Positions 1-64,000 of a stretch of DNA of 64,000 nucleotides are shown here, in pieces (position 1 is the first letter of the stretch; each line of letters opens with the position of its first letter). The DNA comes from Spirochaetaceae bacterium. Lineage in GTDB: Bacteria > Spirochaetota > Spirochaetia > DSM-27196 > SKKC01. The notes under the pieces are model-generated. The model saw only the letters and a program-made list of their open reading frames with translations. It did not search any database and was not told the origin of the DNA. The position numbers and the translations under genes are program-made. The stretch is taken from positions 1 through 64,000 of the forward strand of contig RECN01000077.1 of the NCBI GenBank assembly GCA_007694005.1, read 5' to 3'.

Positions 1-316
1 AGATGCCGTTCTGCTTACCAACCTTGCCAATGTGCCGTGTCGTCCAGGGAGCGTGCTGATCGTTGAAGCCAATCCCGTGCCCCAGGAACAACTTCATATC
101 AACCGAAGGATTTGTTTCTCCATCCACATAGTATCGGATGCGTGTATCTTCAACGCCTTCGAAATTGCCGCCAAACCAGAAGTGTGTAAGGCAACCGCAT
201 CCTTCATGCTCGAAAAGCACAGCCTCAGTCGATCCTCCTAGTACACGCTCTCCCTTGCCCATTGTGCCGATAGATCTGAGCGTGTTGGAACTTCCTGTCG
301 ATGTGGGGCTACTCAT
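1..316 (-). CDS. GH172/DUF2961-family glycoside hydrolase, N-terminal part
   Basis: This gene runs off the left edge; only the first 105 residues are visible. I translated it by hand from an ATG at 316, which has an AGAGGAG ribosome site 6-7 bases upstream. The visible part contains THFWFGG, the segment RIRYYVDGE, then PSVDM and KLFLGHGIGF, which is the N-terminal beta-sandwich pattern of DUF2961 proteins, now GH172. That family includes alpha-D-arabinofuranosidases and a difructose anhydride synthase. No signal peptide is visible. It lies 52 bases downstream of the sulfatase on the same strand, so the two may be co-transcribed for breakdown of a sulfated or arabinose-containing glycan. The catalytic glutamates lie outside the window, so activity cannot be judged. 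Confidence 0.72.
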   Translation of the reverse strand, partial: MSSPTSTGSSNTLRSIGTMGKGERVLGGSTEAVLFEHEGCGCLTHFWFGGNFEGVEDTRIRYYVDGETNPSVDMKLFLGHGIGFNDQHAPWTTRHIGKVGKQNGI

Positions 317-367
317 TCATTTCTCCTCTTTGGTGGGCGCGCGTCCGTCGATTCATGTGCGGTAAGA

Positions 368-1768
368 CTACCGCAGGCTCATCCAGTCGGGCAGTGTCTG
401 TTCGATCTCTCGCACGGTCTTCGCAAGGCGCTCGTGCAGTTCGGCGCGTTTCTGCCGGTGGGCTTCCTGGTGGTAGAGATTGTCGAGCTGGAAGGGATCC
501 GCCTCGTTGTCAAAGAGAAGCCGAAAAGCCTCGTCGCGGGCCTCGACATAGGTGTAGCGCGCCGTTCGCAGCCCGCGATAGGGATGATCGCCGAAGTTGA
601 ATCGGGTCCCGAGCCACTGCACAAAGACGTGGTCTCGCACCGGGCCGTCAGCACTTCCTCCGAGACGACGCGAAAGATCGAGTCCTTCGACCAAAGAACC
701 ACCCGCCTCGGCATCGATGGGAATGCCGCACAAACCGGCTGAGGTAGGAAACACGTCGACGCCAGTCATAAGCAGGTCGTTCGTGACACCGGCCCACGCG
801 GCATCGGAGGTCGTAGCCCCCGTATCGATCTGGGACGCAAAGCGCTCCGGGACACGTACGATAAAGGGAATAGCGATTGACTCGTCGTAGGGGACCTCCT
901 TGTTCCGCAGGCCCTGACTGCCGCCCATCTCACCGTGATCGGAGGTAAACACGACGATCGTGTCCTTCGCCCGGCCCGACGCGTCGAGCCAGTCGAGGAT
1001 GCGTCCGACGTTGTCGTCGAGGTTTTCTATCATCGCATAATATCCACAGAGCTGCTCGCGCGCGGCTTGTGCGCGATCGGTGGGTACGTTTTCCCGAAGC
1101 GTTATGGATGCCGGGTCGAATCGGTTCTCGTACTCCGCAGGAACGGGGTAGCCCGGGAACCGGGGTGTGCCGCCGCTACCGGGGTGCGGCGTCTCGTACG
1201 CGATGACGTGAAACCAGGGGCTCTGTTCGCACGAGGCGAGGTACTCAAGCGACAGCCCGGTCAGGGCGTCGGTCTGGTAGCCGTCGAGGCGCTTCGCTTC
1301 CACGCGTTCGCCGGTACAGTAGTAGGTCTGTTCGTAATTGTTCGAGAGGTTGAAACCGGCCCAGTCTTCGAAGCCACCGCGCATCGCGGGGTGGACCCAG
1401 AAGTCCTCGCCACCCCAGCCGTGACCCGAGACCAGGTTGAAGCCGTGCTCGCCCGCGAGGTGCCACTTCCCGACGTACGACGTGCGGTAGCCGTGGTCGC
1501 GGAAATGATGGGCGACGGTACGCGCGGTGGGAGAAAGAAAGTCGCCGTGCAGGCGAACGCCGTTTGTCGTTGGATACTGCCCGGTGAACAGACTCGATCG
1601 GTAGGGCATGCAGACAGGATAGTTGCTGTACGCTCCGGTAACGCGAACCCCTTCGCGCGCAATGCGGTCGATGTTGGGTGTGTGTACGTTCGGGTCGCCG
1701 TATACCGACAGCGCCTGAGCGCGCAGCTGGTCGGCAACGATCCAGAGAAGATTCGGGCGAGCGCTCAC
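368..1768 (-). CDS. type I sulfatase (formylglycine-dependent)
   Basis: Alkaline-phosphatase-superfamily sulfatase of about 466 residues that hydrolyses sulfate esters. The active-site Cys is at residue 53 in the motif C-M-P-Y-R followed by SSLFTG, matching the C-x-P-x-R formylglycine signature. It is therefore a Cys-type enzyme needing FGE or anSME maturation, and no maturase is visible in the window. Other family signs are an N-terminal metal Asp in IVADQ, GKWHLAG, and the metal motif TSDHGEMG. I chose GTG at 1768 because GGAGG sits 8 bases upstream; an in-frame ATG at 1789 lacks a site. No signal peptide is seen, so it looks cytoplasmic. The substrate is unknown; the neighbouring GH172 gene suggests a glycan fragment. 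Confidence 0.9.
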   Translation of the reverse strand: MSARPNLLWIVADQLRAQALSVYGDPNVHTPNIDRIAREGVRVTGAYSNYPVCMPYRSSLFTGQYPTTNGVRLHGDFLSPTARTVAHHFRDHGYRTSYVGKWHLAGEHGFNLVSGHGWGGEDFWVHPAMRGGFEDWAGFNLSNNYEQTYYCTGERVEAKRLDGYQTDALTGLSLEYLASCEQSPWFHVIAYETPHPGSGGTPRFPGYPVPAEYENRFDPASITLRENVPTDRAQAAREQLCGYYAMIENLDDNVGRILDWLDASGRAKDTIVVFTSDHGEMGGSQGLRNKEVPYDESIAIPFIVRVPERFASQIDTGATTSDAAWAGVTNDLLMTGVDVFPTSAGLCGIPIDAEAGGSLVEGLDLSRRLGGSADGPVRDHVFVQWLGTRFNFGDHPYRGLRTARYTYVEARDEAFRLLFDNEADPFQLDNLYHQEAHRQKRAELHERLAKTVREIEQTLPDWMSLR

Positions 1769-1888
1769 AATAAATACCTCCGGAAACATCTATCACGCTT
1801 GGCACGCGATTGTGGTGCCCGCCTGAGAATAGAGGAAGGACTCCCGGGACAACAAGGCCCTGCCGCTTCTCCCTTATTGCGATTGCAC

Positions 1889-2668
1889 CTAACCCATGTA
1901 GATCATTTTCCGGGTCATGCCGCCGTCGACAATAATGTTCTGCCCGGTAATAAAGCCTGCCTCCTGCGACAGCAGAAAGGCGACGGTGCCCGCGATATCG
2001 TCGCCGCTGCCGACGCGACCGACTGCGTGCTGTGACTTCTCGAGATCAGTGTGTTCAACGGAGGACGCCTCGGCTTCCGGCCTGAGGTCGCGGACGTCGA
2101 TCCACCCCGGACTGATCGCGTTCACGCGTATCTCGGGGCCGAGGCTCATCGCGAGGGCGTGTGTAAACGACAAAAGCCCGCCCTTGCTCGCCGCGTAGGG
2201 TTCGCCGTCGGGTTCACTCTGCAGGGCACGAGTTGAGGCTATGTTGATGATGCTCCCGCGTGCCTCTCGCAGCTGCGGAATGCAGTGCTTCGCCATGAGG
2301 AAGGCCCCGGTCAGATTCGTCCCGATCACGCGGTTCCACTGTTCGAGGCTCAGGTCCTCGACCGGGCCGTGTTTCGCGTTTGCGATGCCAGCGTTATTTA
2401 CGAGGGCAGAAATGCCGCCGAGCGCCTCTACCAGTTCGGCAACGGCGGCCTTAACCGAGGCTTCGTTTGATACATCAACCTGAGCGACGTACAGTGCCCC
2501 TTCTGCAACAGTCACTATATGGCGCAAAAGGCGCGGCTCAAGGCTCTCGAGAGCGTCGGCATGCACGTCGAAGGCGGCCACTGTGTAGCCTCGCTCAAGC
2601 AGGCCCGCGGTAACAGCAAAGCCGATCCCTCGGGCAGCACCGGTGACAACCACTGTTCCTTTGCTCAT
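1889..2668 (-). CDS. SDR-family NAD(P)-dependent oxidoreductase
   Basis: Classical short-chain dehydrogenase of 259 residues with the Rossmann motif TGAARGIG at residues 9-16, NNAG at 91-94, and the catalytic set Ser145, Tyr158, Lys162 (YAASK). The C-terminus keeps the usual ITGQNIIVDGG segment. Such enzymes oxidise or reduce a sugar, polyol or acyl carbonyl; the sequence does not reveal which. The start ATG overlaps the stop of the HAD phosphatase gene by four bases (ATGA), so the two are translationally coupled at the 3' end of the ABC importer operon. This suggests that it oxidises the dephosphorylated product of the imported compound. Confidence 0.88.
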   Translation of the reverse strand: MSKGTVVVTGAARGIGFAVTAGLLERGYTVAAFDVHADALESLEPRLLRHIVTVAEGALYVAQVDVSNEASVKAAVAELVEALGGISALVNNAGIANAKHGPVEDLSLEQWNRVIGTNLTGAFLMAKHCIPQLREARGSIINIASTRALQSEPDGEPYAASKGGLLSFTHALAMSLGPEIRVNAISPGWIDVRDLRPEAEASSVEHTDLEKSQHAVGRVGSGDDIAGTVAFLLSQEAGFITGQNIIVDGGMTRKMIYMG

Positions 2669-3471
2669 ATTTCCCCCCTGAGTGAAAGCGCCCGCTCAAT
2701 GATCTCCACAGCCGCGTCCTCGGCACAGGCACCAACCATGGGAAAGCGGCTCGTCAGTTCCGCTCGAGCGTCGGCAGGCACAAGCGGATAGCCGACTGCC
2801 TCGAGCATGGGGATGTCCGCGATGTCGTCGCCGGCTGCCATGACGCGCGCCGGGTCGACCCCGTAGCACCGACACAGCCGCCTGACCGCAGAGCCCTTGT
2901 CGGAACCCGGAACGGTGTACGAGTGATAGATGTATCCCGGTATCTGCACGGAATGGCCAGCGTGCCAGCTGACTCCACTGGGTACGGCGACCGGAGACGC
3001 GGGAGTAGCTGACGTCGTCATAATAACAATGCGTAACACCGGCTCGGAAACCGCGATCGACCTCAGTTCCTCGCGGCTCACGAGGCTTCGCTCGTCGTCG
3101 TCCCTGCACGCGGTACGTGCATCGGGACCGGTGAACCAGGCGTGCAACGGCAGGTAAATCTCGGTGTGGAGTTGCTGCCCGGCCGCCGCCGTGAGTATCT
3201 GACGAACGCCGGAATCCGGCATACAGTCGGCGTGTACCTGTGTGCCGGACGGGGTGGCAATAAGCGCACCACCCTGGAACACGTGCGGCTGCCCTGGCCC
3301 GAGACGTTCAGCGAGCTCGGCTGCAATGCCTGCAAGCGGGCGTCCGGTGCAGATCGCGATTCTGAGACCTGCCGAACGCGCGCGCTCGGCAGCGCCATAG
3401 AAGTTGTCCGAAATCGCGAGCAGCGGTGCCTTGATCGTGCCGTCAATGTCAAGAATCAGAAGATCAACCAC
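2665..3471 (-). CDS. HAD-IIB (Cof-type) phosphatase
   Basis: HAD hydrolase of 268 residues. Motif I is LDIDGT with the nucleophile Asp8 and Asp10, motif II is CTGRP, a lysine lies in SDKGSAV, and motif IV is AGDDIADIPML. The large insert between motifs II and III fits the C2B cap of Cof/YbiV-type sugar phosphatases. I place the start at the GTG at 3471, with GGGAG upstream, overlapping the ATPase gene by 8 bases. A longer open frame reaches 3750, but its first 90 residues are Arg-rich read-through of the ATPase gene. The position in an importer operon suggests dephosphorylation of the imported or first metabolised compound. Confidence 0.85.
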   Translation of the reverse strand: MVDLLILDIDGTIKAPLLAISDNFYGAAERARSAGLRIAICTGRPLAGIAAELAERLGPGQPHVFQGGALIATPSGTQVHADCMPDSGVRQILTAAAGQQLHTEIYLPLHAWFTGPDARTACRDDDERSLVSREELRSIAVSEPVLRIVIMTTSATPASPVAVPSGVSWHAGHSVQIPGYIYHSYTVPGSDKGSAVRRLCRCYGVDPARVMAAGDDIADIPMLEAVGYPLVPADARAELTSRFPMVGACAEDAAVEIIERALSLRGEI

Positions 3472-4513
3472 GGTCCGGGATCTCCCACCCGCCGTCTGTC
3501 GGTATGTACAGCGCGACCTCGTCGCCCGGCGAGAACGTATCCCGCTGCCCGGTGCGCGGCCGCGACGGAGCATCGACGTACACCGGTGGCGCGTCGTCTG
3601 TGAGTGAAACCCGGTAGCGCAGGGTCGGCCCGAAGTACTCCCGTGCTGTAACGGTTCCCGTACGAATCTCCGTCTTCGGATCGTCGGCCTCCGCTCCAGT
3701 CGGTGCCACGTACAGCCACTCAGGCCGGTACATGCACAGCCGGCGCTCACCGTCCTGCCCGGTCAGGTGCAGCATGTTTGCACTCCCGACAAAGCCCGCA
3801 ACGAAGGGATTGACCGGTTTTTCGTAGATCGTCACCGGATCTGACTGCTGCTGAAGACGCCCCCGGTCAAGAACGGCTATGTCATCGGAAAGCGAAAGCG
3901 CCTCCTCCTGGTCATGAGTCACGTAGACGGTTGTAATACCGAGTCGCTGCTGAAGTTCCTTGAGTTCGGTGCGTATGCGCACGCGCAGCTTCGCGTCGAG
4001 ATTGCTCAAGGGTTCATCCATGAGAAGCAGAAGCGGCTCGAGTACAACCGCCCGCCCGACTGCCACGCGCTGCTGCTGTCCACCGGACAGTTCGTGCGGA
4101 TATCGCTGTTTCAGATCCTCAATATCGAGGCGCTGCATGACCGCGTGCACCCGATCGGCGCGTTCTTCGCGCGGGACCCGGTGCATTTTGAGGCCGTAGG
4201 CGATATTTGCGGCAACCGTCATATGGGGAAAGAGCGCATAATCCTGAAACACCATGCCGACCCGCCTGCGATCCGCAGGGATTCCCGCCTGATCTACGCC
4301 GCCGATGCGAATGCTGCCAGCGCCCGGGTTGAGAAAACCCGAAACCAGGCGCAGCAGCGTCGTCTTACCGCAGCCGCTCGGTCCAAGCAGCGTAAAAAAA
4401 CTCCCGGGGCGCACCGACAGCGAGACTGAACGAACGGCGCAGACATCACCATACCAGTGGGAGACGGACTCAAGCTCGAGATGTGACTGTGCGGTATCCG
4501 CAGACGTGTCCAA
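3464..4513 (-). CDS. ABC transporter ATP-binding protein (PotA/FbpC/PhnT-like)
   Basis: Importer ATPase of 349 residues. Walker A GPSGCGKT is at 44-51, the Q-loop at VFQDYALFP, the signature LSGGQQQR at 142-149, Walker B LLLLMDEP at 161-168 and the H-loop His at 200. A C-terminal TOBE-like beta region follows from about residue 240. It probably begins at TTG 4513, with AGGAG 9 bases upstream. It energises the fused permease encoded just upstream. This ATPase group serves polyamine, ferric-iron, phosphonate and sugar-phosphate importers, so the ATPase alone does not fix the substrate. Confidence 0.93.
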   Translation of the reverse strand: MDTSADTAQSHLELESVSHWYGDVCAVRSVSLSVRPGSFFTLLGPSGCGKTTLLRLVSGFLNPGAGSIRIGGVDQAGIPADRRRVGMVFQDYALFPHMTVAANIAYGLKMHRVPREERADRVHAVMQRLDIEDLKQRYPHELSGGQQQRVAVGRAVVLEPLLLLMDEPLSNLDAKLRVRIRTELKELQQRLGITTVYVTHDQEEALSLSDDIAVLDRGRLQQQSDPVTIYEKPVNPFVAGFVGSANMLHLTGQDGERRLCMYRPEWLYVAPTGAEADDPKTEIRTGTVTAREYFGPTLRYRVSLTDDAPPVYVDAPSRPRTGQRDTFSPGDEVALYIPTDGGWEIPDRG

Positions 4514-4532
4514 ACCAGAAACTCCTCTTCTA

Positions 4533-6176
4533 TTAACGCGTGAACATGCGGTTCCATCGCGTTCCGGAAATCAACCGAACCAGCGCGAGACCGGCAAAGG
4601 TAATCAGAACGAGCATCGAAGCGAGCGCTGCCGCCCTGCCCCAGCTCGACTGCTCCGCCAGATTCAGAATGATAACCGATGAGACCATGGTATCAAAGGA
4701 AACAAGAAAGACCACTGCACTCACCGTCCCTATAGACCGTATGAATGCATAGGCGAAGGTCGCAAAGAGCGCGTTGGCGGTCAGTGGGACGGTAATATCA
4801 CGAAAGACCTGCATGCGATGCGCACCAAGGTTTCGAGCGCCGTCATCGAGCGAGACCTGCATCTGCTGCAGGGCAGCCGAACTGATCCTGTAGCCGACAG
4901 GAATGTAGGAGGCGGCCATGGCGAGTATGATAAGCAGAGCCGTTCCGTTGAGCGCGGGATACCAGCGTGCGAACGACGTCACAAGCGCGACGCCGTAGAG
5001 CGTACCTGGAATACCGGCGGGCAGCAGTGTCGCAAGGTCCAGCCCGGTGCGAAAGGGCACCCGACAGCGGTGTACGAGGTACGCGCTGACCGAGCTCACC
5101 AGGGTGCAGAGTGCCGCCGCAGACAAGGCGAACACGAGACTGTTGCGCAGTTCCGGCCAGTGCCTGAGCGACCGCCTGACATGGTCGAGGGTGAGTGTGT
5201 AGTTAATGCCCCACAGCTGTACGACCGCTGCTGCAAAGATCACGAAAAACGTAAGCAGGGTGTACGCTGCGACGGCGAGGCAGAACAGAAACAGCAGAAT
5301 TCTGAGCGGCGCCGGAAGGCCGACCTGCGGAAGCTGCGACGAACGGCCACCGACCGTTACGTACCTGCCGTGGGAACGACGACTCAGGAACTGCTGCAGG
5401 GCGAAGAACACGGCTGCAGGCAGCAGAAGCACGATACCGAGCGCCGCACTCATGCCCGAGTCCGCCCAGCCGGTTAACTGCGAAAACACTTCGGTCGCGA
5501 GAACGCGATACCGCCCTCCGATCAGCAGCGGGTTCGCGAAATCGGCAAGCACGATTATGCCGATGAAAAGCGCCGCTGCGAGCATGCCTGGTACCAGGAG
5601 CGGAATCGTGACCGAAAACAGCACCCGCGTCCGGCCCGCGCCGAGTCCCCGGGCAGCGTTATCAAGCGTCCCCCCCATGCTCTGAAGACTCGAGCGGAGA
5701 ATCATGAACGCGACGGGGAAAAACGAGAGCGTCTGGGCTATCCACAGACCGGTACGCCCGTACAGCGACACTTCGAGTCCGAGCCAGCTGCTCGTAATCA
5801 GGCCGCTTCTTCCGAGGAGAAAAATGAAAGCGAGACCGCCGACAAAAGGCGGAGAGACAAGCAGCAACAGCGGTATCAGCTCGAAAATCCGCTTGCCCGG
5901 GAAATTTCCCCGCTCTATCGCGATCGCATACACGAGTCCGACGAGCAGCGCGGTAGCCGTCGAGCGGAATGCCATGGAAAGCGTGTTCCCTATGGCTGTC
6001 CGCCACCGTGGTGTTGTCCAGACGCGGGCCCAGTCGGCAGCACCTGGCTCCAGAAACACCACGACCAGTGGCCCGACGATAAAAAAGAGAAGAAAGACCG
6101 AGAGCGCCACATATGAAATCGCGACGCCCGGTTCTTTGAGGATGTGTGGATGTGTCAGTCTACGATCTGCTGCCAT
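4533..6176 (-). CDS. ABC transporter fused permease (FbpB/AfuB-like)
   Basis: Membrane protein of 547 residues with about twelve hydrophobic segments. It consists of two binding-protein-dependent permease domains in tandem (roughly residues 60-270 and 330-545). Each carries an EAA-like loop: ARGLGAGRTRVLF and ARNLGAHRMQVF. Fused permeases of this kind belong to the Fe3+/phosphonate/hexose-phosphate importer group. The ATG overlaps the end of the binding-protein gene by 22 bases, with GGAG just before it. One fused subunit probably replaces the usual pair. Confidence 0.92.
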   Translation of the reverse strand: MAADRRLTHPHILKEPGVAISYVALSVFLLFFIVGPLVVVFLEPGAADWARVWTTPRWRTAIGNTLSMAFRSTATALLVGLVYAIAIERGNFPGKRIFELIPLLLLVSPPFVGGLAFIFLLGRSGLITSSWLGLEVSLYGRTGLWIAQTLSFFPVAFMILRSSLQSMGGTLDNAARGLGAGRTRVLFSVTIPLLVPGMLAAALFIGIIVLADFANPLLIGGRYRVLATEVFSQLTGWADSGMSAALGIVLLLPAAVFFALQQFLSRRSHGRYVTVGGRSSQLPQVGLPAPLRILLFLFCLAVAAYTLLTFFVIFAAAVVQLWGINYTLTLDHVRRSLRHWPELRNSLVFALSAAALCTLVSSVSAYLVHRCRVPFRTGLDLATLLPAGIPGTLYGVALVTSFARWYPALNGTALLIILAMAASYIPVGYRISSAALQQMQVSLDDGARNLGAHRMQVFRDITVPLTANALFATFAYAFIRSIGTVSAVVFLVSFDTMVSSVIILNLAEQSSWGRAAALASMLVLITFAGLALVRLISGTRWNRMFTR

Positions 6177-7180
6177 TGCTCCAGAGTCTCGCTTCGCTGC
6201 CTGCCCGCGAGCTCGGAATCATAATCGATAAGATCGATTTCCTGAATCCCCACCGCTTCCTCCGGCAGGACGACGCGGTCGCTTAAGGGAGTCACCAGGG
6301 ACTGATCGACAAAGGCCTGCTGTGCTTCCACCGAAAGAATGAAGTCCACGAACCTTCGGGCATTCTCGGTGTTCGGCCCTCCCCGGATTATGCTGATAGC
6401 GCCAACCTCCCCGCCGGTCTGCGCGGGCGTGCGCACCGCCAGGGGGAAACCCTGTCTGCGGTACCTCGAAAGCGCGTGCACAAAGGCAACTCCTATGGAG
6501 TACTCACCGGAGCCGATGAGCTGCGGCGGCGCTCCACCGCTCGTTGGAAACTGCCCGACAAGCGGCGCGAGCGTCTCCAGGTACTCCCAGCCTGCATCCC
6601 AGCCGAGTCGCTGCAGCTGTGTCTGCAGAAAAAGGTACGCGGTCGACGAGGCAAGCGGGTCGGTCATGACTATTTCGCCGGCAAAACGCTCGTCAAGCAG
6701 ATCGTCCCAGGTTTCGGGCATGGGGGTATCACCGAAGAGGCGCCGGAACCGGTCCTCGTTTACGCCTATCCCGAGAGACGTGACGTAGAAGCCCGTCCAG
6801 TAGCCGTCGGGGTCCACGCCGTAGGCAGGGAGCCCGTCGGCGTTCGGCGAGCGGTATGACTCCAGGGCACCGGCCTGCGCGATGCTGGTGTGCAGAAGGC
6901 TCGCTCCACCCAGCAGAATGTCCGCCTGCGGGGCGTTCTGTTCGGCAATGACCCGGTTTACCAGTTCCCCGGTCGTCGCGCGGATAAAGCTGACATCGAC
7001 CCCGGTTTCTTCCCGGAACATGTCGGTCAGGAGCTCCGCGTCGTCCTGTGTAATGACTGCGTACACGCGCAGACTGCCTGCGGCGGGTCTATCGCGCTCG
7101 GCACTACCCATAGCTGCGAGCGAGACCACGCTGAGTGTCAAAAGCAGCAGCAAAACAACGAAACGACTTATCCGCGCCAT
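6155..7180 (-). CDS. periplasmic substrate-binding protein of the ABC importer
   Basis: Family-1 (Fbp/Afu/PhnS-like) binding protein of about 341 residues. The start at ATG 7180 is favoured by GAGGTG 6 bases upstream and by an immediate signal peptide, a hydrophobic run ending near AAMGSAERD; an in-frame ATG at 7234 would bury the signal. The mature part has RVYAVITQDDAELL, then ATTGELVNRV, and GAISIIRGGPN near the C-terminus. I see no adjacent Tyr-Tyr pair, which ferric-binding FbpA proteins use for iron. With the HAD phosphatase in the operon, a phosphorylated sugar or phosphonate ligand is more likely than iron. First gene of the operon. Confidence 0.87.
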   Translation of the reverse strand: MARISRFVVLLLLLTLSVVSLAAMGSAERDRPAAGSLRVYAVITQDDAELLTDMFREETGVDVSFIRATTGELVNRVIAEQNAPQADILLGGASLLHTSIAQAGALESYRSPNADGLPAYGVDPDGYWTGFYVTSLGIGVNEDRFRRLFGDTPMPETWDDLLDERFAGEIVMTDPLASSTAYLFLQTQLQRLGWDAGWEYLETLAPLVGQFPTSGGAPPQLIGSGEYSIGVAFVHALSRYRRQGFPLAVRTPAQTGGEVGAISIIRGGPNTENARRFVDFILSVEAQQAFVDQSLVTPLSDRVVLPEEAVGIQEIDLIDYDSELAGRQRSETLEQWQQIVD

Positions 7181-7201
7181 AGGAATCACCTCTTTGATCG
7201 A

Positions 7202-7231
7202 ACAGTACTCATGCGGTATGACTACCGTCAA
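7202..7231 (-). promoter_or_regulatory. candidate sigma-70 promoter for the ABC importer operon
   Basis: On the minus strand, TTGACG (7231-7226) and TACTGT (7207-7202) are separated by 18 bases, ending about 22 bases before the chosen start of the binding-protein gene. The -35 is good and the -10 weak. It lies in the short region divergent from the SLC10A7-like gene. Confidence 0.4.
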
Positions 7232-7310
7232 CACTTAGTCAATTGATTTAATGAAGTTTGAACGAAGGATTGCAGGAACAGCATCTTCGTGCGCATACTG
7301 GGCGCTCATT

Positions 7311-8312
7311 ATGAGCATCTATGGACCTATACGCAAAAACTGGTTTCTGATCGGACTGCTCTCGGCGGTCGGTCTTGCCTTCGCAACACCCGGTCTTGGG
7401 ACCACGCTGAACCCTTCGGGCTGGACGACACGGATCATCGTGATTGTACTCTTTCTGATAGCCGGTTTCATTCTTCCGTCAGAACGCATCAAGAGCGGCC
7501 TCGCACAGTACAAGCTTCACGTGTTTCTGCAGCTGTTCATCTTCGGGTTCATTCCTGTGTACTTCTGGCTTACCGCACGGCTGTTTACAGCCTATCTCGA
7601 CGGCCTTCTGGTCTACGGTATGTTTGCCCTTGCCGTCCTGCCAACCACGGTGTCTACCTGTGTCGTTTTTACCCAGACGACCGGTGGTAACACGGTCGGC
7701 GCACTGTTCAACTCTGCGCTCTCGAATGTCGTCGGGATCTTCCTCTCGCCACTGTTGCTGAGTCTGTTTCTCGCGGGTTCGTCCGCGGCGCTTCCCGCAG
7801 AAAATGTCCTCGGAACCCTGCAGAGCCTGGTGCTCACGATGTTTCTCCCCGTCGCAGCAGGACAGGCGCTGCATATACGGTTTCGCGAGACGGCTCATCG
7901 AATACGAAAGAAACTCTCAGAAGCGAGCAGTGCGCTCATTCTGCTCATTGTCTACATTACGATCTCAAGCATCTCGGATAATCTGGAGTTTGTAGGAATG
8001 CTGCCCGAGCTTCCCGTTCCTTTTCTATTCCTTGCGGCAACACATCTTCTGTTTGTCGCAAGCGCATATTACGGCGCGAAGACAATCGGTCTCTCCCGGA
8101 AAGACCGGATCAGCGCCATGTTCGTCGGACCGGAGAAGACCATGGCGATGGGCGTTCCGCTTCTGACCGTATACTTTGTCGGGCGGCCGGATCTGCTTGC
8201 CGTTGCGTTGCTGCCTCTGCTGTTCTACCACCCCTTTCAGCTTCTCACAGGGGCTGTACTTCGGAGCCTCCCTGCGTTCAGGCCTGCTCCTGAGTCCGGA
8301 AGCGCTCCATAG
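7311..8312 (+). CDS. bile acid:sodium symporter family protein (SLC10A7-like)
   Basis: Integral membrane protein of 333 residues with about ten hydrophobic segments. The opening KNWFLIGL, the central [13 protein letters not shown], then [15 protein letters not shown], and a late segment with [12 protein letters not shown] are the conserved features of the SLC10A7 branch of the BASS family. Members of this branch move organic anions or affect calcium handling, and most bacterial versions are uncharacterised. I prefer the ATG at 7311 because related proteins begin close to KNWFLIGL; an upstream in-frame ATG at 7251 adds 20 unconvincing residues. No strong ribosome site is present for either. 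Its last 35 bases overlap the end of the convergent chemoreceptor gene. Confidence 0.85.
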
Positions 8313-10152
8313 TCGCCTGCAGCGACGACACACTTTCCGAAAGCGTCTGAGCCGTGTAGCTGATCTGCTCAATGTCCGAAACGCTGTGCTCGGTCTTTTC
8401 ATCAATCCCGGCGATTTCGGATACCATGCGTGCGGAAAGCTCCATAACGGTTGTCATGGCCCGCGCGATCTGCTCGGCCGCCGACAGGGAGTCCTCAGAC
8501 CCCTGCTGCACCTTCGAAGAGACTTCGCTGAGCATGGACATTGCGGTTCGTATCTCGGTACTGCCGGCCGAGAGTTCTCCTGTTGCCGAGGCGATCTCCT
8601 GTAGCGCGTTACTGACCGATTGAACTTCCTGCTCTATGGATGAAAAGACTTCACCGGTATCGGCGCTGATCCGGTTCACCGTCTCGATACGCTCGACGAC
8701 TGCCTTTATGACCTTGGTGATCTGTTGCGAGCTGTCACCCGCCGCCGAGGCGAGCTTCCGGATTTCGTCGGCGACGACGGCGAATCCCCGCCCTGCATCA
8801 CCGGCGTGCGCAGCCTCTATCGACGCGTTCATGGAAAGCAGATTCGTCTGTGACGCGATGTTTCGAATTACTCCGACGAAGCCGGCGATGTCTTCGACAC
8901 TCGCAGAAACCGCCTGTATCGACTCCTGCAGCTGCTGCAGTTGCCTGCTCCCGGCATCCGCCCGCTCTGTCAGTTCTTCCGCACCCCGCCTTCGCGCATC
9001 GGTGATTCCCGCGACACTGTCGAGCGACGCAGACATCTGCTCTATGGCGGCGGTCGACTGTGAGACTGCGGAGACCTGGTCATCAATAGACTGATGCAGC
9101 AGCCGAACCTGTTCACCGATCTGCTGTATCCCACGGGAGGACTCGTCTATATGCGCGTCGAGCCCTTTCATTTCCGACGTGAGTGAAGCGGTACTTTCTC
9201 GTATGGACGCCATACGCGCGCCTGCGTCGGATGCCTGGGTTGCGAGTTCGTGCTCGACCCGGATGTTTTCGTCGGCGGCGCGCTGCATGACGGCAAGTAT
9301 GTCACGAAGACCGGAGACGAAGTCGTTGAAGCCTGCCGCGATACGACCGACCTCGTCGTCTCCGCGCACGGTGAGACGCTGGTGCACATCACCGTCGAGA
9401 AACTTCTGCATGGCGACCGGAATAGCCGCAAAGGGTTTCAGGGTCACCGACAGAAAGCGCAGATAGATGAGTACAAAGAGCACTGCGACAGCCGCTATTC
9501 CGAGAATGACGTTCCGGGTAAACACGGTAAGCCCTGCGTAGCGCACCGACTGTGGCATAACGAACCCGGTATACCAGTCCCAGTCGGAGAAGTACGAGAA
9601 CACCACCCAGTACCGGCCGCCTGAGACCGACAGGACGAAGTCACCGTCCGGCCGGCCAACGATCGACTCGAAGCCCTCATCAATGAGCACCCGTGTCGAG
9701 AACGCTTCGTCGTCGAAACCGAGGATCACGTCGCGGTCGCCGTTAAAAATGAAGAGCTGTCCGTCGAGGCTGCGCCCGGAAACGAATCGCTCATCAAGTC
9801 GCTCAAGCAGCGCTTCTCGCCGCGAGCCTCGCCCACCCCAGTCGCCGGTCGCAGCCGCCTGTCCGGTGTTGCCACTCGCCGATGCGTCGGTGCCGGCAGG
9901 AACCCGTGGCGTCGGCGAGGTTGTAGCTGAGGTATCGGCATCGGTCGCAGCAGTACCATCAGCAATCTGATTCTGCAGATCCTCGTATTCGAACTCAATA
10001 TTTCTGATGCGCTCCGCATAATCGCGAAGATACAGACGCCCGATCTCTGCACGAAAGGCCACGGCGGCGTAGCTGACGGTCAGAACACCGACAGCAGCAA
10101 CCGCAGACATCCCGATGGCCATGAGTTTCCACTTGAGTGATACGCGTTTCAT
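8278..10152 (-). CDS. methyl-accepting chemotaxis protein
   Basis: Transmembrane chemoreceptor of about 624 residues. Order: a first membrane span near residues 10-32; a periplasmic sensor region of about 200 residues, with a Thr/Ala-rich low-complexity part and a Trp/Tyr-rich single-Cache-like core ([17 protein letters not shown]); a second span ([17 protein letters not shown]); HAMP; then a long coiled-coil signalling domain with the hairpin segment [24 protein letters not shown] in modified form. Start at ATG 10152 (MKRVSLKW); the upstream 52 residues of the open frame are Cys/Arg-rich and not family-like. The neighbours suggest a sugar or organic-anion ligand. Confidence 0.93.
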
Positions 10153-10192
10153 TGACGCAAGTATATGAGGTGCCTGAGCATACGCACAACGT

Positions 10193-11200
10193 TCACTGCT
10201 GCCTCGGAGCAGGACATTTGGTACACATTTCGACGAGGTCCTGAATCGGTGCTTCAGCCACGCACATGACCGTATCCGCAGCACCGTAATACATGCGAAG
10301 CACTCCATCGTCTTCGATCGTAACCCCGGTAGGGAAGATCACGTCGTTCCGGTACCCGCCGGTGGTCTCGTAGGGAGCCTCCGGAACGAGCACAGGTTCG
10401 GTACTCATGCCCTTTACGATTGCCGGGTTCTCCAGATCAAGCAGCATGACCCCGGCGGCATACCACTTCGTCCACGAATCTTCCCAGCCGTTCTTTCCGC
10501 GCGTCGGGTCCACGTGAACCGCGTGAAACAGCGTCAACCAGCCTTCATCGGTGCGAATCGGAGGAGCTGCCGGGCCGATCTTGTTGTTGGTGAAAGGTAC
10601 GTCTTCGACGCCGAGCACAAGTTCCGAGTCTCCCCAGTACACCAGATCCGGAGACCGGGAAATCCACACGTCAAACAGCTCCTGACCTCCGCGACTGTAG
10701 ACCGGAAAGGGGCGTTCCAGGCGGACGTACATGCCATCGATCTTCTCCGGGAAGAGCACCATGTTCCGGTTGTCAGGTACCGACAGCGAAAGAATCTCGA
10801 AGTCGTGAAAGTCTGTTGTGCGAGCAATACCACCCCTGACACCGTGGGAGGTATCCAGCGCGAAACACATGTATATCTCGTTCTCTATAACCGTCAGCCG
10901 CGGGTCGTAGGCCCGTTTAATCTCGTGATCGCGAAGCGTCCAGCAGGGTTCGGGCTCCACCGTCCAGTTGATACCATCCGGGCTGAACGCGAGTCCGAGA
11001 TTCGTTCCCTTGAGCTCCGGCTGCCCCTGAGGCTTGTAGTCGTTCCGAAACACCATGACGTATCGATCCGTCTGCTTCAGTACACCAGCGTTAAAGACGA
11101 GGGAACTCGGATAGGGTACCTGCGAAGCCGTAAGAACAGGATTCGCCGGGTGGCGGGTTATACAAGGTGGAGTGCGATACTCCGAAATCTGTGTGCTCAT
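10193..11200 (-). CDS. GH130-family glycoside phosphorylase/hydrolase
   Basis: Five-bladed beta-propeller enzyme of 335 residues in family GH130, which contains beta-1,4- and beta-1,2-mannoside phosphorylases and some hydrolases. Visible marks are HPANPVL at the N-terminus, VFNAGVLK, a phrase Y-D-P-R-L-T near residue 95, and the late [11 protein letters not shown] followed by [14 protein letters not shown], all characteristic of the family. No signal peptide, so it is intracellular. Its divergent neighbour is a GH4 glycosidase, which together suggests turnover of imported mannosides or galactosides. Phosphorylase versus hydrolase cannot be decided by eye. Confidence 0.88.
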
Positions 11201-11208
11201 AGCCGCGT

Positions 11209-11217
11209 ATCATAGCA
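11209..11217 (-). promoter_or_regulatory. extended -10 element before the GH130 gene
   Basis: The minus strand reads TGCTATGAT, an extended -10 hexamer with TGn, ending only 8 bases before the ATG at 11200. No -35 or ribosome site is obvious. If used, the transcript would be leaderless or nearly so. Confidence 0.35.
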
Positions 11218-11294
11218 TTGGATTGTCACAAACTGCGATATACAAGGCACCATTCTTTATGGCGCCGTCCCGGGTCATGCGGTAGTATCGGGCC

Positions 11295-12632
11295 ATGAAA
11301 GCGAAAATTACCTTTATCGGGGCTGGAAGCACGGTTTTTGCGAAGAATATTCTCGGCGATATTCTGCTCACGGATGGGCTGCACGAGGTTGATATAGCGC
11401 TCTACGACATAGACGCCGGGCGGCTCGATGACTCAAAACGACTTGTCGAGACCCTGAACTCAAGCATCAATCAGGGCCGTGCGCGGATACAGGGCTTCGT
11501 CGGCGTAGAAAAGCGACGCGAGGCACTCCGGGACGCGGACTTTGTGATTAACGCGATACAGATCGGCGGCTACGAGCCGGCAACGGTGCGGGACTTCGAG
11601 ATCCCGAAGAAGTATGGGTTGCGGCAGACGATCGGTGACACCCTCGGGATAGGAGGTATCTTTCGCACCCTTCGCACCGCCCCGGTCATGTGGGACATCG
11701 CCGAAGACATGGCTGCGGTCTGCCCGAAGGCGCTGCTTCTGAACTACACGAACCCCATGTGCACGGTCACCGGCGCGGTTGTGCGGGAAACCGGGATACA
11801 GACCGTCGGTCTGTGCCACTCGGTGCAGGGGTGTGCGAAGTCGCTCCTGAGCGCGGTCGACATGACGGCCGAGAATCCCCGCTGGCACATTGCGGGTATC
11901 AACCACATGGCCTGGCTGCTCGAGTTCACCGACGGCGACAAGGACCTGTATCCGGAAATAAAAAGCCGGGCAAAAGAGCTGCTCGCCGAAGCACGTGCCG
12001 GGCGTCCGGGGGATCACGATAACCTTGTCCGTCTCGCCGTCATGGAAACCTTCGGCTATTACATTACCGAATCATCCGAGCACAACGCGGAATACACACC
12101 CTGGTGGATCAAGTCACGATATCCGGAACTCATTGAGAATTTCAACATTCCGCTCGACGAGTATCCCCGCCGCTGCGTGGATCAGATTGCGAAGTGGAAC
12201 GATATGCGCGAATCGCTCCTCGGCGACTCCTCGATTTCTCACGAACTGACACTCGAATACGCGTCACAGATTATCGAGGCCGTCGTCAAGGACAAGCCGA
12301 CGCGCATACACGGAAACATCCTGAACCAGGGCCATATTGCAAATCTTCCGGACCGCTGTGTCGTCGAGGTCCCATGCCTGGTCGACACCAACGGCGTACA
12401 CGGCGTTGTGGTTGGGAACCTGCCCGAACAGTGCGCCGCGCTGAACCGGACGAACGTGAACGTGCACCTTGTTTCGCTGGAAGCGGCGAAGCACCAGGAC
12501 CGGCAGATGGCGTACCAGGCCGCCGCGCTCGACCCGCATACCGCGGCCGAGCTGTCGCTCGAAGATATTGTGAAGATGTGCGACGAACTCTTCGAAGCTC
12601 ACCGGGACATGCTGCCCGACGGCTACTATTAA
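11295..12632 (+). CDS. GH4-family alpha-glycosidase (MelA/LplD-like)
   Basis: NAD+- and divalent-metal-dependent glycosidase of 445 residues. It starts with the Rossmann motif ITFIGAGSTVFAKN, contains INAIQIGG, then GDTLGIGGIFRTLRT, the metal Cys in GLCHSVQG and the partner segment INHMAWLLEF. GH4 enzymes cleave by redox-assisted elimination and act in the cytoplasm. The closest named types are alpha-galactosidases and alpha-glucosidases, but specificity is not readable from these motifs. Divergent from GH130 and followed after 18 bases by a convergent AraC regulator gene. Confidence 0.92.
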   Translation: MKAKITFIGAGSTVFAKNILGDILLTDGLHEVDIALYDIDAGRLDDSKRLVETLNSSINQGRARIQGFVGVEKRREALRDADFVINAIQIGGYEPATVRDFEIPKKYGLRQTIGDTLGIGGIFRTLRTAPVMWDIAEDMAAVCPKALLLNYTNPMCTVTGAVVRETGIQTVGLCHSVQGCAKSLLSAVDMTAENPRWHIAGINHMAWLLEFTDGDKDLYPEIKSRAKELLAEARAGRPGDHDNLVRLAVMETFGYYITESSEHNAEYTPWWIKSRYPELIENFNIPLDEYPRRCVDQIAKWNDMRESLLGDSSISHELTLEYASQIIEAVVKDKPTRIHGNILNQGHIANLPDRCVVEVPCLVDTNGVHGVVVGNLPEQCAALNRTNVNVHLVSLEAAKHQDRQMAYQAAALDPHTAAELSLEDIVKMCDELFEAHRDMLPDGYY

Positions 12633-12650
12633 GACTCGCGAACAGTTCGT

Positions 12651-13520
12651 TCAGTCCGCCCCGGGGTCCTGCCCTGCCCCGACCCTGTCGGGCGGACGCG
12701 CGCGAAACTGCGTCGGTGTCATGCCGACCTGTGCAGTGAAGCGGCGCTCAAAGCTCTGATAGCTGCGATACCCGACAGACTTTGCGATGGCAGAAACCCG
12801 CAGGCTCGTGTCCGCGAGCAGCCGCTGCGCGTGGGTAATCCGTGTCTCGGTAATGAACTGCGAAACACTGACACCGGTTCGCTCCTGAAACAGCCGTGAG
12901 AAGTACGATCGCTCAAGTCCTATGTAGCGCGCAACTGCCGCTGCCCCTCCGAGGATATGATATTCGGCCTCAATGTACGCCACCGCTTCCTCGACATAGT
13001 CGATGTATCCGGTCGGTGTGCCGGCTTTGCCGGAGCGATCGCCCACACACCCGAGTGCGAGTACTCCAAGCGCCATGCTGTACAGCTGTTCGAGCTGACT
13101 CGGGCTCTGCAGTGAGGTCAGGATGCGCCGCAGAAGCAGCGCCATACGTACCGGGAATGCGGGACGAAATACGCTTGTCTCACGCGGTACTCCGTAGAGC
13201 TCTCCGAGGAGTTCATCATCTACCCCGGAAAAACCGAGCCAGACATACTCCCAGGGGTGTTTCATGTCTGCCTGATAGATGTGCTCCTGCCCGGGCCGGA
13301 GCAGGAAGCACTCGTGACTCGAGATTTTGTAACTATGTCCATTGGTACGCAGGGTACCCTTGCCCGATAGAACAAGATGGAGCAGATAGTGGTCGCGCCG
13401 TATGGCAGCCGACTTTCCAGGCGGGCACTTCTCGGTACCCGCGTGAAGCACCTCCGCTATCGCGCGATGCGATACACTGCTGTTGCGGTACGCGTATTCG
13501 GGTAAACTGCCAGAGCGCAT
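12651..13520 (-). CDS. AraC-family transcriptional regulator
   Basis: Regulator of 289 residues. The N-terminal half is a cupin-like sugar-sensing domain (HLVLSGKGTL, then LLRPGQEHIYQ). The C-terminal 100 residues hold two helix-turn-helix motifs, the first around AAVARYIGLERSYFSRLFQE and the second around VSAIAKSVGYRSYQSFERRF. Its position next to GH4 and GH130 suggests that it activates these genes in response to a sugar. The upstream permease gene ends 21 bases before its start on the same strand. Confidence 0.9.
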   Translation of the reverse strand: MRSGSLPEYAYRNSSVSHRAIAEVLHAGTEKCPPGKSAAIRRDHYLLHLVLSGKGTLRTNGHSYKISSHECFLLRPGQEHIYQADMKHPWEYVWLGFSGVDDELLGELYGVPRETSVFRPAFPVRMALLLRRILTSLQSPSQLEQLYSMALGVLALGCVGDRSGKAGTPTGYIDYVEEAVAYIEAEYHILGGAAAVARYIGLERSYFSRLFQERTGVSVSQFITETRITHAQRLLADTSLRVSAIAKSVGYRSYQSFERRFTAQVGMTPTQFRARPPDRVGAGQDPGAD

Positions 13521-13547
13521 GCCTGACAGTGTAGCAGATATTCAGGC
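13521..13547 (-). repeat. inverted repeat between permease and AraC genes
   Basis: Arms GCCTGA (13521-13526) and TCAGGC (13542-13547) flank a 15-base loop, covering the permease stop codon and the gap before the AraC start. There is no T-tract. It may be a weak terminator, an mRNA hairpin or an operator. Confidence 0.3.
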
Positions 13548-14777
13548 AACGACGGCAGCATAGGCGAGACCCGCGATGGTAGCCATGATCACGACAAGCA
13601 GGACGTACACAAGTGTCTTGCGGAATCCAAGCTCGCTGTGAATCACCAGCAGTGAGGGAAGCGACATCGACGGACCGCCGAGAAGGAGCGCGAGCGCAGG
13701 GCCATCTGCCATACCGGCTCCCATGAGTCCCTGTATGATGGGCACCTCGGTGAGGGTGGCAAAATACATGAGGGCACCGGCAATCGACGCGAAGGCAATA
13801 TTGCCGACCGAATTCCTCCCGACAAGCGCCGCTATCCATTCCTCGGGAATCAGGGCCTGCTCTCCCGGCCTGCCAAGAAAGAACCCGGCGATAAAAATTC
13901 CGCCGAGAAGCAGGGGCAGGATCTGCACGGCGAAATCACGCGACGAGCGCACCCAGTCGTAAAGCTCGCGGCTCCTGTACCAGCGCACCATGGCGTAGCC
14001 GAGAACCAGTGCGAAGGCTCCCGCGATGCCGTAGCGCAGCTGATGCAACACATCCCACGCGGCCGAAGCACCGCCCGATGACCGCCAGTTTACGAAGAGC
14101 AGGATACCGACCATGGAAGCGACGAAGATCACACTCTTCCAGGCAGGTCGTCGCTCGGCGTCGTCTGTCCCGACACCTCCGAACATGGCGGCGTTCGTCT
14201 GCCGTTCTGCGTCCTCCTTGCGGTAGATCAGGTGCATGAGCAGACCAATGACCACGGCAAAGATTACTGCTCCCACGGCGCGGGCTATGCCGAGTCCCAG
14301 CCCCAGGACCTGTGCGGTCAGAATGATCGCGAGCACATTGACCGCGGGACCCGAAAACAGGAAGGCCATCGCAGGCCCTATCCCCGCGCCCTTGCGGTAT
14401 ATTCCCTTGAACAGCGGCAGTACCGTACACGAGCAGACCGAAAGAACCGCTCCCGAGACGGATGCAACCCCGTAAGCCGTTACCGGTCGGGCGTCCGGCC
14501 CGAGATAACGAATAACCGACTGCTTGTCGAGAAACATCGAGATCGCCCCGGCGATGAAAAAGGCCGGAACAAGGCTGTAGAGAACATGATTTCGCGCGTA
14601 GTAGTGTACAAGCGCAAAAGCTTCGTTGACCCCTGCTGTGACGCGTGTGGCACCGAAGGGAATGAAAAACAGCGCGAGAAACACGAGCCCCATGACGAAG
14701 AGGGAGCGATTTTCTTTTGTCTGCCTGAACTGTTCAAGCTTCCCCCGGAGGCCGGGGGATGTGGTCGCCGTACTCAT
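13542..14777 (-). CDS. COG0701 (YraQ/ArsP-type) permease
   Basis: Membrane protein of 411 residues with two related halves, about ten membrane segments and a charged cytoplasmic stretch in the middle. The first half carries SVCSCTVLPLFKGIYRKGAG and then FLFSGPAVNVLAI; the second carries LTEVPIIQGLMG and LGGPSMSLPSLLVI. The CSC motif is the family mark; in ArsP such cysteines bind trivalent organoarsenicals. The thioredoxin-like gene downstream overlaps by four bases, a common pairing in this family. Substrate unknown: metalloid, metal or thiol compound are possible. Confidence 0.87.
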   Translation of the reverse strand: MSTATTSPGLRGKLEQFRQTKENRSLFVMGLVFLALFFIPFGATRVTAGVNEAFALVHYYARNHVLYSLVPAFFIAGAISMFLDKQSVIRYLGPDARPVTAYGVASVSGAVLSVCSCTVLPLFKGIYRKGAGIGPAMAFLFSGPAVNVLAIILTAQVLGLGLGIARAVGAVIFAVVIGLLMHLIYRKEDAERQTNAAMFGGVGTDDAERRPAWKSVIFVASMVGILLFVNWRSSGGASAAWDVLHQLRYGIAGAFALVLGYAMVRWYRSRELYDWVRSSRDFAVQILPLLLGGIFIAGFFLGRPGEQALIPEEWIAALVGRNSVGNIAFASIAGALMYFATLTEVPIIQGLMGAGMADGPALALLLGGPSMSLPSLLVIHSELGFRKTLVYVLLVVIMATIAGLAYAAVVA

Positions 14778-15013
14778 GAAATGAAGCTCTTGATTTCCTC
14801 TGGGGACAGTACTTTCCCGCTGCTCTTCAGCACACCGTCTATGGCCAGACCGGGGGTGACGAGCAGTCCCATCTCCGCCATGACATCCGAGTCAGTGATC
14901 TTCTCGATTTCATAGCTGGACGCAGCGTCACCGAGCGAGGCTATCGCCTCCCGCGCGTGCGTTTCCATTTTCGCGCAATTAGCGCATCCAGGACCTAGTA
15001 CCTGTATCTTCAT
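14774..15013 (-). CDS. small thioredoxin-fold redox protein (CANC)
   Basis: A 79-residue redox-active disulfide protein of the MTH895/TM0996 type. The CxxC motif C-A-N-C is at residues 10-13 directly after the first strand, and the cis-Pro loop is LVTPGL. The start at ATG 15013 is set by GGAGGA 6 bases upstream; the 94 codons upstream in frame do not look like protein. No signal peptide, so cytoplasmic. In operon order it comes first, and its stop overlaps the start of the COG0701 permease (ATGA). It may hand over a thiol- or metal-bound cargo to the permease or keep the permease cysteines reduced. Confidence 0.87.
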   Translation of the reverse strand: MKIQVLGPGCANCAKMETHAREAIASLGDAASSYEIEKITDSDVMAEMGLLVTPGLAIDGVLKSSGKVLSPEEIKSFIS

Positions 15014-15095
15014 GTCTGTTTCCTCCATCTGTAGATCATAATAACCATATATGCGGTTTCGTGCAACTGTTGACTGCCCGTCGGGCGTGCGATTT

Positions 15096-15917
15096 TCAAG
15101 GAACTGAGAGACGCAGCCAGAACAGCCCGAGGTACTCGTACCAGGCACGCTCGCTGCGCTGAAGCGCGACGGCACCGGGAAGATATGACCAGGCGGAATA
15201 CCCCCCTCGAAACGCCCGGTACCCGGCAGGTGCGGGAACAACGGCCAGTCCTGCTGCCTGGAACTCGCGGACGGCTCGTGGCATATGGGATGCACTGGTG
15301 ATCAGTACGACCGTCCTGTCCGAACCATCTTCCCCCATGTCAGAAAGCCGCAAGTAATCGCGGACTGCATGCGCTTCCTCTCTCGTATCCCGGGGCGCTG
15401 CCAGCACGCGTGTTGCGTCCGCCGGCATACCGAGGCTGATTGCCGTACGTCTGGCCACTTCTGCTGTCGGGATTGCGCCCTGTCCCGCATATCCTGTGAA
15501 GACGGTCATCAGCGCACGGTCCGAGGTCCGCACCAGACGAACCGCCTCAGTCGTTCGAGCGAGACCGGCGTCACCAAGCTGAGCGGAACCCGGAAAACGC
15601 TCCCACTCGATGTGGCCTGCTCCGAGGACTACAACAAGGTCGACCTCTGACGGCAGCGACTCCAGAGGATCGTAGCGCCGCTCCAGAGTGCCGAGAAAGG
15701 CGTCGGCTATCGGTGCGGTGGACAGGAGCCAGAACAACGCGAGCGCACTGCCTGTGGCCGCTGCAGCCGCACGCTTCAGACCGGACGCGGAGCGATTCCG
15801 CGTTCGTTCGCGACGGTGTCCGACACACCACAGAGCGATCCCCAGGCCGGCGAGCAGGAACACAAGCGGCACGGGAAAGAGCATTCGCGAGATGAGTTTT
15901 CGTAATAAAAAGGTCAC
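15096..15917 (-). CDS. YdcF/ElyC/SanA-family (DUF218) protein
   Basis: Protein of 273 residues with two N-terminal membrane spans (about 10-28 and 48-68) followed by the DUF218 domain. Seen are VDLVVVLGAGHI, then FTGYAGQ, the region AAPRDTREEAHAVRDYL, and LITSASHMPRA, matching the conserved Gly- and His-containing motifs of the family. Members such as ElyC and SanA affect envelope or peptidoglycan-precursor metabolism. It starts at GTG 15917, only 15 bases after the upstream coiled-coil gene, so they are probably one operon. Confidence 0.83.
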   Translation of the reverse strand: MTFLLRKLISRMLFPVPLVFLLAGLGIALWCVGHRRERTRNRSASGLKRAAAAATGSALALFWLLSTAPIADAFLGTLERRYDPLESLPSEVDLVVVLGAGHIEWERFPGSAQLGDAGLARTTEAVRLVRTSDRALMTVFTGYAGQGAIPTAEVARRTAISLGMPADATRVLAAPRDTREEAHAVRDYLRLSDMGEDGSDRTVVLITSASHMPRAVREFQAAGLAVVPAPAGYRAFRGGYSAWSYLPGAVALQRSERAWYEYLGLFWLRLSVP

Positions 15918-15932
15918 AACCGAACTCTACGG

Positions 15933-16400
15933 TCAGCGAAGCACAAGAACAAGGGTCAAGACGAGCGCCGAAACCAGAACTCCGGCCCCGGCACCTTCGA
16001 TGCGGCCGATCTGTCGCTGCCGCTGCGCCCGGACTGCCTCGGCGTCGCGTTCGGCTTCAATCAATGACACCTGTGCTTCGAAGGTGCCACTCAAGGTATT
16101 GAAGCTCTGCTCGAGCGTTTCGTGTCTCAACCGCCATGTCAGCAGCGACGCTTCCTGCTCGTTCGATAGTTGCTCGTGCTCGCTCAGCAAGGACTCCAGT
16201 TCGTTCACCTGCTGCTCGAGCGTCAGCAAGTGCTGATTCAAACGCTCTATAGAGGCTGCTACGCTGTTCGGCTCTGACGCGATCACGCTCAGCGTACTCA
16301 CGCGAAGCAGGAGTAACAACAAACACGTAGATCGCAGCGGCACCCGTAAACAGTCCCGCCGCAAACGCGGCAGCCACGACGTATACAGTTTTTCGCACAT
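15933..16400 (-). CDS. predicted coiled-coil membrane protein (first of two overlapping frames)
   Basis: Not a recognised family. In this frame residues 50-130 are a Glu/Leu/Gln-rich heptad coiled coil (such as LTLEQQVNELESLLSEHEQ) followed by a C-terminal membrane span (VLVSALVLTLVLVLR). Third codon positions are mostly G or C, as in neighbouring genes. The first 30 residues are Cys/Trp/Arg-rich and unconvincing, so the true start may be further in, or the N-terminus may be supplied by the other frame (16398-16057) through a frameshift. YdcF starts 15 bases downstream. Confidence 0.55.
   Translation of the reverse strand: MCEKLYTSWLPRLRRDCLRVPLRSTCLLLLLLRVSTLSVIASEPNSVAASIERLNQHLLTLEQQVNELESLLSEHEQLSNEQEASLLTWRLRHETLEQSFNTLSGTFEAQVSLIEAERDAEAVRAQRQRQIGRIEGAGAGVLVSALVLTLVLVLR
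16057..16398 (-). CDS. overlapping frame with N-terminal membrane span
   Basis: Reading from the GTG at 16398, with GGGGGAGG 5-6 bases upstream, gives 113 residues. A good membrane anchor (VVAAAFAAGLFTGAAAIYVFVV) is followed by an Ala/Arg/Glu-rich helix. It shares almost its whole length with the coiled-coil frame, shifted by one base. The anchor part has normal codon use here, but the later part uses A- or T-ending codons. The simplest reading is one gene with a frameshift near 16310: this frame for the anchor and the other for the coiled coil. True overlapping genes or a sequencing error are alternatives. Confidence 0.4.
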   Translation of the reverse strand: MRKTVYVVAAAFAAGLFTGAAAIYVFVVTPASREYAERDRVRAEQRSSLYRAFESALADARAAGERTGVLAERARATIERAGSVAADMAVETRNARAELQYLEWHLRSTGVID

Positions 16401-16441
16401 GAGCCTCCCCCGGCCTGCACGGCACGAATGCTTTTTATTAT

Positions 16442-16470
16442 TACATACAATTTCTTTCTTTCAAGTCCAA
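16442..16470 (-). promoter_or_regulatory. candidate promoter upstream of the coiled-coil gene
   Basis: On the minus strand TTGGAC (16470-16465) and TATGTA (16447-16442) are spaced by 17 bases in an A/T-rich stretch, about 45 bases before the GTG at 16398. Confidence 0.4.
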
Positions 16471-16534
16471 TTCTGGTACAGATTGATAAAGGCCCTACCC
16501 GGATACACGGCTCTATTGCTACATTGACCGTGGC

Positions 16535-17146
16535 ATGCATCGACAGAGAACGCACTACGAAGCGCTTGGCATATCAAAGAACGCAGGGCGCGATGAGATT
16601 CGAAAGGCCTTCCGGAGTAAGGCAAAGAAACACCACCCCGATGCGGGCGGGTCCGCAGACGCAAAACGCTTTCATGAAGCTCAAGCTGCCTACGAGATAC
16701 TGCTTGATCCGGCGAAACGCCAGGAGTACGATCAGCTGCTCGCCAGTGGTGCAGCGCGTGGAGGACCGCACGGCCGCGCGACAAGCGCCGGCGGAACGTT
16801 TACCGATGCCGACCGTATCCTCTGGGAGCTATGGGAGGCGTTCTTCGGTCCGGAGTCAGACGCCTCTCCGGGAGAGTACCGACACCGGACGACCGAGAAA
16901 AGGGACGCGTTACGCTATACGGTGACGGTAACACCGGAGGAGGCCGGTACAGGCACCCGTGTACAGTTGCCCCACGATTCACGCCGGAAAGTATTTGTCG
17001 ACGTACCCGCCGGCAGCGCCGATGGATCAAAAGTGACACATGAGATCACCGATCTGTTCGGTACCCGGGAGATCATCGTGACGATACGCGTGCGAGAAAC
17101 GGTAAAACGCGCTCAGGCGCGAACAGGTGCGCAGTCAGAGCGTTGA
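16535..17146 (+). CDS. J-domain (DnaJ-like) co-chaperone
   Basis: Protein of 203 residues with an N-terminal J domain (residues 6-72), including the HPD tripeptide at 34-36 needed to stimulate Hsp70 ATPase. A Gly/Ala/Arg linker follows, then a C-terminal beta region of about 70 residues (YTVTVTPEEAGTGTRVQL, then VFVDVPAG) that looks like one DnaJ C-terminal substrate-binding subdomain. No zinc-finger cysteines are present, so it is a short class B/C J-protein of the CbpA kind, not the main DnaJ. The ribosome site is weak. Convergent with the methyltransferase gene, one base apart. Confidence 0.9.
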   Translation: MHRQRTHYEALGISKNAGRDEIRKAFRSKAKKHHPDAGGSADAKRFHEAQAAYEILLDPAKRQEYDQLLASGAARGGPHGRATSAGGTFTDADRILWELWEAFFGPESDASPGEYRHRTTEKRDALRYTVTVTPEEAGTGTRVQLPHDSRRKVFVDVPAGSADGSKVTHEITDLFGTREIIVTIRVRETVKRAQARTGAQSER

Positions 17147-17147
17147 C

Positions 17148-17885
17148 TCAGACCCGCCGCGTCCACATACCGGTCCACTCCCGTACGCGCTCGCTGCCAC
17201 GAGCGCGGATGTCGGCTGCCATGTCCTCACCGAAGAAAAACCCGCAGAGTTCGGCCGCCTGCTCGACACTGTCAAAGACGTAGTCGGTGGGAATTTCGCG
17301 GCGCGTGAAACCGTAGGCTGTTTCGAGCTGGGTATAGAACTGAGCGAGCCCTGCGACGGGAGCTTCGGGTTTCTCAACGTTTGTTCCAAGTGTTTCCAGG
17401 AATATGAGCGTACCACCGTTGCGGATCAGAGACGCTGCCGCATGGACGAGCTGATCGCAGCGCTCCTCTATGCCACCACCCGGGGCCGCCTCAGCATCGA
17501 GGATGGTATGTCCGAAACTCCAGCCTTCAATAAAGATGTCAGCCCCGACATTATCCACATCCGGATGCATGACCTGCTTTTTCATGCGGTCCAGATCAGT
17601 GTTCTCGCAGATGCGAAACGTCAGTCTGTGCAGAAAGGGGGACAGATTGTTCCTTGCCTGATCGATCATGTCCTCGCTGCGGTCAAGGAGAAGTGCGGAG
17701 GTGATGTATTTCACGTACCAGCCCGTCACTCGCCCGGTACCGACACCTGCCTCGACGACCCGGGTATTGCGCCAGTTCACAATCTCATATACGGCTTTGC
17801 GCAACTCACCGTCCGCATCTTCATGCTGTACCAGCTCATGATAGCGTGCAGCGTGATGATCATAGATTTCGTACATGTCAGGCAT
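17148..17885 (-). CDS. class I SAM-dependent methyltransferase
   Basis: Protein of about 245 residues with a SAM-binding motif I VVEAGVGTGRVT, an acidic strand end in LLLDRSEDM, and GGTLIFLETLG as the post-III strand. It starts at ATG 17885, overlapping the end of ribokinase by 8 bases and using a GTGGAG site within it. It resembles small-molecule methyltransferases of the Methyltransf_11/25 type. The substrate is unknown. The coupling to ribokinase could mean a nucleoside-related substrate, but this is only positional. Confidence 0.82.
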   Translation of the reverse strand: MPDMYEIYDHHAARYHELVQHEDADGELRKAVYEIVNWRNTRVVEAGVGTGRVTGWYVKYITSALLLDRSEDMIDQARNNLSPFLHRLTFRICENTDLDRMKKQVMHPDVDNVGADIFIEGWSFGHTILDAEAAPGGGIEERCDQLVHAAASLIRNGGTLIFLETLGTNVEKPEAPVAGLAQFYTQLETAYGFTRREIPTDYVFDSVEQAAELCGFFFGEDMAADIRARGSERVREWTGMWTRRV

Positions 17886-18786
17886 TGAAAGACTCCACTT
17901 CAGTTCGGTAAGGAATCGATGAACTGGCACCGGCCCTCGTCACGGCGATCGCAGCAGCCTTCTGGGCGAATGCGGCTGCGTCTTCGAACAGGGCTCCCTC
18001 GGTCAGCGCAACCGCGAGGGCACCGCTGAAGACGTCTCCCGCCGCTGTGGTATCGACCACGTCGACGGAGATTGCGTCGCGGTGTTCGATATCGAGGCCG
18101 CCATGGCGGTAGGTAATGCCCTGTGACCCTTCGGTCATGCACACCGTCTCGACACCGTATCCGTGCAGACGATCGATGAGAGACGCAACCGAACTGTCTC
18201 CCCCGGCATCGCCGACAAGAAGCGCCGCTTCGCCACGGTTCGGGGTCAGGACAGTGACCCGCTGAAGCAGATCGTGGTCAAGCGGTACCGCAGGAGCCGG
18301 GTTCAGCAAAACCGGTGTATTGACGTCGAACGCTACGTGCACTGCTTCGGTTACGACCGAAAGAGGGACTTCCAGCTGAACCAGAAGCATATCGGCCTCC
18401 CTGATCCGTGTTGCAAAGGCCCGCACGTCGTTCGGCGTCAGGCTGTAGTTCGCGCCGGGATCGAGGACAATGACATTCTCTCCGGCACACACGGTAATGA
18501 CCGCGACTCCGCTCGGGGTATCCGCAACCCTCTGCACGTCATCACAGTTCACGCCGCTGGCCTTGAGGTTGTCGAGAAGCTGGGTGCCAAAGGCATCGTC
18601 CCCGACACGGGCCAGCATGCGGACCGTTCCACCAAGGCGGGCGGCGGCGATCGCCTGGTTGGCTCCCTTGCCGCCGGGGACCGTCATAAAGCCCTGGCCG
18701 GAAACAGTCTCACCGGGAGCCGGCCAGCGAGGCGTCTGAATCACAAGATCCATATTGATGCTGCCGATTACACAGATATTCCCCAT
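17878..18786 (-). CDS. rbsK: ribokinase
   Basis: PfkB-family kinase of 302 residues that phosphorylates ribose at O5. The N-terminus GSINMDLV, then PGETV, and the ribose-binding GGKGANQA stretch are typical, as is the ribokinase-type anion-hole motif DTTAAGD near the C-terminus with its catalytic Asp. It is divergent from the nucleoside uptake and hydrolysis operon, so the likely ribose source is nucleoside cleavage rather than a ribose importer; no RbsABC-type ribose binding protein is seen. Confidence 0.92.
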   Translation of the reverse strand: MGNICVIGSINMDLVIQTPRWPAPGETVSGQGFMTVPGGKGANQAIAAARLGGTVRMLARVGDDAFGTQLLDNLKASGVNCDDVQRVADTPSGVAVITVCAGENVIVLDPGANYSLTPNDVRAFATRIREADMLLVQLEVPLSVVTEAVHVAFDVNTPVLLNPAPAVPLDHDLLQRVTVLTPNRGEAALLVGDAGGDSSVASLIDRLHGYGVETVCMTEGSQGITYRHGGLDIEHRDAISVDVVDTTAAGDVFSGALAVALTEGALFEDAAAFAQKAAAIAVTRAGASSSIPYRTEVESFNA

Positions 18787-18906
18787 ATGAGTCCACTATA
18801 CGGCGGCCTGTTCCTCCATGCAAGGCCACCACCGTCTCGATCTGCCGGACAGATATTCCTTCGAAAATCCGCACTCATCCCACTACCGTGGTCGGCAAAA
18901 CTGCGC

Positions 18907-18912
18907 TATGAT
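18907..18912 (+). promoter_or_regulatory. candidate -10 element for the nucleoside operon
   Basis: TATGAT lies 26 bases before the nucleoside hydrolase start, and an AGGAG ribosome site lies between them. No good -35 is found at 16-18 bases, so an activator may be needed or the call may be chance. The same GCTATGAT core occurs before the GH130 gene. Confidence 0.35.
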
Positions 18913-18938
18913 GTCACGACGCAGGAGACAGAATACGC

Positions 18939-19847
18939 ATGCCAACACCGTTCATCATAGATACTGACTGCGGCATAGACGACGCAGTCGCCATACTCAT
19001 GGCTTTATATCACCCCGCAGCCGATGTGGTCGGTATCACAACCCTGAGTGGGAACGTGAAGCGGGAACACGTTACGCGGAACGTCTGTGACCTGTTGAGT
19101 TATGTCGATCATACCGATATCCCCGTGTTTGAAGGTGCAGACCGACCCCTCGTGCAGGACCCCGTGCTCGCAACGAGTATTCACGGTCCGACGGGTCTCG
19201 GCACCGTCGATCTCCCCGAATCGGGGAAGGCCCCCGTATCGGCAAATGCAGCAGCGGGAATCGCTGATATGCTGCGAAAACACCCTGGAGCGACGGTGGT
19301 AGCGCTCGGACCACTCACAAACATCGCAATCACGCTGAATATGTACCCGGAAGTTGCCGAACAGATCGGATCGCTTGTCATAATGGGTGGCGCCCTCCAC
19401 ACGGGTAACGTGACGAGGTTCGCCGAGTTCAACTTCTTCGCCGATCCCGAGGCCGCCGACGTCGTTCTACGGTCGGGCGTTCCACTGACGATTGTTCCGT
19501 GGGAAGCGTGCATGGCGTCACGCATGAATCGTGAGCGGCTCGCCGAGGCTGTCGGGAATCAGGCCCGGAAAGGGAAACTCGTACAGGATCTGCAGGAGTG
19601 GATCTTTCGCTTCATGGAGAAGCGCTATGGCGAAGCGTTTACCTCCCTTGCGGACCCGGTAGCCATGGCGGTGGCGCTCGATCCGAATGTCGTCTGGGCG
19701 CGCCACGACGGCAATCTTAAGATGGAGCTGGGGCACAACGCACTGCGCGGCGCAAGCGTTCCCTGGAACGGCAGCGGCATGAACATTATTGATGAATTGG
19801 ACATGGAGGCCTTCGTCGCCATGTTACAAGACGTGTTTACGACGTAA
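18939..19847 (+). CDS. nucleoside hydrolase (first copy, lacks the usual active-site His)
   Basis: IUNH-family enzyme of 302 residues that cleaves the N-glycosidic bond of ribonucleosides to base and ribose. The calcium/ribose motif D-x-D-x-x-x-D-D is complete at Asp8, Asp10, Asp14 and Asp15. The NF and PEAAD region (FNFFADPEAAD) and the MGG motif are present. In the C-terminal metal motif, normally His-Asp, the sequence is Ala238-Asp239, so the His that helps protonate the leaving base in inosine-uridine hydrolases is missing. It may therefore prefer another base or substrate. Good ribosome site (AGGAG). First gene of the operon. Confidence 0.9.
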   Translation: MPTPFIIDTDCGIDDAVAILMALYHPAADVVGITTLSGNVKREHVTRNVCDLLSYVDHTDIPVFEGADRPLVQDPVLATSIHGPTGLGTVDLPESGKAPVSANAAAGIADMLRKHPGATVVALGPLTNIAITLNMYPEVAEQIGSLVIMGGALHTGNVTRFAEFNFFADPEAADVVLRSGVPLTIVPWEACMASRMNRERLAEAVGNQARKGKLVQDLQEWIFRFMEKRYGEAFTSLADPVAMAVALDPNVVWARHDGNLKMELGHNALRGASVPWNGSGMNIIDELDMEAFVAMLQDVFTT

Positions 19848-19879
19848 ACACACACCACACACAAAAAGGAGAGTACGTT

Positions 19880-20935
19880 ATGAAGCGTATACTCATATTG
19901 GTGATTGCCGGACTTGTTCTCATCGGTAGCCTGTCTTTTGCCGGTGGACGACAGGAAGCGGCAAGTGACAGCACGCGCGTCCTGCTGTATCTCAACGGAA
20001 CGCGTGGCGACCAGTCGTTCTTCGACTCAGCCTCACGCGGAATCACGATCGCAGCGGAACAGTTCGATATCGAGACCCGCATCGTTGAAGGCGGCTACGA
20101 TTCGTCCGCGTGGCAGCCGGACCTTGCTCAGCTGGCAGGCGGTGGCTGGGACATCCTGATCGCAGGTACCTGGCAGCTTGCAGAGTACGTACAGGACCTT
20201 GCGGTTCAGTACCCTGATACCACGTTCATTGTCTATGACACTGCAGTCGACTATTCGGCGGGAGATTTCTCGAACGTATACTCGATCCTCTACAGCCAGA
20301 ATGAAGGCAGCTTCCTTGCCGGAGCTCTTGCAGGAATGCTGACAGCCTCAGATCTTGATCTGTCGCGATCCGGTAACACCGTCGGCTTCATCGGTGGTAT
20401 GGACATTCCCGTCATTAACGACTTCCGCGTCGGTTTCGAACAGGGCGCTCGCCAGGTAAACCCGGAAGTGCGGGTGCTCGCGGCGTATGTCGGTAACTTC
20501 AATGATCCCGCGCGCGGCAAGGAACTCGCACTTGCTCAGATCGAGCAGGGAGCAGACGTCATTTTTGCAGCGGCGGGCGAAAGCGGCCTTGGTGCACTTG
20601 AAGCAGCCGGCGAACAGGGAGTCTATTCCATCGGTGTAGACTCGGATCAGTACCTGCTGCTGAGGGATAACCAGCCCAACATTGCAGCATCGGTCGTAAC
20701 CTCGATGCTCAAGAACGTCGACAACTCGATGCTCCGCGCGATTGAGCGCTATCTCGATGGAACGCTTGCAATCGGCCAGGCAGAGGTTCTGGGCATACGG
20801 GAAGAAGGCGTCGGCATAGCCCGAAACGAGAACTTCGACCGCATCGTGCCTCAAGCCATGGTGGACGAGCTGGATCGCCTCATCGACATGATCGATTCGG
20901 GTGAAATCGTCGTCGAGACTGCAATCGGCGAGTAA
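19880..20935 (+). CDS. BMP-family nucleoside-binding protein (PnrA-like)
   Basis: Periplasmic binding protein of 351 residues. The signal peptide ends at SLSFAGGRQE, a cleavage style common in spirochaetes, without a lipobox Cys. The body carries RGDQSFFDSA, then SILYSQNEGSFLAGALAGM, then IGGMDIPVINDFRVGFEQGA, and FAAAGESGLGALEAA, which are the conserved segments of the BMP/Med family that includes the purine-nucleoside receptor PnrA of Treponema. It delivers nucleosides to the ABC importer encoded downstream. Strong AAAAGGAG ribosome site. A terminator-like hairpin follows it, fitting the higher expression usual for binding proteins. Confidence 0.92.
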   Translation: MKRILILVIAGLVLIGSLSFAGGRQEAASDSTRVLLYLNGTRGDQSFFDSASRGITIAAEQFDIETRIVEGGYDSSAWQPDLAQLAGGGWDILIAGTWQLAEYVQDLAVQYPDTTFIVYDTAVDYSAGDFSNVYSILYSQNEGSFLAGALAGMLTASDLDLSRSGNTVGFIGGMDIPVINDFRVGFEQGARQVNPEVRVLAAYVGNFNDPARGKELALAQIEQGADVIFAAAGESGLGALEAAGEQGVYSIGVDSDQYLLLRDNQPNIAASVVTSMLKNVDNSMLRAIERYLDGTLAIGQAEVLGIREEGVGIARNENFDRIVPQAMVDELDRLIDMIDSGEIVVETAIGE

Positions 20936-20950
20936 TCAGACCCATTCAGC

Positions 20951-20987
20951 GCCCTGCGAGCTTCGGCTTGTAGGGCGTTCGTTTTTT
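20951..20987 (+). terminator. terminator-like hairpin with UUCG tetraloop inside the operon
   Basis: Arms at 20951-20961 and 20966-20976 pair over 11 positions, two of them G-U, around a C-UUCG-G tetraloop, followed by GTTCG and six T residues at 20982-20987. It lies between the binding-protein and ATPase genes and probably gives partial termination or mRNA stabilisation, lowering expression of the membrane components. Confidence 0.75.
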
Positions 20988-21006
20988 CTCCACGGAACAA
21001 CGAAAC

Positions 21007-22554
21007 ATGGAAACCATTTTATCTATACAGAACCTCTGGAAAATCTATCCGAATGGGACTGTGGCAAATCAGGATGTCAGTGTCGACATCAAAGAAGGCA
21101 CCATACACGCGATTGTCGGCGAAAACGGAGCCGGTAAGACGACCCTCATGAAAGTCGTCTTTGGCATTACGCAGGCGAAGAGCGGAAACATCTCACTCAG
21201 GGGTACGCCCTTCGCTCCATCACAGCCGAGCGAGGCCATCGATGCAGGCATAGGCATGGTCCACCAGCACCTGATGCTCGCCCCGGAGCTGACCGTTGCC
21301 GAGAACATAGTCCTTGGTGTGGAACCGAAACGCGGTGGTGTATTTTTTGATTTCGACACGGCCGTACAAACGGCACAAGAGACCTCCGAAAAATACCAGC
21401 TCGCGGTCCCCGTAGATAAACTAATCAGCGAGCTTCCGATCGGTACGCGGCAGCGTGTCGAAATTCTCAAGGCCCTGTACCGTAATGCGGAACTACTCAT
21501 TCTCGATGAGCCGACGGCAGTCCTGACACCACAGGAGACCGAAATCCTGTTTCAGACGCTCGATCAGCTCAAAGAGCAGGGAAAAACCATCGTTTTTATC
21601 TCCCACAAGCTGAAAGAGGTGAAGCGCATTGCGGACACGGTGACCATCATGCGGGCGGCAAAGGTCATCGACACGAAACCTGCGTCAGAACTCTCGATCG
21701 AGGGGATAGCCGAACTGATGGTCGGTCACAAGATTGACCTGAGCAGGGTAGCCGCTCCTGAGCACATCGGTCCGGCGAAACTCTCGGTACGCAACTTGAA
21801 CATGACCCGGGACGACGGTGTCGAGGCAGTAAGAAAGGTATCCTTCGAGGTTGCCGGAGGGGAGATACTCGGGGTTGCAGGGGTCGAAGGAAACGGACAG
21901 ACCGAACTCGTTCGTGCACTCGTCGGACTGCTCCCCGTCGATTCAGGCGAAATCCTTGTCGGTTCGACGGACATCGCGCGGCTGAGCCCGAAGGAAATAC
22001 GACAGCTCGGAGTTTCGCACATCCCCGAAGACCGCATGGAAGACGGTGTTGCTCCGCTCATGAGCATACAGGAGAACATCATAGTAGACCGCTATGAGAA
22101 GCCTGATTTCTCCACCTGGTTCCGAATCTTCTGGAAAAACGTGCTTGCGCATACCGTCGGACTGATCCGGGATTATCGCATTCACGCGGGCTCGCCGAAA
22201 CATGAAATATCATCGCTGTCAGGCGGCAACATACAGAAATGTGTTGTAGCCCGGGAACTGTCGGCGGATCCGGATGTCGTCGTCGCATCCCAGCCGACCC
22301 GTGGTGTCGATATCGGCAGCTGGGAACACCTTCATAGTCTCATCGTTGAGGCTCGCAATCGTGGTCGGGCAGTGTTTCTCGTATCCGCAGACCTCGACGA
22401 AGTCCTCAAGCTTTCGACCCGAATCATCGTCATGTTCGAAGGCGAGATCGTAGCCCGCTTCGAAGACGCCTCGACGGTAACCGCCCAGGACCTCGGACCT
22501 TATATGCTCGGAATCAAGCGACAGGAGGAAAGCAGTGCAACAGTTTCTGCTTAA
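21007..22554 (+). CDS. nucleoside ABC transporter ATPase, two NBDs
   Basis: ATPase of 515 residues with two nucleotide-binding domains, as in RbsA and NupA. NBD1 has a full Walker A (GENGAGKTT), a signature region ELPIGTRQRVEI and Walker B ELLILDEPTAVL. NBD2 has the family's degenerate Walker A GVEGNGQTE, the signature LSGGNIQKC and a Walker B with ASQPTRGVD. One site is thus probably the main hydrolytic site. It pairs with the two following permeases; the next gene overlaps its end by 20 bases. Confidence 0.94.
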   Translation: METILSIQNLWKIYPNGTVANQDVSVDIKEGTIHAIVGENGAGKTTLMKVVFGITQAKSGNISLRGTPFAPSQPSEAIDAGIGMVHQHLMLAPELTVAENIVLGVEPKRGGVFFDFDTAVQTAQETSEKYQLAVPVDKLISELPIGTRQRVEILKALYRNAELLILDEPTAVLTPQETEILFQTLDQLKEQGKTIVFISHKLKEVKRIADTVTIMRAAKVIDTKPASELSIEGIAELMVGHKIDLSRVAAPEHIGPAKLSVRNLNMTRDDGVEAVRKVSFEVAGGEILGVAGVEGNGQTELVRALVGLLPVDSGEILVGSTDIARLSPKEIRQLGVSHIPEDRMEDGVAPLMSIQENIIVDRYEKPDFSTWFRIFWKNVLAHTVGLIRDYRIHAGSPKHEISSLSGGNIQKCVVARELSADPDVVVASQPTRGVDIGSWEHLHSLIVEARNRGRAVFLVSADLDEVLKLSTRIIVMFEGEIVARFEDASTVTAQDLGPYMLGIKRQEESSATVSA

Positions 22555-23596
22555 GAACTTCGATGCGGTCCGCACTGCGATCGCAATCCTCATCGGCATG
22601 CTCATCTGCGTTCTTCTGATTATTCTCGTCAGCAGTTCGCCGGGAGACTCGATCTCGATATTTCTGTTCGGTCCGTTCAGCTCGCAACGAACGATCGCGA
22701 GTATCTTCGAGATTGCGACACCTATTATCTTCACGGGGGTGGCCCTGTCGATCGCGTTTCAGGCGGAGCAGTTCTATATCGGCGCAGAAGGCGCGTTCTA
22801 TATTACTGCAGCAGTCGGGACGGCCTTTGCAGTTTCCACCTCCATGCCCTGGTTTTTCCACATTCCCCTCATTCTACTGGTCTCCGGAACGTTCGGAGGT
22901 CTGTGGGGTCTGATTCCGGGATACCTGAAGGCGAGATTCAATACCAGTGAGGTCGTCACGGCACTCATGCTGAACTTCGTTGCCCTCTACGCCGGCCTGT
23001 ATCTGATCAACAACTTCTTCCGTGACCGGGCTGCCGGGTTTATGGTTTCCTTCCGGCTTCCCGAGAGTGCCGAGCTGTCCCGTTTCATCGACCGGACGCG
23101 CATACACTGGGGAGTCGTGCTCGCCTTAGTCGTCGCAGTCTGGGCCTATTATTTTCTCTACCATACCCGCACGGGGTACGAGATCCGCACCGTCGGTCAC
23201 AATCCGAAGTTCGCCCGTTTCGGCGGAATTAACGTGTTCAAGGTCATCATCATTGTACATATTCTGACCGGTGCAATCGCCGGCATGGGAGGCATGGTCG
23301 AGATCATGGGTATACACCGCCGGTTCAACTGGCAGGATCTTCCGGGACAGGGATGGGACGGTGTCATTGTCGCCATTATCGGACGCATGCACCCCCTCTA
23401 CGTCGTAGCAGCTGCGATTTTTCTCGGTTACCTCCGTGTCGGGGGACAACAGCTCAGACTCATGTCCGACGTACCGTTTGAACTCGTTCTGGTCATTCAG
23501 TCGGCGATCATTCTGCTGATTACAGCGCGCGCGTTTCTCTCGCAGTGGGAAGCACGAATGGTGATCCGTCAGGCAAGTGAGGAGGCGGAATCATGA
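22535..23596 (+). CDS. nucleoside ABC transporter permease 1 (NupB/YufP-like)
   Basis: Membrane protein of 353 residues with about nine hydrophobic segments, of the BPD_transp_2 (branched-chain amino acid/RbsC) type. Conserved parts are FFIGAEG-like FYIGAEGAFYI, then FNTSEVVTALMLNFVALY, and GHNPKFARFGGINV. It starts at a GTG overlapping the ATPase gene and is coupled to the next permease by a 4-base overlap. It forms a heterodimeric channel with that protein. Confidence 0.92.
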   Translation: MQQFLLKNFDAVRTAIAILIGMLICVLLIILVSSSPGDSISIFLFGPFSSQRTIASIFEIATPIIFTGVALSIAFQAEQFYIGAEGAFYITAAVGTAFAVSTSMPWFFHIPLILLVSGTFGGLWGLIPGYLKARFNTSEVVTALMLNFVALYAGLYLINNFFRDRAAGFMVSFRLPESAELSRFIDRTRIHWGVVLALVVAVWAYYFLYHTRTGYEIRTVGHNPKFARFGGINVFKVIIIVHILTGAIAGMGGMVEIMGIHRRFNWQDLPGQGWDGVIVAIIGRMHPLYVVAAAIFLGYLRVGGQQLRLMSDVPFELVLVIQSAIILLITARAFLSQWEARMVIRQASEEAES

Positions 23597-24555
23597 GCAC
23601 CCTTCTGGAGAGCATTTTTTCTGTTGAGTTCTTTTTCGCCGTTCTTCGCGTCTCTACGCCGCTGATCTTTCCCGCCCTGGGAGTTGCCATTACTGCGATG
23701 AGTGGAAATATCAACATCGGACTCGAGGGTATAATGCTCATTGCTGCCTTTACCGGAGTAATTGTGAGCATCTACACCGAGAGCCTCATGCTTGCCCTTC
23801 TTGCCGGTGTCGCATCCGGGATATTCTTCGGCGCGGCACTCGGGTACTTTCACCTGAAGCTCAAGGCGGACATTATTCTCGCCGCTGTGGCCCTGAATTT
23901 TCTCGCGAGCGGGTTGACGATCTTTCTGCTCATCGTGATCACCGGCGGCCGCAATACGAGTGCTCTGCGCAGCCTGACCTTTCCGAGCTTTCACATCCCC
24001 GTCCTGCGAAGCATTCCCGTCCTCGGCCCTATCCTGAGCGGCCACAATATCATGACCTACGTCGCCTTTCTCTCGGTGTTCGTGTATTACGTGGTGATGT
24101 TCAAGACGCCACTGGGTCTGCGCATACGCGCGGTCGGACAGAACCCTGACGCAGCGCGATCGGTCGGCATTAACGTTGACCGGGTCAAACTCTATGCGCT
24201 CATGATTTCAGGGGTGTTCGGCGCACTCGGTGGCTTGTACCTGTCCATGGGCTATGTGTCCTGGTTTTCCCGCGACATGGTTGCGGGACGCGGATTTATT
24301 GCCGTTGCAGCGGCGACTATGGGCGGTAACCTCTCCTTCGGAACTCTGCTCGGGTCCATGCTCTTCGGACTCGTCAATACTGCAACGATCTATATTTCAT
24401 CACTCGACATCCCCTCGGATCTGGTGCAGAGCATCCCCTACCTTGCGACGGTCATCGTTCTTGCGATCTATTCAGCCCGGAATTTCGCGCCGCGAAAACG
24501 CAAGGCCGGTAGCGCACACCATCCCGAAAACGAACATCACGAGAAAAAACCATGA
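23593..24555 (+). CDS. nucleoside ABC transporter permease 2 (NupC/YufQ-like)
   Basis: Membrane protein of 320 residues with about eight to nine hydrophobic segments. Family marks are NINIGLEGIMLIAAF, then ADIILAAVALNFLASG, and RAVGQNPDAARSVGINV. It partners with the preceding permease. The Arg/Lys/His-rich C-terminal tail is short. Its start and stop both overlap neighbouring genes by four bases (ATGA), so the permease, the second nucleoside hydrolase and the first permease are translationally coupled. Confidence 0.92.
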   Translation: MSTLLESIFSVEFFFAVLRVSTPLIFPALGVAITAMSGNINIGLEGIMLIAAFTGVIVSIYTESLMLALLAGVASGIFFGAALGYFHLKLKADIILAAVALNFLASGLTIFLLIVITGGRNTSALRSLTFPSFHIPVLRSIPVLGPILSGHNIMTYVAFLSVFVYYVVMFKTPLGLRIRAVGQNPDAARSVGINVDRVKLYALMISGVFGALGGLYLSMGYVSWFSRDMVAGRGFIAVAAATMGGNLSFGTLLGSMLFGLVNTATIYISSLDIPSDLVQSIPYLATVIVLAIYSARNFAPRKRKAGSAHHPENEHHEKKP

Positions 24556-25523
24556 CGATATCCACAGCACACACCGACAAACCGCTACCGATCATTATCG
24601 ACTGTGATCCCGGCCACGACGACATGGTCGCTATCATGACCGCCTTTGTCGCAAGCGACATCGATCTCCGCGGTATCACCACGGTCGCTGGCAATCAAAC
24701 CGGGGAGAAGACCTTTCTCAACGCACGTCGCATTCTCTCCCTGCTCAAGGCAGATGAAGTGCCGCTGGCGCGGGGGTGCGACGTTCCGCTTGTCCGTCCT
24801 CTGCATATAGCGGAGAACATTCACGGCGACTCGGGTCTCGACGGGGCAGACCTTCCGGAACCGCGAGAAGCGTATTCTTCGCTGCACGCTGTGGACTTCA
24901 TTGCGGACCTGCTGTCGAGATCCGATACGCCGCTGACCCTTGTACCGACCGGTCCGCTTACCAACATAGCGCTGTTTATCCGGCGCTATCCCGAGTTACT
25001 CTCGCGAGTCGAGCGCATCGTTCTCATGGGCGGCGGCGTCAGCGAATCGAACGTTACCCCGGCTGCGGAGTTCAATATCTTCGTTGACCCCGAAGCAGCC
25101 GATATCGTGTTTCGCTCCGGTCTGCCTCTTACGATGGTCGGACTTGACGTGACCAATCGCGCGATGTTGAACCTGGACGATATTGCCTCCCTTCAGGCAT
25201 CCGACGGACCTGTTTCGCACATTGTCGGTGACCTTCTGGCGTTTTTTGCGGGCACCTACAAGAAAGTGTTCGGCATGGCGGGTGCAGCCCTTCACGATGC
25301 ACTTGCGGTAGCTGTAGCCGCTTCCCCGGATATCGTTACCGCGCGCGATCTGCATGTAGCGGTAGAAACGAAAGGGGAGCATACTGTAGGGAGAACAGTT
25401 GCAGACCTGTATGGCGTCACGGGAAATGCACCGAATGCGAGCGTTGCCCTGGACATCGACACGGAACGCTTCCGGTCGCTCATGTTTTCGGTCTTTTCGG
25501 AGCTTGACTCCCGCTGCAGGTGA
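24552..25523 (+). CDS. nucleoside hydrolase (second copy, complete active site)
   Basis: IUNH-family enzyme of 323 residues. It has IDCDPGHDDM (the calcium motif D-x-D-x-x-x-D-D), then NIHGDSGLDG, MGGGVSESNVT, FNIFVDPEAADIVF, and the C-terminal His248-Asp249 in ALHDALAVA. Unlike the first copy it keeps the leaving-group His, so it is expected to act as a normal purine or mixed ribonucleoside hydrolase. Cytoplasmic. The substrates come through the ABC importer; ribose goes to ribokinase. Confidence 0.93.
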   Translation: MTISTAHTDKPLPIIIDCDPGHDDMVAIMTAFVASDIDLRGITTVAGNQTGEKTFLNARRILSLLKADEVPLARGCDVPLVRPLHIAENIHGDSGLDGADLPEPREAYSSLHAVDFIADLLSRSDTPLTLVPTGPLTNIALFIRRYPELLSRVERIVLMGGGVSESNVTPAAEFNIFVDPEAADIVFRSGLPLTMVGLDVTNRAMLNLDDIASLQASDGPVSHIVGDLLAFFAGTYKKVFGMAGAALHDALAVAVAASPDIVTARDLHVAVETKGEHTVGRTVADLYGVTGNAPNASVALDIDTERFRSLMFSVFSELDSRCR

Positions 25524-25556
25524 CATCAAGGAACTGACACCGGAAGGAGGTGCGTT

Positions 25557-26897
25557 ATGCTGATCCGCAATGCAAGCATTGTCGACCTGTCACAGGGAAC
25601 GGTAACGGAAGACGGTTTCTGTTATGTCGATGGTTCCACGATTACCTCAGTCGGTTCGGGTTCCATCGGAAAATCGCACGGACACGGGCGCCATGGCGGA
25701 GGATTTCGGGACAACGAAGAAATTATCGACGCTGATGGCGCGTACCTGATTCCCGGACTCGTCAATCTGCACGCGCACACGGCCATGGCACCACTTCGGG
25801 GTACCGCCGAGGATGTGACCCCGGAAGACTGGTTCAACAAGCATGTGTGGATATTCGAGAAAAATCTCACCCCTCAGGATGTCTATTGGGGTACGCTGCT
25901 CGGAGCTCTCGAGATGCTGACGAGCGGCGTAACCTGCGTCGCGGACCATTATTTTCACATGGACCATGCATTCCGGGCGTTTCAGCGCAGCGGCATGCGG
26001 GCGAATATTGCTCAGGCTGTGTTCGGCGTAGGAGATGACGCAGAACGAAAACTGCAGGAAGCGATCGCCTTTACCGAGGAATATCATCACGCCGATCCAC
26101 GCATCACCGTGTCCTTCGGACCACACTCACCATACCTCTGCCCCGTAGAGTTTCTCCGGAAGATTGTTGATGAAGCGGAACGCATCGGGCTGCGCATGCA
26201 TACGCACGTCAGCGAGACGGCAAAACAGGTAGCACAATCCATCGCACAACACGGTAAAACTCCCGTAGCAGTGCTTAAGGACGCCGGCGTACTGCGGGGC
26301 GGGAGCCTTCTTGCTCACGCGTATCACGCCACCGACGAGGACATGACTCTGATTCGTGAGAGTGGCGCAGTCGTTGCTCACTGTCCGACCACCTATATGC
26401 GCTTCGGCGACATGACCGATTTTCTGCCCCGTGCGCAGAAGGCAGGACTGGTGCTCGGGCTCGGAAGCGACGGCGCTGCGTCTAACAGCACCATGAGCCT
26501 GTTCCGGACCGCGCGGGATGCCGCCCTCCTGGCGAAGCTCGCAACCGGCAACCCGGAAGAAGGCTCGCTCGGTTCGGTTCTACCGCTTCTCACATCCGGT
26601 GGGCGTGCGCTCGGCCTGCCGAACTACGGCGAGGTTCGCCCCGGCGCCCCGGCTGATCTGGTTCTCATCCGCAAGAACACACCGGCAATGAACCCGGGAT
26701 ATTCCGTGGCCGCGGACCTTCTCTACGCGATACAGGAACACAATGTAGATACGGTCATAGTCGACGGCAAGATCGTGGTGAAACACGGCCGGCATGTTTC
26801 GATCGATCACAAGACCGTATATGACAAGAACAGGGAACTGGTTGAACGCATAGCACAGCACACATCGGATAGCCCGATGCAGGTATTCAACGGATAG
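25557..26897 (+). CDS. amidohydrolase of the MTA/SAH/adenosine deaminase type
   Basis: ATZ/TRZ-family deaminase of 446 residues. Metal ligands are seen in NLHAHTAM, in MHTHVSE, in SLLAHAYH and in LGSDGAASN, and the segment LRGTAEDVTPEDWFNKHVW matches the MTA/SAH deaminase group. It likely deaminates adenosine, methylthioadenosine, S-adenosylhomocysteine or a related purine. A His/Gly-rich loop near residues 40-52 (HGHGRHGGG) is odd, lies before the barrel and may bind metal. Strong ribosome site GGAGG. In this operon it would convert adenosine-type nucleosides to inosine-type ones for the hydrolases. Confidence 0.88.
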   Translation: MLIRNASIVDLSQGTVTEDGFCYVDGSTITSVGSGSIGKSHGHGRHGGGFRDNEEIIDADGAYLIPGLVNLHAHTAMAPLRGTAEDVTPEDWFNKHVWIFEKNLTPQDVYWGTLLGALEMLTSGVTCVADHYFHMDHAFRAFQRSGMRANIAQAVFGVGDDAERKLQEAIAFTEEYHHADPRITVSFGPHSPYLCPVEFLRKIVDEAERIGLRMHTHVSETAKQVAQSIAQHGKTPVAVLKDAGVLRGGSLLAHAYHATDEDMTLIRESGAVVAHCPTTYMRFGDMTDFLPRAQKAGLVLGLGSDGAASNSTMSLFRTARDAALLAKLATGNPEEGSLGSVLPLLTSGGRALGLPNYGEVRPGAPADLVLIRKNTPAMNPGYSVAADLLYAIQEHNVDTVIVDGKIVVKHGRHVSIDHKTVYDKNRELVERIAQHTSDSPMQVFNG

Positions 26898-26918
26898 GAA
26901 ACAGGAGATAACAACAAC

Positions 26919-28298
26919 ATGAGAGCATGGGAACGCGAACGAGCCACCATGACGGCAGCCCGACCAAAATTGCGGGAGGAAGACGACCAGACCTGGAACG
27001 CCATACAGGGCCTCGAGGACTCTGAGGACGCACAGGCAAAGATGCTCTGGTACAGCGAAGTACCGGGATCCGGTGCACCCGAACGCCTTATGGTCGCAGG
27101 CGTACAGGCTCTCGAAAACCGCGGAATGACGGTCGACGGCTGGGAGGGTCTTGTAGATCAGGGTATCGCCGCGCTGGACGCCGGTGATATGCCCGCACTT
27201 CATGAGATTACGACCATCATGTGGCAGGCATTTGCAAACCCGCGAAAAGAAGAATCATCACCCTACTGGAAGTACGAACAGATCGATAACTGGGAACAGT
27301 GCAAGCGTTCGCTTACGCCTCCCGCAGCCTCCGATTACACGGAATCCGATTCGGAATTCCTGAAGCGGCTGCACGCCGGTTGGCTTGGCCAGATCATCGG
27401 TGGTGCACTCGGAACAGCAATTGAGGGATATACGTCTGCCGCACTGAAAGAGACGCTCGGCGACATTCGCGGGTATCTTGTGCAGCCCAACACCTATAAC
27501 GACGACATAACCTACGAACTCGCGTTCCTCAAGGCCTACGAACAGTCGGGTTCCCGGGTGACCGGGACAGAGATCGGAAACCAGTGGGTCGCGCTCGTGC
27601 CGTTCGGCTGGTCAGCGGAATATGTTGCACTCCGGAATCTCAAGGCAGGTATGGTCGCTCCCCGCTCGGGTAGCTGGAACAACCCCTACAGCGAGTGGAT
27701 CGGTGCTCAGATGCGCGGGGCAGTCTGTGGCATGATCACGCCCGGTGATCCCCGAGAAGCCGCACGGCTCGCGTGGATTGACGGAGAGGTTTCCCACACC
27801 GGCAACGGTATACTCGGAGAAGTCTTTAACGCCATGCTCGTCTCGTTGTCCTTTGTCGAGCACGACATCAGGGCCGCCCTTCAGCAGTGCGTCGATGCCC
27901 TTCCCTCCGACAGTGAATACGCCTCGGTCGTTCGATTCGCACTCGACGAATGTTCGGAACGGACGAGCTGGCAGGATGCCTGGACAGCCTGTGAGGAACG
28001 CTACAAGACCTATAACTGGGTTCATGCCTACCCCAACGCCTGCGCCGAAGTCGTCGCGCTGTGGTTCGGGAAAGGTGACTTCGACGAAACCATGCACATC
28101 ATCGCCATGGCTGGTCAGGACGTCGACTGCAATGCTGCACAGATCGCGACAGCCCTGTGCGTCGCCCAGGGTCCATCGTGCCTCTCCTCGGCCTGGACAG
28201 AGCCGATTGGTGATAACCTGGACACCTATGTCCGAGGTATGAAGAAACTCAGCATACGGGAGCTTGCAGAATGGACCGCACGGGTCACCCGGCGATAG
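26919..28298 (+). CDS. ADP-ribosylglycohydrolase-family protein with N-terminal extension
   Basis: Protein of 459 residues. From about residue 143 it follows the ARH/DraG fold: GWLGQIIGGALGTAIEGY, the metal-site segment NDDITYELAFL, then DGEVSHTGNGILGEVFNAM, and GQDVDCNAAQIATAL near the C-terminus. These Asp clusters bind the dinuclear metal that positions ADP-ribose. The first 140 residues are a helical region without recognised motifs. It is the last gene of the nucleoside operon, so it may cleave ADP-ribosyl or nucleoside-type glycosides rather than modified proteins. Its 3' end overlaps the convergent acyltransferase by 14 bases. Confidence 0.85.
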   Translation: MRAWERERATMTAARPKLREEDDQTWNAIQGLEDSEDAQAKMLWYSEVPGSGAPERLMVAGVQALENRGMTVDGWEGLVDQGIAALDAGDMPALHEITTIMWQAFANPRKEESSPYWKYEQIDNWEQCKRSLTPPAASDYTESDSEFLKRLHAGWLGQIIGGALGTAIEGYTSAALKETLGDIRGYLVQPNTYNDDITYELAFLKAYEQSGSRVTGTEIGNQWVALVPFGWSAEYVALRNLKAGMVAPRSGSWNNPYSEWIGAQMRGAVCGMITPGDPREAARLAWIDGEVSHTGNGILGEVFNAMLVSLSFVEHDIRAALQQCVDALPSDSEYASVVRFALDECSERTSWQDAWTACEERYKTYNWVHAYPNACAEVVALWFGKGDFDETMHIIAMAGQDVDCNAAQIATALCVAQGPSCLSSAWTEPIGDNLDTYVRGMKKLSIRELAEWTARVTRR

Positions 28299-28977
28299 CG
28301 GTGTCTGCAAATACCACGAAGTCGGTCGACATTCTTGACAGATCCGCGTACGCGCCGCGCAGCTCGGGTGGCAGCAGAAGCGCCAGCTGATACATCATTT
28401 CGTCGACCATCTGCTCACGCTCGCTGCGAGTCACCGAGGCCCCATCAGACTTTCTTAGATAGAAAGGCCTGCCGACCCTGACCGTCGCCGGTGTCCTTCG
28501 AAGTCGTTTGAGATTCCGTGGCAGTTCCGGTAAGCCCCAGTGCGCAACCGGGATGATCGGGCACGCCGCGCGCGTGGCCAGCAGCGTCGCGCCCGGGAGT
28601 CCCTTCTGCAGGGTTCCGTCCCGGCTGCGTGTGCCTTCGGCAGCTATGCCAACGATGTATCCCTCGGAGAGACGTTCGAAACACGCACGCATCGCCTCCC
28701 CGTCAACGCTGCCGCGATGCAGGGGAATTATGTTCCATATCTCCATGAAAAAACGCGTAAACGGGTTCTTCCAGAGCTCGATCTTACCGAGGGCGGTCAG
28801 TTTCCGTGGAGACAGAAAGACATACAAAAGTGGACCTTCGAGATTGGTAACGTGATTTGACAGAAGAAGCCCGGGTCCGGAGCGTGGAACCCGTTGCAGT
28901 TGATGAGCATCCAGTCTGTACAGCAGCCGAAACAGCGTTTTTACGACCGTGTTTACGATACGAGCATGAATCTTCAC
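28285..28977 (-). CDS. PlsC-like 1-acylglycerol-3-phosphate acyltransferase
   Basis: Acyltransferase of 230 residues that would add a fatty acyl group to a lysophospholipid at the inner membrane. It has the N-terminal motif LLSNHVTNLEG, the block FMEIWNIIPLHRG, the motif EGTRS at 114-118, and PIIPVAHWG. The catalytic HX4D motif reads His42...Glu47, an Asp-to-Glu change. Start is a GTG at 28977; an extended -10 (TGCTATTAT) lies 8 bases before it. It stands alone between convergent and divergent genes. Confidence 0.85.
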   Translation of the reverse strand: MKIHARIVNTVVKTLFRLLYRLDAHQLQRVPRSGPGLLLSNHVTNLEGPLLYVFLSPRKLTALGKIELWKNPFTRFFMEIWNIIPLHRGSVDGEAMRACFERLSEGYIVGIAAEGTRSRDGTLQKGLPGATLLATRAACPIIPVAHWGLPELPRNLKRLRRTPATVRVGRPFYLRKSDGASVTRSEREQMVDEMMYQLALLLPPELRGAYADLSRMSTDFVVFADTAIAG

Positions 28978-29014
28978 GCCGACATAATAGCATGTGTGTT
29001 AGACTTCCCGTACT

Positions 29015-30019
29015 ATGAATTATCGACGAATAGGCACATGCGGGCTCAAGGTTTCCGAACTTTGTCTGGGAACGATGACCTTCGGTCATACGACCGACGA
29101 AACCGAGAGCGAAGCCATCGTGCACGGTGCGATTGACGCAGGAGTCACGTTCTTTGACACCGCGAACACATACGCTGACGGAGAGTCCGAACGCATTCTC
29201 GGAAAAGCGCTTGCCGGTCGACGGCAGGACGTTGTCCTGGCGACGAAGTTTTTCAACCCCTTCGGCCCGGGCCCAAACGACTCAGGGGTGTCCCGGCACG
29301 CCGTATACCGCGCGGTGACCGACAGCCTCAAACGCCTCGGCACCGATTACATCGACGTTTATTACGTGCATCACGTCGACACCCAGGTCGAACCCGAAGA
29401 GACCCTGCGCGCGCTGGACGATCTGGTGCGTGGTGGCATGGTGCGATACATCGCCTGCAGCAACTATCCCGCATGGCGGCTGTGTGATTCTCTGTGGACG
29501 AGTGCTTCGGGGAATCTCGAGCGCTTCGTCGCCTACCAGGGACAATATAATCTCGTCGTCCGGGATCTCGAGGAGGAGGTCGTACCTCTCTGCCTCGAAA
29601 AGGGCGTCGGACTGGTCGCATGGGGACCACTGGCCGGTGGATTTCTGACCGGAAAATACCAGCCCGGTGACCGGACGAGGCCCGGCACACGATCGGAGGC
29701 CGGATGGGTCTGGCAGAGTAAAAGCTTCGCTTCAAATGCGGACGATATACTCAGGACGCTTCTGGAAGTTGCGGCCGATGAGGAGCGCAGCGCCACGCAG
29801 GTGGCCCTCCGGTTTGTTCTCGGGCGGCCGGGTGTAGCATCGGTCATAGCGGGAGCACGGACGCGTGAACAGTTCTCAGACAGCCTCAAAGTCTCGGGCT
29901 GGGAGCTGAACCGCGATAGCTACACACGGCTCGAAGAAGTGTCCCGCCCCACCCTGAGATATCCCGCTTCATTCGAAGCGAACATGCACGAACGACGCGA
30001 CAACGCAGTCAGAACATAG
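29015..30019 (+). CDS. aldo/keto reductase
   Basis: NADPH-dependent (beta/alpha)8-barrel reductase of 334 residues in the YajO/Tas-like AKR group. The catalytic tetrad is visible as Asp and Tyr in FFDTANTYADGESE, Lys in VVLATKF, and His in VYYVHHVD. The C-terminal cofactor segment is SVIAGARTREQFSD. It begins MNYRRIGTCGLKVSELCLG, the usual family start. Probably reduces a carbonyl of a small aldehyde or sugar; no neighbour points to a pathway. It is convergent with the penicillin-binding protein gene, two bases apart. Confidence 0.92.
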   Translation: MNYRRIGTCGLKVSELCLGTMTFGHTTDETESEAIVHGAIDAGVTFFDTANTYADGESERILGKALAGRRQDVVLATKFFNPFGPGPNDSGVSRHAVYRAVTDSLKRLGTDYIDVYYVHHVDTQVEPEETLRALDDLVRGGMVRYIACSNYPAWRLCDSLWTSASGNLERFVAYQGQYNLVVRDLEEEVVPLCLEKGVGLVAWGPLAGGFLTGKYQPGDRTRPGTRSEAGWVWQSKSFASNADDILRTLLEVAADEERSATQVALRFVLGRPGVASVIAGARTREQFSDSLKVSGWELNRDSYTRLEEVSRPTLRYPASFEANMHERRDNAVRT

Positions 30020-30021
30020 CC

Positions 30022-32460
30022 TTAGACGTCCTGGAGAGGCAGGCGAACCGGAAAAACCCGGGAGACCACCGGCACGAACCGTACGGACTCAGGGTCAGGC
30101 GGCAACCCGGTTTCCGGGTTGATGATCTGAACGGGTTCCCCGTCCGCGACGTGATACGTACCGCGGAAGATCTGGCCACCCGAAACTCGCACGTGCTCAT
30201 CGTCTCCGAGCGAAACGGTCATCGGGCCGCGTTCATAGTAGATCGGAAGGAATACACCGTCGAAATCCGTCCGCCCGACACCGAGCAGAAGCTGTCCGGC
30301 TTCGGTAAACGGTACGGCGTCCATGATATCCGGATCACTGTCCTCAGCCATGAGTTCGTTGACCGTCCCGCCGGGAAACACCTCAGGGTACACGGCAAGC
30401 GGTAGGCCTGTTCTCGTGGAGACTTCTACTTCCCGGACCTCGTCCGGTCTTCCATTCCAGTCGTACACGTCTTCCGGAATGAGCTGCGGAAGCTCCGCCA
30501 GTGCAGAAAACAGGGGGAGATCCAGGTCTTCTACGTCCGGAAGCGTGTCACGGTAATGCAGAATCCCGCGCTGGTAGTCGGCCCAGACCTCAGACGCGTG
30601 AACACCGAGCACTTCGAAATCACCAGCACCCTCAGCCCGTGAATACCCGGAGTCGTCATCGGACTCATCATACATCATAGGCAAGGCACGATCCTCACCG
30701 ACCCAGATCGAAGTCACGAGCTGGTCGCTGAATCCGGTAAACCACGCATCAGTATGAAGATCCGTGGTACCGGTCTTCCCGGCAACCGGAAGATCGGACA
30801 ACGCTGCACGGGCACCGGTCCCCTCTTCGACTGCGGTACGAAGCATATCACGCATGATATACGCGTCGACCTCCGAGAGAACTCTCCGTTCTGATTGTTC
30901 CGCTTCGTACACTCGCTCACCGTCCGCATCGAGAATGTGGTCGATACTGACCGGTTCAACCCGCACACCCTGGTTTGCGAACACACTGAATGCCGAAGCC
31001 ATTTCGAGAACGGTGACGCCGTGCTCAAGACCACCAAGCGCAAACGCGTCGTGATCGGGATCACCGTCCTCATCCCCGAGAGTCGTAAAACCGAAATCCT
31101 CAACGCCTGTGCGCAGTTCCGGAATACCCAGCTCCCGGGCAACCCGGACGGCGGGAACGTTCACCGACAGGGCCATCGCCTCACGAAGCGATACCAGTCC
31201 GTGATACCTGCTGTCAAAATTGCGCGGCCAGACGACATACACGTCGTCTTCTTCATCGTGCTCGTACAGGGGCATGTCGTTGATGATGGTCCCCGGGAAC
31301 ACACGTCCTTCGCTCACGGCCGTCGCATAGACAAAGGGTTTTATGGCGGATCCTGGTTGCCGCGCGGTGTCCTGCGCCCGGTTGAACGTGTCACCGTGTC
31401 TGCCTCCGAGAAGAACTCGCAGTTCACCTGTTTCGGCGTCGACACTGACCATGGCGGCCTGCGGCTGTTGCGCCTGAATCGGTTCATCCCCGTCTTCAAC
31501 CGTCGGCAGGGTGCCCGCGTTGAATGCATCGCGTATGGCCTCAGCAGCGATCTCCTGTTTCTCAAGATCAAATGTCGTGTGTATCTCAAGATCCGCCCCG
31601 TACAGGACATCACGGTCGACATCATCCAGAAGAAGATCCCGTACGTGCTGAATGATATAGTCACCGGGTTCCCTCTCGTACGGATCCGCAAAGTCCACCT
31701 CGTCGGGTACAGCGTCGGCTGCCTGTTCTTCGGTCAGAAATCCCGCGTGTATCATGTTTAACAGGACCCGTTGGCGATTTGATCGTGCCGCCGCAGGGTT
31801 TCGGAAGGGATTGATCTGACTCGGCGCGCGCAGCAGACCGACCAGGAGGGCAGACTCGTGGAGTTCCAGATCGCTGACCGACTTCTCGAAGTATCGCTGC
31901 GATGCCGCTTCGATACCGTATGCACCCGCGCCGAAGTAGACCTCGTTCAGATACATTTCGATGATCTGATTCTTGCTGTACCGGCGTTCCATCTGTACCG
32001 CCAGATAAATCTCGGAGATCTTCCTGCGCAGGGTCCGTTCGCGAGACAGATACAGTGTCCGCGCGAGCTGCTGGGTTATGGTGCTCGCACCTTCGACGAT
32101 GCCGAGCGCCCGTACATTCCTGCTGCCCGCACGCAGAATCCCCCTCAGATCAACGCCGCGATGGCGAAAAAACGACCGGTCCTCGGTCGCGATCAGCGCA
32201 TGTATCAGATGTTCCGGAACCGAATCAAGGCTGACGTGAACCCGGGTTTCTTCAGCGAGCCGCCCTATCTCCAGACCGTGCCGATCGTACACGACCGGGC
32301 CAGCTGATGTTGGCTCGTATTCGGTAAGAGGCGGTGTGTCCCGAATGACCGAGTAGAGAAAGACCGCTCCTGCTATGAGTATCACAGCGACGAGAGCCAT
32401 CCCGACCACGTAGAAGGGTCTATGGTGATAAAAAGCTTTCATGGAAATTTGACTGGGCAT
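30022..32460 (-). CDS. class A penicillin-binding protein (PBP1a/1c-like)
   Basis: Bifunctional peptidoglycan synthase of 812 residues. An N-terminal membrane anchor (about 16-37) is followed by a GT51 glycosyltransferase domain with the catalytic Glu in ATEDRSFFRHRG, then STITQQLARTLYLS and the RRYSKNQIIEMYLN block. The transpeptidase domain has SxxK in GSAIKPF, SxN in LSVNVPA and KTGTT. A C-terminal beta-type tail of about 100 residues after the KTG region ends in a Pro/Val-rich stretch. An internal ATG six codons downstream is an alternative start. It acts at the outer face of the inner membrane. Confidence 0.93.
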   Translation of the reverse strand: MPSQISMKAFYHHRPFYVVGMALVAVILIAGAVFLYSVIRDTPPLTEYEPTSAGPVVYDRHGLEIGRLAEETRVHVSLDSVPEHLIHALIATEDRSFFRHRGVDLRGILRAGSRNVRALGIVEGASTITQQLARTLYLSRERTLRRKISEIYLAVQMERRYSKNQIIEMYLNEVYFGAGAYGIEAASQRYFEKSVSDLELHESALLVGLLRAPSQINPFRNPAAARSNRQRVLLNMIHAGFLTEEQAADAVPDEVDFADPYEREPGDYIIQHVRDLLLDDVDRDVLYGADLEIHTTFDLEKQEIAAEAIRDAFNAGTLPTVEDGDEPIQAQQPQAAMVSVDAETGELRVLLGGRHGDTFNRAQDTARQPGSAIKPFVYATAVSEGRVFPGTIINDMPLYEHDEEDDVYVVWPRNFDSRYHGLVSLREAMALSVNVPAVRVARELGIPELRTGVEDFGFTTLGDEDGDPDHDAFALGGLEHGVTVLEMASAFSVFANQGVRVEPVSIDHILDADGERVYEAEQSERRVLSEVDAYIMRDMLRTAVEEGTGARAALSDLPVAGKTGTTDLHTDAWFTGFSDQLVTSIWVGEDRALPMMYDESDDDSGYSRAEGAGDFEVLGVHASEVWADYQRGILHYRDTLPDVEDLDLPLFSALAELPQLIPEDVYDWNGRPDEVREVEVSTRTGLPLAVYPEVFPGGTVNELMAEDSDPDIMDAVPFTEAGQLLLGVGRTDFDGVFLPIYYERGPMTVSLGDDEHVRVSGGQIFRGTYHVADGEPVQIINPETGLPPDPESVRFVPVVSRVFPVRLPLQDV

Positions 32461-32562
32461 GCCTGGATATCCTGATACTACCCGGACCGTAACAGCAACC
32501 CAACCACAGGTAAAAGATACGGAATACGTGCACGGCTGTCTACCACAGTTAGAAGGCAGTAA

Positions 32563-33363
32563 CTACACGAAGATCAGGGTTTCGGCCGCCACAAACAATC
32601 CCGCACCAACCGCAACCACGGCAAAAATCCTGCGGAGGACTACCGGTGAGAGGTACTGCTTGAGCCATGCACCACCGACCATACCGGCCCAGCTTCCCGC
32701 AGCGAACACGGCGGTGAGCGCGACCGGAGAACCGTAGGCGGCGGCGAAGTTTGCGATAAAACCGCTCACCGCGGTGAGCGCGATTGCGACGAGCGACGTC
32801 GCGAGAGCACGATCGATGCTGACACCAGCGACAAAAATCAGAGCGGGAGCGAGCAGAAAACCGCCTCCGACGCCGAAAAATCCCGAGAGCACACCGGTCA
32901 TAAGCCCGGCAGCACCGAGCTTCAGCGCGCACGTGATGCCCCCGGCGGGCCTGCCCTGTTCGTCAAGAGGACAGGTGAACCTCCCGGTCGGAACCTCGGG
33001 AGCGGGCCTCTCGCGTCTCGCCATACGCGCACCCACAAAAATCATAAGCGCTGCGAAGAGCACCAGGGAAATATCCTCGGGTATGCGGGTACCAAGCTGC
33101 GCACCGAAGGGGGCTGCGATAATTCCTCCGAGCCCGAGGATGGCTCCTGCTTTCCAGAGGACGTTACCGCTTCTGGCCTGAATAACCGCTCCGAAAAGCG
33201 ATGTTAATCCGACAACCGCGAGCGAAATGGCTACGGCGGCACGGAGCTCCATACCGAGACCGTAGATGAGCAGTGGGACGGCGAGTATCGATCCTCCACC
33301 ACCGGTCAGGCCTAGAGAAAGGCCGACCAGCAGTCCGAAGACGACAGCGAGAGTCATGTCCAT
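32563..33363 (-). CDS. TauE/SafE-family sulfite/organosulfonate exporter
   Basis: Membrane protein of 266 residues with eight hydrophobic segments in two related halves. The repeated glycine motifs are LTGGGGSILAVPLL at the start and FFGVGGGFLLAPAL in the second half, typical of DUF81/TauE. Two cysteines lie in the cytoplasmic middle loop (TCPLDE and TCALK). It follows the CstB-like gene after 12 bases, as TauE does in staphylococcal cst operons, so it likely exports sulfite or thiosulfate formed during persulfide oxidation. Confidence 0.9.
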   Translation of the reverse strand: MDMTLAVVFGLLVGLSLGLTGGGGSILAVPLLIYGLGMELRAAVAISLAVVGLTSLFGAVIQARSGNVLWKAGAILGLGGIIAAPFGAQLGTRIPEDISLVLFAALMIFVGARMARRERPAPEVPTGRFTCPLDEQGRPAGGITCALKLGAAGLMTGVLSGFFGVGGGFLLAPALIFVAGVSIDRALATSLVAIALTAVSGFIANFAAAYGSPVALTAVFAAGSWAGMVGGAWLKQYLSPVVLRRIFAVVAVGAGLFVAAETLIFV

Positions 33364-33375
33364 ATATGGCCCCGT

Positions 33376-34791
33376 TTATGATGCTTTTGGATAACTTGCT
33401 TCGCAGCTGCCATCCATAAGAACGGCATTATATCCGAGAGCTTTGAGGTACGAAACCGCAACAGTCGCGCGGCGCCCCGACTGACAATGAACGTAGTAGC
33501 GTGTCGACCGGTCAAGCGTATCGAGAGCCGCAGTCAGTCTCGTATAGGGCTGACAGACCGAACCCGGATAGCATCGTTCGTTGTGCTCGCTGGTGTTCCG
33601 GACATCCAGGATTACCTCACCAGCCTTCACGGTGCCAGGATCAAAGGTCTCGCACTGGAAGTGCTCAAGAGTCTCAAGCTCGACACCCGAGGATCGCAGG
33701 TCCTCGAAAGTGATATACCCGTCGACGTGATCGTACCCGATGCGATACAACAGGCGGGCGGCTTCATCGGCATCGTCGGCGGAATCAAGTACGAGCAGAA
33801 CGTGTTCGTCATCGGCGATGGTAGAACCCGCGGCGTTCACAATGGTGCCGTCGCCGAGTCCGCCGAAAATCGAACCGGGAAGATGCGCCGTAATGAAGGC
33901 CTGACGGTCGCTGCGCGCGTCGATGACGCGGACTTTTGGAGCCTGTGCCTCGCTCGTGAACTCTGATGCTGTCATTTCGCGAGGCTTTGGGGCACCACCG
34001 GTAACCGTGATACCGTCACGGTTGACGGTTTTCATTCGCGCGAAGTACATGGGAGGCTCGGGCTGTCCCGACAGTATCACCGAGACGAACTCTTCGGCAT
34101 TCGTCTGCGCAAGACTGAGCGCTCCGTTGAAGCGGCGCTCGTACCCGAGGGTAGATGATGGCAGGGCGCCGAGCGCTTTCCCGCAGGCACTCCCGGCTCC
34201 GTGGCCAGGCAGAATCTGCGTGTACTCCGGAAGGTCGAGCCGCTCCGCAAGCGATTTCTGTAAACGACGAGCCGACGGCTCCATGTTTCCGACGATCCCG
34301 GCGGCGGATTCAAGCAGATCAGGTCGTCCGACATCCCCGACGAACACGAAATCTCCGGTGGCGATGGCAACCGCTTCGGTCGCGCCACCTCCATGATCGG
34401 TAATGAGATAGCTGAGGTGTTCCGGGGTATGCCCTGGTGTGTGCACAGCCTTGATTTCGATGTTCCCGATATGAATGCTGTCACCATCCATGAGCAGGGT
34501 AATGTTACTCCTGCCGCCGGTCCATGCATGCGTCCAGTCCGGCCCACCCTCTCCGGGCAGGTACACCTGTACCGACGGATCGGCCGCGAACTCCTGTGTA
34601 CCGCTCACAAAATCGGCGTGTATATGTGTTTCTGCTGCGGCGATGATCGTGAGGTCGTGTTTTGCCGCGAGCGCGTGATACCGGTCTATGTCACGCTCCG
34701 GGTCGATGACGATAGCCTCGCCACTCTGCTGACATCCGATCAGATATGCGGCCTGCGCCAGTGCATCATCATAGACTTGTCGTAAAAACAT
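33376..34791 (-). CDS. MBL-fold persulfide dioxygenase fused to two rhodanese domains (CstB-like)
   Basis: About 471 residues. The N-terminal metallo-beta-lactamase domain has THIHADF at 55-61, HTPGHTPEHLSY and GDFVFVGDVGRPDL, which hold the His/His/Asp set of ETHE1/CstB-type non-heme iron dioxygenases. A first rhodanese-like domain (about 290-370) lacks an active Cys. The C-terminal rhodanese has the persulfide loop HCQSGRRA. Such proteins oxidise low-molecular-weight persulfide and transfer sulfur, giving thiosulfate or sulfite. The start at ATG 34791 has GGGAG upstream; codons upstream to 34869 lie in the promoter region. Controlled by the palindromic promoter region just upstream. Confidence 0.92.
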   Translation of the reverse strand: MFLRQVYDDALAQAAYLIGCQQSGEAIVIDPERDIDRYHALAAKHDLTIIAAAETHIHADFVSGTQEFAADPSVQVYLPGEGGPDWTHAWTGGRSNITLLMDGDSIHIGNIEIKAVHTPGHTPEHLSYLITDHGGGATEAVAIATGDFVFVGDVGRPDLLESAAGIVGNMEPSARRLQKSLAERLDLPEYTQILPGHGAGSACGKALGALPSSTLGYERRFNGALSLAQTNAEEFVSVILSGQPEPPMYFARMKTVNRDGITVTGGAPKPREMTASEFTSEAQAPKVRVIDARSDRQAFITAHLPGSIFGGLGDGTIVNAAGSTIADDEHVLLVLDSADDADEAARLLYRIGYDHVDGYITFEDLRSSGVELETLEHFQCETFDPGTVKAGEVILDVRNTSEHNERCYPGSVCQPYTRLTAALDTLDRSTRYYVHCQSGRRATVAVSYLKALGYNAVLMDGSCEASYPKAS

Positions 34792-34824
34792 ACATGTACT
34801 CCCGTATTCGTAGAATGTATGAAC

Positions 34825-34853
34825 AATATATTTGACATTTCCAATATAGTCAA
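34825..34853 (-). promoter_or_regulatory. sigma-70 promoter for the CstB-like/TauE genes
   Basis: On the minus strand TTGACT (34853-34848), a 17-base spacer and TATATT (34830-34825), about 35 bases before the CstB-like start. It overlaps the opposite promoter almost completely, so the two polymerases compete for the same DNA. Confidence 0.7.
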
Positions 34854-34856
34854 ATA
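34829..34856. promoter_or_regulatory. palindromic operator between sulfide genes
   Basis: Perfect 8-base arms TATTTGAC (34829-34836) and GTCAAATA (34849-34856) are separated by 12 bases in a marked A/T-rich island. Each arm contains the -35 hexamer of one of two opposed promoters. A regulator bound here would control both directions. The closest known analogues are operators of CstR/BigR-type persulfide sensors, but no such regulator gene is in the window. Confidence 0.7.
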
Positions 34857-34860
34857 CTAT
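34832..34860 (+). promoter_or_regulatory. sigma-70 promoter for the YeeE/YedE pair
   Basis: TTGACA (34832-34837), a 17-base spacer and TACTAT (34855-34860), a near-consensus promoter about 50 bases before the first YeeE-like gene. Confidence 0.75.
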
Positions 34861-34909
34861 TTTGATCACGTATGATAGTCTCTATACAGTTATCTGAAAG
34901 GAGTTCTCT

Positions 34910-35479
34910 ATGATTGATGCAATAACAGGTCCCTGGCCGTGGTGGATTTCCGGCCCGCTGCTCGGGCTCATGGTACCGCTGCTACTGCTGCTCGCAAACA
35001 AACAGTTTGGTGTCTCGTCCTCTCTGCAGCACATATGCGCAGCCGTACTTCCGGTGCGAAAGGCAAAGTACTTCAACTACGACTGGAAAGCCTCAATGTG
35101 GAGTATTGTCCTGGTTGCCGGTGTCGTGGTGGGGGCGGCGATCGCAGTACTGTTTCTCAACGGAGACGCCGCACCCGAAGTCAGCAGCTCAGCCCGGGAG
35201 CTTTTCGCATCCTGGGGACTTTCGTCACCGGAGGCGCTGCAACCTGCGGAGATTTTCGGTACATCAGCGCTCAGCTCCCCTGCAGCCCTCGTGATTCTGA
35301 TCGGTGGTGGCTTTCTCGTCGGTTTCGGGGCGCGATACGCGAACGGTTGCACGTCGGGGCACGCGATTATGGGGCTCTCACTCTTGAGTGTTGGTTCGCT
35401 CGTCGCCGTTATCGGATTTTTTATCGGTGGTCTGGCAATGGCCCACCTGATTCTTCCCTACATTGTGTCACTGCTATAA
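34910..35479 (+). CDS. YeeE/YedE-family sulfur transporter, subunit A (PmpA-like)
   Basis: Membrane protein of 189 residues with about five hydrophobic segments. It has the family motif NGCTSGH near residue 145, whose Cys is proposed to pass sulfur ions such as thiosulfate through the membrane, followed by GIMGLSLLS-like AIMGLSLLSVGSL and a C-terminal span. Half-size YeeE proteins work in pairs, and its partner follows directly. Strong AAAGGAG ribosome site. Likely role: moving sulfide, sulfane sulfur or thiosulfate alongside the CstB-like enzyme. Confidence 0.9.
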   Translation: MIDAITGPWPWWISGPLLGLMVPLLLLLANKQFGVSSSLQHICAAVLPVRKAKYFNYDWKASMWSIVLVAGVVVGAAIAVLFLNGDAAPEVSSSARELFASWGLSSPEALQPAEIFGTSALSSPAALVILIGGGFLVGFGARYANGCTSGHAIMGLSLLSVGSLVAVIGFFIGGLAMAHLILPYIVSLL

Positions 35480-35489
35480 GGGGTTTGCC

Positions 35490-35903
35490 ATGAAACTGAT
35501 CAAGTTTTTTCTGTTTGGTGTCTATTTTGGAGTCGTACTCGTCAAGGCGGAAGTCGTCAGCTGGTTCCGCATACAGGAGATGTTCTACTTTCAGTCGGTG
35601 CACATGTACGGGATCATAGGAAGCGCAGTGGTCATAGGGGCGCTCTCGGTCTTCCTGATCCGCACGTTCGGGATACGGTCGGTGGAAGGCGAGGAAATCA
35701 AACTTGCCGCGAAGCCGTTCAATAAAGTCGGCAACCTCGCAGGTGGCATCGTATTCGGACTCGGTTGGGCACTTGTCGGTGCGTGTCCTGGTCCCCTGTA
35801 CGCGCTCATAGGCGCCGGTTACTGGTCGGTCCTGATTGCGCTCGCGGGCGCCTTTGCGGGAGTTGTCACCTACGGGTACGCGAAACCCCATCTGCCACAT
35901 TAG
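35490..35903 (+). CDS. YeeE/YedE-family sulfur transporter, subunit B (DUF6691/PmpB-like)
   Basis: Membrane protein of 137 residues with four hydrophobic segments. The motif GWALVGACPGPLYALIG carries the conserved Cys matching the Cys of the A subunit. The ATG at 35490 has AAGGGG upstream; an open frame from 35463 is an extension across the previous stop. The gap to subunit A is 10 bases. The two half proteins together equal one full-length YeeE. Confidence 0.9.
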   Translation: MKLIKFFLFGVYFGVVLVKAEVVSWFRIQEMFYFQSVHMYGIIGSAVVIGALSVFLIRTFGIRSVEGEEIKLAAKPFNKVGNLAGGIVFGLGWALVGACPGPLYALIGAGYWSVLIALAGAFAGVVTYGYAKPHLPH

Positions 35904-35929
35904 CCCCTGGGCCTGGGGTACACAGGCGA

Positions 35930-35958
35930 GGCCTCTCGCTTCTCAGTGAGAGGCCTTT
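35930..35958. terminator. bidirectional hairpin terminator
   Basis: Perfect arms GGCCTCTC (35930-35937) and GAGAGGCC (35948-35955) are followed by TTT on the plus strand. It ends the YeeE pair and lies over the last codons of the convergent CDP-alcohol phosphatidyltransferase gene, so both ends share one stem. Confidence 0.6.
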
Positions 35959-37094
35959 GCCCCGCCGCCCAGGCGGCTGGCAAATGGGATGTCTTCGTGT
36001 CGTGCGAGCGCAAAACGACCTCCGCCGGCTACGATTATGAGGCAGTTAAGCGCCACGACGATCTGAACAAGCCCCGCCCCGCTTACACCCTGGTATACAA
36101 CCGGTAAGGAAAGGATGGCGATGGAGAGTATGGCGTTCGTGCGGGCCATCGCACCAAGCATCAGACCGCTGGCTGCAAGAATCAGTATGGCCGATGGAAT
36201 GCCACTCAACCGTTGCGCGAGCAGAATTATGAGCCCCGCGCTTGCGATGCGCACGGCAAGCGGAATCCATCCGAATACGTAAACACGAAAGATGTAGGAA
36301 AGCAGCCGATGCATCCCGGTACCTGGTACCAGACGGCCTGTCACTATGAACCAGTCGCGCAGAAAGGCTCCGGTAAGCGGTACGACGAAGAATGCCGCTC
36401 CAAGGCGCAGAAGGTGCACCGGAAATATCGGAATGAGTGCGGTAGCGATATATCCCCAGTAGAGTCCGGCGATTACCCGGCCTGCACCGCCATTGTCCGG
36501 CTCGACCACCGGAAGCCCCTGGGTAACCCGTCTCCAGTACGCAAACATGAATATATACCGATAGAGTGCCGGCAGCATGAACCACCACGAAAGTGTCCCA
36601 CGCGCTGCCACGACGAGGGTCGCCGAAATCAGGCCTATGCTGTCGAACTCGTGCTCGAGTGTCTCGCCAAGAAGCGATGGTCGGCGGGTGACACGGGCTA
36701 TAAACCCGTCGAAAAAGTCAATTGTTATGCTTACCGTGTACAGGACGAACGGCGCCCATAGCAGGATAGGACTTCGCACCGGGAACAGGGCTATTGCAAA
36801 GAGCACCGAAACAGCGTACGAGCGCAACATCGTCAGCGTGTTCGCAAGGCCCAGGTCAGACCGGATCGGAGCATCCGGAGGATGCGGAGCCCGATTTTCG
36901 CGCAGAGACGACAGGAACACGGCTGATGATACGGCCACCGCGGAAATGAACCCGACAAGCCAGAAAAACGTTGAGCCGACACCTTCGGCCCGAAACACGT
37001 GTATCGCCCAGGGAACACCAAGAAGCGACTGCAGAAAAACAACGCCACCTGCCTGAAGCTTCAGCCTTCGTGGAATGTCTGTGCTGCGTGCCAT
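35943..37094 (-). CDS. CDP-alcohol phosphatidyltransferase-family membrane protein
   Basis: Protein of 383 residues with roughly ten hydrophobic segments, longer than the usual 180-250 residues. The CDP-alcohol motif is at 126-151: Asp126, Asp129, Gly130, Ala133, Arg134, Gly143, then Glu147 where the third Asp is expected, and Asp151. Such enzymes swap CMP from CDP-diacylglycerol for an alcohol to make phospholipid headgroups. The extra C-terminal membrane half has no recognised domain. Start ATG 37094 with GGGGAG six bases upstream. Substrate not predictable. Confidence 0.75.
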   Translation of the reverse strand: MARSTDIPRRLKLQAGGVVFLQSLLGVPWAIHVFRAEGVGSTFFWLVGFISAVAVSSAVFLSSLRENRAPHPPDAPIRSDLGLANTLTMLRSYAVSVLFAIALFPVRSPILLWAPFVLYTVSITIDFFDGFIARVTRRPSLLGETLEHEFDSIGLISATLVVAARGTLSWWFMLPALYRYIFMFAYWRRVTQGLPVVEPDNGGAGRVIAGLYWGYIATALIPIFPVHLLRLGAAFFVVPLTGAFLRDWFIVTGRLVPGTGMHRLLSYIFRVYVFGWIPLAVRIASAGLIILLAQRLSGIPSAILILAASGLMLGAMARTNAILSIAILSLPVVYQGVSGAGLVQIVVALNCLIIVAGGGRFALARHEDIPFASRLGGGAKASH

Positions 37095-37165
37095 GTCCGC
37101 TCCCCTGTCAGTATAACAAGAGTAATATACGCGGTGGTTCACGAAATGTAAAACGTCAGGAGTAC

Positions 37166-38206
37166 CTAACGTCGAACGCGGGTGGTTCGACGCCCGAACT
37201 GATTGGTGATCGTGAGAAAGCCGGCCGGATCGACGTTCTGGTCGCCGACAATAACCTCGAGGTGAACATGCGGTCCGGTACTCATACCGGTGCTTCCGAG
37301 GATGCCAAGGCGCTCGCCCTGTCGAACAGTGTCGCCGACGCTGACATCTATGCGAGCCATGTGCGCATACACCGTCCGTATACCAAAACGGTGTTCGAGC
37401 ACGACGAAGTTACCAAAACCGAACTCCTGCCAACCTGTCTCGACGACCGTACCGTTCGCGGTCGCGACGATACCGAGTCCCGGTCTCGGGTCAGCGATAT
37501 CAAAACCGGTATGCCAGTACCACCGCCCGAAAAAGGGATGAATATTCGGGCCCCACTCGTGCGTGACTATGCCGAGTCCACCGGCGACGGGCCAGTGCGT
37601 CGGAATATCCTGCAGAAACTCGCGCTTGTTCGCGACGGCGAGCGCCGCCTGAGCGATGGGTTCACCGGCACTCGAGAGTACCGAGGAGAGCCTGCTGAGA
37701 ATTTCTATATCGGATTCGAGCGTTCCCGTCGGTTCAACAGAGGACAGCAACACGACGTTTTCGTCGGAAAACGAGATACCACTGCCGGGGACACCGGCAA
37801 ACGCCGATGAAAGAATCGAGTCGAAGTTCCGCGCGCTCCGAAGGAGACCGTGCAGCTCATCCCGGAGACTGTCTACGCTCGCCTGTACCTGCTGGAGCTG
37901 GGATTCCTGAACTGAGAGCGTTTCGAGCCGATCGAGGCTTTCCCCGACCATCCAGACCGAGGAAACCGCGACGAGAATCGTAACCAGACCGATAAATACG
38001 ATACCGGCGAAATTAATGGTGAAATTAAAGGGTGACGCCGTATTGTGCGGCACGATCATGATCGTGTAGCTGCGGCGCGCAAGACTGTATATGCGGCGGG
38101 GAAACGCAAGCGTCATACCATATACCGCACGAGTAAGGAGCGCGACTCCGCCAAGAGCCTTCGCAATGGTACCTCGAGTTTCAGTTGCGCTTTGCTTTCT
38201 CTTCAA
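37166..38206 (-). CDS. M23 (LytM-type) metallopeptidase, membrane anchored
   Basis: Protein of 346 residues: a cytoplasmic basic N-terminus, one membrane span at about 68-90, a periplasmic coiled coil (LETLSVQESQLQQVQASVDSL in part), then a C-terminal LytM domain with zinc motifs HTGFDIA and HVHLEV and the strand TVYAHM. It probably cuts peptidoglycan cross-bridges or helps to activate amidases during growth. Its own promoter lies about 120 bases upstream. Complete catalytic residues suggest an active enzyme. Confidence 0.92.
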   Translation of the reverse strand: MKRKQSATETRGTIAKALGGVALLTRAVYGMTLAFPRRIYSLARRSYTIMIVPHNTASPFNFTINFAGIVFIGLVTILVAVSSVWMVGESLDRLETLSVQESQLQQVQASVDSLRDELHGLLRSARNFDSILSSAFAGVPGSGISFSDENVVLLSSVEPTGTLESDIEILSRLSSVLSSAGEPIAQAALAVANKREFLQDIPTHWPVAGGLGIVTHEWGPNIHPFFGRWYWHTGFDIADPRPGLGIVATANGTVVETGWQEFGFGNFVVLEHRFGIRTVYAHMARIDVSVGDTVRQGERLGILGSTGMSTGPHVHLEVIVGDQNVDPAGFLTITNQFGRRTTRVRR

Positions 38207-38323
38207 GCTGTAACCTCAATACATGCCAGGCGGAGGCTTCCGACAGCAACAAGACACACTGCTCCCGATACCCGCGTCTTCCTTTAACAAGAGTATCGGC
38301 GGCTCGTCCCCTCAAGTGAAGAA

Positions 38324-38352
38324 ATCGTACCACAGGGTATGTGGCGTGTCAA
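38324..38352 (-). promoter_or_regulatory. sigma-70 promoter for the M23 peptidase
   Basis: On the minus strand TTGACA (38352-38347), a 17-base spacer, and TACGAT (38329-38324). A small hairpin (TGTGGC/GCCACA, 38340-38361) overlaps the -35 and may be an operator or the tail of the MsrA transcript. Confidence 0.6.
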
Positions 38353-38375
38353 ACTGCCACAACCAAATGACTTAG

Positions 38376-38897
38376 CTATAACATCCCCAGTTTCTGCAAC
38401 TTCGGCTGAATTACGACACGACAATACCCCGCGCCTGGATTCCGGTCAAAATACCTGTCGTGATACGCTTCGGCAGCATAAAATTCAGCAGACGGTTCAA
38501 TCCGCGTTACAACCGGCTTCCCGAGCAACTTCTGCACCGTATCCACCATACGCTCGGCGATGAGTTTCTGCTCGTCGGAGTGATAGAAGATAATCGACCG
38601 GTACTGTGATCCGACGTCAGCACCCTGTCGATCCACGGTCGTCGGATCGTGTGCCTTGAAGAATGTCTCAAGGATGCGGTCGTACGACACTATCGACGGA
38701 TCGTAGTTCACCTGCACGACCTCTGCGTGCCCGGTCTGTCCTGTACATACGTCCTCGTAGCTGGGATTTGCAACCGAGCCGCCACAATAGCCCGACTGCA
38801 CCGACTCTACCCCGTCGATGCGGCGAAACACCGCTTCTATGCACCAGAAGCACCCGCCACCGAGCGTTGCGGTCTGGATTTTTGAGCTTTCTGCCAT
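38376..38897 (-). CDS. msrA: peptide methionine sulfoxide reductase A
   Basis: MsrA of 173 residues, reducing methionine-S-sulfoxide in proteins. The catalytic motif GCFWC has its nucleophile at Cys16, followed by GVESVQSGYCGG, then VNYDPSIVSYD and DVGSQYRSIIFY. A resolving Cys is in GYCRVV near the C-terminus. The start at ATG 38897 has GAGGT upstream; the 49 codons further up are read-through of the Hsp33 leader region. Divergent from Hsp33, another oxidative-stress gene. Confidence 0.95.
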   Translation of the reverse strand: MAESSKIQTATLGGGCFWCIEAVFRRIDGVESVQSGYCGGSVANPSYEDVCTGQTGHAEVVQVNYDPSIVSYDRILETFFKAHDPTTVDRQGADVGSQYRSIIFYHSDEQKLIAERMVDTVQKLLGKPVVTRIEPSAEFYAAEAYHDRYFDRNPGAGYCRVVIQPKLQKLGML

Positions 38898-38992
38898 AGG
38901 TAACCTCTGCGCAAAAATACTACATGAAATCAGCGTTCGACCAGTCATACAGCTTGACAATGAAGCGGCAGTCGAACAGCGTACTAATCGTA

Positions 38993-39931
38993 ATGAATTT
39001 GCAACCCGAACAGGACACTGAGCACGCCCGCCATCTCGACACACTTGCCTCCGACGGCATCGACATTTTTCTTCTCGCCCGCGGTAATCTACGCGGAGCG
39101 GTCATTCACGGCACTCACATGCTGAATGCAATGCGCCGTAATCATCAGCTTGGCATAATGGAAAGTCTGATTCTCGGTCACGGTTACCTCGCGACTGCTC
39201 TCGTCGGGTCACAGCTCAAGGAACACGGACGAGTAATCCTGTCCATAGACTGTTCAGGCCCGGTACAGGGAATGAACGTTGAAGCAACTGCACGGGGTGA
39301 AGTACGCGGGTACCTCAAGAACTCGACAATACTCATTGAGGAAGAACTCGAGAGTTTCGATACAGGACCGTTTATAGGGGTCGGTATTCTCTCGTTAACG
39401 CGTCACCTGGAACGACAGAAACAACCCTTTACCGGGCAGGTACTGGTAGAGTACGGCTCGATTGCCAGGGATCTCGCAAACTACTACGTGCAGTCCGAAC
39501 AGACGCCTACGGCCTTCAATCTGAGCGTACAGTTCGATGCCGCCGGACGAATCAGCGGCGCCGGGGGGCTGTTTGTGCAGGCGATACCTGGTGCACACGA
39601 TGAAGAAAAGGAACGCGCTCAGGAACTGGTTGAGGAGCTTCCGAGTCTGGGACGCTTGTTTGCCGATAGGCATACCGGGGCGGATGTAGTGCATCGGCAG
39701 TTTGCAGCGCTCGAACCGGAGATTGTCGGCACCCGGGAAGCCAGCTTTTTCTGCGCCTGTTCAAAGGAGCGATTTGCCCGCTTTATAGCAGGCATGTCCG
39801 ATCAGGAACTCGATGATCTCGAAGCGAACGGTCCCTTCCCTGTCACAACTGTGTGCCACAACTGCAACTCGACCTATGAGTTTACAAAGGCGGAAGTGCA
39901 CGAGTTAGCGGCGCGGCACAGAAAGCCATAG
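38993..39931 (+). CDS. hslO: Hsp33 redox-regulated chaperone
   Basis: About 312 residues. It opens with the Hsp33 segment DIFLLARGNLRGAVIHG, then GHGYLATAL, SGPVQGMNVEA, and RGYL. The C-terminal redox switch has four cysteines as FFCACS and CHNC, which bind zinc when reduced and form disulfides under oxidative stress to activate holdase function. I place the start at ATG 38993 because family members begin about 24 residues before DIFLL; ATGs at 38924 and 38960 are also in frame and none has a clear ribosome site. Cytoplasmic. Confidence 0.88.
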   Translation: MNLQPEQDTEHARHLDTLASDGIDIFLLARGNLRGAVIHGTHMLNAMRRNHQLGIMESLILGHGYLATALVGSQLKEHGRVILSIDCSGPVQGMNVEATARGEVRGYLKNSTILIEEELESFDTGPFIGVGILSLTRHLERQKQPFTGQVLVEYGSIARDLANYYVQSEQTPTAFNLSVQFDAAGRISGAGGLFVQAIPGAHDEEKERAQELVEELPSLGRLFADRHTGADVVHRQFAALEPEIVGTREASFFCACSKERFARFIAGMSDQELDDLEANGPFPVTTVCHNCNSTYEFTKAEVHELAARHRKP

Positions 39932-39939
39932 GCCTTCTC

Positions 39940-41295
39940 TTACAACAGAATCCAGGTCGCAAACCCGAAATAGATTAGGAGTCCCACCGCGTCCGCAACG
40001 CTGGTGATCAGCGGGCCACTGGCGACCGCCGGGTCGGCTTTCACGAGACTGAGGACGAAGGGAAGCGACATGCCGATCAGGTTGGTAATGACCAGTATGG
40101 ACGTGAGGGTCAGAAACACGACCAGACCGACCCCGGGACCGCCACGCCAGGTCCCAAGACCAAAACCCAGAACCCCGAGTACCAGACCGATCAGTAAACC
40201 GATCAGCAACTCTTTCGCGAACACGCGAAACCACTGCTCCATTTTGATTTCACCGGTGCTTATGGCACGAATCATGAGCGTGGCGCTCTGACTTCCGGCG
40301 TTACCTCCCGTGTCAATGATGAGCGGAATGAAAAACGCGAGGACGACGATCGTCTCAAGAGTCGCTTCATAGGCTGCGATAACCCCGGAAGATACCAGGT
40401 TAACGACCACGAGCATGGCCAGCCAGCCGATACGCGAACGAAACAGATCAAGAATGCTCGCATCACGATACGAGGTGCGAAGCGGTGTGACCGCTGCCTG
40501 CAGGTGGAAGTCCTCGGTGGTTTCTTCCTCCGACACGTCCATAATATCGTCGACCGTGACAACACCGATCAGCACGCCACGGGTGTCCACAACCGGGAGC
40601 ATGAGACGATGGTAACGCTGCATGACGCGGACTGCTTCCTCCCGGTCCGCGGTCGCTTCAAGGCAGAGGTACGAGTCATCCATTATTGCCCTGATCGGTG
40701 TGTCGGGCGGTGACAGAATGAATCGCTGTAATGACAGACCGTCCACGAGAACCCCTTTCCCGTCGACAACGTAGATGACCGAAAGGGACTCACTCTCGTG
40801 CCCGACCTGTCGTATGTGCTCAAGAGCGCGTCCGACCGTCCACCCTGCCTGAACCTTCACGTAGTCGGGTGTCATCAGACGTCCGACACTCTCCTCGGGA
40901 TACCCAAGAAACTGTCGGGCCTCGGCGAGATCGGTCGGCGTAAGCATGCCGAGCAACTTCTGTGTGAGCTCGCCTGGCAGTTCCTCAAGCAGTGCGGTAC
41001 GGTCGTCAACACTCATCTCGCGAAGCAGCGCGCGTGTCTCCGAGTCAGTCAGGCTGACAAGCAGGTCGTCTGCGGCATCGCCTTCCAGGTAAGAGAACAC
41101 TTCAACGGCCAGATCACGCGGAAGGGACCTGAAAAACAGGACCTTGTCCTGTTTATCAAGCTCGTCCATCTCATCGACAATATCGGGTGCAACAATTTCG
41201 GGATCGGGCCACTTGTACCGTGAACGCGCGAGACTCTGCCAGTCCCGGCTCTCGATGAATTCAAGTATTTCGTCAGACAGTACGGTTTGAAGCAT
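39940..41295 (-). CDS. mgtE: MgtE-type magnesium channel/transporter
   Basis: Protein of 451 residues. An N-terminal helical superhelix domain contains repeated SLTDSETRALL- and MSVDDRTALLEELP-type segments. Two CBS domains follow at about 135-255 (MTPDYVKVQ, VVTVDDIMDV). Then comes a five-span membrane domain with the pore signature FIPLIIDTGGNAGSQSATLMIRA. Magnesium binding to the N and CBS domains closes the channel. The ATG lies 4 bases after the uvrA stop codon on the same strand, using GGAG in the uvrA end, so it may be co-transcribed with uvrA. Confidence 0.94.
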   Translation of the reverse strand: MLQTVLSDEILEFIESRDWQSLARSRYKWPDPEIVAPDIVDEMDELDKQDKVLFFRSLPRDLAVEVFSYLEGDAADDLLVSLTDSETRALLREMSVDDRTALLEELPGELTQKLLGMLTPTDLAEARQFLGYPEESVGRLMTPDYVKVQAGWTVGRALEHIRQVGHESESLSVIYVVDGKGVLVDGLSLQRFILSPPDTPIRAIMDDSYLCLEATADREEAVRVMQRYHRLMLPVVDTRGVLIGVVTVDDIMDVSEEETTEDFHLQAAVTPLRTSYRDASILDLFRSRIGWLAMLVVVNLVSSGVIAAYEATLETIVVLAFFIPLIIDTGGNAGSQSATLMIRAISTGEIKMEQWFRVFAKELLIGLLIGLVLGVLGFGLGTWRGGPGVGLVVFLTLTSILVITNLIGMSLPFVLSLVKADPAVASGPLITSVADAVGLLIYFGFATWILL

Positions 41296-41299
41296 GACT

Positions 41300-44200
41300 T
41301 TACGATACTCCATGCGATGTGTTTCGGGCAAATACCCCGGCGAGGGCTTGAGCCGTGTATCCATGACCGCGGGCAATCATAGCCGGTGCGCCTTCAGATA
41401 CGATCGTACCCCCCTCCTCCCCCGCCTCGGGTCCCAGATCGATGACATGGTCAGATTCGGCGATCAGATCGAGATTATGTTCGACAACCAGTACCGAGTT
41501 ACCTGCGTCTACAAGCCGCAAAAGGACCCGGGTCAACTTCCCGACGTCCGCCATATGAAGACCGATTGTCGGCTCATCCAGCACGTAGAGGGTATGCCCG
41601 GCCTTTACTCCTCCGGTCTTCGACAGCTCGGTTACGAGCTTCACCCGCTGGGCTTCACCACCCGACAGGGTCGGACTCTGCTGCCCGAGTTTCAGGTAGC
41701 CAAGACCGACCTCATCCATGAGTTCAAGGGCATATGATATCTTCGGATGCGCGGAGAAAAAGCCGACAGCATCCTCAACGCTCATATCGAGGACATCGGA
41801 TACCGACGCCCCCTTGTACCGGACGTTTCGTGTCTCCTCGTCGAAGCGCGCACCACCGCACTGCTCGCAGGGCATGCGCACATCCGGAAGAAAATTCATC
41901 TCTATCTTCACCATACCCTGTCCCCCGCAGTTTTCGCAGCGGCCCCCTGAGGTGTTGAAGGAGAACCGACTTGCTGTATACCCGTGTATCCGCGCTTCCG
42001 GGGTCTGGGCATACAGTTTCCGGATCTCGTCCCAGATACCGACGTAGGTGGCTGGGCAGCTGCGCGGTGTCTTTCCTATGGGTGTCTGGTCGACCTCAAG
42101 TACGCGATCGATAACTTCGTGTCCGCTCAGGCCGGCACACCCGATCAGCACAGGTCCGGTTGTCCTGCTTTTCCTGCGCGAAGCCCTCGTTCTGCCCGCC
42201 GCGATCGTATCGCGCAGGGACGGGAACACGACCCCGCGTGCGAGTGAGCTCTTACCGCTGCCAGAAACGCCGGTCAGGCACACAAGTCTTCCGAGCGGAA
42301 TCTGCACATCGATTTCTTTCAGGTTGTTCCGGTATGCGCCACTGATCGTCAGCACGTTGGCAGCAGAAATCGGGGGCTCATCCCGATCTTCGCGCGGAAT
42401 CGTGGGGTGCTCGGGAGGACAGGCGAGTATCTGTGCGGTGACCGACTCAGTCACTTTCAGCAGCTCATCCACCGAACCTTCTCCGAGTATCATCCCGCCC
42501 CGCGTTCCTCCGCCCGGTCCAAGGTCGATGATTCTGTCCGCGCTGCGTATCGTCGCCTCATCGTGCTCTACAACGACAACGGTGTTTCCCTTGTCCCGCA
42601 GCGACATGAGCGTATCGAGCAGCATGCGGTTATCGCGGGTGTGAAGACCGATTGTCGGTTCGTCAAGCACGTAACAGACGCCCCGGAGGTTGCTTCCAAG
42701 CTGCGCGGCGAGTCTGATCCGCTGTGCCTCTCCTCCGGAAAGCGTCGGGGCCGCCCGGTCGAGCCCGAGATAACCAAGTCCTACATGCTCCAGAAAACCG
42801 AGACGAACCCTGAGTTCACTGACAATATCCCGGGCAACCTGTTCTTCCCTGTCACTCAGGCTGATTCCGTCCATCCACACCGAGAGCGCCTGAACTGAGT
42901 CCGCAGCGACCGATGCGATGTCACGATCGCGAAAGCGCACGGCCCTGGCCACCTCATTCAGGCGGCTTCCGTCGCAATCGGGGCAGACGGTCAACTCACC
43001 GTCGAACACCCGTGAGGAAAGGTCGGGATGCTCGTCCTCATCGGAGTAATTCTCGAACCCGGTTCCATTACAGGTGGAACACATACCGTGACGGCTGTTG
43101 AACGAAAACAGGCGCGGATCGAGATCCGGAAAACTCCGTGAGCACGACGGACAGCTGCGATTCGTCGAGTACATGCGTTCGTCGGTGTCGGTCACGACGC
43201 GTACCTGCCCGTCGCCTTCCGACAGAGCCAGGGTCAGCAGCGTCCGCAGGGCCTGCTCGTTGTCGGTAGTCAGTTCAAGAGAACCGACCGGAAGATCTAT
43301 GGAATGTTCCTGGTAGCGTGAAAGGCGCGGCCAGCCGTCCGTCGGCAGGTACTCACCGTCCACGCGTAACTCTGCATACCCGTGCTTTCGGGCCCACTCC
43401 GCCAGGTCGGTATAGTATCCCTTGCGCGCTACAACGAGTGGAGCGAGGACCGTGACGGATTGATCACGATACCGGGAGAAAACATCCGCTACGATCGCGT
43501 CGGCGGTCTGCGGCTGAATAGCGATATCGCAGTCAGGGCAGTACTGTACGCCAAGCTTCAGAAAGAGGAGCCGCAGGAAGTGAAACAGCTCGGTCGTCGT
43601 CGCTACCGTACTCTTCCATCCTCCACGGCTCATCCTCTGTTCGATCGCCACCGAAGGCGGCAGACCGTGAACGGCGTCTACATCGGGTCGCGACGCAGGC
43701 TGCACAAACTGTCTCGCATACGCATTCAGGGACTCGAGATAGCGCCGCTGGCCTTCCGCGAACAGAATATCGAACGCGAGTGTGCTCTTTCCGCTTCCTG
43801 ATACACCCGTCAGTACCGTGAGCTGATTCTGCGGCACCGACACCGAAATCTCCCGGAGATTGTGCTCACGGGCGTGTACAACCTCGATGGGTCGGTCAAA
43901 ACCCGGGGATGCCTCTGCTGCGAAGTCGTGTTCCACGGCGTCAGTCCACATCGATCCGCTCGCAGCGGCATCGTCTGATTGCAGATAGGCCTCCAGTGCA
44001 GCGGCGGTGTATCCCGTACCCGAGGCAATCAGCTCGGACGGGCTGCCGTTCACAACGACTCGACCTCCCTCGCTGCCTCCATCCGGCCCCATATCGATGA
44101 CGTAGTCGCACGCGGCGACAACATCAAGATTGTGCTCAATGACGAGCACACTGTTCCCCGCCTCCACGAGTGTCCTGAGTGCAGACAGCAAGGTGGCTAT

Positions 44201-46792
44201 ATCAGTTGCGTGAAGCCCCGTGGTCGGCTCGTCGAACAGGAAAAGCGTACCGGTCGTGGCTGCTCCGCTTCCAAGAGCTCCGACAAGATGGTAGGCCAGT
44301 TTCAGGCGCTGCGACTCGCCGCCGCTGAGCGTCGGGAGCGGTTGGCCGAGCGCTACATAGTCAAGGCCTACAGCCACGAGCGGCTGCAGGACGCGGAGCA
44401 CTTTCGGGTCGTCAGCAAAGTAGCGGGCCGCATCGGCGACCGTGAGCTCGAGGACCTCCGCTATGCTCCTGTGGCCGAGATCGACGGCGTCTGCTGAGGG
44501 AGCCATGCGGAGCTCAAGAATCTCAGACCGGTACCGCGCTCCTTCGCAGTCCGGACATCGAAGGTAGATATCGCTCAGGAACTGCATCTCAATGTGCTCA
44601 AAGCCGGTCCCACCACAGGTCGGGCAGCGTCCGTTGCCGGAGTTGAAGCTGAAGGTTCCCGGCGTATACCCGCGCTTCTTCGCCTGGGGCAGCGCAGCAA
44701 AACGCTTGCGTATCTCGTCAAATGCGCCGACGTAGCTGGCAGGATTGCTGCGTGCGGTTTTTCCGATGGGCGACTGATCAACAAGCACGATATCATCGAG
44801 CAGCTCTGCTCCACTGATTGCCTCGTGCTCTCCCGGGGTTTCGGTCTGCTTTCCGAAGTGACGGAGCATGGCTCGGTAGAGGACGGTTTCGAGAAGCGTG
44901 CTCTTTCCGCTCCCGGAGACCCCTGTCAGGCACACAAAGCGATGCAGGGGAATATCGACGTCTACCGACTGGAGGTTGTGCGCAGTCGCACCGCGCACGC
45001 TGAGCACCTGCGAGGATGAGCCGGCGGCTGAGGACAGCGCCGGTCGGGGCGGTATGAGCAGGCTTCTGGCACTGGGGCTTCCACTCTCGAGCAGTCGTCG
45101 GGGCGAGCCCTCGAAGATGATCGTTCCACCGGCTGTTCCGGCACCGGGGCCCATTTCGATGACCCTGTCAGCCGCGAGAACGACCTGAGGATCGTGTTCC
45201 ACGACCAGCAGCGTATTTCCTGCGTCCCGCAGGCGCCTGAGTATACCGACAAGCCTCCCGACGTCCCTGCTGTGCAGGCCGATGCTGGGCTCATCGAGCA
45301 CGAAAAGCGTATTCGTGAGCTGCGTTCCGAGCGCCGTCGTCAGGTTGATGCGCTGTACTTCGCCGCCGCTGAGTGTCCGCGACTGTCGGTCGAGTGTCAG
45401 GTACCCGACGCCGACCTCGACAAGGTACCCCAGACGACTCTGTATTTCGGACAGAACGAGTTCGGCTGCAGGATCTGCGGCGGTGACAAGCTCATCTGCA
45501 TAGGACCCGAAAAAGGCGTGCACGTCCCAGATGGGCATCTGCATGACATCGTGTATGGATCTACCGCGTATCTTCCACTGCAGGGCTTGCGGCTTCAGCC
45601 GGGCTCCATGACACGCGGGGCACAGATCATAAGACCGATACCGTGAGAGCAGTACGCGGATATGCATCTTGTAACTGCGCGATTCAAGCCAGGCGAAAAA
45701 GCGCCGCACCCCGTACCAGACACCGTCATCCCATTCGCCTTCGCCTTCGAGAACCCAACGGCGATCCTGGTCCGAAAGATCACGCCATGGGACATCAGGG
45801 TCGACCCCACGAAGACCGGCGAATCGCAGGAGATCATCCCTGCACTCCAGGTAGCTTTTGCTTTCCCAGACGCGAACGGCACCCTCGCGCAGACTTTTTG
45901 ACTCATCGGGAATGACCAGACCGTAGTCGATGCCCATGGTACGGCCGAACCCACGACAGGTGTCGCAGGCACCGACGGGAGAATTGAACGAGAACAGCTG
46001 AGAACCGGCGTCCTGGTAATGAATATCGCAGTCGGGGCAATGCAGATCGCGGGAAAAACGAAACTCAGGACCGTCGAGAATACGAACCGTGCAGGTGTTA
46101 CTGCCGTGAAGAAATGCCGCTTCGATCGCTTCGATCCACCGGCTGCGCTCATCCCGCGCAAGCAACAGACGGTCTCCGACGACGACAATCTCCGATTCGG
46201 ACTCCGCGTCGATACGGTGATATCCGGTATCCGCAAGAAGTCCCCGCATTTCCTCGACGCTTCGACCGGGAGGAACAGGGACCGTAAACAGAACCATCGC
46301 CCGTGCGCCATCAACGATGGCTCCGGAATCAAGATGATCAAGCAGCACCTCGAACACGCTATCCGGTGTTTCCCGTCGAACAGGGCGTCCACAGCCTGCA
46401 CAGTGAAGGATCGAACACTTCGCCCAGAGCAGCTTGAAGTGATCGTTCAGTTCGGTCATAGTACCTACAGTGGATCGAGAGGTCCGGACCGGATTGGTCT
46501 GGTCGACTGCAATCGCAGGGGGGATACCGTCGATTGACGAAACCTTCGGTTTATCCATACGATCAAGAAACTGCCTGGTATAGGCAGAAAACGTTTCCAC
46601 GTAACGCCGTTGCCCTTCTGCGTAAATCGTATCAAAGGCAAGCGTTGATTTACCTGAACCGCTTACACCGGTTATTACGGTAAACGTTCCTAACGGAATA
46701 TCAACATCGACACTACGAAGGTTGTTTCCATACGCACCACGAACCTGAATGACGCGAGGTGCCTCTGCCTGTTTGATGTTATGCTTGTTCAT
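41300..46792 (-). CDS. uvrA: tandem double-length UvrA excinuclease subunit
   Basis: A single 1830-residue open frame equal to two UvrA proteins in a row; a normal UvrA is about 940. Copy 1 spans about 1-935 and copy 2 about 968-1825. Each copy has two ABC domains. Walker A motifs (GVSGSGKS) are at 42-49 and 624-631 in copy 1, then near 996 and again near residue 1500. Signatures are LSGGEVQR (474-481), LSGGESQR (822-829), and two LSGGEAQR in copy 2. Zinc-finger cysteines (CPDC...CDTC and CPTC...CPDC types) are kept in both. It recognises bulky DNA lesions for nucleotide excision repair; the fusion likely acts as an intramolecular dimer, as in the long chlamydial UvrA. Confidence 0.95.
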
Positions 46793-46871
46793 GAGCTGAT
46801 AGTCCAGACAGGAATATGTATATCAACCAGCGGAATACTCAACCCAAACAGAAGGGAGGTTCTGAATATTC

Positions 46872-48848
46872 ATGACCGACAGAAATAACAGACAGCACAG
46901 TAACCGACAATCAAAAAACAAAGACCTGAAACAGGGCGAGCTCTCCATAACCTCACGCGGTTTCGGATTCGTCAATCAGACAGACGTACCTGATGTCTTT
47001 GTGCAGCAGGATCATCTCGGTACAGCACTCGACGGCGATGTCGTCGAGGTCGAAGTCTTTTCGCGCAATAACAAGCGGAAACCATCCGGCAAGATTGTCC
47101 GCGTGATTACACGCTCGAGAAAGCCCATAGTCGGTGTATACCGAAAAACCAGCAGATCAGAGGGTCAGGTCACCCCTGTTGATGACCGCATCGCGGCAAC
47201 CTTCCTCGTGCCCAAAGATGAACTGAAGCGGGCCTCATTCGGACGCAAGCTCAAGGACGATACCGTTGTCGTCGGGCACCTCGGTTCCTGGGAGTCGAGC
47301 GACAAACAACCGGTTTTTGTTCTCGACGACATCGTCGGGAAGTCTTCCGATACCGGCATAGATCTACGAATCATCGCGCTGTCGCGCGGCCTCCGCATCG
47401 AGTTTCCCGATGATGTGCAGAAGGAAGTGCGCAAACTCCGGATGCCCGACATGAGAAAGATGAAGCAGACCCGCCGAGATCTCACCGGGCTTCCCACGCT
47501 GACTATAGACCCGGACGACGCCCAGGACTTCGATGACGCGTTGAGCATAGTACAGCGCGAAGACGGTCTCTTCGATGCCTACGTTCACATCGCTGATGTT
47601 TCCGCCTTTGTACCACCGGGGAGCGCTATCGACAGGGAGGCTCTGGAACGGGGTACGTCCGTATACTTCGTCGGCGACGTGCTTCCCATGCTTCCGGAAC
47701 GACTTTCCAATGACCTGTGCTCCCTGAAGCCAGGCGAAGAGCGTCTCGCGTTCACCGCGCGGATGACCGTCGATTCTCTCGCGGAGGTGCATGAGCTTGA
47801 AACCTTTGAGAGCGTCATTCGAAGCGATCACCGGCTGACCTATGAACAGGCACAGGAAATCATGGCGGGCAGGAAGCACCCGGCCGCCGCGCAGGTTCAC
47901 CTGCTGCAACTGCTGGCGAGGACGCTCAGGGCCCGACGCGAAGACGAAGGGAGTATAGACTTTGACCTTCCCGTCCCCATCATCACCCTTGATTCAGAGG
48001 GAATCCCCCAGGAAGTCAGACGAAGCGAACGAATCGAGAGTCAGCGACTCATTGAGGAACTCATGCTTCTGGCCAACCGGAGCATTGCGGGTTCCATCGC
48101 CGGAAAGAAAGGAAAAAGCAGCAGGCCTTTTGTGTACCGCATCCACGAACGCCCGAAGCAGGAAGACACGAACACCCTGCTGACGGTGTTGCAGAATCTT
48201 GGCATACCGCTGAAGATCGAGGGCGATCTTTCGCCCGAGGATTTCAGCCGCATACTCGATCTCGTCGACAGCCTCGACATTCGGTATTTTGCCGAGAAGA
48301 TCGCGCTACGTTCCATGACCAAGGCGGTTTACTCGAGTGAAAACCAGGGGCATTTTGGTCTTGCGTTCAGTGCCTATACCCATTTTACGTCTCCGATCAG
48401 GCGATACGCGGATCTGATGGTACACCGGCTGCTGAAGGGCTATATGAAGGGTAACACCACAGGCGCAGTCAGCATGAAGGCAGCGGAACTGGAAGGCATC
48501 TGCGACCGATGCAGTGCAGCCGAACGACGGGCCATCGATGCCGAACGCGAGCATCAGAAAAAGAAAGCCATGGAGTTTCTGCGAAAAAAAGTGGGCCGTA
48601 CCTACTCCGGTGTGATCTCCGGCGTTTCCCGTTACGGTCTGTTTATTGAACTCGTCCACTATCTCATCGAAGGGCTCGTTCCGGTTGATCAGCTCGGCAA
48701 CGACTTCTATCTTCTCGACGAGGAAAACTTCAAGTTTATCGGACAGGAACACGGAGCCGAGTATCGCATCGGCGATCGGGTAAAGGTTCGGATCGACTCG
48801 GTTGATGTCGCGCAGGGTCGGGCGTACTTTACGTTTGCAAACGAATAA
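46872..48848 (+). CDS. rnr: ribonuclease R (RNase II/VacB family)
   Basis: 3'-to-5' exoribonuclease of 658 residues. A basic N-terminus and cold-shock domain (TSRGFGFVNQTDVPDVFV) lead to the RNB catalytic domain with TIDPDDAQDFDDALS holding the metal Asp residues, then YVHIADVSAFVPPGS, MLPERLSNDLCSL, and HFTSPIRRYADLMVHR. An S1 domain (GRTYSGVISGVSRYGLFIEL) ends the protein. It is shorter than E. coli RNase R because it lacks the N-terminal helix-turn-helix and the long basic tail. Degrades structured RNA. Ribosome site GGGAGG. Confidence 0.94.
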   Translation: MTDRNNRQHSNRQSKNKDLKQGELSITSRGFGFVNQTDVPDVFVQQDHLGTALDGDVVEVEVFSRNNKRKPSGKIVRVITRSRKPIVGVYRKTSRSEGQVTPVDDRIAATFLVPKDELKRASFGRKLKDDTVVVGHLGSWESSDKQPVFVLDDIVGKSSDTGIDLRIIALSRGLRIEFPDDVQKEVRKLRMPDMRKMKQTRRDLTGLPTLTIDPDDAQDFDDALSIVQREDGLFDAYVHIADVSAFVPPGSAIDREALERGTSVYFVGDVLPMLPERLSNDLCSLKPGEERLAFTARMTVDSLAEVHELETFESVIRSDHRLTYEQAQEIMAGRKHPAAAQVHLLQLLARTLRARREDEGSIDFDLPVPIITLDSEGIPQEVRRSERIESQRLIEELMLLANRSIAGSIAGKKGKSSRPFVYRIHERPKQEDTNTLLTVLQNLGIPLKIEGDLSPEDFSRILDLVDSLDIRYFAEKIALRSMTKAVYSSENQGHFGLAFSAYTHFTSPIRRYADLMVHRLLKGYMKGNTTGAVSMKAAELEGICDRCSAAERRAIDAEREHQKKKAMEFLRKKVGRTYSGVISGVSRYGLFIELVHYLIEGLVPVDQLGNDFYLLDEENFKFIGQEHGAEYRIGDRVKVRIDSVDVAQGRAYFTFANE

Positions 48849-48860
48849 CCAGGAGCAGAT

Positions 48861-49199
48861 GTGGCACTGTACCGGATACATTTTACGTGGAAAGAGAAGG
48901 AAGTAAGCCTGCGGGCCCGGGAGCTCGATATGACACATCCCTACTTCGTAAGCGTCGGTGATTTCGTCTTTCCGAAAGCCGGTTCGCTGATCATAGATCC
49001 GTCTGAAGACAGTCTGCGGCGCGCCTTTGGTACCGCGAAGCACGTCATGATCCCCTTCCAGTCGGTGTCGCTCATCGAAGAGCTGCACGAGAACGACCAG
49101 CAGCAGGACCCGGGCTCGCGGATCAAGCCGTTCCAGCTGGTCGATCAGGACTCGGATGAAGACGAGGACGACGGAGACGCCCCCGATGATCCCTCGTGA
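48861..49199 (+). CDS. DUF1820-family protein
   Basis: Small cytoplasmic protein of 112 residues beginning at GTG 48861 with AGGAG upstream. The phrases MALYRIHFTWKEKEVSL, then YFVSVGDFVFPKAGSLIIDP and IPFQSVSLIEE match the DUF1820 pattern, which has no assigned function. The last 30 residues are strongly acidic (Asp/Glu/Gln). It lies 12 bases after rnr and overlaps the queG start by 14 bases, so it is probably part of an RNA-processing operon. Confidence 0.75.
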   Translation: MALYRIHFTWKEKEVSLRARELDMTHPYFVSVGDFVFPKAGSLIIDPSEDSLRRAFGTAKHVMIPFQSVSLIEELHENDQQQDPGSRIKPFQLVDQDSDEDEDDGDAPDDPS

Positions 49200-50319
49200 A
49201 GCGTGGTCGCCGCCAGTCCCGGACGACGTGGCTGCGCTCTTCAGAACCGAAGGGCTGACCCTCGTCGGCATAGCCGACGCAGACGCCGCCCCGGAACTCG
49301 AAACGGAGTTCAAGGCATGGCTCTCGGAGCAGCGCCAGGGGTCCATGAAATGGCTCAGCGAGCATGCCGAGCTCAAGTACAGACCGGAAAGCATGCTTGC
49401 CGGGTGTCGCTCGGTTCTCATCGTCGCCCTGAATTACTATCAGGCCGCACCCTGGGCACGGGGCGACAACAACGCAACTCCGGCGGGAGCCCGCGGACCT
49501 GCGGGGCGCATCGCACGCTACGCCTGGGGGCGTGACTACCACAAAGTCATCGGGAAACGTCTGCTCCGGGTCGTCCGGGCACTTCAGGAAGCCTATCCGG
49601 AGGAATCGTTCCGCTCATTCACCGATGCAACGCCGCTCGCGGAGCGCTATTTTGCCGAGCGGGCCGGTGCGAGCTTCACTGCCCGTAACACCCTCTCCAT
49701 TTCGAGCGCCTTCGGAAGCTGGTTCCTGATCGGTGAGATTCTCTCAACGAAAGACTTCGGGGTAAGCGAGCCATCCAATGGCCGTCATGGCAGCTGCCCT
49801 CAGGGATGCTACCGGTGCATCGATGTCTGCCCGACCGGGGCGCTGCATGCACCGCATCGTATCGACGCTTCGAAATGCATCAGTTACCTGACTATAGAGC
49901 ACAAGGGGCACATACCCGAGGACCTGCGTCCGAAAATGGGCACGTGGCTGTTCGGCTGCGACCTCTGCCAGGAGGTGTGTCCGCTCAACGTTCGCGCGGA
50001 AGTTACTGCCGAGGAAGACTTCATAACAGTCCGTGCGGGCGACTCACAGCTTCTTGAAGAGATTCTGGCGATCGAAACTGATGATGAATACACCGCCCGC
50101 TTCGCCGGGTCCCCGCTCATGCGGGCTAAGCGGCAGGGACTGCTTCGTAACGCGGCGATCGTCGCCGCCAACATGGACGCGCAATCCCTGCGCCCCCTGC
50201 TCGAACGTCGCGCGGGCGATCGGGACGATGTTATCGCCGAGGCAGCCCGCTGGGCACTTAGTCAACTCAACGACCGGGTTGCACCCGACCGACAAGTCCC
50301 TCCGGCAACGCGTCCCTGA
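49186..50319 (+). CDS. queG: epoxyqueuosine reductase QueG
   Basis: Enzyme of about 377 residues catalysing the last step of queuosine tRNA modification with cobalamin and two [4Fe-4S] clusters. Seen are RIARYAWGRDYHKVI, then FTDATPLAERYFAERAG, NTLSISSAFGSWFLIGEI, and cluster cysteines in SCPQGCYRCIDVCPTGAL, KCISYLTIEHKG and CDLCQEVCPLN. A C-terminal HEAT-like helical part follows. Start ATG 49186 with GGAG upstream, inside the end of the DUF1820 gene. The cluster-I spacing is the QueG type. Its end overlaps the convergent trmH by 53 bases. Confidence 0.94.
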   Translation: MIPREAWSPPVPDDVAALFRTEGLTLVGIADADAAPELETEFKAWLSEQRQGSMKWLSEHAELKYRPESMLAGCRSVLIVALNYYQAAPWARGDNNATPAGARGPAGRIARYAWGRDYHKVIGKRLLRVVRALQEAYPEESFRSFTDATPLAERYFAERAGASFTARNTLSISSAFGSWFLIGEILSTKDFGVSEPSNGRHGSCPQGCYRCIDVCPTGALHAPHRIDASKCISYLTIEHKGHIPEDLRPKMGTWLFGCDLCQEVCPLNVRAEVTAEEDFITVRAGDSQLLEEILAIETDDEYTARFAGSPLMRAKRQGLLRNAAIVAANMDAQSLRPLLERRAGDRDDVIAEAARWALSQLNDRVAPDRQVPPATRP

Positions 50320-50974
50320 CCCGTCGCGGTATTGATGCGAGAATCCACTGCAGGGTCAGTTCTTCCTGCAGCCCGGGATCTATCACACCACCACCGTCGC
50401 ACTCGGTTCTGACCCGCTCCCGCAGACGGGAGAGAGCCATTCCTGCGCTGACGGTTATATTGAAACTTTCCACGAATCCGTACATAGGCAGGCGCAGTTT
50501 TGTCGTGCAGCGCTCCGCGGCAGCCTGCGAGATACCGGTCTTCTCGTAGCCGAAGACCAGAGCAACCGGCTGATCTATCGGAAGCGTGTCGGCGGTGTAG
50601 CCGTCGAGATGAGGGCTCGTTGCGACCAGACGAAAGCCGTTCCGGGCGAGCCGGTCGAGGCAGACCGCCGTATTGTCTCCGTCCCGTTGCGCGTAGCGGT
50701 GCATGGACAGCCACTTGGCTGCTCCGAGGGTCACTCCTTCGTGCAGGGCGAACCGATGCTCGTTCTCTATGATATGAACGTCCTGTATACCGAGACCTTC
50801 GGCGGTTCGCGTGACGGCTGTTGCGTTGAAGGGATTGTCGATGTCTTCGAGAACGACGGCGATGCGACGCGTGCGGGAGGCCGCAACCTCCCGAATACGC
50901 TGGAGTCGGCGCGGGGTGATATAGGTCGACAGTGCATCGATACGTTCCCGGGTACTCAGCGTTTCCGATCCCAT
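50267..50974 (-). CDS. trmH: tRNA (guanosine-2'-O-)-methyltransferase, TrmH-like
   Basis: SPOUT methyltransferase of 235 residues. Motif 1 is VVLEDIDNPFNATAVTRTAEG with the catalytic Arg, motif 2 is ALVFGYEKTGIS, and motif 3 is LPMYGFVESFNITVSAGMAL, forming the knotted SAM site. TrmH 2'-O-methylates G18 in the tRNA D-loop. The C-terminal helix is longer than minimal. A second tRNA-modification gene next to queG, but on the opposite strand and overlapping at the 3' end. Confidence 0.92.
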   Translation of the reverse strand: MGSETLSTRERIDALSTYITPRRLQRIREVAASRTRRIAVVLEDIDNPFNATAVTRTAEGLGIQDVHIIENEHRFALHEGVTLGAAKWLSMHRYAQRDGDNTAVCLDRLARNGFRLVATSPHLDGYTADTLPIDQPVALVFGYEKTGISQAAAERCTTKLRLPMYGFVESFNITVSAGMALSRLRERVRTECDGGGVIDPGLQEELTLQWILASIPRRVRDALPEGLVGRVQPGR

Positions 50975-50995
50975 GCTGCCTACCGCCCTCCAGCT

Positions 50996-51961
50996 TCAGT
51001 ATCCGGCGTCATAGTCGACGAGATTCAGCAGGGCCTCCCCCGCCACGAACCGCTTCAGGTTCTCGAGATACTGCTCGAAGGCGCGCTCAAAGTAGCGGTC
51101 GGATCGTCCGGAAACGTGTGGGGTGATAATGAGATTCGACATGCCCCAGAGCATACTCTCGGCCGGAAGCGGTTCAGGGTCAGTCACATCGAGGCAGGCA
51201 GTAAAATCCGGGTGTCGTTCGAGATGATGGACCAGATCGGCCTCGACAACAGCGTCACCGCGACCGATGTTTACGAAGACTCCGTCGGCCGGCATGCGCG
51301 CAAACGCGGACCAGTCAAAGATTCCACGGCTTTCCACGGTGCTCGGAAGTATTGAAACGCAGACATCCGCTTCGGTCAGTACGTCGTAAAGCTCACGTAT
51401 CGACACCATGCGTTCGAAACCGGGAGGCGTCTGCGATGAATCAGATCTGCGGACACCTACGCAGTGCATCCCGAGATGATGCAGGGTTCGCCCGAGATGC
51501 TGCCCGATCGCTCCGGCACCGACAATAACCGCCGTACGTCCACCGAGCTCGCGGTATCGGCTCATCGGGCCATCATCCCATTTTCTGTTTTCCTGGTTTC
51601 GAATGTCGAGATGCATGCCCCGCATGGCCATGATGATGAGCGCGATGGTGTGCTCGGTCATGGTCGCCCCGTGTATGCCGGATGCCGTAGTCACCTGAAG
51701 CGACTCCCGACGCTTAAGGGGAATACGATCGACCCACTCGGCCCCTGCGTGCCAGGTATGGATCCATCGAATCCCCGGCGAATCTATAACCGCCTGTTTC
51801 GGAACGCTCCCAACGGCGAGTTCGGCGTCCGGTGCGCGCTCTTTCAGCTCGTCGCGGTCACCGGACACGACAACCGTGTGATGCCCTGCAGCCTGTTCAA
51901 GCCGTTCCCTGTCCTGCGGGGAAAGATCATCCCCGAAGGTTCCAAAAAGAAGTATTCCCAC
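50996..51961 (-). CDS. D-2-hydroxyacid dehydrogenase family protein
   Basis: NAD(P)-dependent dehydrogenase of 321 residues. The Rossmann motif is VGAGAIGQHLG; the catalytic residues are Arg in FVNIGRGDAV, Glu in DVTDPEPLP and His in ITPHVSG. The unusually short N-terminal catalytic lobe and TEHTIALIIMAMRGM fit the GhrA/phosphoglycerate-dehydrogenase-like subgroup that reduces glyoxylate or hydroxypyruvate. It is on the same strand as, and 21 bases upstream of, trmH, and may be in one transcript with it. Confidence 0.9.
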   Translation of the reverse strand: MGILLFGTFGDDLSPQDRERLEQAAGHHTVVVSGDRDELKERAPDAELAVGSVPKQAVIDSPGIRWIHTWHAGAEWVDRIPLKRRESLQVTTASGIHGATMTEHTIALIIMAMRGMHLDIRNQENRKWDDGPMSRYRELGGRTAVIVGAGAIGQHLGRTLHHLGMHCVGVRRSDSSQTPPGFERMVSIRELYDVLTEADVCVSILPSTVESRGIFDWSAFARMPADGVFVNIGRGDAVVEADLVHHLERHPDFTACLDVTDPEPLPAESMLWGMSNLIITPHVSGRSDRYFERAFEQYLENLKRFVAGEALLNLVDYDAGY

Positions 51962-51994
51962 GCTGTTTCCTTGTTCTCTCTGTTCAATACGCGC

Positions 51995-52225
51995 TTAGAG
52001 CTCGTTCTTCGATACTCGTGCACGAAACCGGGTACCTGCAATCTGGCAGGCCATCGTGATCTCATCGGTGACGTCACGCTTCGCCTTCACGGAAATAAGT
52101 CCACGCGCCGGGCTTACCGAGACCTCGTAGATTTCCGGGACCATCGATAAGGTACTGCGAAGCGACGTCACGTGCCCGTCTTTCAGGCCGTCAACCATGT
52201 AATAGTACCATTTTTTCATCAGCAT
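51995..52225 (-). CDS. small HMA-fold-like protein without CxxC
   Basis: A 76-residue protein with AGGAG six bases before its ATG. The pattern of VDGLKDGHV, VPEIYEVSVSPARGLISVKA and DEITMACQIAGTRF resembles the beta-alpha-beta-beta-alpha-beta heavy-metal-associated fold. The metal-binding C-x-x-C of that fold is missing; the only Cys is in the second helix. No family assigned with confidence. It lies between the nucleotidyltransferase and dehydrogenase genes on the same strand. Confidence 0.6.
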   Translation of the reverse strand: MLMKKWYYYMVDGLKDGHVTSLRSTLSMVPEIYEVSVSPARGLISVKAKRDVTDEITMACQIAGTRFRARVSKNEL

Positions 52226-52248
52226 GCGCAGCTCCTGTTATAACTGAC

Positions 52249-53160
52249 TCAGGCCCAGAGTGGTCGCGGGTAGGCCCCCTCCGCCGCACGACGCAGGAGC
52301 TCCTGTTCGACCACCGGTTTGTCCTCTCGATAGGTCACGCCGAACCACTGTTCCTCGCTGCGGAGTACTGACATTGACGCGCTGCCGGTTCTGATCAGTG
52401 TATCGACCACATCCGGAATATAGTACTCCGATGTCGGGTCATTCCCGGCTCGATCAAGAAACTCGGTAAAGCCCGCTTCGATGAAGTCGAATGCACTCGG
52501 CGTAAAGCCGAACATGTTCATGCTGACGAGTTCATCTCCGGTGAGTACGTCTTCGGTACCGTCTGGACGGACACTGACCGCCGCCTCACCGCGCGGGAAC
52601 AGTTTCTTGTGTTCGACTATGCGCGTCAGCGTGTGGTGGTCGTCGACTTCGCAAATCGCCCGGGACACGGACCCGTTGGGCGAAAGCGTCTTTCGCAGCA
52701 CAAATCCAACCATGGCGTAGTGTATTGAGTCAGGGGTCTCTGCGCTCAGGGCCCGGGACAAGGTGCGATACGAGCCTGATCCGTAGAAGTCGTCGGCGTT
52801 TATGACCGCAAAGGGCTCAGCGACGACATTCCGGCAGACCCATACGGCGTGTGCGGTACCCCAGGGTTTCTTCCGGTCCTGTGTCGGCTTGAAGGTACCC
52901 GGTACGTCGTCGAGCTCCTGAAACACGTACGACACGTCAACGAAGGACTCAAAACGACTCCCGACCATACGCCGGAACTCGGTTTCGATATCTTTCCGGA
53001 TTACGAAGACCACGCGTCCGAAATCTGCGCGCAGCGCGTCATACACGGAGTAGTCGAGGATAGCCTCACCGTCCGGTCCAACGGCATCAATCTGCTTGAT
53101 TCCACCATAGCGGCTTCCCATACCTGCAGCTAGAACGATAAGCGTCGGTTTCATGCCCAT
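52249..53160 (-). CDS. sugar-1-phosphate nucleotidyltransferase-family protein
   Basis: Nucleotidyltransferase of about 303 residues. The N-terminal signature LIVLAAGMGSRYGGIKQID holds the nucleotide-binding Gly/Arg, INADDFYGSGSYRTLS contains the metal Asp residues, and WGTAHAVWVCRNV matches the sugar-binding loop. The central part (VSRAICEVDDHHTLTRIVE) and the absence of a left-handed helix repeat suggest a small UTP- or CTP-using enzyme. The start ATG 53160 follows GGAGG by 10 bases; a longer frame to 53232 overlaps the divergent gene. Likely makes a sugar nucleotide for a surface polymer. Confidence 0.82.
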   Translation of the reverse strand: MGMKPTLIVLAAGMGSRYGGIKQIDAVGPDGEAILDYSVYDALRADFGRVVFVIRKDIETEFRRMVGSRFESFVDVSYVFQELDDVPGTFKPTQDRKKPWGTAHAVWVCRNVVAEPFAVINADDFYGSGSYRTLSRALSAETPDSIHYAMVGFVLRKTLSPNGSVSRAICEVDDHHTLTRIVEHKKLFPRGEAAVSVRPDGTEDVLTGDELVSMNMFGFTPSAFDFIEAGFTEFLDRAGNDPTSEYYIPDVVDTLIRTGSASMSVLRSEEQWFGVTYREDKPVVEQELLRRAAEGAYPRPLWA

Positions 53161-53224
53161 AAGTTGTATCACCTCCGGCTCGATTTTGCATACAGGCTGT
53201 TCCGGCAGTATGTTCAACAATACG

Positions 53225-54472
53225 ATGAGCATTGATCAGAAAGGTTCCCGAGACGCGTTGACTATACGGTTTCACGAACACATACGCGATATTCCACGGC
53301 AGGATTGGGACAGACTCTCGCTTGGGACCGAAACACCGCTGCTCGAATGGGAGTGGTTGCGATGTATGGAAGAAAGCGGAAGCATTTCACCCGAGGAAGG
53401 ATGGATCCCCCATCATATCGGTGTATACGATAACGACAGGCTCGTCGGCGCAGCTCCGCTATACGTGAAAACGCACAGTATGGGTGAGTTCGTGTTCGAT
53501 TTCGCCTTTGCGGATGTTGCACACCAGCTCGGCGCATCGTACTACCCGAAACTCGTCGGTATGAGCCCCGCTACACCCTCGAGCGCCTTCGCCTTTCTGA
53601 CCGAAGACGGTCCGCACGAGGCAGAAATTCAGGCCGTCATGGCCGCGTCAATTCTGGAAATGGCCGAGGAGACCGGCATGGGTGGCGTTGCCTTCAATTT
53701 CGCCGATCCGAAATGGATGAACGGCGCAGGGAAAGCGGCTCTGGAACAATACGACTTTGTCGGCTGGACACATCAGCTGTATCACTGGCGCAACCGGGGC
53801 TTCACCTCATTCGATGACTATTTAGCGTGCTTTACCAAGAATCAGCGGCGGAACATTCGACGTGAGCGCGAGAGTATGGACCGACAGGGAATCAGCATCG
53901 TAATACGCACTGGGGACGACATCACACCCGAGCTTCTCGATTACATGTACGATTTCTACGCAGCGCACAACGCCCGATTCGGCCCATGGGCGGCCAAGTT
54001 TCTGAACAGACAGTTCTTTCGCATGCTCGCGGACGGGTTCCGCGACAGGATCGCGCTGGTCTGCGCGTATTCGCGGGAGCAGTGCGCCACAGGAGAACAC
54101 TCGCTGCATGGACAGCGTCCCATCGCCATGGCATTTCTGCTGGTAAAGAACCACACAATGTGGGGTCGCTACTGGGGGGCTGATGAAGACATTCGGGACC
54201 TGCACTTCAACTGCTGCTATTACAAGCCTATCGAGTGGGCCATAGAGAACGGTTACGAGCTCTTCGACCCCGGCATGGGATCATCGCATAAGGTGCGCCG
54301 TGGCTTCGAGGCTGTCTCCGGGTACAGTCTTCATCACTTTATGGACGAGCGTATGCAGTATATTCTCCACAACAATATTGATCGAATAAACTCCATGGAG
54401 AGCGCACACGTCGAACAGCTGAATGCTGCCCGACCAGTCCAGGATAATCCGTATCGGGGAGTAGCAGGATGA
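53225..54472 (+). CDS. COG3146 (DUF482)-type GNAT/FemAB-like acetyltransferase
   Basis: About 415 residues of the peptidoglycan-recognition/acyltransferase-like COG3146 family. Visible are DWDRLSLGTETPLLEWEWL, then PLYVKTHSMGEFVFDFAFAD, GVAFNFAD, the repeated basic helix FTKNQRRNIRRERESM, and FDPGMGSSHKVRRGFE near the end. These match the two-GNAT-fold layout of FemX-like enzymes. The N-terminal start is uncertain; ATG at 53153, 53210 and 53225 are all in frame and I prefer 53225, where family-like sequence begins. Coupled by a 4-base overlap to the following MDR gene. Confidence 0.82.
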   Translation: MSIDQKGSRDALTIRFHEHIRDIPRQDWDRLSLGTETPLLEWEWLRCMEESGSISPEEGWIPHHIGVYDNDRLVGAAPLYVKTHSMGEFVFDFAFADVAHQLGASYYPKLVGMSPATPSSAFAFLTEDGPHEAEIQAVMAASILEMAEETGMGGVAFNFADPKWMNGAGKAALEQYDFVGWTHQLYHWRNRGFTSFDDYLACFTKNQRRNIRRERESMDRQGISIVIRTGDDITPELLDYMYDFYAAHNARFGPWAAKFLNRQFFRMLADGFRDRIALVCAYSREQCATGEHSLHGQRPIAMAFLLVKNHTMWGRYWGADEDIRDLHFNCCYYKPIEWAIENGYELFDPGMGSSHKVRRGFEAVSGYSLHHFMDERMQYILHNNIDRINSMESAHVEQLNAARPVQDNPYRGVAG

Positions 54473-55593
54473 GAGCTGCCGTATTGAACGGACCGGGTCT
54501 CATTGCTATGGAAGATCGTGAGACACCGACACTCCGGCCAGGATGGGTCCGCGTCAGAATTTCAATCGTTGCCGCCTGTGAAGACGATCTTGACGCGTAT
54601 CGCGGGACCGTTGAACACCAGCGCTATCCGATCATACCCGGACGCGACGCCGTTGGTACCATTGTAGAGTATCGGCACGCGAACAGGACGGACCAGGAGA
54701 ACGAGCCTGGAGTCATTCCGTTCCGGCGCCCCGATACAGCCCTGAGCGAAGGAAGTCTGGTCGCGATTCTTCCGGAGAACTATGCGGATCGGGTCCTGTC
54801 TGAACATGACAGCGAACGCGATGCTCAGCAGAACGGACGGTGTAACAGACTCCCCCGCTTTCGCACCCGAGGTATCGCGAACCGTCCGACCCGTACCCGC
54901 CTGGGCCACAACGTTGATGGTGCTATGGCTGAGTACGCGGTCGTTCCAATCGAGCAGTGCGTTGCGATTCCCGACAACATAGAGACCCGCGACAGCGTAT
55001 TTCTTCAGGCCGGGCGCAGGGCGATGTACGCCGTGCACCGGAGCGAGGCCGGTGACGGCGACTACGTAGCGATAATCGGTGCCGGTGACACGGGCATCAT
55101 AGCCGCACAACTGGTCCGAAACAGAGGCGGCATACCCATCCTGATTGACACAGGAGAGACCAGGCTCGACCTCGCTCGGAGTCTCGGTTTCGAGCATACC
55201 GTAAACCCGTACAACGCATACGCGGCTGAAGAGATCGAATGGATCACGTCCGGAGACATGGCTGATGCTGTCATCGATATGACCGGTCGATCAGACGTCG
55301 CGGCACAGTGTCCGGACTTCGCGTCGGAAGGGGGCCGTATCGTATACACCCGATGCCAGCAGCCGGATGCCTTTGTGAGCTCGCGTAGTCTGGTCATGAA
55401 AGAACTGAGCGTCATCGGGTGTCGACATTGCGGAGCGCCTCCGAATGCGGTGTTCGAAGAGATGGCGAGCGGACGGCTACGCGTTGACTCGCTGGTTTCC
55501 ACACAGCTCCCGCTCGAAGCGGCTCCCATCGTGATTCCGTCGATCGTCGAACACCCCGACCACTATATGCGGGTGCTGTTCGGGAGTGCCTAG
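54469..55593 (+). CDS. MDR-superfamily dehydrogenase with degenerate zinc sites
   Basis: Protein of 374 residues with the medium-chain dehydrogenase layout. The cofactor motif is VAIIGAGDTGIIAA. The catalytic zinc Cys is present (Cys37 in AACEDDLDAYRG), but the usual Gly-His-Glu reads Gly-Arg-Asp at 58-60, so the His and Glu are changed. The four-cysteine structural zinc lobe is replaced by an Arg/Asn-rich stretch with a single Cys. It may bind zinc differently or not at all, or act without oxidation chemistry. The unusual 50-residue insert near 70-125 is Asp/Arg/Gln-rich. Translationally coupled to the GNAT-like gene. Confidence 0.78.
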   Translation: MRAAVLNGPGLIAMEDRETPTLRPGWVRVRISIVAACEDDLDAYRGTVEHQRYPIIPGRDAVGTIVEYRHANRTDQENEPGVIPFRRPDTALSEGSLVAILPENYADRVLSEHDSERDAQQNGRCNRLPRFRTRGIANRPTRTRLGHNVDGAMAEYAVVPIEQCVAIPDNIETRDSVFLQAGRRAMYAVHRSEAGDGDYVAIIGAGDTGIIAAQLVRNRGGIPILIDTGETRLDLARSLGFEHTVNPYNAYAAEEIEWITSGDMADAVIDMTGRSDVAAQCPDFASEGGRIVYTRCQQPDAFVSSRSLVMKELSVIGCRHCGAPPNAVFEEMASGRLRVDSLVSTQLPLEAAPIVIPSIVEHPDHYMRVLFGSA

Positions 55594-57932
55594 TCCGGAG
55601 ACGGCGAAAACTCTTCCCTGACGGTAACCCGACTGCTCTGATTGCGTTGCGCTTCGACGACTGCGAGACCGACGATGTTCACGATTTCGCGGATACTCGA
55701 TCCGAGCTGCAGAATATGCACGGGTTTCTTCATTCCCATGAGTATGGGACCGACGAGCTCTGCCTCACCGATTTCTCCAAGCAGCTTATACGCGATATTT
55801 CCGGCCTCAAGATTCGGGAAAATCAGGGTATTCACCCGCTTTCCGTTTAGTCGACTGAACGGATACGTCTCCTGCATCAGGTCGGGTGACAGTGCAAAGT
55901 TAGCCTGAATCTCGCCATCGAGACGCAGGTCCGGGTAGGCACGCCGGGCCTTCTCTACCGCCTCCGCCGCCCGTTGCGGTCCGGAGTCACGCGCAGAACC
56001 AAAGTTGGAGTAACTGAGAACCGCCACGACAGGCTCGTAGTTGAAAAACCGTACGGTCCGGGCGGTCAGTCCTATGATGTCGACAAGATCGTCCGCTGTC
56101 GGCGCAACGTTCACCGTCGTGTCGGCGAGAAAATACACCCCGTGTTTCGCGTTGACTATGTACATACCCGCAACCTTGGCGACTCCCGGTTCGCGCTCTA
56201 TGATCTGCAGGGCCGGCCGTATGACGCTGGGGTACTCGCGGGTTCGGCCGGAAATGAAGGCGTCTGCATCGCCATGCTCGAGCATTCCAAGGCCGAAATA
56301 ATTGCGGTCCCGCATAAGCCGCTCTGCCTCTGACGAGGTTACCCCTTTGCGGGCGCGTTTCTGATAGAGGGTGCGGGCGTAGCGCTCGACCGCTACTTCC
56401 TCTGCCTGTGGATTAATCACTGGACAGGACCGCAGCGCCTGAAGATCGTGCTCGATAATGAGCTGTTCAATAACCGCCGGTCGGCCGAGCAGGATGGGCG
56501 ATGCAATTTGCTGGGACGCGGTGATGTCAGCAGCCTTGAGTACGTTGTAGTCTTCCGCCTCAGCGAAGACGACCCGTTTCGGGTCCCGGCGGGCCTGGGT
56601 CAGAATTCCTGATACGAGCTTCTGCCCTATTCCAACCCGCTCGAGAAGCTCTGCCTCGTATATCTCCCAGTCGCTGATTGTGGTGCGCGCCACACCGCTT
56701 TCCATCGCTGCCCTCGCGACCGCCGGTGCGATCGTAGTCAACAGACGCGGGTCCAGCGGTTTGGGTATGACATAGTTGCGACCAAAGGCAAGCCCGTCAG
56801 AGGCGTATGCCCGTCCGACGGAGTCCGGTACCGGTTCACGAGCGAGGCGCGCGAGCGCCCGTGCTGCGGCAATCTTCATCGCTTCGTTGATCTCTGTTGC
56901 CTGCACATCCAGCGCTCCCCGAAAAATATACGGAAAGCCCAGAACATTGTTCACCTGGTTCGGATAGTCGCTGCGGCCGGTCGCCATAATGACATCCGGC
57001 CTGCAGGCGGTTGCCGTTTCGTAGTCGATTTCCGGCTCCGGATTCGCCAGCGCAAAAACGACCGGATCGCGATTCATGCGTCGTATATGATCCGGCGTGA
57101 CGATGCCCCCAACAGAGACACCGAGAAGGACGTCTGCTCCGACAATAGCCTCGCCGAAATCGGCAACGTCGGACTCGGTTGCGAACTCGGCTGCAGGATG
57201 ATCTGCGGGAACCATTCCCTGACGGATGACCCCATCAGCGTCGACCATAATGATGTGCTCGCGTTTCACGCCAAGCTGATGATAGAACCGGGTGCACGCA
57301 AGGCCCGCTGCGCCGGCACCGATCACGACGAGGCGAACATCGGCGATGTGCTTGCCGGCGAGTACCAGGGCATTGATCAGCGCCGCGCCGGTGATGATCG
57401 CTGTACCATGCTGATCGTCGTGCATAACCGGGATACGGCACCGGCGTTTAAGCTCCTGCTCTATGTAGAAACACTCAGGGGCCCGAATATCTTCGAGATT
57501 GATGCCGCCGAAGGTGGGCTCGAGTCTCACCATGGTGTCGATAAACGCATCAGGGTCCAGTTCGTCAACTTCAAGATCAAAACCGTCGATGCCTGCGAAA
57601 CGCTTGAACAGGACGGCCTTGCCTTCCATGACCGGCTTCGCAGCTGCTGCACCGATGGCTCCGAGTCCGAGCACCGCAGTTCCGTTGGTCGCAATGGCGA
57701 CGAGATTACCTTTTGCCGTATAGCGATACGCGGCATCCTCAGACTCGGCAATGGCCCGTGCAGGCACCGCAACGCCGGGAGAATACGCTGCCGCCAGATC
57801 GTACTGAGTCGTCAGCGGTTTGGTCGCCGCGATTTCCAGTTTCCCGGCAGGCGGGGCTTCATGGTATTTCAGTGCATCTTCGTCGCTGACGTGCACACTT
57901 CCATCAATGGCTTTTTTCTGCTGACCAGGCAT
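55590..57932 (-). CDS. maeB: NADP-dependent malic enzyme-phosphotransacetylase fusion (MaeB-like)
   Basis: Protein of 780 residues. The N-terminal malic-enzyme part (about 1-430) has [15 protein letters not shown], then [40 protein letters not shown] and the Rossmann segment [16 protein letters not shown]. The C-terminal part (about 435-775) is a phosphate acetyl/butyryltransferase domain ([14 protein letters not shown], then [10 protein letters not shown], and [17 protein letters not shown]). In MaeB this domain regulates decarboxylation of malate to pyruvate by acetyl-CoA. Its end overlaps the convergent MDR gene by four bases. Confidence 0.94.
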
Positions 57933-57953
57933 AGTGCCGCGGATTATAGCAGA

Positions 57954-58763
57954 CTATCCGAGTGCGGGCACACCTACACTGTGACTGCACACAAAGAGGA
58001 ACTCCGTACCGCTTGCAACTGGTCTCTTGTCGTAAGATCCATATGCTGCGTCGACCTTGAAGCCATGCGTAGCAAGCAGGATCTGCAGCTGATACTCGTA
58101 GTAATAGCGCAGCGCCAGGGTATCGACATGGCGCGACACACTGCCGTCCTGATTCGTCGTATACAAGATGACTTCGGGATAGATAATCTGCTTCTCCGAA
58201 TCGACAGCCGGCATACGCCGCGCGCGTCTGACAGTCTGCCCGGTTCTCGGGTCCCGGCGCTCCCAGTCGGTGTGTTCGACTTCGGTCGTCGCTATGGTTT
58301 CCTTGTGGTCCACCTTGAATACATCCAGAATGAACACACCTCCGCTTGCCAGATGGCGTCTGACCGATTCAAGACAGCCAGACGTATCGTGGTCGTCCGT
58401 AAGCGCCTGAAAACTGCGGAAGGGTATGATGATGAGCGGAAACTGCTGCGGAATCTGAAAGCTCGACATTGACCCCTGCACCACGTGCAGACGGTTTCGA
58501 ACCTCCGGCGACAGCGCGGCAGCCTTTCGGGCGAGCTCGGTCAACATACTCGCGGAAAGATCGAGTGCCCATACTTCGTGCCCCGCCTCGGCGAGAGGGA
58601 TTGATACCCGCCCCGTCCCGCAGGCAAGCTCGAGCACGGGACCGCCTGCCCGGTCAGCAGCTTCGAGATAGAACGCAAGGTCGGACTCGCTGTAGTACGC
58701 GGTATCCATGTCGTACCAGGGAGCCGTATTCGTGAAAAGATTCTGCTCGTCCTGCGAACTCAT
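57954..58763 (-). CDS. class I SAM-dependent methyltransferase
   Basis: About 269 residues. SAM motif I is VLELACGTGRVSIPLAEAG, motif II VWALDLSASML, and the later strand GGVFILDVFKVDHKE. The pattern YYSESDLAFYLEAA upstream is common in small-molecule methyltransferases. It starts at ATG 58763, overlapping the stop of the membrane-protein gene (ATGA). A longer frame upstream is read-through of that gene. Third gene of the thioredoxin-like operon; the substrate is unknown. Confidence 0.85.
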   Translation of the reverse strand: MSSQDEQNLFTNTAPWYDMDTAYYSESDLAFYLEAADRAGGPVLELACGTGRVSIPLAEAGHEVWALDLSASMLTELARKAAALSPEVRNRLHVVQGSMSSFQIPQQFPLIIIPFRSFQALTDDHDTSGCLESVRRHLASGGVFILDVFKVDHKETIATTEVEHTDWERRDPRTGQTVRRARRMPAVDSEKQIIYPEVILYTTNQDGSVSRHVDTLALRYYYEYQLQILLATHGFKVDAAYGSYDKRPVASGTEFLFVCSHSVGVPALG

Positions 58764-59176
58764 GCTTCTTTGTACCCCGCGCGGAGGGCTAAACGTCTGG
58801 CCCCAAGAGAAAACAGCAGCGCAGGGACCGCGCTGACGAGGGCTAATCCGCCGGCGACCACAAAAGCGGGCACTCCGGCGATGCGATCCACGCCGAAGAC
58901 CAGCGGGAGAAGCACGGAAAGAAGCCCCAGGAGGGCTGTTACCCAGAGAAACACCGCACCAGTAATGGCGATACGACGTCGACTGACCTGAAACTGCCGA
59001 TCGACTTCGTAGACCCATCGATAACAGGTCAGTGAAGAAACACCCGTCTCATCCGAGACGTGCGACGCAATACTGTCCAGATCGCGACCGTTCCGGAGCT
59101 CGTCAAGAATCAGCGGAAGCTGTGCACGACTGATGTCGGCTTCACGCCTTGCGCGGCCGGAAACACTCTCGCTCAC
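58760..59176 (-). CDS. small two-span membrane protein with N-terminal helical region
   Basis: A 138-residue protein, family not recognised. Residues 15-60 form a helix-rich region (LDELRNGRDLDSIASHVSDETGVS) that looks like a small helix-turn-helix or tetramer segment; two membrane spans follow at about 73-95 and 102-122, and the tail is basic (RRLALRAGYKE). It overlaps both neighbours by four bases, so it is tightly coupled to the thioredoxin-like and methyltransferase genes. Confidence 0.65.
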   Translation of the reverse strand: MSESVSGRARREADISRAQLPLILDELRNGRDLDSIASHVSDETGVSSLTCYRWVYEVDRQFQVSRRRIAITGAVFLWVTALLGLLSVLLPLVFGVDRIAGVPAFVVAGGLALVSAVPALLFSLGARRLALRAGYKEA

Positions 59177-59565
59177 CGGGCATTCTCCGTCATATGTACG
59201 CGAAAAACCTCGAGGAACCGCTCGGAGGAGAGCTGGTTCGTGTCGGCTACCAGTTCTCCATCGACGTAATAGCGTATATAGGGAACGAAACTGTTACCCC
59301 AGATCCGCTCTTTCATGGTCCGGTATTCGCTGAAGTACTTCTCGCGATCGTAGACGACCGTATATATGGAAAGGTCGAAATCTTCCGGTTTCTGGTCCTT
59401 GACGAGCGCCTTGAGCGATCTGTCGACGGCCTTCCAGTCGGGACACCAGCTCTGTGTGGAAATAACGGCAACAGCCTTTGCGCTTCCAAGAAGCTCGGGG
59501 GGAAACTCGTGGTGTGCTATCGCGTATCGTGCGTCATCATCAGAGAGAGCCGTATAAGTGGTCAT
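59173..59565 (-). CDS. thioredoxin-like protein with one active-site Cys (WCPDW)
   Basis: A 130-residue protein with the thioredoxin-fold order: VAVISTQSWCPDWKAV at 32-47, then YTVVYDREKYFSEYR, FVPYIRYYVDGELV and a C-terminal helix. The loop reads W-C-P-D-W with Cys41 alone; the second Cys of the CxxC motif is Trp44. It therefore cannot make an internal disulfide and may work by glutathionylation, persulfide or peroxide sensing, or as a structural partner. First gene of a three-gene operon with its own promoter. Confidence 0.75.
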   Translation of the reverse strand: MTTYTALSDDDARYAIAHHEFPPELLGSAKAVAVISTQSWCPDWKAVDRSLKALVKDQKPEDFDLSIYTVVYDREKYFSEYRTMKERIWGNSFVPYIRYYVDGELVADTNQLSSERFLEVFRVHMTENAR

Positions 59566-59574
59566 CGTCCTTAA

Positions 59575-59604
59575 AATATACGATTAAAGAGCGCAGCTCG
59601 ACAA
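59575..59604 (-). promoter_or_regulatory. promoter for the thioredoxin-like operon
   Basis: On the minus strand TTGTCG (59604-59599), an 18-base spacer, and TATATT (59580-59575), immediately before the AAGGA site and the ATG at 59565. Confidence 0.5.
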
Positions 59605-59609
59605 ACCGC

Positions 59610-60554
59610 TTATACGCTCAACGCAAGTTTGCCCCGAACGTGCCCGCTCATGCTTCGCCGCCAGGCTGTCTCGACCTCGTCGATTCCGTATACCTGTTCG
59701 ACCGAGGCGGCGAGTCGCCCCGCAGCCGCGTGTTCGGCGATGCGATGCAGGCGTCGCCCGTCGGGTTTTACGATTTCGAGATGGTAGCGTTTCCCGTCAC
59801 GCCGGGGCAGTACAGACCGGCACAGCGCGATGATTCCGGGATGCACGGTTACAAGCATCCCCTGATTGCGAAGGCCGTCGATAGCGCGTCTATAGCTCAA
59901 GGTCCCCGCAATGTCAAAAATCAGATCGTAGAGAGCGGAACCGTCCTGCAGGGGATCGGCTGAGGAATAGTCGATGGTGTGTATCGCCCCGCGGCCACGG
60001 CAATACGACTGGTTTTCTGCGCTGCTGACTGCCGTCACACGCGCGCGTCCGATCACGGCGAGCTGGAGCGCGAAGCTTCCAACACCGCCCGCAGCTCCGT
60101 TTATGAGAACATCCGCGCCGGGTGCGATGCGTCCGTGTAGAAACAGCGCACGAAACGCCGTCAGGGCCGAGAGCGGCATAACGGCCGCGTCCGTCATGGA
60201 AATCCCATCCGGAACGGGGGCAAGGTGCTCTGCCTTCGCACACACAAACTCTGCGTAGCTGCCCTGGGCGCGCAGGAGTGGAAGCATCCCGAACACAGCC
60301 TGACCGGACGAGAACCCACGTACACCGGGTCCGATTTCATCGATTACACCCGCGAAATCAGCACCCGGCGTCCGGTCCGGTTTGAAACCGGTCAGTAGAC
60401 GGAAATCACCGCGTGTGAGTTTCCAGTCAATGGGATTAATCCCGATTGCTCTCACCCGAACGCGTACCTCACCGCTGCCCGGCGACGGGGACTCGGCTTC
60501 GACCCGTTCGAGTACTTCGGGACCTCCGTAATGCTGATACCGATACTTCCACAT
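59610..60554 (-). CDS. zinc-less MDR NADP-dependent oxidoreductase (quinone-reductase-like)
   Basis: A 314-residue enzyme of the zeta-crystallin/QOR group. The N-terminal INPIDWKLTRGD and PGADFAGVIDEIG, then the cofactor loop INGAAGGVGSFALQLA, are the family marks. It lacks the zinc-binding cysteines, as expected for quinone or enone reductases. The alternative is a 2-enoyl reductase. It probably uses NADPH. The downstream thioredoxin-like gene has its own promoter, so the two are not firmly linked. Confidence 0.88.
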   Translation of the reverse strand: MWKYRYQHYGGPEVLERVEAESPSPGSGEVRVRVRAIGINPIDWKLTRGDFRLLTGFKPDRTPGADFAGVIDEIGPGVRGFSSGQAVFGMLPLLRAQGSYAEFVCAKAEHLAPVPDGISMTDAAVMPLSALTAFRALFLHGRIAPGADVLINGAAGGVGSFALQLAVIGRARVTAVSSAENQSYCRGRGAIHTIDYSSADPLQDGSALYDLIFDIAGTLSYRRAIDGLRNQGMLVTVHPGIIALCRSVLPRRDGKRYHLEIVKPDGRRLHRIAEHAAAGRLAASVEQVYGIDEVETAWRRSMSGHVRGKLALSV

Positions 60555-60581
60555 AATTCCGTCTCTGTTTCCGGCTTCCCG

Positions 60582-61241
60582 TTACCTGGCGCTATACCGA
60601 CTGCGAATAATCCGGTGGATTTCCTCGAGCGCGCGATCCCGCACCCCATCGATGCCGGTATCAAGAAGGAAATCCCGGCGTTCCCGATCAAACCAGCGGT
60701 ACAGACGCTCGGCGGCGGTAGCCGGTTCTTCAGTTCCCCAGGCAATCTTTGTGATCGCACGGAGCTCATCCCGGCTGAAGTAAATGCGTTCGCCGGCGAC
60801 CTTTATCACAAAGGACTGCGGAGAAATCTGCTCAATATCGACCGAGTAACCTGGAGATGCGGCACCGGCCGGTGCTTCGCCGTGCATGACCGCGTCCTGC
60901 GCTGCCGAGACCTCTTCCTGTCGATCCCCGGTTCTCTGCTGATGAACGAGCAGAGCCACCTGAGACGCTATGTAATCGAGCGCATTCTCATCGAGTTCCT
61001 GCAGCAGGCGTGTGATCTGCTCGATTCGTCGCGCGGCTCCTGTCGACCGCTCCACAGCTCCGGACGTATCGGTCGAAGGTATCGGACTCTCGTTCGCGGG
61101 AGTCGCGTTCGCGGGCGTCTTTTTCGCCGGGGACCGCTTCGCGGGCGTCTTCTTTGCAGTCGTCGCGGGCGTCTTTTTCACCGGGGTCGTCGTCGCGGGC
61201 GTCTTCTTTGTCGTCGTCGTCTTTCTGCTTTGCCTTGCCAT
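60582..61241 (-). CDS. KKTPA-tailed protein of unknown function
   Basis: A 219-residue protein. The first 50 residues are a basic, Thr/Pro/Ala-rich tail with KKTPA at 12-16, 22-26, 30-34 and 40-44 and KRSPA at 35-39, like the tails of histone-H1-type bacterial proteins. The rest forms a helical domain (RRIEQITRLLQELDENALDYIASQVALL), then FVIKVAGERIYFSRDEL and a C-terminal region ending in Arg-rich sequence. No family recognised. The tail suggests DNA or RNA binding, or a substrate-tethering role. The tail is coded by a short repeat. Confidence 0.7.
   Translation of the reverse strand: MARQSRKTTTTKKTPATTTPVKKTPATTAKKTPAKRSPAKKTPANATPANESPIPSTDTSGAVERSTGAARRIEQITRLLQELDENALDYIASQVALLVHQQRTGDRQEEVSAAQDAVMHGEAPAGAASPGYSVDIEQISPQSFVIKVAGERIYFSRDELRAITKIAWGTEEPATAAERLYRWFDRERRDFLLDTGIDGVRDRALEEIHRIIRSRYSAR
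61096..61225 (-). repeat. short imperfect repeats coding for the KKTPA tail
   Basis: The core gcgggcgtctt with small changes recurs at 61111, 61141, 61164 and 61194, each encoding the Lys-Lys/Thr/Pro/Ala units. It explains the low-complexity tail and may expand or shrink by slippage. Confidence 0.6.
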
Positions 61242-61251
61242 GTCTTCTTTC

Positions 61252-62919
61252 CTATGTCGAGGGCCGCTTATCTGCAGCGCCTAATGATTGTTCCAGTACG
61301 CGGGCAATGCCGACAAGCTTCGCTTCGCTCCAGTAGTCTCCGTACAGGGTTGCTCCGATCGGCATATTGTCCTGGCTGAACCCTGCCCGAAACGTGAGAG
61401 ACGGATGCCCGCTCCCATTCGTGAGATACAGCCAGTTTACCGCAGCCGGAGGCGCAAGGACCGCGTCGACATGCTGTATCGCGTCAGCGGCGTACCCGGC
61501 GTATACACGACGAAGCCTCTGAGCCTGAATATACTCCACTGCCGAAAGAAAGCGAACCGAGCGAAAGGTGTTGGGCCACGCGGCGACAGTCTGCCAGCGG
61601 AGCATTGCGTCCGATCCGCTTTCGGTGAGCTCCTCGAATGTCGCTGCCGCTTCCGCCCACACCGGGATCGCAAGGACTTCGTACGACACGTCCGGCAGTG
61701 CTACGGGTACGAGTTCTGCTCCCAGCGACTCCGCCGCCGTGAACACGAACTCGACGTCGTCTGTCCTCTGTCCGGCCGGGTATCCGATTCGAACACCCTT
61801 CAACCCGGCGTCGGCATCACGCATCGGGCCTTCGTACCTCGCATCTACACAATCGGGATCAGCAGTCGCCCCCGCATCGGTGTGACCGCTGATCGCCTCG
61901 AGGACGAGCGAGCAGTCGTAGACTGTCCTCGCCATGGGCCCGATCTTGTCGTAGCTCGGGCACAGGGGCATGCAGCCGTCCCGGGAGACGCGTCCGAAGG
62001 TCGGCCTGAGGCCCGCGGTTCCGCATACGAGCGACGGGCTTATGATGGAGCCCATTGTTTCGGTACCCAGTGCAAACGGTACGAGTCCGGCCGCCACGGC
62101 AGCGGCACTCCCCGCGCTGGAACCGCTTGAACCGCTGTCGGTGTTCCATGGGTTTCGGGTTGTACCCTCATACCAGATATCGCCGTAGGCAAGTGCACCC
62201 ATCGAAAGCTTGGCTACCAGAACCGCTCCGGCCCGCTCGAGGGCCCTCACGGTCGCCGCGTCCCGTCCGGGTATCCTGTCACAATACGGTTCAGCGCCCC
62301 AGCGTGTGGGAATATCAGCCGTATCGAGCAGATCCTTGGCGCCCCAGGGAATTCCGTGAAGCGGCCCGCGCAAAATCCCCCGCTCTCGTTCAGCATCCAT
62401 GCGGTCTGCAGCAAGAAGGGCCGTCTCGTGACAGAGTTCGGCGACGCAATGCAGCTCCCGACCCCGTGTCTCGAGTCGCTTGAGCGAAAGCTCCGTCAGA
62501 TAGCGGCTGGTAACTATCCCGCTGTCGAGAAGCGATCTGAGCGTAGGAAGATCTGCATAGCACAGATCTTCGTCCGAAGGCCGCTCCCCCGACCAGATGT
62601 CTTTATTCTCGTCGTCGCGTTTTGACGACGCCATTTCGGGAGGTGGAGGAACTATTGATAACCTGACTGCCGGCTGGTGCTCGAAATCGAGTGGACTTTT
62701 CCTGCGCTCAAGGGAAGTCTGGCGGAACGACGCGACCAGTCTGGCAAGCTGTGCCGCACCGTGACGGTCGACCCGAAGGCCAAGCACGGCGGCCATTTCC
62801 TGTATGTCTGCTGTGGATGCGCCAATCTTGCGAGGCTTCAGGCGCGAGCCGCGCGCACGACGGTGACGACGCCACGCGCCCGCACCGGACGACTGATTCT
62901 CGTTACGGAAATACCTCAT
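61252..62919 (-). CDS. amidase-signature enzyme with AtzG-like N-terminal region
   Basis: A 555-residue amidase-signature protein. The triad region has Lys in GIPWGAKDLLDT, the Gly/Ser stretch SGSSGSSAGSAAAVAAG with the cis-Ser, and the nucleophile Ser in GTETMGSIISPS. It may hydrolyse a small amide or urea-derived compound such as allophanate or a biuret; cyanurate-type AtzE is an analogue. The first ~110 residues contain AAVLGLRVDRHGAAQLARLVASF, resembling AtzG/DUF4089 small partner proteins, so the usual two subunits could be fused here. The ATG lies 6 bases after the OmpA-type gene with GGAGG upstream. Confidence 0.85.
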   Translation of the reverse strand: MRYFRNENQSSGAGAWRRHRRARGSRLKPRKIGASTADIQEMAAVLGLRVDRHGAAQLARLVASFRQTSLERRKSPLDFEHQPAVRLSIVPPPPEMASSKRDDENKDIWSGERPSDEDLCYADLPTLRSLLDSGIVTSRYLTELSLKRLETRGRELHCVAELCHETALLAADRMDAERERGILRGPLHGIPWGAKDLLDTADIPTRWGAEPYCDRIPGRDAATVRALERAGAVLVAKLSMGALAYGDIWYEGTTRNPWNTDSGSSGSSAGSAAAVAAGLVPFALGTETMGSIISPSLVCGTAGLRPTFGRVSRDGCMPLCPSYDKIGPMARTVYDCSLVLEAISGHTDAGATADPDCVDARYEGPMRDADAGLKGVRIGYPAGQRTDDVEFVFTAAESLGAELVPVALPDVSYEVLAIPVWAEAAATFEELTESGSDAMLRWQTVAAWPNTFRSVRFLSAVEYIQAQRLRRVYAGYAADAIQHVDAVLAPPAAVNWLYLTNGSGHPSLTFRAGFSQDNMPIGATLYGDYWSEAKLVGIARVLEQSLGAADKRPST

Positions 62920-62925
62920 GCTGCG

Positions 62926-63915
62926 CTATTCCTCCGCCCGAAGTTCAATGATTTCAGCTCGACGGTCGAGGTGCTGCTCCGACACATCAGTGCTTACCTG
63001 ACGATCGGCCGCGAAGCCGGCCACACGGCGGATGCGAGATGGTTCGAGCCCCTGCGCGACAAGCTCTTCGGCGACCACGTCGGCTCTCAGGCGGGACAGC
63101 GCGATACGACCGTCAGCCGACCCCGCAAACGCAGTGTGTCCTTCGACGCGGACGATTGACTCAGATGCGGCAAGGTTCGCAGCCGCTCCTGCAACGACCG
63201 CCCGGCCGGCAGGACTGAGCTCCGCCGTATCGGGGCCGAAGTACACGATCCAGGTGCGTGTTTCGTCGACGATCGCGAGCTCACCCGTGTCGGCCGCCAC
63301 CTCGCCGGGGGCGGATTCTGCCTCGGGGGCGGATTCTGCCTCGGGGGCGGATTCTACAGGCTCGGTCGGCGCCGTATCGACGTCGGGATCGGCCGCGTCC
63401 TGGGGTACAGCAGGGTCTGCAGGTGCGGGATCAACCGGTTCAGCAGACTCGTCCTGCGGCGCCGCGACGGTCCGGATGCGTCCCGCATCTGCTCCCTGTA
63501 AAACGTCGAGATTCCGGTACAGCGCGAATGCCCCCAGTGCCAGGACACACAACAAAGCCAACAGAACGAGCACGCGCAACAGGAAGGGCCAGAGAACATA
63601 GCGACTCACCGGAACGAGAACCTCGCCGCGAGGCGTGCCCTCGGCATGAAGTCGCAGCCGAAGCCTGGTGAATCCAACGACCTTCCCGGTCAGCTGCATG
63701 GCAAGAGGCTTCTCCGACCGCACCGGCAGATCACGCACATCGAAGGTGTGCAGGGGATCGACGCGACTCCGCTTCACCGCGGCAATCTTCACGAGTGCGC
63801 GCGTCTGATCCGGACGGATAGGGGTGACGTTCAAAGCCCCGGACGCGTTGTTCTTCGCCGGAAGAAGCGTGACGTATCGAGTATTTTCTATTTCAACCTG
63901 AAACGAGAAGGCCAT
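62926..63915 (-). CDS. OmpA-type peptidoglycan-binding membrane protein
   Basis: A 329-residue protein. An N-terminal beta-like cytosolic region of about 105 residues (MAFSFQVEIENTRYVTLLPA) precedes one membrane span at 113-133, an acidic Ala/Pro/Glu linker with ESAPEA repeats, and a C-terminal OmpA domain (TWIVYFGPDTAELSPAGRAV, then VRVEGHTAFAGSADGRIALSRLRADVV and RRAEIIEL) that binds peptidoglycan. The topology (N-in, C-out) suggests an inner-membrane protein tied to the wall, not an outer-membrane barrel. The first gene of a pair with the amidase. Confidence 0.82.
   Translation of the reverse strand: MAFSFQVEIENTRYVTLLPAKNNASGALNVTPIRPDQTRALVKIAAVKRSRVDPLHTFDVRDLPVRSEKPLAMQLTGKVVGFTRLRLRLHAEGTPRGEVLVPVSRYVLWPFLLRVLVLLALLCVLALGAFALYRNLDVLQGADAGRIRTVAAPQDESAEPVDPAPADPAVPQDAADPDVDTAPTEPVESAPEAESAPEAESAPGEVAADTGELAIVDETRTWIVYFGPDTAELSPAGRAVVAGAAANLAASESIVRVEGHTAFAGSADGRIALSRLRADVVAEELVAQGLEPSRIRRVAGFAADRQVSTDVSEQHLDRRAEIIELRAEE
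63307..63356 (-). repeat. 18-base tandem repeat in the OmpA linker
   Basis: Nearly three copies of gggggcggattctgcctc, encoding ESAPEA units in the flexible linker of the OmpA-type protein; the third copy diverges at its end. Likely variable in length. Confidence 0.7.
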
Positions 63916-64000
63916 AGCGATCCTGACCCGTAGTGTATCTCATCTCCCGGGAAAGGGACAGTCGGACTTGAGCGACCACGGCAGTCGCTGCTACGGTGAG

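Follow-up and report, generated by a model that had tools for sequence, protein, structure and literature searches.

Interlocked divergent promoters predicted between two operons of a spirochaete sulfur locus

Pseudo-symmetric bidirectional promoters, at which RNA polymerases compete with each other, have been established experimentally in Escherichia coli (PMC12825309, PMC10268837), where the class mostly shares the -10 element and the start sites are separated by 7-25 bp, usually about 18 bp (PMC10268837). The window analysed here, a stretch of 64,000 nucleotides from a Spirochaetaceae genome of 3.9 Mb (96% complete), contains a 36-bp block which resembles these prokaryotic promoters (PMC12825309, PMC10268837) in its pseudo-symmetric DNA and, by prediction, in two exclusive polymerase orientations and divergent transcripts. 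In contrast with the E. coli class, each -35 hexamer of the block stands beside the opposite -10 hexamer, and the predicted start sites are estimated to be about 48 bp apart. Judged by sequence, the block falls outside the strict bidirectional definition, which demands start sites 7-25 bp apart and reciprocally overlapping -10 elements, and inside the broad one of two opposed sigma-A-type promoters sharing DNA; because its -10 hexamers (34825-34830 and 34855-34860) do not overlap, it is filed here under overlapping divergent promoters rather than the strict class.

The surrounding genes recall the operons controlled by BigR (PMC5823870) and the Acinetobacter yeeE-yedE-pdo2 genes (PMC7315123), in which a persulfide dioxygenase is accompanied by YeeE/YedE or by a TauE exporter, and regulation at the promoter core may be a further shared feature (PMC5823870). 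The differences are that bigR resides inside the operon in Xylella and Agrobacterium, whereas a BigR-type gene was not found in the present genome, and that the rhodanese domain of the dioxygenase is C-terminal here, as in CstB. The locus is also akin to the CstR-controlled cst operon of Staphylococcus aureus in combining a CstB-like enzyme with TauE, and departs from it in that its only CsoR-family protein precedes a copper-ATPase gene.

Anatomy of the intergenic block

The block separates a dioxygenase-TauE operon from a YeeE-YeeE operon, and the features concerned are the following.

32563-33363, minus strand: TauE/SafE sulfite exporter family gene, by domain assignment
33376-34791, minus strand: persulfide dioxygenase, CstB-like (metallo-beta-lactamase plus C-terminal rhodanese), start codon at 34791
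34792-34824, minus strand: leader of the dioxygenase gene, including a ribosome-binding site; matches the sister genome at 32 of 33 bases
34825-34860, no strand: interlocked divergent sigma-A-type promoter block, 36 bp, kept in the sister genome
34825-34853, minus strand: predicted promoter toward the dioxygenase and TauE genes, TTGACT-17-TATATT, the same in the sister
34829-34856, no strand: inverted repeat TATTTGAC-N12-GTCAAATA, seven of its eight pairs being promoter-hexamer bases
34832-34860, plus strand: predicted promoter toward the YeeE genes, TTGACA-17-TACTAT, in the sister TTGACT-17-TATTAT
34861-34909, plus strand: leader of the YeeE genes, including a ribosome-binding site; matches the sister at 49 of 49 bases
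34910-35479, plus strand: YeeE/YedE-type Sulf_transp protein, first half
35463-35903, plus strand: YeeE/YedE-type Sulf_transp (DUF6691) protein, second half

The plus-strand promoter is made up of TTGACA (34832-34837), a 17-bp spacer and TACTAT (34855-34860), and the minus-strand promoter of TTGACT (34853-34848), likewise a 17-bp spacer and TATATT (34830-34825), so that a first-pass annotation, which had described two opposed promoters overlapping at 34825-34860, was exact in both. Each scores 10/12 against the E. coli consensus, which serves here to judge the strength of spirochaete promoters, and is suitably distant from its ribosome-binding site. When the 118-bp intergenic region was shuffled 20,000 times by dinucleotides, opposed 10/12 promoters that overlap arose in only 24 cases (0.12%), and the interlocked pair thus exceeds chance. 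A mechanical list of open reading frames puts the dioxygenase start at an upstream GTG (34869); since homologues open with the same MFLRQVYDD-type sequence, the start is assigned to 34791, and the block is therefore situated inside the true intergenic region, 33 bp from the start codon on the dioxygenase side and 49 bp on the YeeE side. A search of the vicinity against Rfam returned a sole match, a sub-threshold osmY inside the TauE gene and on its coding strand.

Elsewhere in the window, MsrA and Hsp33 (38376-39931), a pair linked to oxidative stress and situated not far from the sulfur genes, are encoded by divergent genes that are close or overlapping, and a UvrA-like protein of 1,830 residues (41300-46792, minus strand) resembles a double-length UvrA.

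The palindrome and the promoter layout among relatives

The palindrome reported by the first-pass annotation is perfect and lies precisely where it had been placed, with arms at 34829-34836 and 34849-34856 around a 12-bp spacer. In the arms, TA-T-TTGAC, the TA opens the opposing -10 hexamer when read on the other strand and TTGAC supplies five of the six -35 bases, which leaves 34831/34854 as the sole pair free of hexamer bases. Because each -35 hexamer is one base from the other promoter's -10, the block is pseudo-symmetric, and this arrangement produces nearly all of the palindrome. Arms of 8 bp with a gap of at most 20 bp were also found in 1,311 of 20,000 dinucleotide shuffles (6.6%), and for both reasons the palindrome is regarded mostly as the signature of two mirror-placed promoters; once these are given it adds almost nothing and speaks only weakly for an operator. 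A genome-wide search, which the annotation had suggested, was run and yielded one exact match in 3.9 Mb. When up to three mismatches were allowed, five sites were recovered versus 16 for a backwards control, which argues that the genome holds no second operator, and one additional relaxed site kept in both congeners was rejected because it falls in a coding frame. The palindrome had been offered as independent evidence of an operator, a use that its composition, its absence outside the genus and its single genomic copy do not support. Two familiar site types were also discarded: the half-site spacing is wrong for the Crp/FNR family, and an OxyR-like ATAG-N7-CTAT is broken in the sister genome and was treated as a chance occurrence. 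The case illustrates how the mirror placement of two promoters can create a conspicuous palindrome, and offers a test of this origin against an operator.

Two other genomes of the genus were compared, one of which (G001, the sister genome) was usable, while the assembly of the third member is devoid of the YeeE gene and the intergenic region. The sister dioxygenase is 96% identical to that of the window, and both promoters are retained at the same offset. Only 6 of the 118 intergenic bases differ, as against 139 of 548 four-fold sites (25%) in the three flanking genes. Four of the six changes (34837, 34838, 34841 and 34842) surround the palindrome centre within 12 bp, the others being at 34806 and 34857; the centre drifts at an approximately neutral rate, while the arms are fixed and so are the hexamers, apart from a terminal base of one -35 and a single base of one -10. 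Such strong constraint is not special to the promoter site, because the two leaders and the intergenic region 38207-38375 (97% identity) are also nearly identical; the regions 32461-32562 and 35904-35942 show 69-73%. In the sister, the palindrome becomes ATATTTGACTAT-N6-ATAGTCAAATAT with 12-bp arms, which were reached in 6 of 10,000 shuffles of that genome's own region. By sequence, the symmetry beyond what the promoters need amounts to one free pair in the window and at least four extra pairs in the sister. The extra symmetry of the sister is the best evidence that an operator may be present, and it could also represent a one-step template-switching correction of a quasi-palindrome.

The dioxygenase-TauE operon likewise diverges from the YeeE-YeeE operon in the better-assembled spirochaete loci that were mapped in the order; the named relatives are mostly metagenome-assembled genomes (MAGs) from soda-lake sediment, a habitat inferred from isolate names. 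Three other families contribute ten loci with a common 40-bp block of about 1.45 bits per column, against 0.26 and 0.38 in its flanks, which cannot be aligned. This block contains TTGYCW-17-TACTAT toward the dioxygenase and, in nine of the ten, a facing YeeE-ward promoter at a constant offset of 38 bases, made up of a TTTACT-like -35, 17 bp and a TATATT-like -10, the exception (L016) being without the YeeE-ward -10. In g2, a further genus in the family to which the window belongs, a dioxygenase-ward TTGTCA-17-TATATT or TATAGT occurs, whose -35 overlaps an opposite-strand TTGACA, and no good YeeE-ward -10 was scored. The TATTTGAC palindrome is confined to the window's genus among the relatives examined, and since offset and sequence differ in the other families, the layout is the conserved trait and the palindrome a genus-level one. 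By these alignments, the layout is broadly kept while sequence and geometry change. The annotated placement of interlocked divergent promoters between the dioxygenase-rhodanese/TauE pair and the YeeE pair is thereby borne out by strong constraint and by recurrence of the layout in other families; the significance lies in a divergent sulfur locus of soda-lake spirochaetes that keeps interlocked promoters through such change.

Candidate regulators and the readings weighed

A search for ArsR and CsoR/CstR genes, also suggested by the annotation, was productive in part: genes of both families exist, and none encodes a BigR- or CstR-like sensor. Searches with PF01022 and PF12840 disclosed three ArsR proteins, namely one with an SmtB-like zinc motif DxHx10HxxH (C26), one of arsenic type with an ELCVC motif (C114), and a Cys-rich one without the second Cys (C173), which is encoded between aroB and an FmdB-like gene. 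The BigR cysteine pair (Cys42/Cys108 in Xylella) occurs in none of the three in this 96%-complete genome. The sole CsoR, with a C...HxxxC pattern, is encoded directly upstream of the copper ATPase gene, and no CstR-type persulfide sensor was found near the operon. A regulator might belong to another family, such as MarR, TetR, Rrf2 or FisR, the genome search having covered ArsR and CsoR in an assembly 96% complete. Control by FisR would call for a sigma-54 promoter and an activator beside the operon; no activator was seen among the Pfam-scanned genes of the window, and the promoters match the sigma-70 consensus. The zinc-type ArsR was considered as the sensor, being the genome's best match to the ArsR proteins adjacent to such loci in other phyla, and was dismissed for its want of the CxxxC pair. 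As to the Cys-rich ArsR (L034, G000:C173, 1375-1728, minus strand), it has 117 aa with cysteines at KVCGHP, ELLCAIA and EPCVSELWVCV, and its FmdB-like neighbour is a zinc-ribbon gene.

The window was said to hold no regulator gene, which is incorrect: an AraC-family regulator is encoded at 12651-13520 (minus strand), 21 kb from the promoter block and with no sulfur link; it adjoins GH4 and GH130 glycosidase genes. Nor do the searches bear out the proposal that the sensor is either elsewhere or new: they brought up no sensor like BigR or CstR, and the block could just as well be a constitutive bidirectional promoter. The persulfide-sensor part of the annotation would follow solely by analogy with BigR and CstR. 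Among the mapped spirochaete loci, the only regulator gene detected nearby was one of the Crp family, about 2 kb off in one other genus (L126). It was rejected as the regulator because its neighbour is a ferredoxin gene and it did not recur near the other loci.

The 36-bp block is probably a compact bidirectional promoter at which one polymerase orientation excludes the other; its anatomy, constraint and recurrent layout are observed, and from them we infer promoter use, polymerase competition and coupled expression. RNA polymerase carrying the main sigma factor would bind the block in either orientation, not both at once, with rightward transcription reaching the YeeE pair and leftward transcription the persulfide dioxygenase-rhodanese and TauE genes. 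The likely effect would be to couple sulfane-sulfur transport to persulfide oxidation and sulfite export at one site. The promoter matches might instead be coincidences of a region that is 69% AT, with transcription starting elsewhere, for example at the plus-strand TAGTCA-18-TATGAT (34847-34876), which scores 9/12; this is highly improbable in view of two 10/12 promoters that are suitably placed to ribosome-binding sites, kept in the sister and arranged in a layout that recurs in other families.

What counts against the bidirectional promoter is its departure from the E. coli pattern of a shared -10 and closer start sites, and that the 12-bp arms of the sister exceed the hexamer requirement. 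The rival reading is a dimeric repressor on TATTTGAC-N12-GTCAAATA which would shut both operons until persulfide or another signal releases it. The rarity of those arms in shuffles, the fixed arms around a drifting centre, the ArsR or GntR/UTRA genes adjacent to YeeE/dioxygenase loci of other phyla, and the repression of such operons by BigR at the -10 region (PMC5823870) all favour a repressor. Its existence is nevertheless doubtful, given that seven of the eight palindrome pairs are promoter bases, that the genome has no second site and other genera lack the sequence, that no regulator beyond the one distant Crp-family gene accompanies the mapped spirochaete loci, and that the genome searches brought up nothing resembling BigR or CstR. 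A repressor on the symmetric arms is possible and would be compatible with the bidirectional promoter. There is only a slim chance that the mirror-symmetric block is bound in this genus by a sulfane-sulfur sensor from a family without a known link to persulfide, which would switch both operons together. At least one genome with this divergent locus yielded no known persulfide sensor in the ArsR and CsoR searches, and its regulation of the locus, if any, is a testable question.

Regulators beside similar loci in other phyla

Two kinds of local regulator, ArsR and GntR/UTRA, accompany similar loci in other phyla, and neither the C-x3-C type of ArsR nor the GntR/UTRA type was found beside the spirochaete loci. 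An invariant C-x3-C close to the C terminus, with no conserved counterpart of the first Cys of BigR, marks the ArsR proteins of L052, L058, L061, L063, L070, L072, L079, L083 and L102, hosted by Rhodothermia, Gemmatimonadota and Verrucomicrobia MAGs. These loci encode a CstB-like dioxygenase, and the ArsR gene is mostly beside the dioxygenase or YeeE genes. These proteins may constitute a separate sulfur-sensing ArsR group. In L063, L079 and L083, near-palindromes such as TATCGAGATATCGCGATA and TATATTCCTACATAGCAATATA are located about 30 bp upstream of ArsR and are possible autoregulatory operators.

In ten loci of other phyla (L053, L055, L058, L059, L062, L070, L078, L080, L086 and L106), mostly from Rhodothermales, Balneolales and Bacteroidetes MAGs, a 16-bp palindrome close to ACTTGTNATNACAAGT precedes the first YeeE gene by 33-240 bp; the matches totalled 11, and a reversed control gave 0. 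This palindrome resembles operators of the HutC/GntR type. A GntR/UTRA regulator adjoins the L055 and L078 loci, and a homologue is encoded farther off in L106.
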